From Comamonadaceae bacterium (GTDB lineage: Bacteria > Pseudomonadota > Gammaproteobacteria > Burkholderiales > Burkholderiaceae_C), in contig CANBYM010000023.1 in the NCBI GenBank assembly GCA_947373605.1, positions 1-36,218 on the forward strand: 36,218 nucleotides of DNA, in the 5' to 3' direction. This document shows positions 1 to 36,218 of the stretch, piece after piece. The first letter of the stretch is position 1. Every line of letters starts with the position of its first letter. The notes under the pieces are model-generated. The model did not search any database. It saw only the letters and a program-made list of their open reading frames with translations, and was not told the DNA's origin. The translations under genes and the position numbers were made by a program.

Positions 1-23
1 TGGTGTGGCTTAACAGGACCTGC

Positions 24-902
24 TCAGCTTTCGGCCCAATACCGAAGCAGCGAGTGGGCTACCGCAAAGGCCGGTGGAGCCTGAAAGCGTGCCGTCGCGT
101 CACCGCTTAGTGCTGCTTTAGCCTCTTCCTTGCCGACCCAGATCGCATCCTCAATTTCCGCGGTTGCGATCGCCAACGTATCGCTCTGCACCTCGGCAAT
201 GCAAGCCAGCATCAGCTGCGCGGGGAATGGCCAAGGCTGGCTCGTGATGTAACGCACTGCGGTAGCACGCACACCGGCCTCTTCAAACAGCTCGCGGGCG
301 ACTGCCTCCTCCATGGTTTCACCGGGTTCCAAAAAGCCGGCCAGCGCTGAATAGCGGCCCGTAGGCCAGCTTGCCTGGCGCCCCAGTAAGGCCTTTCCCT
401 GGTGCTGCGCCAACATGATGACCACCGGGTCCACGCGCGGAAAGTGCTCACTACCGCACTGCGTACACAGGCGCCCCCATCCACCACGATGCGCACGCGC
501 AGGGCCGCCGCATTTGCCACAGAAGCGATGACGGCTATGCCAGTCCATCAAACTGCGCGCGGTGCCATAAATGGCCAGGTCTTGCGCGCCCAGAACGGCC
601 AGGGCCGCTGCTGTCGCAGGCGAGCGAAACGAGGGTGCATCCAGGTTGCTTTGGGAAAGCGCGACGAAATGCGGCACGTCATCCGCAATGCCCAGAAAAA
701 TCAGATGAACATGCGCTCCCGCTTCTGCCATTGGTATCCATTGCAGCGCACCATCCGTCGTCAGCACCGGGTCAAAGCCATTGAGCACTAGCAAGCGCGC
801 GTGGGTATGCTGGCGCAAGGCCAACAGCGCTTCTTCGTTGCCGCGCAAATGATCAGCACGGTCCAAAGTTCCGCCGCTGAATCCGGGTTGGTGGGGTGTC
901 AT
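24..902 (-). CDS. nudC: NADH pyrophosphatase NudC (Nudix hydrolase with zinc ribbon)
   Basis: Zn ribbon FCGKCGGP...LCTQCGSEHFPRVDPVVI followed by Nudix box GFLEPGETMEEAVARELFEEAG. Confidence 0.93.
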   Translation of the reverse strand: MTPHQPGFSGGTLDRADHLRGNEEALLALRQHTHARLLVLNGFDPVLTTDGALQWIPMAEAGAHVHLIFLGIADDVPHFVALSQSNLDAPSFRSPATAAALAVLGAQDLAIYGTARSLMDWHSRHRFCGKCGGPARAHRGGWGRLCTQCGSEHFPRVDPVVIMLAQHQGKALLGRQASWPTGRYSALAGFLEPGETMEEAVARELFEEAGVRATAVRYITSQPWPFPAQLMLACIAEVQSDTLAIATAEIEDAIWVGKEEAKAALSGDATARFQAPPAFAVAHSLLRYWAES

Positions 903-1021
903 GTATGTGTTCCAGTGAAATGCATCGGTCAGTATGCATTTTGGCCACGTTTGGGCCTTTCTTTAGAACGCAAGAGCGATTAGCGATGCATTTCAGCAGA
1001 CTGCTCGAACACTAAGCCCCT

Positions 1022-1681
1022 TCAACGCTTGGTTTCGAGATGAAGCCAGATTTCATTGCGTCGTAAAAACCATGGTGTGAACGGAGCGTTGTAGCGCGAG
1101 TACACGGGCTCGCCGGTCCAGGCCAAACCTGCAGCCTGCAAAGCAGATTTCAATTGATCCAAGTGCCGGTTGTAGTTGGAGTCTGACCAGAATCCCGAGA
1201 ATCGAATGACCGCCACCCGACCGGGAGGAACTTCGCGCAGTTTCACCCGAGCGTCCAGCGGCTCCGGCGCGCTGGCCAGCGTAACCCCTATTGGCAACAC
1301 GAACTGCACCAGATATCCACCGACCACAGCCGCTTGCGTTACGGGCGCAGTCATGTCCAACTTCACGGGTTCTGCAGCTTGTGTCACAGGTGCAGTCATT
1401 GCAAACTTACGCTCGCCTTTGTTCTTACCAAAGATATATCCCGCCAGAATCGGGAACGCAATATTCCCGGCATCTGCAGCATTGCCGGAAACCACAACCT
1501 CTGCAACCGTATAAGTCGCGTATTCGCGCACTTCGATATCTCCAAAATTCTGCACGACCTGGTACTGAGGTTCTTCTATGGCGTGGCTTGTCATTGGAGT
1601 TGCGAATAGGATAAGACTGGATAGCACGGCCCGAGCACCAATACAGAATTTCAAGCGTAGTTCAACTTGTAGTTTGTGCAA
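1022..1681 (-). CDS. SOUL-family haem-binding protein, probably exported
   Basis: YQVVQNFGDIEVREY, duplicated MTAPVTQ motif, and C-terminal FTPWFLRRNEIWL typical of SOUL; hydrophobic N-terminus. Confidence 0.85.
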   Translation of the reverse strand: MHKLQVELRLKFCIGARAVLSSLILFATPMTSHAIEEPQYQVVQNFGDIEVREYATYTVAEVVVSGNAADAGNIAFPILAGYIFGKNKGERKFAMTAPVTQAAEPVKLDMTAPVTQAAVVGGYLVQFVLPIGVTLASAPEPLDARVKLREVPPGRVAVIRFSGFWSDSNYNRHLDQLKSALQAAGLAWTGEPVYSRYNAPFTPWFLRRNEIWLHLETKR

Positions 1682-1783
1682 GCGTTACTCCTCCATCGTC
1701 ATGTTCGGCGGCCCAGTTGGATAAGGCCATTTAGTATCTTGCATCTATGACCGATTGACCGTGTGGCAACGAACACTTGTAAA

Positions 1784-1810
1784 AAAAGCCACTGGAGCAC
1801 AGTGGCTTTT
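1784..1810. terminator. Bidirectional Rho-independent terminator
   Basis: AAAAGCCACTG-GAGCA-CAGTGGCTTTT: perfect 11-bp stem with A-tract and T-tract flanks. Confidence 0.8.
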
Positions 1811-1843
1811 GATGGTGGCGGCCCGGTTAGGGCGCTATAGAAA

Positions 1844-2197
1844 TTACGGTTTTACAACTGATGAAGCCGGGGCGACTTTGGCTGCAGCCCTGTCAGCCTT
1901 CTCTTTCGCGTGCGCTGTCTTAGCCTCGTCCCGCTTGGCTTTTTCGGCATCTTGTTTTGCTTTCATTTCAGCGTGCTTGGCCTTGGCCACTTCACGTTTG
2001 GCTTTTTCTGCCTCGTGCTTAGCCTTGCGCTCCTCCATAACCTTCTTGCGCAGTTCTTCGCGCTTTTCCTTTGCAGCGTCGGGAGCCTTAGCGGGAACGG
2101 TTGAATTTGTGGGAGTGACCGGGGTCGCTGGCGCTTGGGCGAAAGCACCGAGAGTGGCGATTGCGAGTACAGAAGCGATAAGCGATTTCTTGAGCAT
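1844..2197 (-). CDS. Small exported Lys/Ala/Glu-rich coiled-coil protein
   Basis: Signal-like MLKKSLIASVLAIATLGAFAQ, then AEKAKREVAKAKHAEMKAKQDAEKAKRDEAK; start taken at the internal ATG (2197). Confidence 0.6.
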   Translation of the reverse strand: MLKKSLIASVLAIATLGAFAQAPATPVTPTNSTVPAKAPDAAKEKREELRKKVMEERKAKHEAEKAKREVAKAKHAEMKAKQDAEKAKRDEAKTAHAKEKADRAAAKVAPASSVVKP

Positions 2198-2421
2198 TTG
2201 AGGTTTCTCAGTGAATGGCGACGTTGCCATGTACCCATAACCTTTCCCAAGCCATCGGCGTTTACTCAAATACTGTAAACGTCTGTAAAGAGCCAACCTT
2301 GCCTTCCGGCCGTGTGCCTCTATCTTTACTGAGCAGCAACAAGTTGACACACGCTTGTAGCGCAATGCCAGTAACCTCAGGATTGGTATCAATAACAAAC
2401 AGGGACGACAACGTGACAACA

Positions 2422-2637
2422 ATGACCTATCGAATTGAAAGCAACCACCCGATAGTGGGGCCACTGGTGACTGGCATCAACCAAACTGCCATGTACATTG
2501 CTGAACGAACAATGGCCGTTGTCATGGCGGCCAAGAGTTACACCATACCTTTTGGCAAAGAAATCCGGGTGATCCATGTGCCGACCGGAGAAGTTGTCTT
2601 TCGCAAAACGGCATCAGGTGCTGACTTATCAATTTAG
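2422..2637 (+). CDS. Small hypothetical protein (71 aa)
   Basis: MTYRIESNHPIVGPLVTGINQTAMYIAERTMAVVMAAKSYTIPFGKEIRVIHVPTGEVVFRK; plausible composition; start chosen inside the longer ORF. Confidence 0.45.
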   Translation: MTYRIESNHPIVGPLVTGINQTAMYIAERTMAVVMAAKSYTIPFGKEIRVIHVPTGEVVFRKTASGADLSI

Positions 2638-2681
2638 TTTGAATTAATGCACGCTGGAGTCCGCGAATCGTATGAGAGGTT

Positions 2682-3908
2682 TTAAATATCTGCAGGCTGC
2701 TGCAAGAAGTAAAGCGCAATTCCGGATTGCACACCGATAGCCAATAAGCCATTGATAAGCAACGAATGACGCACACCGAAGGCTGCAACAGTGACCCCCG
2801 TGAGCAAAGCGCCCAATGCCATGCCACCCCGCATTGCCAGCATGAACATGCTGACGGTCTGCCCGCGAACAGAAGTTGATGAGGCAGACTGCAGCAAAGT
2901 ATTTGCAGAAGTGTTGCTCATCGTCATCGAAAAACCCGCCAGTGCAAAAAGCGCCTGCAAACCCCAATCCACATTGACCAGCGACACCAGCACGAGTACC
3001 ACACCATAGAGGATTGAAAAGCAATTGCTGATGGGGCGGCGGTCGCGCTTTGCATCGATGCAGAGCAGGACGATGGCACCACACAATCCGCCCGCGCCAA
3101 AGCAACCCATGACCAGACCGAAGTGACTAACATCACCATGAAATGACTCCTGCACCAACACCGGGCAAAACACAAGGAGCGGCGCACACAGCAGACTCGA
3201 AAAAAAGACGGTAAGCAATACGCCACGCAGCGCCGGCCGCTTCAGTACCTCGCGCACATTGGCAAGCAAACCGCGCCAGTGAAACCCTTCCTTTGGAGCC
3301 TCGCTCACATCGAGCCGGGGCAATACCCACAGGGCTACCAAAACAAAGGGCACGTACGAAAACGCGCTGACTGCAAAAGCACCCACAGCACCCACGCTGG
3401 TCATCAAGACACCGGCAATTGCAGGGCCCAGGATGCGCGAGAGATTGAACTGCGTGGAATTCAGTGCAATGCCATTCGCAATCTGTTCCTTTTCCACAAT
3501 GGAGGGAACAATCGACTGAAACGATGGCATCGACAACCCGTCAGTGATGCCTACGATCAAAGAAAGAACAATGATCATCCACGGCTGCGTAGCATTGAAG
3601 GCCAGTAAAAGTACGACGGCAATCGGACACAGCATTTGCAGGAACTGGAACCGGAGAATGGTCTGGCGCCTATCGCTGGCATCAGCGAGCGCGCCTCCTA
3701 CTAATGTTAGCAAGAGCACTGGAGCAGCAAGTGCAAACGAGTCCAGTCCCAACAAAAAGGGCGAGGCGCCCAGACTGAGCATGAGCCAGGGCTGCGCCAT
3801 TTGCTGCGCCCAAGTCCCGATATTGGAGAGCAAACTGGCAACCCAGAACGTTCCGAACCGGCGCGTGCGCAGCAATTGCCAGGATTCTTTAAAAGCTGCG
3901 GTTGACAT
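2682..3908 (-). CDS. MFS transporter (MFS_3/enterobactin-exporter-like)
   Basis: About 12 hydrophobic segments; FGTFWVASLLSNIGTWAQQMAQPWLML and GGALADASDRR motifs. Confidence 0.88.
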   Translation of the reverse strand: MSTAAFKESWQLLRTRRFGTFWVASLLSNIGTWAQQMAQPWLMLSLGASPFLLGLDSFALAAPVLLLTLVGGALADASDRRQTILRFQFLQMLCPIAVVLLLAFNATQPWMIIVLSLIVGITDGLSMPSFQSIVPSIVEKEQIANGIALNSTQFNLSRILGPAIAGVLMTSVGAVGAFAVSAFSYVPFVLVALWVLPRLDVSEAPKEGFHWRGLLANVREVLKRPALRGVLLTVFFSSLLCAPLLVFCPVLVQESFHGDVSHFGLVMGCFGAGGLCGAIVLLCIDAKRDRRPISNCFSILYGVVLVLVSLVNVDWGLQALFALAGFSMTMSNTSANTLLQSASSTSVRGQTVSMFMLAMRGGMALGALLTGVTVAAFGVRHSLLINGLLAIGVQSGIALYFLQQPADI

Positions 3909-3964
3909 GGCCCATTATTCAGCAATAGGCACGCAACACTACCTAGCGCCAGACGCGCAGCGAT

Positions 3965-4525
3965 TCAAGTCGGCCAGATCGAACCGTGCTCGGGCACCAA
4001 GGCGCGCCAACCAAGTTCCCGTTCAATCCGTTTACGCAACGCATCGGCGGCGTTCGGATCGCCATGCACCACATACACTTGTGATGGCGCCTCAGACATG
4101 GTGCGCAACCAGGTCAGCAATTGCCCGGCGTCGGCGTGGGCTGACGTGGATTGGAGTTGCACCACATCAGCTTTAACGTCCACTTCGCGCCCGTGGATGC
4201 GCAGAGACTTTTCTCCTGCAGCCAAACTGGCGCCACGCGTTCCAAGCGCCTGGTATCCCGTCAGTATCACCATGTTGCGGTGCTCGCCGGCGTACAAGGA
4301 TAGATGGTGCAGCACACGCCCACCGGTTGCCATTCCACTGGCCGCCAGAATCACCATGGGGCCATGGCGGCTGGCTAACGCACGCGACTCCTACAGCGTA
4401 CTGACCATGGTGCCGGCGCGCATCAGTGTGCGCACTTCCGGTTCACTCAGACAGTGCTCGCCGGCGTGATGCGCAAAGAGCTGTGTCGTTTGCACGGCCA
4501 TGGGACTGTCTAAAAAAACCGGTAG
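3965..4525 (-). pseudogene. Truncated MBL-fold/beta-CASP RNA-exonuclease-like pseudogene
   Basis: Minus-strand reading: LPVFLDSPMAVQTTQLFAHHAGEHCLSEPEVRTLMRAGTMVSTL*ESRALASRHGPMVILAASGMATGGRVLHHL...; in-frame TAG at 4391-4393; N-terminal MBL half absent; upstream limit approximate. Confidence 0.75.
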
Positions 4526-4619
4526 TCTGCTCGGTCCTCCTGCACGTGACTTGACGCTTCGCTATCGGCCTGCATCGAAACGTGCGGACATTGTGCTCGC
4601 ACTTTCACCGTCGAGCGAT

Positions 4620-4808
4620 GGGATGACGATGGCTTTGGTTGCGCACGAGATGAGCTTTGAAGCACAAGTGGCCAGCGGCATTGTGTTCATGGAAATATGC
4701 GAATTGGTGGCGGTTGGGTCAGGCAGTGCAATCATCCCGCGCCCTAAGCACCCCAAGATACAGAAATTCATGGCGCATTGGACCCGACGAAGTTTGCCTA
4801 TCACCTGA
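4620..4808 (+). pseudogene. C-terminal remnant of a polar amino-acid ABC transporter ATPase (GlnQ/HisP type)
   Basis: GMTMALVAHEMSFEAQVASGIVFMEICELVAVGSGSAIIPRPKHPKIQKFMAHW resembles the family C-terminus (GMTMxxVTHEMxFAxxVAxxVxFMxxGxIVExG...HxRxxxFL); no Walker A/B upstream. Confidence 0.6.
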
Positions 4809-4866
4809 TATCGCGCGTCATTTGCAACCCAATGCGCTGCGCCATTTCCGAATGGCGCCTACATAT

Positions 4867-5127
4867 TTACGAAAGATGTTTTCCAGCCAAGCCAGTCAGT
4901 TCAAACATCGTGACTTCCGGCTTCCCCAGCACAGCCTTCAGTTTTGCATCACAGAGAATGTTGCGCTTGTTTGCGGGATTTTGCAAGTTGTTGGCCTTGA
5001 TGTATTCCCAAAGCTTTTTAATCACTTCTGTGCGGGGCAGTGGCGCAGCGCCAACGACAGCAGCCAACTCTGCGCTGGGCTTCAAGGCTTTCATGAATGC
5101 GGATTCTTTTTTCGGAGCGGTTGACAT
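4867..5127 (-). CDS. SWIB/MDM2-domain protein
   Basis: PLPRTEVIKKLWEYIKANNLQNPANKRNILCDAKLKAVLGKPEVTMFELTGLAGKHL. Confidence 0.9.
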   Translation of the reverse strand: MSTAPKKESAFMKALKPSAELAAVVGAAPLPRTEVIKKLWEYIKANNLQNPANKRNILCDAKLKAVLGKPEVTMFELTGLAGKHLS

Positions 5128-5341
5128 AAATTACAGGCCATAGTTAAGGACCGCGAAGTGTAATCGCTGGCGGCCGCTAAAGCATCAGCACTTCAAAGGG
5201 GTCTTCCCTTCTGCGTACCAAGGTGGGCCAACATTCGCCCAACTTATCACGCATGCCATACAACAATGTTCGGTAACGCACATATTTGCAATGCTTGATT
5301 GATTACCCTCTTCTCCATATAAGACTAGCTTCAGGGGGATT

Positions 5342-6154
5342 TTGCGTATGTACTGCCGCCACCGACCGGAAGATAACTACCTGCTTGCAACCCTGCCGAC
5401 TGCAGACTTCGAGCGTGTGTTGCCAAATCTTGAACGGGTAACCCTGGAGCTTGGGCAGGTGATGGCGGACTCAGATCAGAATATTTCACACGCCTATTTC
5501 CCTACAACGGCAATCATTTCGATGATGTACATGATGGAGAACGGTGACTCTGCCGAGATTGCAGTGGTGGGACGCGATGGCGTCGTTGGCATTTCGCTCT
5601 TCCTGGGGGGAGCCAAGACATCCAGCAGCACCGTCGTTCAGAACGCCGGTCGAACCTACCGTATGTCATCGCGCCATTTGGCTGTGGAGTTTGACCGTCA
5701 CTCGGCAATGATGCGCACCCTGCTGCGCTACACCCAAGCCCTGGTTGCCCAAATGACGCAAACTGCGGTTTGCAACCTGCATCCCCGCTTGGAACAGCAA
5801 CTTTGTCGCTGGCTGCTCGTACGAGTCGACCTCGTTACCGCCGATGCGCTGAAGGTAACGCACGAACTCATCTGTCAAATGCTTGGTGTACGGCGCGAGG
5901 GGGTAGGCGGTGAGGCGAGCAAACTGCAAGCTGCTGGATTAATCCGTTATACGCGCGGCATGGTGCAAGTAGTTGACCGTGTGGGTTCGGAGCGTCTGGT
6001 TTGTGCGTGTTTTGGGGTGGTGAAGGAAGAATATGAACGACTCTTACCACGCACGGCCCATGACATTCACAAGCCGGAGCACCAACTCGATTCGAAATCG
6101 GATGTACAGATCAAAACGAAAGAAATTCCGCCTCTTCGTTGTCTTCACGACTAA
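5342..6154 (+). CDS. Crp/Fnr-family transcriptional regulator
   Basis: cNMP-like N-terminal domain and HTH THELICQMLGVRREGVGGEASKLQAAGLIRYTRG; TTG start, alternative ATG at 5348. Confidence 0.85.
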   Translation: MRMYCRHRPEDNYLLATLPTADFERVLPNLERVTLELGQVMADSDQNISHAYFPTTAIISMMYMMENGDSAEIAVVGRDGVVGISLFLGGAKTSSSTVVQNAGRTYRMSSRHLAVEFDRHSAMMRTLLRYTQALVAQMTQTAVCNLHPRLEQQLCRWLLVRVDLVTADALKVTHELICQMLGVRREGVGGEASKLQAAGLIRYTRGMVQVVDRVGSERLVCACFGVVKEEYERLLPRTAHDIHKPEHQLDSKSDVQIKTKEIPPLRCLHD

Positions 6155-6215
6155 CCCGACAGCGCGCCGCATAACGCAACAAATTCACACTTTTTAACCA
6201 CGGACAACTATCGCC

Positions 6216-6647
6216 ATGGCTCTCATTCAATTGATTTACACCAGCACATTGGTCAACGTCGGTCCCACCGTGATGGCGGATATCCTTCAATCTGCACGGC
6301 GTATCAACAAATTGCGCAACATTACCGGAATGCTCCTTTGCGCCAATGGCGGGATCTTGCAGGTACTCGAAGGTGAAGACGTCGACGTGAGTAAAACATA
6401 CCGGTCCATCGAATTGGACACGCGTCATAAAGACCTATTTCTACTTTCTAAAGCGCAAGTCACAGAGCGGCAATTCGCAGCTTGGGACATGGGGTTTAGA
6501 CGCATGACTGAGACAGAATTCAACAACTCTCCAATCGCTGTAGAAGTTTTCAATGCGGACAGAACTGAAATCGCAAATCGGGTCAAACCCGGCGCCGCAT
6601 TGACGATGTTGGTGCTTTTTGGACAGGGCGTTGACGTGGTTGATTAG
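6216..6647 (+). CDS. Stand-alone BLUF-domain blue-light photoreceptor
   Basis: IQLIYTSTL, ARRINKLRNITGMLL and GGILQVLEGE; keeps the Tyr, Asn and Gln of the BLUF photocycle. Confidence 0.9.
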   Translation: MALIQLIYTSTLVNVGPTVMADILQSARRINKLRNITGMLLCANGGILQVLEGEDVDVSKTYRSIELDTRHKDLFLLSKAQVTERQFAAWDMGFRRMTETEFNNSPIAVEVFNADRTEIANRVKPGAALTMLVLFGQGVDVVD

Positions 6648-6651
6648 TGCT

Positions 6652-8400
6652 CTAACGCCCGGATAGCGCGTGCCGCGCTGCCAGATAGCCGAAAGTAATG
6701 CCCGGACCGATGGTGATACCAGGTGCCGGATAGACGCCGCCCATGATGGAATGCATATCGTTGCCGCAGGCGTACAAGCCGACAATCGGCTGGCCGTGCA
6801 CATCCAGTACCTGCGCATCGGTATTGGTTTCCAGACCGGTCGCCGCACCGATGTCGCCGGGATAGAGAGCAATCGCATAAAACGACCCTTGGCGCAGTGC
6901 CCCCAGGCAGGGGTTGGGGCCCGTCCAGGTGGCGTCGCCGTTGGCACGTTGATAGTCGGTTGTGCCGCGCTGGAAATCCTCATCAATACCCTGGTCGGCA
7001 AACGCATTAAAACGTTCAATGGTGGCGCACAGTTGCGCAGGCGGCACACCGATGTGCAATGCCAAAGCTTCAATCGACCTGCCTTGTTTGAGATAGCCAT
7101 CGGCCAGAAACGGCGCCAGCCCCTTGCCACCGGGGCGGATCATGCCCAGCCCATATCGCTTGAGCGCCGCTTCATCACACACCAGCCATGAAGGCACTGC
7201 CGGCACCTTGGCTTGGTGCGCCTGCATCGCAATGCCAAACAGGTGGTACGACGTGGACTCGTTGACATAGCGCTGTCCCTGGCTGTCTACCGTAAGCATG
7301 CCGGGCTTGCCCCGGTCCATCACAAAGTGGGGGAATGCAGCGGTGCTTGCGTCACTGCGTTGTCGGATGGACACCGGTGCCCAGAAGGCGTGACTCAGCC
7401 CCTGCGGCCCGAAATGCGCACCTGCATCCAGCGCAAGTTGCTGGGCCGTCCCGGTATGGCCCGGACCTGCCGGGCACCATTTCTCCAGTGCGCCGGGCAG
7501 CATTGCCGCGCGTCGCGCGCCGTGGCGATTGAAGCCGCCGCTGGCCAGCACCACACCGGCGCGTGCATGCAGCGTGCGTTCCACCACCGCACCGTCTTGC
7601 GCGGTCTGGCGTACTTTGACTCCGCTTACCCGTGCGCCGTCCTTGATGAGTTCCGTAACTTCGCTGCGGGTAATGAGTTCCCCCTTCTGCTGCACATAGC
7701 TGTAAAGCAGGCGCGAAATCAGCGCATTGCCCATGACCAAGCGCGTACTGCGTGACTGTAATAGCTTGTCAGCAAAGTGGCGGGTAAGAATGCGCATGCA
7801 ATAGCGCAGTGAGGTCCATGTTTGGGTGATGCGCAGTAGGTGAAAGATGTCATCACGATCCACCATCATGCCGCCCAACACGGTGAACTCCGGAATCGGC
7901 GGGCGCACCAGCGGCAAATTCGGCCCCAGCAGTTTGCCGTCAAAGGGCTTCGGCTCAATGGCGCGGCCGCGAAGCACCGAGCCTTCGAGCTCCGAGAGGT
8001 AGTCCGGGTGCAACTGGCGCACCTGAAATTGCACGGCAGTGCGGTCCTCCAGATTGGCAACCGCCTTGGGACCATTGTCGATAAAGGCCTGGCGCATCGC
8101 CGCACTGGAGCGTTCGCCCACCGAGTTGTTGAGAAAGGTAGCCACACGTTCAGGCGAGTCATCCGGGTTCACTGCCAGTCCGCGTCGGGTACCCGGAATC
8201 CAGCTGGTGGCCGCGGAAAGCGCAGTGGTGCCTCCCACGTACTCTGTGCGTTCGATGAGCAAGACACGCGCGCCATCCAGCGCCGCAGTGAGTGCGGCTG
8301 AGAAGCCGGCACCGCCGGAGCCGATCACGATCAAATCAAATCGGTCGCCCTCGGGCAGACGTTCCAGCCGGGTATCAATGGCAGATTGCAGCGCGTGCAT
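6652..8400 (-). CDS. FAD-dependent oxidoreductase, KstD-like (flavoprotein A)
   Basis: DLIVIGSGGAGFSAALTAALDGARVLLIERTEYVGGTTALS; QRYVNESTSYH; VYPAPGITIGPGITFGYLAARHA. Confidence 0.88.
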   Translation of the reverse strand: MHALQSAIDTRLERLPEGDRFDLIVIGSGGAGFSAALTAALDGARVLLIERTEYVGGTTALSAATSWIPGTRRGLAVNPDDSPERVATFLNNSVGERSSAAMRQAFIDNGPKAVANLEDRTAVQFQVRQLHPDYLSELEGSVLRGRAIEPKPFDGKLLGPNLPLVRPPIPEFTVLGGMMVDRDDIFHLLRITQTWTSLRYCMRILTRHFADKLLQSRSTRLVMGNALISRLLYSYVQQKGELITRSEVTELIKDGARVSGVKVRQTAQDGAVVERTLHARAGVVLASGGFNRHGARRAAMLPGALEKWCPAGPGHTGTAQQLALDAGAHFGPQGLSHAFWAPVSIRQRSDASTAAFPHFVMDRGKPGMLTVDSQGQRYVNESTSYHLFGIAMQAHQAKVPAVPSWLVCDEAALKRYGLGMIRPGGKGLAPFLADGYLKQGRSIEALALHIGVPPAQLCATIERFNAFADQGIDEDFQRGTTDYQRANGDATWTGPNPCLGALRQGSFYAIALYPGDIGAATGLETNTDAQVLDVHGQPIVGLYACGNDMHSIMGGVYPAPGITIGPGITFGYLAARHALSGR

Positions 8401-9194
8401 CAGGCCTCCAGCAAAAAATTCACCATCAACTCGCGCACCTGCACGAACATATCGGCACCGGTGGAGGTCTTGCAGCCTTTGGCGCGTGCGGCGGCAATCA
8501 GTGGCGGCACCTCAGGCACGGTGATGACGCAGCCGATGAACATGTCCGCTGTAATGCCATCCACATCAATAGGAGCCGGGTCGCCGTCGCGCATGCCAAC
8601 CGGTGTGGCGTTGATGGCGACATCAAACCCTGCCGGACTGGAGCTTCCTGTGAAGACCTGCCCCATTTGCAAACTGTTGAGACGTGCAATCAGTGACTCG
8701 CGGCGCTCAACGTTTTCATCATGGATCGCCAACGCGCTCACACCCGCCAGCACCAGGCTGTGCGCAATGGCCGAGCCCGCGCCACCTGCGCCCACCAGCA
8801 GCGCACGTTTGCCCTGCAAATCGCAACCGTGTTTTTGCATGGCCGTCACATAGCCAAGCCCGTCAAACATGTCGCCATGCCAGCTGCCGTCGGCATTGCG
8901 GCGTATGGTGTTGACCGCTCCGAGAAACTGCGCACGCGGCGAACTGGTGGCGCACCAGGCATGACAGTCAAACTTATGCGGCACCGTGACGATGACGCCG
9001 TCGACATTGCGTGCCAGCGAAACACCCTCAAACCACTGACGCAGGTCTTTGGTGGCGACATGTGCCGGAATGCAAACAGCGTCGCGTCCGTGCGCTTCAA
9101 AGGCTTGTGTAACGCCAAAGGGCGATTTCACCTGAGAAATTGGATCGCCAACGATGACGTGTACGCGCGTCGCGCCACTTAAGGTTTCAAGCAT
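8400..9194 (-). CDS. Shikimate/quinate dehydrogenase-like protein (AroE family, divergent)
   Basis: VGDPISQVKSPFG, GVIVTVPHKFD, AVNTIRRNADGSWHGDMFDGLG, LLVGAGGAGSAIAHSL, INATPVGM; 1-nt overlap with flavoprotein A. Confidence 0.85.
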   Translation of the reverse strand: MLETLSGATRVHVIVGDPISQVKSPFGVTQAFEAHGRDAVCIPAHVATKDLRQWFEGVSLARNVDGVIVTVPHKFDCHAWCATSSPRAQFLGAVNTIRRNADGSWHGDMFDGLGYVTAMQKHGCDLQGKRALLVGAGGAGSAIAHSLVLAGVSALAIHDENVERRESLIARLNSLQMGQVFTGSSSPAGFDVAINATPVGMRDGDPAPIDVDGITADMFIGCVITVPEVPPLIAAARAKGCKTSTGADMFVQVRELMVNFLLEA

Positions 9195-9242
9195 GGTGGA
9201 AACAGTCCCCGGATGAAAGAATGCACGCAGTGTAGCAAAAAC

Positions 9243-9276
9243 TGGAACACCATTCCATTTTTGAAAGTAATTTCAA
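9243..9276. promoter_or_regulatory. Candidate IclR-family operator(s) in the divergent promoter region
   Basis: TGGAACACCATTCCA (9243-9257, TGGAA-N5-TTCCA) and TTGAAAGTAATTTCAA (9261-9276, perfect 6-4-6 repeat) between divergent genes. Confidence 0.55.
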
Positions 9277-9340
9277 TTTAGTGATAAAGTTGCACCACAT
9301 CGGCCAACCGGCCTCCTCTTTATCAAACACCACACCCACC

Positions 9341-10156
9341 ATGAGCGGCGTACTCGAACGAACCCTGGGCATTCTGGAACTGCTGTCCGAGCAGGGACAG
9401 GGCATGGAGCTGGCAGCGATTGCTGAGCGGCTGAACATGCCCAAAAGCGCAGCCCATCGCCTCTTGGCCGACTTGCTGCGCTATGGCTATGTGCGTCAGG
9501 CGCGCGATCAGGGCGAATACCTGCTCACTACCAAGCTGGTGTCGCTGGGCTTGAGCTACCTGAGCAAAACCGGTGTGGTCGATATCGCGCAGCCGCTCTT
9601 GGACCGTCTGGCCGAGCAGACCGGTGAGCTGGTACGCCTGTCGGTAGTGGACGGTGACCGGCTGACCTGGGTGGCCCGCGCACAGGGCGCGCGCCAGGGC
9701 CTGCGTTATGACCCCGACATGGGAAGCATTGCGCGTCTGAGCTGCTCATCATCCGGCTGGGCCTGGCTGTCCACCCTGAAGGACGACGACGCGCTGGCGC
9801 TGATCGGGCACCAGGGACTGGGCAACCCGCAGGACTTCGGCCCCAACGCGCCCAAGAACCTCAAAGCCGTGCTGAAGGCCCTGCAGGAAGCCCGCAAGCA
9901 AGGCTTTGCACTGACCGAAGAAACCTATACCGCCGGGCTCAATGCGATTGCTGCGCCGGTAGGGCTTTCGGGTCAGTTACCGATGGGCACGATCAGCGTG
10001 GCCGGCCCTTCAGCGCGCCTGACGCGAGAGCGCATGCTGACTATTGCACCGGATCTGTTGTCATGTGCGGCGCAGCTGGCTGCCGCCAGCGGCGCCTCGC
10101 CCCTGCTGGTGCGCGGATCTAGCACAGTGCGCCTGCAACCGATTTACGCGCCCTGA
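9341..10156 (+). CDS. IclR-family transcriptional regulator
   Basis: GVLERTLGILELLSEQGQGMELAAIAERLNMPKSAAHRLLADLLRYGYVRQ, typical IclR N-terminal HTH and effector domain. Confidence 0.92.
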   Translation: MSGVLERTLGILELLSEQGQGMELAAIAERLNMPKSAAHRLLADLLRYGYVRQARDQGEYLLTTKLVSLGLSYLSKTGVVDIAQPLLDRLAEQTGELVRLSVVDGDRLTWVARAQGARQGLRYDPDMGSIARLSCSSSGWAWLSTLKDDDALALIGHQGLGNPQDFGPNAPKNLKAVLKALQEARKQGFALTEETYTAGLNAIAAPVGLSGQLPMGTISVAGPSARLTRERMLTIAPDLLSCAAQLAAASGASPLLVRGSSTVRLQPIYAP

Positions 10157-10159
10157 TCT

Positions 10160-12523
10160 GTGAGCGCTGAGAACACAACATCGAAGTGGGACTGCGACCT
10201 GCTGATAGCAGGCTCCGGTGCGGGCGCCCTGTCCACCGCCGTCACGGCCGGACATCTGGGCCTTAAAGTCATCGTGGTCGAAAAAGATCCACAACTCGGC
10301 GGCACCACTGCATGGTCGGGGGGCTGGATGTGGATACCGCGCAACCCCTTGGCCTTGCAGGCCGGAATCGCGGAGCCGATTGAAGCGCCGTTGACCTACT
10401 TGCGCAACGAACTGGGCGCGCAATTTGACGAGGCCCGCGCCACCGCTTTCCTGAATAACGGGCCGCGCATGGTGCGGTTTTTTCAGGAGCACACAGCCCT
10501 GCAATTCATTGACGGCAACGCCATTCCCGACTTTCACGGGCGCACCGAACACGCATCCACCGGTGGGCGATCGGTTTGTGCCGCGCCGTTTGACGGCAAG
10601 CGGTTGGGGCGCCACATACGGCAACTCAAAGAACCGCTGCGCGAGACCACTTTTAAAGGCATGGGCATTGCGTCGGGCGCAGACATCCGGCATTTTTTCA
10701 ATGCCATGCATTCGTGGAAATCGTTCATTTATGTCACACGGCGAGTGGCGCGCCATGTGATGGATCTGGCACTGCACGGCCGCGGCATGCATCTGGTCAA
10801 TGGCAATGCGCTGGTGGCTGCCTTGCTGAAGTCTGCACTGGACGCGGGCGCAGACGTCCGCGTCAATTGCCCTGCGGTGCGCCTCCTTGTTGAACAGGAT
10901 GCAGTGCGCGGCGCAGTAGTGCTGATCGACGGCAAAGAAGTCACCTTGCGCGCACGCCGCGGCGTAGTGCTGTCAACCGGCGGATTCCCGCACGACGAAC
11001 AACGCAAGCGCGAGCTGCTGCCGCATGACCCGACCGGCACGTTGCACTTTTCTGCCGCATCGCGCGGCAACACGGGCGACGGCCTGCGCCTGGGCGAATC
11101 CGCAGGCGGTGTGGTGGCGCGCGATCTGAAGCAGGCCGCGGCTCTCGCACCGGTGTCACTGGTGCCGCGCGCCGATGGCAGCGTCGCCCACTTCCCGCAT
11201 TTGATTGAACGCGGCAAACCGGGCCTAATTGCGGTGACCCGCTTTGGCAAGCGCTTTACAAACGAGGCCGACTCTTACCACGACTTCATGCAAGGCCTAC
11301 TGGCCGCATTGCCGGCGGGTGAGCCGGTACAGGCCTGGCTGGTAGTGGACCACCGCTTTATCCGCCGCTGGGGGCTAGGCGCAGTCAAGCCGGCGCCGGT
11401 ACCTCTGCAAAGCTTGCTGGCCAACGGCTACCTGCAACGCGGCAACACCATTGCCGAACTGGCAACACATTGCGGCATTGAAGCCGCTGCGCTGCAAAAC
11501 ACCATAGCGCGCTACAAAACACAGTCTGACATCGGCTACGACGGAGATTTTGGCAAAGGCCAGACACCCTACAACCGCATGCAAGGCGATGCCACCCACG
11601 ATGGCCGCAACCCTTGCATGGCGGCGCTGCAGGACGGCCCGTACTATGCGGTGCGCGTTGTGGCAGGCAGTCTGGGCACGTTTGCCGGTTTGCGCTGCAA
11701 CGCCGATGCGCAAGTATTGAATGCCGACGGTGAACCCATTGACGGGCTGTACGCGGGCGGCAACGACCTCACCAGTGTGATGGGCGGCAACTATCCCAGC
11801 GGTGGCATTACGCTGGGTCCGGCCATGACCTTCGGATTTCTGGCCGCACACCACGCGGCGCGCACCTCACCGGACCAATCATTTTTCAAAAGGACCTCAT
11901 CCATGCACTACGAACTCGCCACCATGACCCTGCCCTTCGGCACCTCCGCAGCTGCGGCTGCCAATGTGCAGGCCTTTGCCGCGCGGGGACTGGGGGAGCT
12001 GCTGGGATGCTGGTTTACCGACATTGGAGTGCTCAATCAGATGATCGTGCTGCGCGGCTTTGACGACTTGGCCACGCTGCAGGCCGAGCGCACACGCACC
12101 CAGCAAAACGCCAGCCCTTTTGGCTGCGGCGAAATTTTTCAGAGTCTGGAGCAGCACAGCTTTGAAGGATTTCCCTGGATGAAGCCGGTGCGCCCCAGCG
12201 CAGAGAGCGGTATCAACGGCCCGGTCTATGAAATCCGCACCTACGGCATCAAGCCCGGCGGCGTTCAAGCCACGATCGACCTGTGGGAGCAGGCGATGCC
12301 GGCGCGTTCCAAAGTCTCGCCCTGCGTGGTGGCCATGGTCGCGCTGGACGGACCGCTGCGCTTTACCAACATCTGGGCTTACCCCTCGCTGGATGCGCGC
12401 AGTAAAGCACGTGCCGATTCGGTGGCGCAAGGCATCTGGCCACCCAAGGGCGGTCCGGCCCACCTGACCACCACTATGGTGTCAACAATTGCCATGCCCA
12501 CTGCGGTATCGCCGTTGAAATAA
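10160..12523 (+). CDS. KstD-like FAD dehydrogenase (flavoprotein B) fused to a C-terminal NIPSNAP-type region
   Basis: DLLIAGSGAGALSTAVTAGHLGLKVIVVEKDPQLGGTTAWS; KRFTNEADSYH; NYPSGGITLGPAMTFGFLAAHHAA; then from M582 HYELATMTLPFGTS...GPVYEIRTYGIKPGGVQATIDLWEQAMPAR; GTG start. Confidence 0.85.
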   Translation: MSAENTTSKWDCDLLIAGSGAGALSTAVTAGHLGLKVIVVEKDPQLGGTTAWSGGWMWIPRNPLALQAGIAEPIEAPLTYLRNELGAQFDEARATAFLNNGPRMVRFFQEHTALQFIDGNAIPDFHGRTEHASTGGRSVCAAPFDGKRLGRHIRQLKEPLRETTFKGMGIASGADIRHFFNAMHSWKSFIYVTRRVARHVMDLALHGRGMHLVNGNALVAALLKSALDAGADVRVNCPAVRLLVEQDAVRGAVVLIDGKEVTLRARRGVVLSTGGFPHDEQRKRELLPHDPTGTLHFSAASRGNTGDGLRLGESAGGVVARDLKQAAALAPVSLVPRADGSVAHFPHLIERGKPGLIAVTRFGKRFTNEADSYHDFMQGLLAALPAGEPVQAWLVVDHRFIRRWGLGAVKPAPVPLQSLLANGYLQRGNTIAELATHCGIEAAALQNTIARYKTQSDIGYDGDFGKGQTPYNRMQGDATHDGRNPCMAALQDGPYYAVRVVAGSLGTFAGLRCNADAQVLNADGEPIDGLYAGGNDLTSVMGGNYPSGGITLGPAMTFGFLAAHHAARTSPDQSFFKRTSSMHYELATMTLPFGTSAAAAANVQAFAARGLGELLGCWFTDIGVLNQMIVLRGFDDLATLQAERTRTQQNASPFGCGEIFQSLEQHSFEGFPWMKPVRPSAESGINGPVYEIRTYGIKPGGVQATIDLWEQAMPARSKVSPCVVAMVALDGPLRFTNIWAYPSLDARSKARADSVAQGIWPPKGGPAHLTTTMVSTIAMPTAVSPLK

Positions 12524-12539
12524 AGCGGCCAGATTGCAC

Positions 12540-13349
12540 ATGCGCAGTTACTCGCTCGCTTACCTGACCACCAACCAGTCAAGCGCTCCGCAGGCCGTTC
12601 AGATCGCCGCCGATATGGGCTATGGCTTCGTGGGCTTGCGCCTGCAGCCCAATGCGCCGGGCGCACCGTATCAGGAATTCATTAACAACGCCGCGCTGCA
12701 GCGCGAAACACTGACGCGCATGGCCGACACCGGGGTTCAGGTGTTTGATCTGGAAATCATCCGCGTCGGCGAGCAATTTGATCCCGCTGCCCACCGGCCG
12801 TTGCTCGACGCCGGTGCCGCACTCAAAGCACGTGCGGTACTGGTGGCGGCTGACGACAGCGATGAGCATCGATTGGCGCACCACTACGCGCAATTGTGTG
12901 AATGCATGCAGCCCTATGGATTGACGGCTGATCTGGAGTTCATGCCCTGGACCGGCGTGAAAGACGCGCAGGCGGCGCTGCGGGTAGTGAATCTGGCAGG
13001 CCGCCCGGCCAACGCCGGCATTCTGGTCGATGCCCTGCACTTCGGACGCTCCACCACGCGTCTGGCGGACATTGCCGCCCTGCCACCGCAGCTTTTGCAT
13101 TACGCGCAGATGTGCGATGCGCAGCCCGGACTGCACTTCACCACGGACGAAATGATTTTTCATGCCCGCCAGCAACGCATGTTGCCCGGCGAAGGAACGA
13201 TAGACCTGCAGGGTTTGTTTAATGCGCTTCCTGCAGGCATTCCGGTCAGTGTGGAAGTTCCGGACTCGGGCCGCTCGGCGGCCATGGGTGAAAAGGCCTG
13301 GGCCGGGCTGGCACTGAGCACCACCCGGCAATTGCTCGGTGGTGCCTAA
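12540..13349 (+). CDS. Sugar-phosphate isomerase/epimerase-type TIM barrel (xylose-isomerase-like; paralog 1)
   Basis: DMGYGFVGLRLQPNAPG, ADLEFMPW, GILVDALHFGRS, PGEGTIDL, SVEVPDSG. Confidence 0.85.
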   Translation: MRSYSLAYLTTNQSSAPQAVQIAADMGYGFVGLRLQPNAPGAPYQEFINNAALQRETLTRMADTGVQVFDLEIIRVGEQFDPAAHRPLLDAGAALKARAVLVAADDSDEHRLAHHYAQLCECMQPYGLTADLEFMPWTGVKDAQAALRVVNLAGRPANAGILVDALHFGRSTTRLADIAALPPQLLHYAQMCDAQPGLHFTTDEMIFHARQQRMLPGEGTIDLQGLFNALPAGIPVSVEVPDSGRSAAMGEKAWAGLALSTTRQLLGGA

Positions 13350-13361
13350 ACACAGGCATTG

Positions 13362-13377
13362 CCGGTTTCACAACCGG
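13362..13377. terminator. Hairpin between convergent genes (possible bidirectional terminator)
   Basis: CCGGTT-TCAC-AACCGG perfect 6-bp stem at the 3' ends of the convergent TIM-barrel and CoA-transferase genes; no clear T-tract. Confidence 0.3.
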
Positions 13378-14939
13378 AAGTGGTCTTTGTCCATGATCGC
13401 GATACTTTGGGCAAGCAGCGGCATGAAAGCCATTTGGTCCAGCACATCGGTTTGCAAATCGATGCCCGGCGCAATTTCGAACAGCTGCACGCCCTGTGCA
13501 ATCAGCCGGAAACTGGCACGCTCGGTGAGGAACAACACCTCTTGTCCACGCACCAGACTTTGCGGCCCGCTAAAGGTGATCTGCTCTACCCGCTGAACCA
13601 GCTTTTTTACCGCACCCTGATGAAGCACGCGCAGTTGCCCGTCGCCTGTTTGCAACTTGACACCTTTGGCGGCCAGCGTGCCGCAGAACACCACTTTGCG
13701 AGCGTTCTGTGCGATGTCGATAAAGCCGCCCGGCCCGACGGTCAGGCCGCCGAGCTTGCTCACATTCACGCTGCCCTCGGCATCGAATTCGCCAAAGCCC
13801 AAAAACGCAATATCCAGACCGCCACCGGCATAGAAATCGAACTGCGTCGGTGCGTCCAGCATGGCGGTGGCATTGCGTGCGTAACCGAATAGCACACCAT
13901 CCATCAGCGTGCCGCCGTAGGTGCCATGTTCAATGGTCTGGTAAATGCGGTGCTGCTCCTGCCGGGTCGCTATCAATTTGGCCACTGCGTCGGGCACACC
14001 TACACCATAGTTCACCACCGGCAACTCTTTGCCGGTGTTAAACAGTTCCACCGCTGCACGCTTTGCCACCGCCTGACGCTCACTGAACGCCTCCTGCGCA
14101 GCGGCCACCTCACGGGCGTGGTCTGCGGTTTCGCTTCGGGCGCGCGCCTCGCCGGTGAGTTCGCCACTCAGGGCCGGATCAAATTCGATGTCGTAGCTAC
14201 TTTGCTGCCGCGGGTCCACCACAATTGCATCCACCCACGCGGCGGGAATACGCACCTCGCGTGCCCGCAGCGACCCGCGCGGCAAGCGCTCCTTGACCTG
14301 AACAATGACCTTGCCTTTGCTGGAGCGCGCAGCCAGTGCCAGCGACTGGGCGTCAAGGTTGGCCGCCTCGTGCTCGAAACTGATGTTGCCATCCTCGTCG
14401 GCCGCACTGGCGCGAACAATAGCCACATGAATCGGAAACGGCTTGTAGCGCAGGTACTCGCGCCCATCCATTTGCACTACCTCAGACAGATATTCGGTGG
14501 CAGCACTGTTCATCCTGCCGCCGCCCAAGCGAGGGTCACACACCGTGCCCAGACCTACGTGGGTAATTAGCCCCGGTCGCGCTGCGCCGATTTCACGCAT
14601 CAGCTGGCTGGACACTCCACCTGGCAGGATGTATGCCTCGATCTTGTTATTCAGCGCCAGCTGTTGCATGGCCGGCGACCACACCCAGTGCCCTCCGATC
14701 ACGCGCTTGACCAGTCCTTCATGTGCAAAGCAGTTCATGCCCTTCGTCTTCTTGTCGCCAATACCCAGCGCATGGATGATGGTCAGGTTACGCGGCAACT
14801 GTGTACTCAAAAAGCGCTCCTGCACCGCTTCAAACAGTTGTGTGGCTTCCATCAGGCCGCCACCACCACCCATCAATCCGATGGTGTCGCCATCCCGGAT
14901 AAGTTCAGCCGCTTGTGCGGCACTCATAAACTTTGTCAT
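13368..14939 (-). CDS. Single-chain acyl-CoA:acetate/3-ketoacid CoA-transferase
   Basis: AAELIRDGDTIGLMGGGGGLMEA and YQTIEHGTYGGTLMDG (catalytic Glu region), GGLTVGPGGFIDIAQNARKVVFCGTLAA; start chosen at MTKFMSA preceded by GGGAG. Confidence 0.88.
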   Translation of the reverse strand: MTKFMSAAQAAELIRDGDTIGLMGGGGGLMEATQLFEAVQERFLSTQLPRNLTIIHALGIGDKKTKGMNCFAHEGLVKRVIGGHWVWSPAMQQLALNNKIEAYILPGGVSSQLMREIGAARPGLITHVGLGTVCDPRLGGGRMNSAATEYLSEVVQMDGREYLRYKPFPIHVAIVRASAADEDGNISFEHEAANLDAQSLALAARSSKGKVIVQVKERLPRGSLRAREVRIPAAWVDAIVVDPRQQSSYDIEFDPALSGELTGEARARSETADHAREVAAAQEAFSERQAVAKRAAVELFNTGKELPVVNYGVGVPDAVAKLIATRQEQHRIYQTIEHGTYGGTLMDGVLFGYARNATAMLDAPTQFDFYAGGGLDIAFLGFGEFDAEGSVNVSKLGGLTVGPGGFIDIAQNARKVVFCGTLAAKGVKLQTGDGQLRVLHQGAVKKLVQRVEQITFSGPQSLVRGQEVLFLTERASFRLIAQGVQLFEIAPGIDLQTDVLDQMAFMPLLAQSIAIMDKDHFRL

Positions 14940-14953
14940 TTCCGGCTCCCGCT

Positions 14954-16114
14954 TCAACGGTGAATGTCGAACAAAGCAGCGCCCTTCTTCAGCGCGCTCT
15001 TGGCAATCACACCGCGATGGATTTCGCTCGTACCGTCGAAGATCCGGTAGATCCGAGCATCGCGGTAGTACCGTTCAATGGGCAGCTCCTTGCAAAAGCC
15101 CATGCCGCCAAATACTTGCACTGCGCGGTCCACTACCCGGCCCAGGGTCTCGGCCGCATGGACCTTGACCATGGCGATCTGCTCACGCGCCTCCAGTCCC
15201 TGGTCCAGCATCCAGGCCGCCTGGTACACCATCCAGCGGGCAGCGCTAATCTCAATGACGGAGTCGGCCAGCATCTGCTGCACCATCTGAAAGTCACCGA
15301 TGCGGGTATCAAACTGCTTGCGTTCGGCGGCCCAGTCCATCATCAGCTCACACACATGCGTAGCCTTGCCCACTGAGCGGGCGCCCACCTGCGCCAGCCG
15401 CACGACATTGAGCGCACCCATGGCCAGCTTAAAGCCCTGTCCCTGCGCACCGAGCAAAGCCGCTTCGTCCAGCTGAACGTTGTCAAAAAACAGTTCCAAA
15501 TGCGGCGTGCCGCGCAGTCCCATCATCTTCTGGTCTTTGCCCAATGTGAAACCCGCCAGCCCTTTGTCCACCATGAACATGGATATCTCTTTCTCGCCGG
15601 TCTTTGCCGAGACCAAAAAGAAATCGCTCCACTCGCCGTCACTGATGAAGTGCTTGCTGCCATTGAGCAGCCAACCTTTATCGTTTTTGCGCGCATTGGT
15701 TTTGATGCCGGCAGCGTCCGAGCCGGCACCCGGCTCCGTGATGCAGATCGCGCCGGTGCGCGTGCCGGCAATAGAGGGCTTGAGCCAGCGCTCCACTTGA
15801 CTGCCTTGGCAGTGCAACAGCGGTTCATACACATTTCCAAAGGCGCGGCGGATCAGCATGTCGCTGGTGTGGCCGAACTGTTCTTCACACAGAATGCGGT
15901 CCAAGTTTGAAAGCCCGCCGCCACCCAGGGCCTCGGGCATATTCATCGCATAGAGTCCGAGCGCCTTGGCTTTGCAGTGAATGGCGCGGGCTGTGACGTC
16001 GTCCAGCGTGCCGGCTTGCTCCAGTGCGTCTTCCAGCGGGGCGAGTTCTTCTCCAATGAAACGGCGCACCGTTTCGATGATCATTTTTTGTTCGTCGTTA
16101 AGTGAAAAGTCCAT
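14954..16114 (-). CDS. Acyl-CoA dehydrogenase
   Basis: MDFSLNDEQKMIIETVRRFIGEELAPLE, AICITEPGAGSDAAGIKT, LNGSKHFISDGEWSDFFLV, YRDARIYRIFDGTSEIHRGVIAKSAL; start at 16114 with upstream GGAGAA. Confidence 0.92.
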   Translation of the reverse strand: MDFSLNDEQKMIIETVRRFIGEELAPLEDALEQAGTLDDVTARAIHCKAKALGLYAMNMPEALGGGGLSNLDRILCEEQFGHTSDMLIRRAFGNVYEPLLHCQGSQVERWLKPSIAGTRTGAICITEPGAGSDAAGIKTNARKNDKGWLLNGSKHFISDGEWSDFFLVSAKTGEKEISMFMVDKGLAGFTLGKDQKMMGLRGTPHLELFFDNVQLDEAALLGAQGQGFKLAMGALNVVRLAQVGARSVGKATHVCELMMDWAAERKQFDTRIGDFQMVQQMLADSVIEISAARWMVYQAAWMLDQGLEAREQIAMVKVHAAETLGRVVDRAVQVFGGMGFCKELPIERYYRDARIYRIFDGTSEIHRGVIAKSALKKGAALFDIHR

Positions 16115-16137
16115 ACAGTTCTCCAATGGTGAAAGAA

Positions 16138-16154
16138 CGGGTCCAATGGACCCG
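16138..16154. promoter_or_regulatory. Inverted repeat in the 5' leader of the acyl-CoA dehydrogenase gene
   Basis: CGGGTCC-AAT-GGACCCG, perfect 7-3-7 repeat starting 24 nt upstream of the start codon. Confidence 0.4.
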
Positions 16155-16265
16155 GATCGGTCTGAGTGCGATGTGCAGAAAAGCAGTCAACGGATCAAGC
16201 GCTGCTGTACCAGCGCGCACCAAAGAAGAACGGCAGGAGGAAAAGAATTTCTGTAGCGGCCATAT

Positions 16266-17072
16266 TCAGCCTGTTATCAGGCGGCTGGCTGCCAGACACT
16301 GCGCAGCCCACGCATGGGGCGGGAAATGCACCTCGCGTACGTGGTTCACCACTTCTACACTGACCGGCAGCTCGGCGGGCAAGGCCGCGAACAGGGCAGG
16401 CAAATCAATGGTGCCCTCACCGGGCTGCAAGCGCTCACAGCGTGCCGTGTGAATCATTTGTTCGGTGCTGAAGTGCGTGCCGGCTTGTGCGTCGCAAATC
16501 TGGGCGTAGTGCAGCAGCGAACGCGGTAAGGCGCGAAGATCGTCCAGCGAGGTGTGCGAGCGCGCCACATGCAAGGCGTCCACCAGAATACCTGCGTTGG
16601 CGGGATTGCCTGCGGCATGCACCACGCGCAGCGCAGCCTGTGCATCCGGCACTGCCGTCCAGGGCATAAATTCCAGGTCCGCTGTCATGCCATACGGCCG
16701 CATGGCTTCGCACAATCGCGCATAGTTATGCGCCAGCCGGGATGCATCGGCGTCATCACCGGCCACCAGAATTGCGCGTGCATTGACTGCCGCACCGGCC
16801 TCAAACAGCCGGTCCCAGGTGTACACATCAAAATCTTCATTGATACGAATGAGCTCAAGATCCAATACCTCCACCCCGGTGTCGCGCTGTACTGCCAGTG
16901 CTTCGCTCAAGGCGCCAGGCGCGTCGATGAACTGCCGCGGACCGCCCGGCGCGTTGGGCCAAAGGCGCAGGCCCACACAGTCGTATCCTGTCTGCGCAGC
17001 CACCGCCAGCACACTGGCCGGCGTGCAGCGGTGTGAGGTCAGGTAGGAGAGCGAGTAAGTTCGAGTGCCCAT
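16266..17072 (-). CDS. Sugar-phosphate isomerase/epimerase-type TIM barrel (paralog 2)
   Basis: Collinear with 12540-13349: TGYDCVGLRLWPNAPGGP, MTADLEFMPWTAVPDAQAALRVVHAAGNPANAGILVDALH, LQPGEGTIDLPALFAALPAELPVSVEV; GGAGG upstream of ATG. Confidence 0.85.
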   Translation of the reverse strand: MGTRTYSLSYLTSHRCTPASVLAVAAQTGYDCVGLRLWPNAPGGPRQFIDAPGALSEALAVQRDTGVEVLDLELIRINEDFDVYTWDRLFEAGAAVNARAILVAGDDADASRLAHNYARLCEAMRPYGMTADLEFMPWTAVPDAQAALRVVHAAGNPANAGILVDALHVARSHTSLDDLRALPRSLLHYAQICDAQAGTHFSTEQMIHTARCERLQPGEGTIDLPALFAALPAELPVSVEVVNHVREVHFPPHAWAAQCLAASRLITG

Positions 17073-17088
17073 CAATAGCCTCCCGGGT

Positions 17089-17871
17089 TCAATCATTCAG
17101 CGCCGAATCAGTGCAGCCCGCCGCAGTCCAGCCGCCATCCACCGGCAATTGCACACCGGTGACATACGATGCCTTGACGGACAACAGGAATGCAATCGCG
17201 TGAGCAATTTCTTCCGGCCGTGCCAGGCGGCCTATGGGCGAGCGCCTGCAGATGCCTTCCATGTCAATTGCGCCTTGGGCCGCGAGTTCTTCAACCAGCG
17301 CCGTTTGCACATAGCCCGGCGCCACCGCATTGACGCGAATACCATCGCGCGCCCACTCGCAGGCCATGGCGCGCGTCATACCGGCAATACCGGCCTTGGC
17401 TGCGCTGTAGGCATTGCGCGCAGGGATGCCGGCGATACCTGCAACGGAGCCGATATTCACAATGGCGCCACGCTGCCCGTCAGCGGTCGCTTGTACTTGC
17501 AGCATGTGCTGAATAACCGCACGGCTCATTAAGTAGCTACCCCGCACATGCACTGCCAGCACGCGATCAAACGCATCCACACTCTGTAACACAGTGGGCG
17601 CGGACTGGTCGCCGATACCGGCGTTGTTGACCAGGCCGTTGATGCGGCCGAAGTGCGCGTGTGCGGCAGCCACTGCTTCACGCACACTGGCTTCATTTGT
17701 CACATCACAGGCCAGACCCAGGTGCGCAGCCCCCAGCTCCTGCGCACGCCCTTGAACCTGATGTGCACACAGGTCCAGGAGCGCCACGCGTGCACCATCA
17801 GCGGCAAGCCGGCGGGCGGTAGCCCAGCCGATGCCGTTCGCGGCACCCGTAATGACAATTACATCTTGCAC
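17089..17871 (-). CDS. Short-chain dehydrogenase/reductase
   Basis: ITGAANGIGWATARRLA, LVNNAGIG, YSAAKAGIAGMTRAMA. Confidence 0.92.
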   Translation of the reverse strand: MQDVIVITGAANGIGWATARRLAADGARVALLDLCAHQVQGRAQELGAAHLGLACDVTNEASVREAVAAAHAHFGRINGLVNNAGIGDQSAPTVLQSVDAFDRVLAVHVRGSYLMSRAVIQHMLQVQATADGQRGAIVNIGSVAGIAGIPARNAYSAAKAGIAGMTRAMACEWARDGIRVNAVAPGYVQTALVEELAAQGAIDMEGICRRSPIGRLARPEEIAHAIAFLLSVKASYVTGVQLPVDGGWTAAGCTDSALND

Positions 17872-19049
17872 AGCGGAGACGGTGCCGGAATGATGGAAGG
17901 CGCGTAGGTCTGCTCGATCACCGGACGTAAAATGCCCTCCACCACCTTGGCCCGCGCCACATAGCTTGGCAACAGCATCTGGTTGTCGGCAGCACGGATG
18001 GTCACATTGCCATAAATGGAATCGACCTGTGCGCCACGCAGGGCCTTGGTCACGTCTTCAGGCTTCACGCTCTTGGCCTTCCTGACGCCTTCAAATATGA
18101 CCTGTGCTCCGTTGTAGGCCTGGCCTTCGTTGTCGGTCGGCAGCCGGTTGAACTTGGCTTTCCATGCCGCCACAAACGCCTTGTTGCGCGGGTTATCGAT
18201 GTCCGGTGTGTAAGCAGTGTTGCCCACCGTGCCTTCAAGTGCTTTGCCCGTGCCGTTGATCATGAAGTTCTGGATCAGCGCGTGACCGATGATCTTGGTC
18301 TTGGGGATCAGGCCGAACTCCTCCGATTGCTTGATAAAGGCAATGGCGTCGCGTCCGGACTCCGCCACCCAGATTGCATCTACATTGGCCGCCTTGAGTT
18401 GTGCAATGTAGGGAGAAAAGTCTTTGGTGCCCAGCGGCACGAACAGACTCAGCGATACCGATTTCCCCATGGCTTCAACCGCTTTTTTGAACGACTCGCC
18501 GGAGTCACGGCCCCACACGTAGTCGGCAGCCAGCACGGCAAAGGTCTTTTCCTTGAGGTCTTTGGACCACTCGTTGATCATGGCGATGTCAATCGCGTCC
18601 GAGTGATTCGTGCGGATGCTGCGCGGCTTGCAGGTATCACCGGTGATCTTGTCGGACTTGCTGGCCACGACAAAGTAGGCGGCGTCCCAACGGTCCAGGT
18701 TCTGTGCAATCGCCAGAGAGATGGAGGATGGAATTGCACCGATGAGCAGGTTGTTGCCATCGCGTGCCAACTTCTCGGCCACGCGACGGCCTGCGTCGGG
18801 CGTGCCCTCATCGTCGGCCTCCTGGACATCGACTTTGCGGCCGTCCACACCCCCCTTGCTGTTGGCTTCTTCAATGGCAAACTTGACGGCGCGAATAACC
18901 TCTTCGCCCTGTTGCGCAAACACACCCGACTTGGACGAAACCAGGCCGATACGCACCGGGTCTTTGTTCTGTGCCATCACGGCCAGCGGCATAGCCGCCA
19001 CCAGCATTACACCGGCGAGCGAGCGTTGCAAAGTTTTCAATGTGAACAT
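17859..19049 (-). CDS. Branched-chain amino-acid-type ABC transporter substrate-binding protein (LivK-like)
   Basis: Signal peptide TLQRSLAGVMLVAAMPLAVMAQ; PVRIGLVSSKSGVFAQQGEEVIRAVKFAIEEANSKGGVDGRKVDVQEADDEGTPD. Confidence 0.92.
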   Translation of the reverse strand: MFTLKTLQRSLAGVMLVAAMPLAVMAQNKDPVRIGLVSSKSGVFAQQGEEVIRAVKFAIEEANSKGGVDGRKVDVQEADDEGTPDAGRRVAEKLARDGNNLLIGAIPSSISLAIAQNLDRWDAAYFVVASKSDKITGDTCKPRSIRTNHSDAIDIAMINEWSKDLKEKTFAVLAADYVWGRDSGESFKKAVEAMGKSVSLSLFVPLGTKDFSPYIAQLKAANVDAIWVAESGRDAIAFIKQSEEFGLIPKTKIIGHALIQNFMINGTGKALEGTVGNTAYTPDIDNPRNKAFVAAWKAKFNRLPTDNEGQAYNGAQVIFEGVRKAKSVKPEDVTKALRGAQVDSIYGNVTIRAADNQMLLPSYVARAKVVEGILRPVIEQTYAPSIIPAPSPLCKM

Positions 19050-19105
19050 GGATGTCTCCTTATTTAAAAATGCCGGAGTCGGTCCGGTCACCGCACTTAC
19101 GAAAA

Positions 19106-19810
19106 TCAGACCATTACGTGGGCTTCGATGTCATGCAGACCTTCGCGTGAATTGACCACTTCCCCTTGCGCCACTACAGAGCCCTTGGCCATGGCGTAGT
19201 AGCGCTGTGCCACCCGTACCACCAGACTCATGTTTTGCTCAATAAGCAGCAGCGCCGTACCCTGACCGGCGACCCGGTTGAAGATGGTGGCGAGCTGGTC
19301 GACGATGACGGGCGCCAAGCCCTCCGTTGGCTCATCAAGCAGAATCAGCGAGGGGTTGGCCATCAGGGCGCGCCCCACGGCCAGCATCTGCTGCTGTCCG
19401 CCCGAAAGTGCCGTCCCCGGCGTGTGCGCGCGCTCCTGAAGGATGGGAAACAGCTTGTAAATTTCGGCCAAGTTCCACGGGCCTTTGCGGCCCACTGCTG
19501 CACCGAGCTGCAGGTTTTCTTCGACGGTAAGGTTGGCCACGATGCGACGGCCCTGCGGCACGACCACTACACCCTGCTGCGCCGCTTGGTAGGTACGCGG
19601 GCGTGGCAGCAACGTGGCGTTGACATGCACTGTGCCGCTGCGCAGCGTGGCCAGACCCAGAATGGTATTGACCACCGTCGTCTTGCCTACGCCGTTGCGC
19701 CCGATCAGCGCTACGCGCTCTCCGGCATTCACCTGCAGGTTCAGATCGTGCAGGATATGGGCCGCGCCGTACACGGCGTTGACGTTTTCGAGCTTCAATA
19801 ACGCGCTCAT
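19106..19810 (-). CDS. LivF-like ABC transporter ATPase
   Basis: Walker A LIGRNGVGKTTVVNTI, signature LSGGQQQMLAVGRALM, LLDEPTEGLAP. Confidence 0.93.
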   Translation of the reverse strand: MSALLKLENVNAVYGAAHILHDLNLQVNAGERVALIGRNGVGKTTVVNTILGLATLRSGTVHVNATLLPRPRTYQAAQQGVVVVPQGRRIVANLTVEENLQLGAAVGRKGPWNLAEIYKLFPILQERAHTPGTALSGGQQQMLAVGRALMANPSLILLDEPTEGLAPVIVDQLATIFNRVAGQGTALLLIEQNMSLVVRVAQRYYAMAKGSVVAQGEVVNSREGLHDIEAHVMV

Positions 19811-20526
19811 GCTGCACTCCCCAGATAGGCTTCGCGCACGCGCGCATCGGTACGCACCTCGGCGGGGGTGCCGCCTGCAATGACGCGTCCTAGTTCAAAT
19901 ACGGTGACGACGTCGGAGATGCCGAAGACCACGTCCATGTCATGCTCCACCAAAAGCACTGAAACGTCCCAGCGCGAGGTCAATGCCTTCAAATGACGCG
20001 CAAGGTCCTGCGACTCTTTGACCGAGAGTCCAGCCATGGGCTCATCGAGCAACAGCACGCTGGGCCGACCGACCAGCGCCAGCGCCAGGTCCAGACGGCG
20101 CTGCTCGCCATAGCCCAGGTCTTCGCCAAGGGATTCCGCCATGTGCAGCAACTCCAGCTCCTGCAACACCGCATTTGCATCGGCACTTGAATCTGCCACG
20201 CCCATCTGGTGGGACGCAAGCTCCACCTGCTTGCGCACGGTCATCTGGCCGAAGATGCTGGTGCGCTGAAAGCTGCGGGAGAGGCCATGCATGCGCCGTT
20301 CCACCACGCCCATTGCGCTGACATCGATACCGCCTAAAGTGACGCGTCCACGGGTGAGGCGCCGCCGGCCAGTGATGGCATCAATCACGGTTGACTTGCC
20401 GGCACCGTTCGGTCCGATCAGTCCACGAATCTGGCCTTTGGTCAGCGTCAGGGACACGCCGTCCACGGCTTTCACACCGCCGTAATGGATGGCCACGTCT
20501 TCCGCCTGTAATACGTATTCACTCAT
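19807..20526 (-). CDS. LivG-like ABC transporter ATPase
   Basis: Walker A LIGPNGAGKSTVIDAI, YGEQRRLDLALALVGRPSVLLLDEPMAGLS; start at MSEYVLQAEDVAIHYGG. Confidence 0.92.
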   Translation of the reverse strand: MSEYVLQAEDVAIHYGGVKAVDGVSLTLTKGQIRGLIGPNGAGKSTVIDAITGRRRLTRGRVTLGGIDVSAMGVVERRMHGLSRSFQRTSIFGQMTVRKQVELASHQMGVADSSADANAVLQELELLHMAESLGEDLGYGEQRRLDLALALVGRPSVLLLDEPMAGLSVKESQDLARHLKALTSRWDVSVLLVEHDMDVVFGISDVVTVFELGRVIAGGTPAEVRTDARVREAYLGSAA

Positions 20527-20537
20527 ATGAATTCCTC

Positions 20538-21515
20538 TCAGGTGCCCGTCACAGCAAGCTGTGCGGTCGATTTGCGGCTGCGCACCAGCCGCGTCAGTGC
20601 ACCTGCAATGCCGTTGGGCGAGAACACGATGACGGTGATCAGTGCGACGCCGAAGATCGCCATCCAGTGATTGGCGTAATCGCCCAGCAGGTCCTTGGCC
20701 AGGAAATACACCACAGCCCCCAATGCCGGGCCCCAAAGCGACTTGTAGCCGCCCACGACGACCATCATCAAAGCCACACCGGACAGACTCCAGTGCAGGT
20801 TTTCGGGAGAGACAAAGCCAGTGTTCAAAGCCGAAAGGAGGCCTGCAGCAGCCGTGATGACAGCCGACAATGCATAGACAGCGGCGCGCGGGACGACTGT
20901 GCGGATGCCGATGAAACGTGCCCGCTCTTCGTTGTCACGCACGGCCTCGGTGATACCCCCGAAGCGTGTGGCGAGCAACCCGCTCAGAAGTGCCAGCACC
21001 AGCACCAAGGTAAACCAGCTCAGCAGAAACATGTTGGCAGGCTTGAGCAGCAAGGACATGGGCACGCCAAACAAGGTGGCGGGCCAGTCAATGTTCATGC
21101 CGTCTGCGCCGCCGGTTAATCCCCGTGAACGCGAGGCCATCAAAAACGCCATTTGTCCGACTGCGAGGGTAAGCATGCCGAACGCCACACCGGGCACCCG
21201 CACCATCACCAGTCCCATCAAAAATGCAAGCAGTGCCAACCCTGCCAGCGTCAGGACAATGGCCAGTTCCGCCGGCATGGCATGCATCTGCAAAATCAGG
21301 CCGACCATATAGCCGCTGCTTCCGAAGAACAGCGCATGGCCGAAGCTGACCATGCCGTTTTGCCGAAGCAGTACGCCCACGCCGATTGCAAATACCGCGT
21401 AGACGATTGCCTGCGTGAGCAGAGAAAGCACAGTGCCTGAAGTCACCACCAAATTGGCAGCCACCCCCAGCGCCAGCGCAGACAGAGTTAACAAAGACAT
21501 TCGTTGGAAAGACAT
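20538..21515 (-). CDS. LivM-like ABC transporter permease
   Basis: GVLLRQNGMVSFGHALFFGSSGYMVG, VRGIxxNEERARFIGIRT-like EAVRDNEERARFIGIRTVVPRAAVY; start uncertain. Confidence 0.9.
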   Translation of the reverse strand: MSFQRMSLLTLSALALGVAANLVVTSGTVLSLLTQAIVYAVFAIGVGVLLRQNGMVSFGHALFFGSSGYMVGLILQMHAMPAELAIVLTLAGLALLAFLMGLVMVRVPGVAFGMLTLAVGQMAFLMASRSRGLTGGADGMNIDWPATLFGVPMSLLLKPANMFLLSWFTLVLVLALLSGLLATRFGGITEAVRDNEERARFIGIRTVVPRAAVYALSAVITAAAGLLSALNTGFVSPENLHWSLSGVALMMVVVGGYKSLWGPALGAVVYFLAKDLLGDYANHWMAIFGVALITVIVFSPNGIAGALTRLVRSRKSTAQLAVTGT

Positions 21516-21537
21516 AAATTGGAGTCCCGGTAACAAC

Positions 21538-22389
21538 TCAGGTGCGGCTGCCGGCAAAGCCTGCGGGCTTCCAGATCAGCACGGCCACCATCAATACGAA
21601 TGGCAGAAGAACGGCGACGTCGGGCAGATACACCGCGCCCAGCGCCTGGACCATGCCCAACACAATGGCAGCAACAAAGGCGCCGGCCAGCGAGCCCAGA
21701 CCTCCGACTACCACGACCACAAACGAGTCGATAATCACGTCGCTGCTCATGGATGGCGAGAGCGACAAAAACGGTGCTGCCACTACCCCCGCCAGACCGG
21801 CAAGTGCCGTACCAAGACCCACCACGCCGGCGCTGAGTACATCGGTATTGACGCCTTGCATGGCAGTCGTTACAGGGTCGGTGCTGGCCGCGCGCACAAG
21901 CAATCCGACCTTTGAATAGCGCAGCCACAAACTCAGACCAAGCGCTACCAATGCACCCACAACAATCACCGCAATGCGGTAGGCGGGCACAGGAGTGCCC
22001 AGAATGTCGAGCGAGGTATTGAGAGCTAACGGAGCAGCGACCGACAAATTGCTTTTTCCCCACACGCTTTGCACAAAATCCTCAATCACCAACAGCAGGC
22101 CGAAGGTGACCAGCACCACGCTCAAGGGATCGCGATCCTGCAATAGCCTGAAGCCATAGCGGTCCAGCAACACGCCCAGTAAGGCCATCACTGCCGGCGC
22201 TGCAATCAGTGCGACCCAGAAGTTACTTTGCAGCGCAATCGAATAGCCCAGATACGCACCCAGCATGTAGAGCGAACCGTGCGCGAAATTGACTACGCGG
22301 CGCAGGCCGTAAATCAGTGCCAGGCCCGAGCACATCACAATAAGCAGGGCACCGTACACCAGCCCGTTGAACAAGTTGATGATCAGCAT
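21538..22389 (-). CDS. LivH-like ABC transporter permease
   Basis: NGLVYGALLIVMCSGLALIYGLRRVVNFAHGSLYMLGAYLGY; GGLGSLAGAFVAAIVLG. Confidence 0.92.
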   Translation of the reverse strand: MLIINLFNGLVYGALLIVMCSGLALIYGLRRVVNFAHGSLYMLGAYLGYSIALQSNFWVALIAAPAVMALLGVLLDRYGFRLLQDRDPLSVVLVTFGLLLVIEDFVQSVWGKSNLSVAAPLALNTSLDILGTPVPAYRIAVIVVGALVALGLSLWLRYSKVGLLVRAASTDPVTTAMQGVNTDVLSAGVVGLGTALAGLAGVVAAPFLSLSPSMSSDVIIDSFVVVVVGGLGSLAGAFVAAIVLGMVQALGAVYLPDVAVLLPFVLMVAVLIWKPAGFAGSRT

Positions 22390-22733
22390 ATTCCGGCTCC
22401 GCGGGTAAAGAATGGCATGTCCACCGCCTTGATCAGGCGTGTTTCCTGCGCAGTAATCAGGTGCGCTGAAGCGCTCAAATAAGCAGCAAAGTCCGGGTGC
22501 GTGTCGCGGGCTTTGCAGCGGCGCTCGTAGTCCGCTAGATTGTCATAAGCCCAGAGATGCACAAACTGGTTTTGCGGACCCACCAGGCTCGTGTAAAAGG
22601 CCAACGGGTGGCCCAGGGTGTCCATCAGGACCGGCATGGCCAGTCGATTAAACACCTCCAGAAACTCGGGCATCCTGCGCAGGGTGATGTTGTAAACGCG
22701 ATGGTCTACCAGTGGCTTGGTCAGGTAGTTCAT
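22383..22733 (-). CDS. NIPSNAP-family protein
   Basis: VYNITLRRMPEFLEVFNRLAMPVLMDTLGHPLAFYTSLVGPQNQFVHLWAYDNLADYERRCKARDTHPDFAAYL. Confidence 0.85.
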   Translation of the reverse strand: MNYLTKPLVDHRVYNITLRRMPEFLEVFNRLAMPVLMDTLGHPLAFYTSLVGPQNQFVHLWAYDNLADYERRCKARDTHPDFAAYLSASAHLITAQETRLIKAVDMPFFTRGAGIC

Positions 22734-24445
22734 GCGGCTAGTCCTGCCTTGTCCGCAATGTGGTTGGCCGTGACAAACCCGAAGGTCATGTTCGGGCCGT
22801 GGGTGATGCCCGCTGCCGGGTAGTTGCCGCCCATGATGCTGGCCCGATCGTTGCCCACGGCGTACAGCCCGGCTATCTTCGTGCCATCGTCTTTGAGCAC
22901 TTCACCCGCCACGCTGGTCTCTATCCCGTCAAAGGTACCCAGATCACCCATGATGACCTTGACCGCATAGAACGGGCCGTGCTGCACCGGTGCCACGCAG
23001 GGGTTGGGCGCATTGGCGGGGTCCGCCAGATAGCGATTGAAAGTAGTGGAGCCCCGTCCGAACTCGGTGTCTTCACCGCGGACTGCGCCCACATTGAAGT
23101 CACGCACTGTTTGCTCCAGTGCAACCGGATCAATGCCTGCATTGCCAGCCAGTTCGGCCAGCGTGTTTCCTTTGATCAGATAGCCGTTGCGCAAGAAGCG
23201 GCCTATCGGCATGGGAGCCGGTTTGACAAAACCGATGCCGTATTTCGCCAGCGCGTCCTTGTCACAAACCAGCCACATGGCTGTGTCCTTCTGACCTTCG
23301 CAGGCGCGGATTAAGGCAGCGCCCACGTCGTGGTAGGAATTGCTCTCGTTTGTGAATCGCTTGCCGTTTTTGAGCACACCGATCATGCCGGGCTTGTAGC
23401 GATCCAGCAGATGCGGGAACACACCGGTTTCGCCCTTGCCATAGTCCACGCGGGACACCGGCATCCATGCGGCAGCATCCTTGAAACGAATCTCTATTTT
23501 GCCGCCCACCGATTCGGCCATGGTGACGCCATCCCCGGTGTTGCTGACCGGCGTAGGCGACAAATGTTCACCGCCACGCTTCAGATGCGGATAGGCCTTG
23601 GCAATGCGTTTGACGTCGTGCGGAAATCCGCCGCAGGCCAACACCACGCCGTGGCGCGCGGTGATGCGCCGCTCGCCACCATTGCCACCCGAAGCACCTA
23701 CACGAACGCCCGTAGCAGCGCCGTCGTTCATCACAAGGCTCAGCACCGGGCTGTCGGTAAAGATAGGAATCCCCAAGTCCAGTGCCGACTTGGCCAGTCG
23801 CGCAGCCAGTGCGTTGCCGCTGGTTACATTGACTCCACGGCGGTACAGGACCAATTCTTTGATGTGCGTAACCAGTCGCTTGGCCACATACACAAACGAG
23901 GTCAGCGACTTGGTGGCCTGAAAGAAATGCTTGAGGTCGGCATTGGACGAGTTGAACATCATGCCGATAAAGGTGATGGTCTTAAGCGGCGGCTTGAGGC
24001 GCTGCATGTCCTTTCCCAACTCCCGGATGTCGTAGGGCGCAGCCAATATAGAGCGGCCTATATCGACACCACCGGCCACCGTGGGGTGGTAGTCCGGGTA
24101 CAGCGTGGGCACGAATTTCATGGCAGTCTCGCGCTCAAAAAACTCCAACATCTTCGGGCCGTTTTCAATGAATGCATCCACCGCTGCGGCGTCGAAGTAG
24201 CTGCCGGTTTCCTGCTGCATGTAGGTACGAACCGCCTCGCGCGTATCCGCGGGATTTTGCTTGCGGCCATGGAGGTTGAGCGGTATCCACAACACGCCTC
24301 CGGAGAGCGCCGTGGTGCCACCGAATACCGGCTCCTTCTCCAGCACCACCACGTCAAGCCCGCGCTTTTTGGCGGTTATGGCAGCGGCGAGTCCGGCGGC
24401 ACCGGAGCCGACCACAACGAGATCACATTCAAAGTTTTGCGACAT
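22730..24445 (-). CDS. FAD-dependent oxidoreductase, KstD-like (flavoprotein C)
   Basis: DLVVVGSGAAGLAAAITAKKRGLDVVVLEKEPVFGGTTALS; KRFTNESNSYH; NYPAAGITHGPNMTFGFVTANH; 4-nt overlap with the downstream NIPSNAP gene. Confidence 0.9.
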   Translation of the reverse strand: MSQNFECDLVVVGSGAAGLAAAITAKKRGLDVVVLEKEPVFGGTTALSGGVLWIPLNLHGRKQNPADTREAVRTYMQQETGSYFDAAAVDAFIENGPKMLEFFERETAMKFVPTLYPDYHPTVAGGVDIGRSILAAPYDIRELGKDMQRLKPPLKTITFIGMMFNSSNADLKHFFQATKSLTSFVYVAKRLVTHIKELVLYRRGVNVTSGNALAARLAKSALDLGIPIFTDSPVLSLVMNDGAATGVRVGASGGNGGERRITARHGVVLACGGFPHDVKRIAKAYPHLKRGGEHLSPTPVSNTGDGVTMAESVGGKIEIRFKDAAAWMPVSRVDYGKGETGVFPHLLDRYKPGMIGVLKNGKRFTNESNSYHDVGAALIRACEGQKDTAMWLVCDKDALAKYGIGFVKPAPMPIGRFLRNGYLIKGNTLAELAGNAGIDPVALEQTVRDFNVGAVRGEDTEFGRGSTTFNRYLADPANAPNPCVAPVQHGPFYAVKVIMGDLGTFDGIETSVAGEVLKDDGTKIAGLYAVGNDRASIMGGNYPAAGITHGPNMTFGFVTANHIADKAGLAA

Positions 24446-24463
24446 GGGGTTCTCCGAAAAAAA

Positions 24464-25279
24464 TCAGTTCTGCCGGGTTTGGTTGAAGCCCGGTCGCGGC
24501 ACCATGTCCATCAACATCGATGACATGCCACCATCTACCGTGAGCTCAGCTGCATTGACATAGGACGAGCGCGGGCTAGCCAGAAATGCGGCCACATCGG
24601 CAATGTCCTGTGGCTCGCCAACGCGGCGGCTGGCCGTTACGGCGGCGCGTCGGGCTTCAAAGCCGGGCTCTTCATAAAATCTGGCGGACAGCGGGGTGCG
24701 AATCATTCCGGGGCAGATGGCATTGCTGCGAATACCCTCTGCGCCCCACTCCACCGCCATCTGGCGCGACAGCAACAGCACGCCTGCCTTGCTGGCGCTG
24801 TAGGCGCCACTAGCAGTTTGCGGAAAATGACTTGCAATCGATGCCACATGCACCAGTGCGCCTTGCCCGGCGTCGCGCATAGGCCGTGCAAACGTGCGTG
24901 CACACAGCAGGTAACCGGTGAGGTTGACGCTCATCACATGGTTCCAGTCTTCCAGGGGCACAGCGTCAAGCGCGCCGGGGCGCAGCAGGCCCGCATTGTT
25001 GACGAGCGCATAGCAAACACCCAGCTCACGTCCCACCCGATCTGCTGCGGCCTGTACTTGCGCCTCGGAAGTCGTATCGCAGGCCAGCGCCAGCGCTTCG
25101 CAGCCTCGTTCCAACAGTTGTTGTGCCAACGCTTCGCAGCCTTGTACGTTGCGGTCCAACAATGCAACTTTGGCGCCGCACAGCGACAGTTCCGCGGCAA
25201 TAGCCGCACCGATACCGCTGGCTGCGCCAGTAACAACACAAACCCGTCCTTGCAAATCTAACCAATGTCTTGCGTTCAT
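24464..25279 (-). CDS. Short-chain dehydrogenase/reductase
   Basis: VTGAASGIGAAIAAELS, LVNNAGLL, YSASKAGVLLLSRQMAVEW. Confidence 0.92.
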   Translation of the reverse strand: MNARHWLDLQGRVCVVTGAASGIGAAIAAELSLCGAKVALLDRNVQGCEALAQQLLERGCEALALACDTTSEAQVQAAADRVGRELGVCYALVNNAGLLRPGALDAVPLEDWNHVMSVNLTGYLLCARTFARPMRDAGQGALVHVASIASHFPQTASGAYSASKAGVLLLSRQMAVEWGAEGIRSNAICPGMIRTPLSARFYEEPGFEARRAAVTASRRVGEPQDIADVAAFLASPRSSYVNAAELTVDGGMSSMLMDMVPRPGFNQTRQN

Positions 25280-25340
25280 TCCCGTTACCTTAAGAAGTGG
25301 CGGTAGTGTGGCGGCGCAAGCGGCTTTATGATTTGACGAA

Positions 25341-25382
25341 TCATGCAGTCACTAGGACAATTCATGCATTGACGCCTAGGAC
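25341..25382. promoter_or_regulatory. Tandem direct repeat upstream of the araC-type gene (candidate AraC/XylS operator)
   Basis: TCATGCA at 25341 and 25362 (21-bp offset); CTAGGAC at 25352 and 25376; sits between the divergent SDR and AraC genes. Confidence 0.5.
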
Positions 25383-25390
25383 TTACCCTA

Positions 25391-26290
25391 ATGAAAAAAT
25401 CCATTCCCAACTACGATCTCTATGGCGATCAGTCGCAAAGCGGCTGGAAAAATGCCTTTCAGTTCGAGTGGATTCACGTGCGATCATCCTCTTACAACTT
25501 CAACATTCAGCCCCACACGCACGAGGCGTTTATCCAGATCCTGTACCTTCGCAGCGGTGGTGGCGAGGTGCGTATCAACGATGCGCGCTACAAATTCCGC
25601 AGCCCATCACTCATCGTCATACCTTCCCAAAACGTGCATGGGTTTGAGTTCACCCCGGATGTGGATGGCCCGGTGGTTACCGCCGCTCAAAAGCCGCTGG
25701 AGTGGATGGCCACTGCGCTCATGCCCGAACTGCTGACGGTGTTGCGCAAACCTGCAGTTTTGGAATTGGATGAATCCAGTAGGCATGCCGAGGCCCTCAT
25801 GCCGCTATTTCTTGGTGTTGAGCGCGAATGGCGCATGCATGCCTTGGGGCAGGTTGCTGCCGGCATGTCCTTGCTGGTGGCCTTATTCGTACAGGTTGCG
25901 CGCTTGAGCGATGTGTTGAATCCCGCCCCGATGGTGAACAACTCCCGCAAGGCGCAGCAGATAGAGAAATTCCGGGCGCTGGTGGATGAACACTTTCGCA
26001 AACGGCGCAGGATGGAAAGCTACGCACAGGACATGGGTCTGACCCCCGGTCACCTCACCCGGCTTTGCCGCGAGGTACTCAATGTATCAAGCCAGGACGT
26101 TGTGAACGCCCGCATCATGCACGAAGCACAGCGCGAGCTGGTGTACTCGGTAGGCGGCGTCAAGCAAATTGCCAACCTGTTGGGCTTTCAAGACGAGGCG
26201 TACTTTGCGCGCTTTTTCAAAAAGCAAACCGGCTTAACCCCGACTGCCTTTCGGGTGCAGGCGCTGCAGTCCATGAATGCAGGCGGATAG
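25391..26290 (+). CDS. AraC-family transcriptional regulator (PobR-like architecture)
   Basis: Cupin-like N-terminus HTHEAFIQILYLRSGGGEVRINDARY; C-terminal double HTH GLTPGHLTRLCREVLNVSSQDVVNARIMHEAQRELVYSVGGVKQIANLLGFQDEAYFARFFKKQTGLTPTAFR. Confidence 0.9.
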   Translation: MKKSIPNYDLYGDQSQSGWKNAFQFEWIHVRSSSYNFNIQPHTHEAFIQILYLRSGGGEVRINDARYKFRSPSLIVIPSQNVHGFEFTPDVDGPVVTAAQKPLEWMATALMPELLTVLRKPAVLELDESSRHAEALMPLFLGVEREWRMHALGQVAAGMSLLVALFVQVARLSDVLNPAPMVNNSRKAQQIEKFRALVDEHFRKRRRMESYAQDMGLTPGHLTRLCREVLNVSSQDVVNARIMHEAQRELVYSVGGVKQIANLLGFQDEAYFARFFKKQTGLTPTAFRVQALQSMNAGG

Positions 26291-26327
26291 GCACCCGCCA
26301 TTCAAGCAATGACAGATGTAAATGCTT

Positions 26328-26966
26328 TCAGGTGGCGTCGGGCTGCACCATTGGTGCAGCGAGCCTAAAAACATCCAATGCATTGCACTTCGCCTCCACT
26401 GCCATGATCAGCGGCCAGCGATTCAGATCCACCTTGAAGCGGCGCGCACTTTCGATTTGCGGTATCAGGTACGCATCGGCAATGGTCGGCATATTGCCGA
26501 AGCTGAAATCGGCGCGCCGCGTGTCGGCTGCCAACAGGGCTTCATAAGAATCAAAACCATCACCGATCCACTTACCACACCACTGGTTGATGGCGGCATC
26601 GTCAGCACCAAAACCGGCGCGCAGCGTGTCCAGAATCCGCTTGTTGTTCACCGGGTGGATGTCGCAACCGACGATGGCCGCTAGGGCCCGCACATGGGCA
26701 CGGTCGTTTACGTCCGCGGGCAACAACGCGGGCATGGGATAGCGCTCCTCAAGCCATTCGATGATGGCAACCGATTGCGTCAGCACCCGGTCGCCATCCA
26801 CCAGCGCCGGCACCAGGCCTTGCGGGTTCAGTGCTTTGAAGGCCGCACCCAGATGCTCGTTCTTGCGCAAGTCGACGGCCATGTAGTCGTAACTCAGACC
26901 CTTGAGGTTAAGCACTATCCGAAGGCGGTGCGATGTACCACTGCGAAAAAAGTTGTAAAGCTTCAT
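26328..26966 (-). CDS. nagL: Maleylpyruvate isomerase (zeta-class GST-like)
   Basis: MKLYNFFRSGTSHRLRIVLNLKGLSYDY, LNPQGLVPALVDGDRVLTQSVAIIEWLEERYP; last gene of a nag-type gene order. Confidence 0.85.
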   Translation of the reverse strand: MKLYNFFRSGTSHRLRIVLNLKGLSYDYMAVDLRKNEHLGAAFKALNPQGLVPALVDGDRVLTQSVAIIEWLEERYPMPALLPADVNDRAHVRALAAIVGCDIHPVNNKRILDTLRAGFGADDAAINQWCGKWIGDGFDSYEALLAADTRRADFSFGNMPTIADAYLIPQIESARRFKVDLNRWPLIMAVEAKCNALDVFRLAAPMVQPDAT

Positions 26967-26975
26967 TGCGTGTGC

Positions 26976-27677
26976 CTACTCGGGTGCGCCAATATTCAAA
27001 GCTACTTCGGCCACACCCGCCACGCGGCCGGTGATTTGGTCGCCGGCGACCACCGGACCCACGCCTTCGGGAGTGCCGGTGTAAATCAAATCGCCCGGTT
27101 GCAGGTGGTAGAAAAGCGAGAGATCCGCAATGATTTCACGCACATTCCAGATCAGCTTGTCCACATTGGACGATTGTTTCGTCTGGCCGTTCAATTCTAA
27201 AGCGATGGCGCCGCTGTCAATCACCACACCTTGCATGGGCACGATCTCCGAACATACGGAAGACTGTTCCACATCCTTGCCAAGGTCCCAGGGTCGTCCC
27301 TTGTCGCGGGCAACCAGCTGCAAATCGCGGCGTGTCATGTCCAGCCCCGCCGCGTAGCCATAAATCACACTGTGTGCGTCTTCGGCTTTGACACGAAAGC
27401 CTGCCTTGCCAATGGCAACGACCATCTCCATCTCAAAATGGTAGTTGCTCGTCTCGGGTGGATAGGCCACGGTTGCACCCGACGCCGTCAGCGTCTGCGG
27501 TGCCTTGGTGAAGTAAAACGGACGCTCTACCGATTTATCGACCGGGCGCCCCATCTCGACGGCGTGGGCGTGGTAATTGCGACCAACAAAGAAGGGCCGA
27601 TTGATGGGAAAGCGGGTGTCCGAGCCACGGATGCCCAAGGACATGGCGGGTGGGGGGCTAAACAAGTATTGGGGCAT
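26976..27677 (-). CDS. nagK: Fumarylpyruvate hydrolase (FAH family)
   Basis: FFVGRNYHAHAVEMGRPVDKSVERPFYFTKAPQTL, YHFEMEMVVAIGK, LIYTGTPEGVGPVVAGD. Confidence 0.87.
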   Translation of the reverse strand: MPQYLFSPPPAMSLGIRGSDTRFPINRPFFVGRNYHAHAVEMGRPVDKSVERPFYFTKAPQTLTASGATVAYPPETSNYHFEMEMVVAIGKAGFRVKAEDAHSVIYGYAAGLDMTRRDLQLVARDKGRPWDLGKDVEQSSVCSEIVPMQGVVIDSGAIALELNGQTKQSSNVDKLIWNVREIIADLSLFYHLQPGDLIYTGTPEGVGPVVAGDQITGRVAGVAEVALNIGAPE

Positions 27678-27716
27678 ATAAATGCTTTCTAATATAAATG
27701 TGGAAAGGGATGGGGC

Positions 27717-28772
27717 TCAACCCCGGTTCTCGTACACGCCCAACTTTCGATGCAGTGGCGCTTCATCGGCTACAAACAAAAATGCCGGCGTGCTGTCGGA
27801 GCGGTTTTTCAGCGTTACTGCTGTGTAGCCCGGAGCGCAGCAGGTGTCTGCCTCGACCATCGTGAAAGCAGTGGCTTCCACTTGCACATCGGTCTGCCCT
27901 TCGATCTGATGGAACACCTGCGCCGGTGAGCGCGCAGGCAGGCGCAGGGTCTCACCGGGACGCAACATGAGCGCATAAAAGCCCAGGATGTTTTCTACAT
28001 CCGCACCCGTCTCAGGATTGATATAAGTAACTTGCACCGCGTCCGGTCCGATTTGTTCCTCCGCCAGTGACAGCAATGCCGCCTTGGCTTCGACCCAGGG
28101 GTAGCGAAGCATGGGGTAGGCCTTGTTCGACCGTTGAGACACTTTGGTGGGTGCCACACCGCCGCGGGCATAGGACTTGAAACCCTGGCCGGTGGTGACA
28201 CTCTGGCTTGGGCCTTCCAGGTGGTAAGACGTTTCTGTGTAATAGACCAGCGGCAGATCCAGCACATCCAGCCAGATCACCGGCTCGGTGCCATCGTGGC
28301 CGTGTTCGTGCCACAAGCCTGTGGGCGTAAGAATCAGGTCACCGCGCTGCATCGGACACTTCTCGCCACCCACCAGCGTCCAGGCGCCCTCGCCCTCCAC
28401 CACCATGCGCACTGCATTGGGCGTGTGCCGATGCACCGGGGCCAGTTCGCCGGGCAACAGCAGCTGCATCCCCAGATACATGGCGGCACTCGCCTGCATA
28501 TTGGTGAGTCCATGACCCGGATTGGCCAGCACCAGCACACGGCGCTCCGCCTTCTCGATGGGTGTCAGTTCACCCGCCTGAATCAGCAACTCCCGTATCT
28601 GGCTATAGGGCCAATGCGTAGTCTGTGTCTTGCGCGTCGGGATATTGGGTGGCAACACGCCGCGCAGGCTGGGCCAAAGCGGAACCAGATTGCGCCGGGT
28701 GAGTAGGTCGCGGTAGTCCTGTGGCAGGTCTTCCAGGCGGCCCAGAGAGTCAAACCGATTGTTGTCTTCCAT
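27717..28772 (-). CDS. nagI: Gentisate 1,2-dioxygenase
   Basis: Cupin metal-site region APVHRHTPNAVRMVVEGEGAWTLVGGEKCPMQRGDLILTPTGLWHEHGHDGTEPVIWLDVLDLPLV. Confidence 0.92.
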   Translation of the reverse strand: MEDNNRFDSLGRLEDLPQDYRDLLTRRNLVPLWPSLRGVLPPNIPTRKTQTTHWPYSQIRELLIQAGELTPIEKAERRVLVLANPGHGLTNMQASAAMYLGMQLLLPGELAPVHRHTPNAVRMVVEGEGAWTLVGGEKCPMQRGDLILTPTGLWHEHGHDGTEPVIWLDVLDLPLVYYTETSYHLEGPSQSVTTGQGFKSYARGGVAPTKVSQRSNKAYPMLRYPWVEAKAALLSLAEEQIGPDAVQVTYINPETGADVENILGFYALMLRPGETLRLPARSPAQVFHQIEGQTDVQVEATAFTMVEADTCCAPGYTAVTLKNRSDSTPAFLFVADEAPLHRKLGVYENRG

Positions 28773-28790
28773 GATTTTCTCCAGATTGAT

Positions 28791-29105
28791 TCAGTCGAGC
28801 TTCAGCATCACGCGCATGTTCTCAATACGTACTGCATAGGTCTTGATGTTTTCGGTCAACGGCGCGCACAGGGCTTGTCCTGTGCACACATCAAACTTGC
28901 CCTGGTGCAAAGGACATTCGATTTCCCGACCCTCGAGGAATCCATCGCTCATGCGCGCATGTCCGTGGGTACAGACGTTGTCGCTGGCAAAGACTTCCCC
29001 CTCTACTTCGTACAGTGCAATTTCCTTTCCTCCCACTTGCACGCCGATCACATCGGCTTCGGGTACATCTTCACGTGCAGCGGCGTCCTGCCAGTTTTCA
29101 GCCAT
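28791..29105 (-). CDS. nagAb: Rieske [2Fe-2S] ferredoxin
   Basis: [32 protein letters not shown] (CxH...CxxH); start at [11 protein letters not shown]. Confidence 0.9.
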
Positions 29106-29116
29106 TTTCTTTTTCC

Positions 29117-29602
29117 TTAAATGGGATAAATGATGGAGTTGGCAATCATTTCGCTGTCGTATACACACAGACGGGACTGAAACTTCAAGCCCTCCGGTGT
29201 GCGCACGATCACATCGCGGTAATAGCCCACATTGAAGACGGTGGAGTCCCCGTCGTACTTGGTACGAATCACCGTGTAGTTAGCTTCCGAAGTGATGCGC
29301 TCACCGTATATGTCGCGTTCTACGGACACCACACGCGGCGTGCCAACAATATGTCGCTGGTAATAGGGGTCGTGGTACATCGTTTCTTTAACGCCGTACA
29401 CCCGGTCACGAATCATGTTCTTGCTCTCCAGCGCCAAGAGGCACAGCGGCAGCCCTTGGTCAAAGTTTTCGCGGGGTTGCAGACGGTAGGTGCCTTCTTC
29501 TACAAAGAACTCGGGCCATTTTTCCCACTCGGCGGAGTCGCAGACCATGGCGTAGTCGCTGTAGAGGTTGAGCAGTTCGAAGTAAGTCTTGAAGTCAATC
29601 AT
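29117..29602 (-). CDS. nagH: Salicylate 5-hydroxylase small (beta) subunit
   Basis: Ring-hydroxylating dioxygenase beta-subunit-like; lies between the alpha subunit and ferredoxin genes. Confidence 0.85.
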
Positions 29603-29604
29603 GT

Positions 29605-30867
29605 TTATTCCCCCATCACTTTGCGCCAGTAGTTGTACATGCCACGTATCAAGGTCTCTGTCACCATGTGATCGGCATCGCCAATGTCGTATCCGCCCAT
29701 CTCGATCACCGTACGGTGCGCCGGCTTTTGCTCAAAGCCTTGCTGCGACCATTCGATCACTTCACCATCATCGGCGGATACAAATCCGGCCGGGCCGAAC
29801 AGATTGGCCTGAATCAAACGGCGCTCGGTCATCGCGGGTGTGTCATCTGCAAAGCCGAAGTGCGTCCACACAAAGTCAAACGATCCATGGCCATTGGGTT
29901 GTATGTGGCGTGTTGATACGCTGTTGACCTGCTGCTGGATGATCACGCTGGGAAATATCGTGGTCATCACCGCGGTAGGGCCGCCCCACCAGTGCTCGGG
30001 CACGATGTCCAGCAGGCGCGGATCATTGACCTTCATCTGATCTTTAAAGCTGTCCACTCCGGAAACCACGTCGGCGTTTTTTCCACCTTGGCCACGTGTG
30101 GAGATCATGGCCGCGTGGCGGAAGTGTTCGTCCATCTTCAACTCGGACTTGTTATCTGCGCGCCACAAGCCAAAGGTGGAGAACCAGGTGTGCAGCAGGC
30201 CGGGATGGTACGGGTCCTTGATGTTTTCCTGCATCAGCTTCCAGTTGCCCGGAATGCGCTGACGACGGTATCCAAGAATCTGCAGCTTGCGACCATCAAA
30301 TACGCGATCAAAGTATTTCAAGATAGTCGGGCCAAGAAACTCTTCAAAGGGTTCAACGTCATGATCAAAGGATGCGAACACAACACCCCCACGCACTGCG
30401 ACCTTCAATTTGGTGAGCCCGTGGTCGGCCACCTTAAAGTCTTTGGGCATGCCTCCGTTCACTTTTCCCTCTTGCTTGACGCCGCGGATAAAAGGCACGC
30501 CCTGCAGGTCCCCCTTCAGGCTGTAGTTCCATTGGTGGTACGGACAAAAGAAATCCTTGGCGTGTCCATTGCGCTCGCGGCAAAAGCGCATACCGCGGTG
30601 GGCGCACACGTTTTCCACCACATTCACATGGCCCTCAGGATCGCGCACCATAACTACAGAACGCTCGCCCACCACCGTGCGCCGGAAGTCCCCCGCATTG
30701 GGAATCTCTGCCTCCAACCCAACGTAGCACCAATGCTTGTTATAAAAAAGGCGGTCCAGTTCCTTCTTGTACAAGTCCTCGCGGGTATAGGCCCAAAAGG
30801 GTACGCGGCTTGTACCATCACCCGGCCAAGTAGGGCTCTGGGGAAATACCGAATTCGTTTCATTCAT
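29605..30867 (-). CDS. nagG: Salicylate 5-hydroxylase large (alpha) subunit
   Basis: Rieske [57 protein letters not shown] non-haem Fe region; NagG-like over its length from memory. Confidence 0.88.
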
Positions 30868-30913
30868 TGCGTGTCTCCTTAGGTTGCTCAGTTTTCAAAA
30901 AATGCAGTGAACA

Positions 30914-31900
30914 CTAGATGCCACTGGGATAAAAGGCATCGGCGTGGACATGGCTGGGCTCTACACCCATGCGGGTTACGAGCAAGTTGAGGGCGTCAAC
31001 CATGGCCGGTGCGCCACACAGATAAGCGCGCCAACCCGCCAGATTGCCCAAGTCCTTTTCAATGGCGTCTGTGACCAGCCCGCTTTGCTGGCCCGCACCG
31101 GCTGCCCCCGTGGCGACGACGATGCGGACTTTTACATTCGGGTTCGCGGCGGCCAATGCCTGTAGCCTCTCTGCGTCATACACATCCTGTGCACTGCGAA
31201 CTCCGAAATACAGGTGAATAGGGTTCTGCATACCCGCCGCCAATGCGCCGCGGATGATGGATAGCACCGGAGCCAATCCCGTGCCGCCGCCCACGCAGAG
31301 CATGGGACCCGTATGTTTTTTACGCAGGTAAGCAGTACCCAGTGGGCCGCTGATGCGCAGCGCAGCACCCACCTGCAATTCATCAAAAATGAATGCGGTG
31401 ACGCGGCCGTCAGGCACCCGGCGAATCTGGAACTCCCATTCGCCGTCATCGTGCAATCCGGCCATGGAGTAGGGACGGATGTGTTCCGGAGTGAACTGAA
31501 CCGTTGCATACTGCCCGGGACTGAATTCAATCGTCTTGGCTAACTTGACTCGAATGCGGCGGATGTCATGCGTTGCTGCTTCAATGGCAGTGACCGTCGC
31601 TTTCACAATGCGCGCGGTGTGCACCACGACCTCGCCCACATCGGGCAATTCGATACTGCAGTTTTCGGTCAGCACTGACTGACAGGCTAATACGTAGTCG
31701 TCTTTTTCACATTGGGGACGGCCTGCCTCAGGACCGCTGTTGATGACATGGCCAGACACCACACGGCAGCGGCAGGTGCCGCATCGCCCCGACATACAAC
31801 TGTAGGAAATCGGCAGCTGGTTGGCTCTGAGCACGTCCAGCAGATTACTTCCGCTATCCACGTTCAGACGCACGTTGAGTGGTTCTACGACGAGTTCCAT
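30914..31900 (-). CDS. nagAa: Ferredoxin reductase component with N-terminal plant-type [2Fe-2S] domain
   Basis: [18 protein letters not shown]...LACQS; FAD/NAD domain [23 protein letters not shown]. Confidence 0.9.
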
Positions 31901-31990
31901 ATTTTCTTGGGCTACTGCCCTTGTCTCCTGTTTGCGCCGATTCTGGAGACTTGCGCCCTATAAGTCGATATAGTGAAACCCATAGGGGGA

Positions 31991-32005
31991 ATCACTGCTG
32001 TGAAT
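31991..32005 (-). promoter_or_regulatory. NahR/NagR-type operator
   Basis: Minus strand ATTCACAGCAGTGAT compared with NahR-type ATTCACGCTNNTGAT: both arms and the 5-nt spacing match; lies between nagR and nagAa. Confidence 0.65.
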
Positions 32006-32018
32006 ATTGGGGTACTGT

Positions 32019-32975
32019 TTGGAACTGCGTGAAATTGACTTAAACCTGCTGGTAGTCTTCAACCAGATGCTGCTGGATCGCAGCGTATCCACCTCGGCTG
32101 AGAAACTGGGGTTAACGCAGCCTGCGGTCAGCAATGCACTTAAGCGCCTGCGCGCGGCGTTGAAAGACGAATTGTTTTTACGAACCTCGCGCGGAATGGA
32201 ACCCACGCCTTATGCCCTGCACTTAGCAGAGCCTGTGATTTACGCGCTCAACGCATTACAGTCCGCGCTCACCACACGCGATACTTTTGACCCACTCACC
32301 AGCACGCGCAGTTTCCAGTTGGCAATGACCGATATTGGAGAGATGTACTTTATGCCGCCCCTGATGGTTGCCCTGTCCAAGGTGGCGCCGAATGTGCGGA
32401 TAAACACGGTCCGCCCAAACGCCGGGAACCTCAAGGAGGATATGGAGTCCGGCACCGTTGACCTGGCGCTGGGCCTGTTACCCAACTTGCAAACGGGTTT
32501 CTTCCAGAGACGCTTGTTTCGCCACAAGTATGTGTGCGTCTTTCGAAACGGTCACCCGTCTGCCAGATCACCAATGACGCTCAATCAATTTACCGAGTTG
32601 GACCATGTAGGTGTGGTAGCTGCCAACACGGGACATAGCGAGATTGATGGACTACTGCAGCGCGCCGGCATCAAACGCAAAATGCGGCTCATGCTCCCAC
32701 ACTTCATAGCAGTGGGTCATGTATTGCAGACGACAGATCTCATCGCCACGCTGCCGGAACGGTTTGCGCAAAGGTGCGAAGTCCCTTTTGGACTCGTCAC
32801 TTCGCCGCACCCGGCACGGCTGCCCGACATTGTCATCAATCTGTTTTGGCATGCGAAGTTCAACAGAGACCTTGCTAATATGTGGCTCAGGCAGCTTTTT
32901 GTAGAACTTTTTGCCGATAGTGATGGTGACAAACCACCTCCACGAAATACACGAAGCAAATCAATTTCAAATTAA
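32019..32975 (+). CDS. nagR: LysR-family salicylate-responsive regulator, NagR/NahR type
   Basis: MELREIDLNLLVVFNQMLLDRSVSTSAEKLGLTQPAVSNALKRLRAALKDELFLRTSRGMEPTPYALHLAEP...DIGEMYFMPPLM; TTG start inferred (ORF opens at 32007). Confidence 0.9.
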   Translation: MELREIDLNLLVVFNQMLLDRSVSTSAEKLGLTQPAVSNALKRLRAALKDELFLRTSRGMEPTPYALHLAEPVIYALNALQSALTTRDTFDPLTSTRSFQLAMTDIGEMYFMPPLMVALSKVAPNVRINTVRPNAGNLKEDMESGTVDLALGLLPNLQTGFFQRRLFRHKYVCVFRNGHPSARSPMTLNQFTELDHVGVVAANTGHSEIDGLLQRAGIKRKMRLMLPHFIAVGHVLQTTDLIATLPERFAQRCEVPFGLVTSPHPARLPDIVINLFWHAKFNRDLANMWLRQLFVELFADSDGDKPPPRNTRSKSISN

Positions 32976-33060
32976 TTCAATGTCGCTTGAAGCCCAAAAA
33001 ATGGAATTTCGTATTGCCGCAACTGCATTCTTATTCTAAGCTTGCCTAGTAAGCGATAGT

Positions 33061-33426
33061 CTAAGTACAGAGCTTGTTTGCTGCACTTACAAGTTGTTCG
33101 GGCTTAAATGGCTTGACCATCCAAGCAGTGGCACCGGCCTCTTTGCCTTTCAACTTGGCGGCTTCCTGCGACTCAGTGGTGAGCATCAAAATTGGCAGAA
33201 ATTTGTAGAGACGCAACGATTTAACTGCTTTTACAAATTCGATTCCGCCCATGACTGGCATGTTGACATCACAAATGGCCATATTGACTTCGCGCCCATC
33301 GAGCAATGCCAAGGCTGCCCGCCCATCTTCTGCTTCGATAACATTGAACCGAGCCTTCTGAAGCACCAACTTTGCAGCCAATCGAGAGCTTTTGGAGTCA
33401 TCAATTACTAGTATTGTTTTAATCAC
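33061..33426 (-). CDS. Single-domain response regulator (CheY-like REC)
   Basis: ILVIDDSKSSR, MAICDVNMPVMGGIEF, PILMLTTES, KPFKPEQL. Confidence 0.92.
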   Translation of the reverse strand: MIKTILVIDDSKSSRLAAKLVLQKARFNVIEAEDGRAALALLDGREVNMAICDVNMPVMGGIEFVKAVKSLRLYKFLPILMLTTESQEAAKLKGKEAGATAWMVKPFKPEQLVSAANKLCT

Positions 33427-33808
33427 GTTGACCTTTAGATTATTGGACTAGATGCATATGGCAGCAGTCGAGTTAGAGGCATTTTGCTTGTCAAATTGCA
33501 TAAGCAGCAAAAATCACTTGTTTATCAAATCATTTTGACTACTGTCATGGTACACACAAACACACTCATTAGTACGTGTTGCTTTAATTCAAACGCGTTT
33601 CTTCAAGGAGGATTTTTAGTTCAACGTCTCTCAAAGTTCAAACTGAGCTCGGCGCAACAGGTCTGGCTTTGAACGCCTCCTTCCGTCCAATAGAAGTGAA
33701 ATGATTTTCTAGGCAAGTGCAACATACTGCCAATGCGCTTCCATCCTGTAGACGATAATTCGAGGAGGTAAATTTTGATAAAAACGAAACTAATTTAAGT
33801 GAATTTGA

Positions 33809-35089
33809 ATGGCAGATTTTTCTGGAGAGTCGGTGATCTCCACGATACTAGACTCAACCCCCGACGGCATAGCTCTATTCAATCTGTCCAAGAGGGTGGT
33901 CTATGCCAACAGCAAGTTCTGTGGCCTGTGGAAGTTGGAGGCTTCCCGAGTCATAGGAATGCCTCAAGCGGAACTGCACAAGCATAAGCTGGCAATGCTT
34001 TTGGAGCCCGAACAAGATGCCAGTTCACTTTCTGCCTCAACAGGGCAAAACTTAAGTGAAGAGACAAATTACATACGCCTAAAAAGTGGCTTGTGGTTTG
34101 AACGATTGGTTTACGACCACATCGTGGATGGAGAATGTCTGGGGCACGTAGTTCAGTGGCGTGATGTGACCAAGCGGCATAGTGCATTGGTATTACTCAA
34201 AACTGAGCGCGACTTGTTACACGCCATGATGGACAGCGTTCCAGACCAAATCTACTTTAAAAATACCGAAAGTCGGTTTACGCGGGTAAATAAGGCGCTT
34301 GCTGTCCGCTATGGACTGACCGACACCAATGATGCAATTGGGAAATCTGATGCTGATTTCTATGGCGCCGGCCATGCGGAGCAAACCCGCAAAGAAGAGC
34401 TTGAAATCATGACCACGCTAACCCCCCAGCTTAACCAAATTCACCATGAAGTCTGGGCTGACGGGCGCGATGCGTGGAATGTATCAACAAAAATGCCACT
34501 TGTTGGACCAAAGGGCGAAGTCTTGGGCGTCTACGGTATTGCACATGACATAACGGAGCAAAAGCGAGCTGAGTCGATGTACTGGCAGCAGGCCAACTTT
34601 GACTTACTAACGAATTTGCCAAATCGCAGAATGATGCAAGAGCGCTGGAAGCATGCGGTGCACGTTCACGAGCGAAGCGGTAAGTTAATTGCGATGATTT
34701 TGATTGACCTTGATAAATTTAAAGAGGTGAATGACACTAGAGGACATGCTGTCGGCGATCTACTTTTAGTGGAGGCATCACAACGGATGGCCCGATCTAT
34801 AAGAGCAACAGACAGTCTTGTGCGGTTGGGTGGTGATGAGTTTGCCGTCATCATTAATGACATTTCCGATTCGCAATCAGTAGAACTTATTGCAAACAAA
34901 ATTCTGGCAAGCTTAAGCACCCCATTTGTACTATCGGGCAAGGAAGTCTTAATCTCCGGTAGCCTCGGCGTGAGTTTGTTTCCAAACGATGGCGAAGAAA
35001 TTGAACATTTATTGCGGTACGCCGACAGCGCGATGTACAGAGTCAAAGCTAATGGCGGTAACGGAATCGCTTTCTATCAACTGGAATGA
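33809..35089 (+). CDS. PAS-PAS-GGDEF diguanylate cyclase
   Basis: Two PAS segments (LDSTPDGIALFN; MDSVPDQIYFKNTESRFTRVNKA), DxLTNLPNRR, intact GGDEF with RxxD I-site (RATDSLVRLGGDEF). Confidence 0.92.
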   Translation: MADFSGESVISTILDSTPDGIALFNLSKRVVYANSKFCGLWKLEASRVIGMPQAELHKHKLAMLLEPEQDASSLSASTGQNLSEETNYIRLKSGLWFERLVYDHIVDGECLGHVVQWRDVTKRHSALVLLKTERDLLHAMMDSVPDQIYFKNTESRFTRVNKALAVRYGLTDTNDAIGKSDADFYGAGHAEQTRKEELEIMTTLTPQLNQIHHEVWADGRDAWNVSTKMPLVGPKGEVLGVYGIAHDITEQKRAESMYWQQANFDLLTNLPNRRMMQERWKHAVHVHERSGKLIAMILIDLDKFKEVNDTRGHAVGDLLLVEASQRMARSIRATDSLVRLGGDEFAVIINDISDSQSVELIANKILASLSTPFVLSGKEVLISGSLGVSLFPNDGEEIEHLLRYADSAMYRVKANGGNGIAFYQLE

Positions 35090-35119
35090 CAGGTGCATGC
35101 ATCAGTTAAGTACTCGATC

Positions 35120-35139
35120 TGACCTGACCTGACCTGACC
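35120..35139. repeat. Pentanucleotide tandem repeat (TGACC)x4
   Basis: TGACCTGACCTGACCTGACC read directly in the intergenic region after the GGDEF gene. Confidence 0.9.
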
Positions 35140-35299
35140 GGTGAATTTTGACCAGACAGTCAAGTTGAGATTGGTCCGAAGAAACCCGTCAGGTCAATCG
35201 CACACTAATGAATACATTTTGTAAAGAAAATGGACGCATAAAGCACTAATTAACAGACTCAAGCAAAACAGCTAAAGCAATTGAAATTGCGATTAGGGA

Positions 35300-35704
35300 G
35301 TGCGTGTTTTGGAAACAGTAATAACTTTAGAAAATTTTTATAGTGAACATTTGTTATGCAAATCACAGCTTCTTTCAGACGTTCAAAAAAATACAAATCT
35401 CTGCGCTTCCACAGTTTTAAAAAACCACAAATGCAACTTGGTAAATTGGCTTATTGGTGAGGGTGAAAGGACTTACGGTAATTACGGTGAATACCGAAGA
35501 CTTTTAGCGAAGCATCAGGAGTTTTATGCAATCGCAGCAATACTTGCCGACATAGCTGAAAAAAAGAGATTTGGTGGTGTTCATGAAGAGCTTTTATCTA
35601 GCCAATACTTCAATAAAACTTCAATGGAAGTTGGCGTGGCTGCTAATGAGTTAAAGGCTGCGGTAGAGCGCACACGCAAACTAAATTCAAAAGTCGGTAT
35701 TTAA
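35300..35704 (+). CDS. Stand-alone CZB-like (chemoreceptor zinc-binding) domain protein
   Basis: EHLLCKSQLL, KNHKCNLVNWLIGEGERTYGNYGEYRRLLAKHQEFYAIAA resembles CZB (DHxxCRLGxWYxGEG...PHxxxH). Confidence 0.65.
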   Translation: MRVLETVITLENFYSEHLLCKSQLLSDVQKNTNLCASTVLKNHKCNLVNWLIGEGERTYGNYGEYRRLLAKHQEFYAIAAILADIAEKKRFGGVHEELLSSQYFNKTSMEVGVAANELKAAVERTRKLNSKVGI

Positions 35705-35812
35705 TCCCTGAATTGATCCGAAGCTAACCCAGCCCTAACCCGCTGTGTTTCTTTTTGTCTGATTAACTTGCGACTGATGCCTGCAACGGTTTGTCTACGT
35801 TTCGTGTACACC

Positions 35813-35832
35813 CGTTCAACGCACGTTGAACG
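35813..35832. repeat. Perfect 20-bp inverted repeat
   Basis: CGTTCAACG-CA-CGTTGAACG. Confidence 0.85.
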
Positions 35833-35968
35833 ACTGTTGCAATTGCATGCGGTTGCAGTGCTCGTTCGCAGCAGACCGATAAAAAACCGTACACCTAAAG
35901 GCCAATTGTCCGTATTTTTTCCGTACAACCAAGATATAAGCGCAATCAATCAACAATCGGAAAATAAA

Positions 35969-35999
35969 AAGCCTTCTAAATCAATGACTTAGAAGGCTT
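35969..35999 (-). terminator. Rho-independent terminator downstream of a tRNA 3'-end remnant
   Basis: AAGCCTTCTAA-N9-TTAGAAGGCTT 11-bp perfect stem; on the minus strand followed by TTTTTATTTT. Confidence 0.75.
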
Positions 36000-36002
36000 G
36001 CC

Positions 36003-36019
36003 TGGTGGGCGATGCAAGG
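36003..36019 (-). other. tRNA 3'-end fragment (candidate att-site scar, tRNA-Val-like acceptor)
   Basis: Minus strand CCTTGCATCGCCCACCA: T-arm end plus acceptor ATCGCCC plus ACCA; the rest of a tRNA is absent upstream. Confidence 0.55.
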
Positions 36020-36067
36020 TATGCGTCCGGCTAAGTCACCTTGACTTCGGTGTTGCAGCAACTGGAT

Positions 36068-36217
36068 TTATTCAGCTTCTATGAGCCATCTGCGAATGTC
36101 GCGATTGGCTGAGTTGACGTCAAACCCCATTGGGTCGAACGGACCACCGCACCATCTGCGCATTGCATCGTGCTCTTCATGCGAGGGGTCCCGAACGGCC
36201 TGAAGAAACTCTTCGTA
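36068..36217 (-). CDS. C-terminal part of a plasmid pRiA4b ORF-3-like protein (runs off the window)
   Basis: Minus-strand translation YEEFLQAVRDPSHEEHDAMRRWCGGPFDPMGFDVNSANRDIRRWLIEAE*; not in the ORF track because its start lies outside the window. Confidence 0.55.
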   Translation of the reverse strand, partial: YEEFLQAVRDPSHEEHDAMRRWCGGPFDPMGFDVNSANRDIRRWLIEAE

Positions 36218-36218
36218 G

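Follow-up and report, generated by a model that had tools for sequence, protein, structure and literature searches.

A fused flavoprotein-NIPSNAP gene of Comamonadaceae with a conserved internal start that probably yields a second, free NIPSNAP protein

Among the closest described systems is SctQ/HrcQ (YscQ, SpaO) of type III secretion, whose gene gives both the full-length protein and its separate C-terminal domain, the latter started at an internal ATG preceded by a Shine-Dalgarno (SD) sequence (PMC8553256); in Pseudomonas syringae pv. tomato, the SctQ parts are listed as the separate proteins HrcQa and HrcQb (PMC8553256). The C-terminal part of the Rpn toxins is separately translated as the intragenic RpnS, which inhibits the toxin, and Cas11 is translated from within large-subunit cas genes, for example in type I-D (PMC10327210). 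In the library of papers that we searched, none dealt with a flavoprotein paired with or fused to NIPSNAP.

We analysed a fused gene found in a stretch of 36,218 nucleotides from a Comamonadaceae bacterium (the window), whose genome assembly is fragmented (331 contigs, contamination about 6%). The ORF begins with GTG and runs without a stop through the junction of its two domains (Table 1). Pfam placed FAD_binding_2 at residues 13-552 of the 787-aa protein (3.5e-92) and NIPSNAP (PF07978) in two stretches (8.8e-26; 96.2 bits, above the gathering cut-off of 22.3), both contained in the C-terminal ~206 aa. The NCBIfam entry PRK06134 (NF004789, FAD-dependent oxidoreductase) matched residues 4-573 with 854.7 bits, above its cut-off of 747, and because this match stops at residue 573 the flavoprotein ends where the earlier note had placed its terminus. 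The NCBIfam equivalogs for 3-ketosteroid delta1-dehydrogenase scored 433 and 388 bits, below their cut-offs of 789 and 788, respectively. The nearest solved structure to the flavoprotein part was that of 3-oxosteroid 1-dehydrogenase (PDB 7P18), matched over the full length, and we take the resemblance to 3-ketosteroid delta1-dehydrogenase to be one of working only. A structure model of the fusion had a mean pLDDT of 63.7, with most of the NIPSNAP part <50; this low-confidence model bears only on residues 574-584, which appear in it as a poorly ordered linker.

Table 1. Features of the fused gene and of the paralogous pair, in window coordinates
Feature	Position	Strand	Remarks
Fused ORF, FAD-dependent oxidoreductase (3-ketosteroid-delta1-dehydrogenase-like) + C-terminal tandem NIPSNAP protein	10160-12523	+	787 aa
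Flavoprotein part, 572 codons	10160-11875	+	domain matches, 7P18 match
Linker QSFFKRTSS	11876-11902	+	sequence and length vary among relatives, always by whole codons; low model confidence
Shine-Dalgarno AAAAGGA	11888-11894	+	AAAGGA pairs with anti-SD 5'-CCUCCUUUCU-3'
Internal ATG (M582)	11903-11905	+	homolog of the codon that starts the free NIPSNAP gene in unfused relatives; no variation among fused loci
Predicted nested gene for a free NIPSNAP protein of 206 aa with two NIPSNAP domains	11903-12523	+	domain matches; homologous free-standing genes in unfused relatives
Paralog C flavoprotein	22733-24445	-	followed by its own NIPSNAP gene
Single-domain NIPSNAP gene behind paralog C	22386-22733	-	ATG overlaps flavoprotein stop (ATGA)

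The junction reads CAA(11876) TCA TTT TTC AAA AGG ACC TCA TCC ATG(11903), with 8 nt between AAAAGGA and the ATG. An in-frame start codon with an SD at working distance is thus located inside a longer ORF, and the earlier note, which had described a fused ORF with an embedded SD and ATG, was correct as to the ORF, the motif, its spacing and both domains. The 16S tail of the window's own genome is absent from the incomplete assembly and those of relatives were therefore used; the 16S 3' end of same-genus and same-family genomes is GGATCACCTCCTTTCT, hence the anti-SD CCUCCUUUCU, for which we presumed the exact mature 3' end. The duplex energy at the window's junction was -5.9 kcal/mol. Equal or stronger pairing was found at 6.6% of the codon positions and at 4 of the 18 other in-frame ATGs of the ORF, and the SD signal ranked within this ORF alone is only moderate; its significance comes from its conservation across 26 distinct fused loci and not from its rank in a single ORF.

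Genomes of GTDB species were scanned with the NIPSNAP part, which gave 80 loci, and more loci came from samples of the family, genus and order. The carriers of the long fused gene were freshwater relatives of Rhodoferax and Limnohabitans; cultured carriers are Rhodoferax lacus IMCC26218 and Limnohabitans sp. Jir61 and Rim11. Comparison of the loci showed a shared gene order, with a divergent flavoprotein A and shikimate-dehydrogenase-like gene and then IclR, flavoprotein B, NIPSNAP and a TIM-barrel protein, often with acyl-CoA dehydrogenase and CoA-transferase genes behind them. Since the surroundings are syntenic, the loci are orthologous and the domain pairings did not come about by chance. 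The NIPSNAP gene was separate in about half of the loci and the frame was continuous in the others; separate NIPSNAP genes mostly began 12-127 nt after the flavoprotein stop or overlapped the flavoprotein gene by about 22-25 nt. No further fused form was found in 399 genomes of the order, where the window's ORF was the sole long one. The locus was patchy in the genus, with a match in 9 of 100 genomes including the window's (one of the nine weak and partial), and L111 alone among the other same-genus matches had the fused form.

Two fused groups were present on a tree of 103 rows from which the linker was left out. Group 1 comprised 27 rows, the window and 26 further syntenic Comamonadaceae loci (SH-aLRT 100), and group 2 comprised 19 Limnohabitans-type loci (support 96). 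All members of group 1 have the ORF open and in frame, with a stop in none, and the fusion is old and common to this whole clade. The earlier note had suggested a recent loss of a TAA stop at 11876, CAA being one transition away from TAA. The ortholog comparison it called for does not support this, because the clade is stop-free and the homologous codon in the group-1 codon alignment encodes His in 19 of 26 loci (CAT 13, CAC 6), CAA occurring in the window only; a recent stop loss, or a sequencing error, in the window's genome alone is therefore extremely improbable. An assembly error behind the fusion as such is excluded, because many independent genomes carry the fusion. The distance from flavoprotein to ATG was 66-84 nt in group 1 compared with mostly 95-150 nt in unfused relatives, which suggests that deletion of a stop-bearing spacer would be a simpler fit for the origin than one transition. 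At least two changes of state are required on the tree, forced by well-supported branches, and the unfused L066 and Malikia loci adjoin group 2. The fusion of group 2 thus probably arose independently, two origins being likely and not proven. A single origin, later undone in Malikia and L066, would bear only on the origin of the fusion and would be compatible with our preferred explanation; one fused clade was not rejected by the AU test (p 0.167), but the tree holding the fused loci together was 42 log units worse and the groups differ in their linkers (...FFKRTSP-M in group 1 and ...EYPITTTSTDTSKENT-M in group 2), in NIPSNAP length (206 vs 208/217 aa) and in the downstream TIM-barrel gene, and we consider a single origin unlikely.

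The linkers fell into four length classes in each group, stop-free and differing by whole codons only; the flavoprotein-NIPSNAP distances of the unfused loci were even over the three phases (24/23/22). The in-frame state partly defines which loci are called fused, and the weight of this result rests on there being no out-of-frame row in either tree-defined clade, which points to selection on the fused protein itself. In two group-2 loci, L038 (4830-4990) and L040 (near 4941-4966), the linkers contained REP-like palindromes of ~120 nt, inserted in frame and stop-free.

AGGA was located 5-8 nt upstream of the ATG in all 26 distinct group-1 loci, despite linker indels. The linker Arg codon was AGG in 23 of 23 group-1 loci, a codon that makes up 3.5% of the Arg codons elsewhere in the same ORFs, and the linker Lys codon was AAA in 21 of 21. 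Over the group-1 tree, whose branches sum to 3.5 substitutions/site, both columns had 0 synonymous steps, compared with 4-14 for the 37 other conserved Arg columns and 1-8 for the other Lys columns. L016 and L022 (NQGKT) and L026 (NKGHT) have other residues in place of KRT and still have AAGGA 6 nt before the ATG, while L006 lost the linker Lys and kept AGGA. The SD and the start are therefore conserved at the nucleotide level beyond the protein, and this codon-level conservation led us to reject a chance SD. Two group-1 ORFs had 10-11 non-linker AGG codons each, about half of all such codons in the group; judging from the order of a per-ORF list, these probably correspond to L016 and L022, which are AT-richer and evolve fast.

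The synonymous-constraint scans of the whole fused ORF showed that the top window begins one codon before the ATG in group 1 (776 windows) and three codons after it in group 2 (793 windows). The first codons past the junction ATG were constrained too, with the same signature at the genuine NIPSNAP 5' ends of unfused relatives. The mean duplex energy was -5.8 kcal/mol in group 1, -4.4 in group 2, -5.3 at the real starts of unfused orthologs and about -2.1 at an average codon position, and the SD of the group-1 junction equals in strength that of the real NIPSNAP start of unfused relatives. The site of group 2 is a weaker GAAAG, which pairs with CUUUC of the anti-SD, and was lost in L032 and L034 (-2.2 and -1.7, respectively). 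Folding of the junction mRNA was -2.6 kcal/mol compared with an ORF mean of -16 to -18, which places it among the ~1-2% least structured windows in every fused ORF. Between residue 567 and Y584, M582 alone was invariant in 36 fused proteins of both groups; because 14 other group-1 columns likewise retain Met well, its invariance could partly reflect NIPSNAP structure.

We put at roughly four in five the probability that a flavoprotein gene and a NIPSNAP gene, which followed it in an operon, were joined into a single reading frame in the clade ancestor, and that selection has since maintained the NIPSNAP gene's ribosome-binding site and ATG within the coding sequence. Ribosomes initiating at 10160 would make a flavoprotein-NIPSNAP fusion of ~84 kDa, and others initiating at 11903 would make a free NIPSNAP protein of ~22 kDa. 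Comparison of the fused loci, which is evidence at the level of sequence, supports well the earlier suggestion of two products from one ORF, and both predicted products very probably exist in cells. NIPSNAP-like proteins belong to the dimeric alpha-beta folds, and free copies may therefore, speculatively, pair with the tethered domain. In that case the surplus copies could serve an enzyme of alicyclic or aromatic-ring catabolism.

If only the fused protein were made, the SD and the ATG would be relics yet to decay. All fused ORFs are open and frame-kept, as expected if the fusion itself is what is selected, and the ~22 kDa product is a predicted one. However, relics should decay like other synonymous sites, and neighbouring linker columns vary freely (8-14 codon steps in several of them) whereas the AGG column shows no synonymous change, AGGA is universal in group 1 and the motif is retained despite the altered residues of L016, L022 and L026; we regard relics as improbable. 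The position of the motif exactly at the domain boundary would also suit an elongation pause that aids folding of the two domains rather than initiation, but a pause requires neither an ATG that follows within 5-8 nt, nor a start region free of structure, nor synonymous constraint past the ATG, all three of which were seen, and this explanation is less probable still. With selection for initiation at the internal ATG as the preferred explanation, we lean slightly towards the view that fusion occurred twice with the internal start selectively retained both times, so that tethered plus free NIPSNAP would be the favoured state.

The window contains a catabolic cluster (Rieske oxygenase, cupin, FAA hydrolase, GST, SDRs and a branched-chain-type ABC transporter). 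This setting and the likeness of the flavoprotein to 3-ketosteroid dehydrogenases, below their equivalog cut-offs, make a role in ring dehydrogenation of an alicyclic substrate plausible. By domain content, the region 26300-31900 on the reverse strand is a gentisate-type ring-cleavage cluster (Rieske oxygenase and reductase, cupin, FAA hydrolase and GST). Since paralog C has a NIPSNAP gene of its own, the flavoprotein-NIPSNAP pairing recurs in the window, there unfused and probably translationally coupled. No NIPSNAP match was found behind paralog A in the two ORFs tested.

Annotation would show a single protein at this locus, where two are probably made. The series of unfused, overlapping and fused loci with an inner start offers a natural record of the origin of a gene within a gene, and the rare-codon test is a simple means of finding more of them. 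The poorly understood bacterial NIPSNAP proteins also gain a firm partner, a flavoenzyme that plausibly dehydrogenates rings. If there were indeed two fusions with the start retained twice, this would point to a general route for the birth of nested genes, in which two genes of an operon fuse while selection continues to act on the ribosome-binding site of the second.

Comparison with described proteins showed that the flavoprotein part is like PRK06134 and the 3-ketosteroid dehydrogenases and differs by its C-terminal NIPSNAP fusion, and that the two NIPSNAP stretches are like the NIPSNAP family (PDB 1VQS, 2AP6) and differ in being tandem, ~206 aa long and fused to a flavoprotein. SctQ/HrcQ and Rpn/RpnS are parallels in working and not relatives. 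SctQ/HrcQ is the nearest, one gene giving a full-length protein and a separately started C-terminal part, as predicted here; the proteins are unrelated, however, and here a catabolic flavoenzyme is joined to a whole protein of free-standing type by a fusion mapped on a tree in two clades. Rpn/RpnS is likewise a gene within a gene with a separately translated C-terminal part, as predicted here, but RpnS inhibits a toxin and the flavoprotein-NIPSNAP locus shows no sign of inhibition. Cas11 is comparable in that an internal start provides additional copies of a C-terminal domain, which act as a subunit; the same may hold for NIPSNAP, but the proteins are different.
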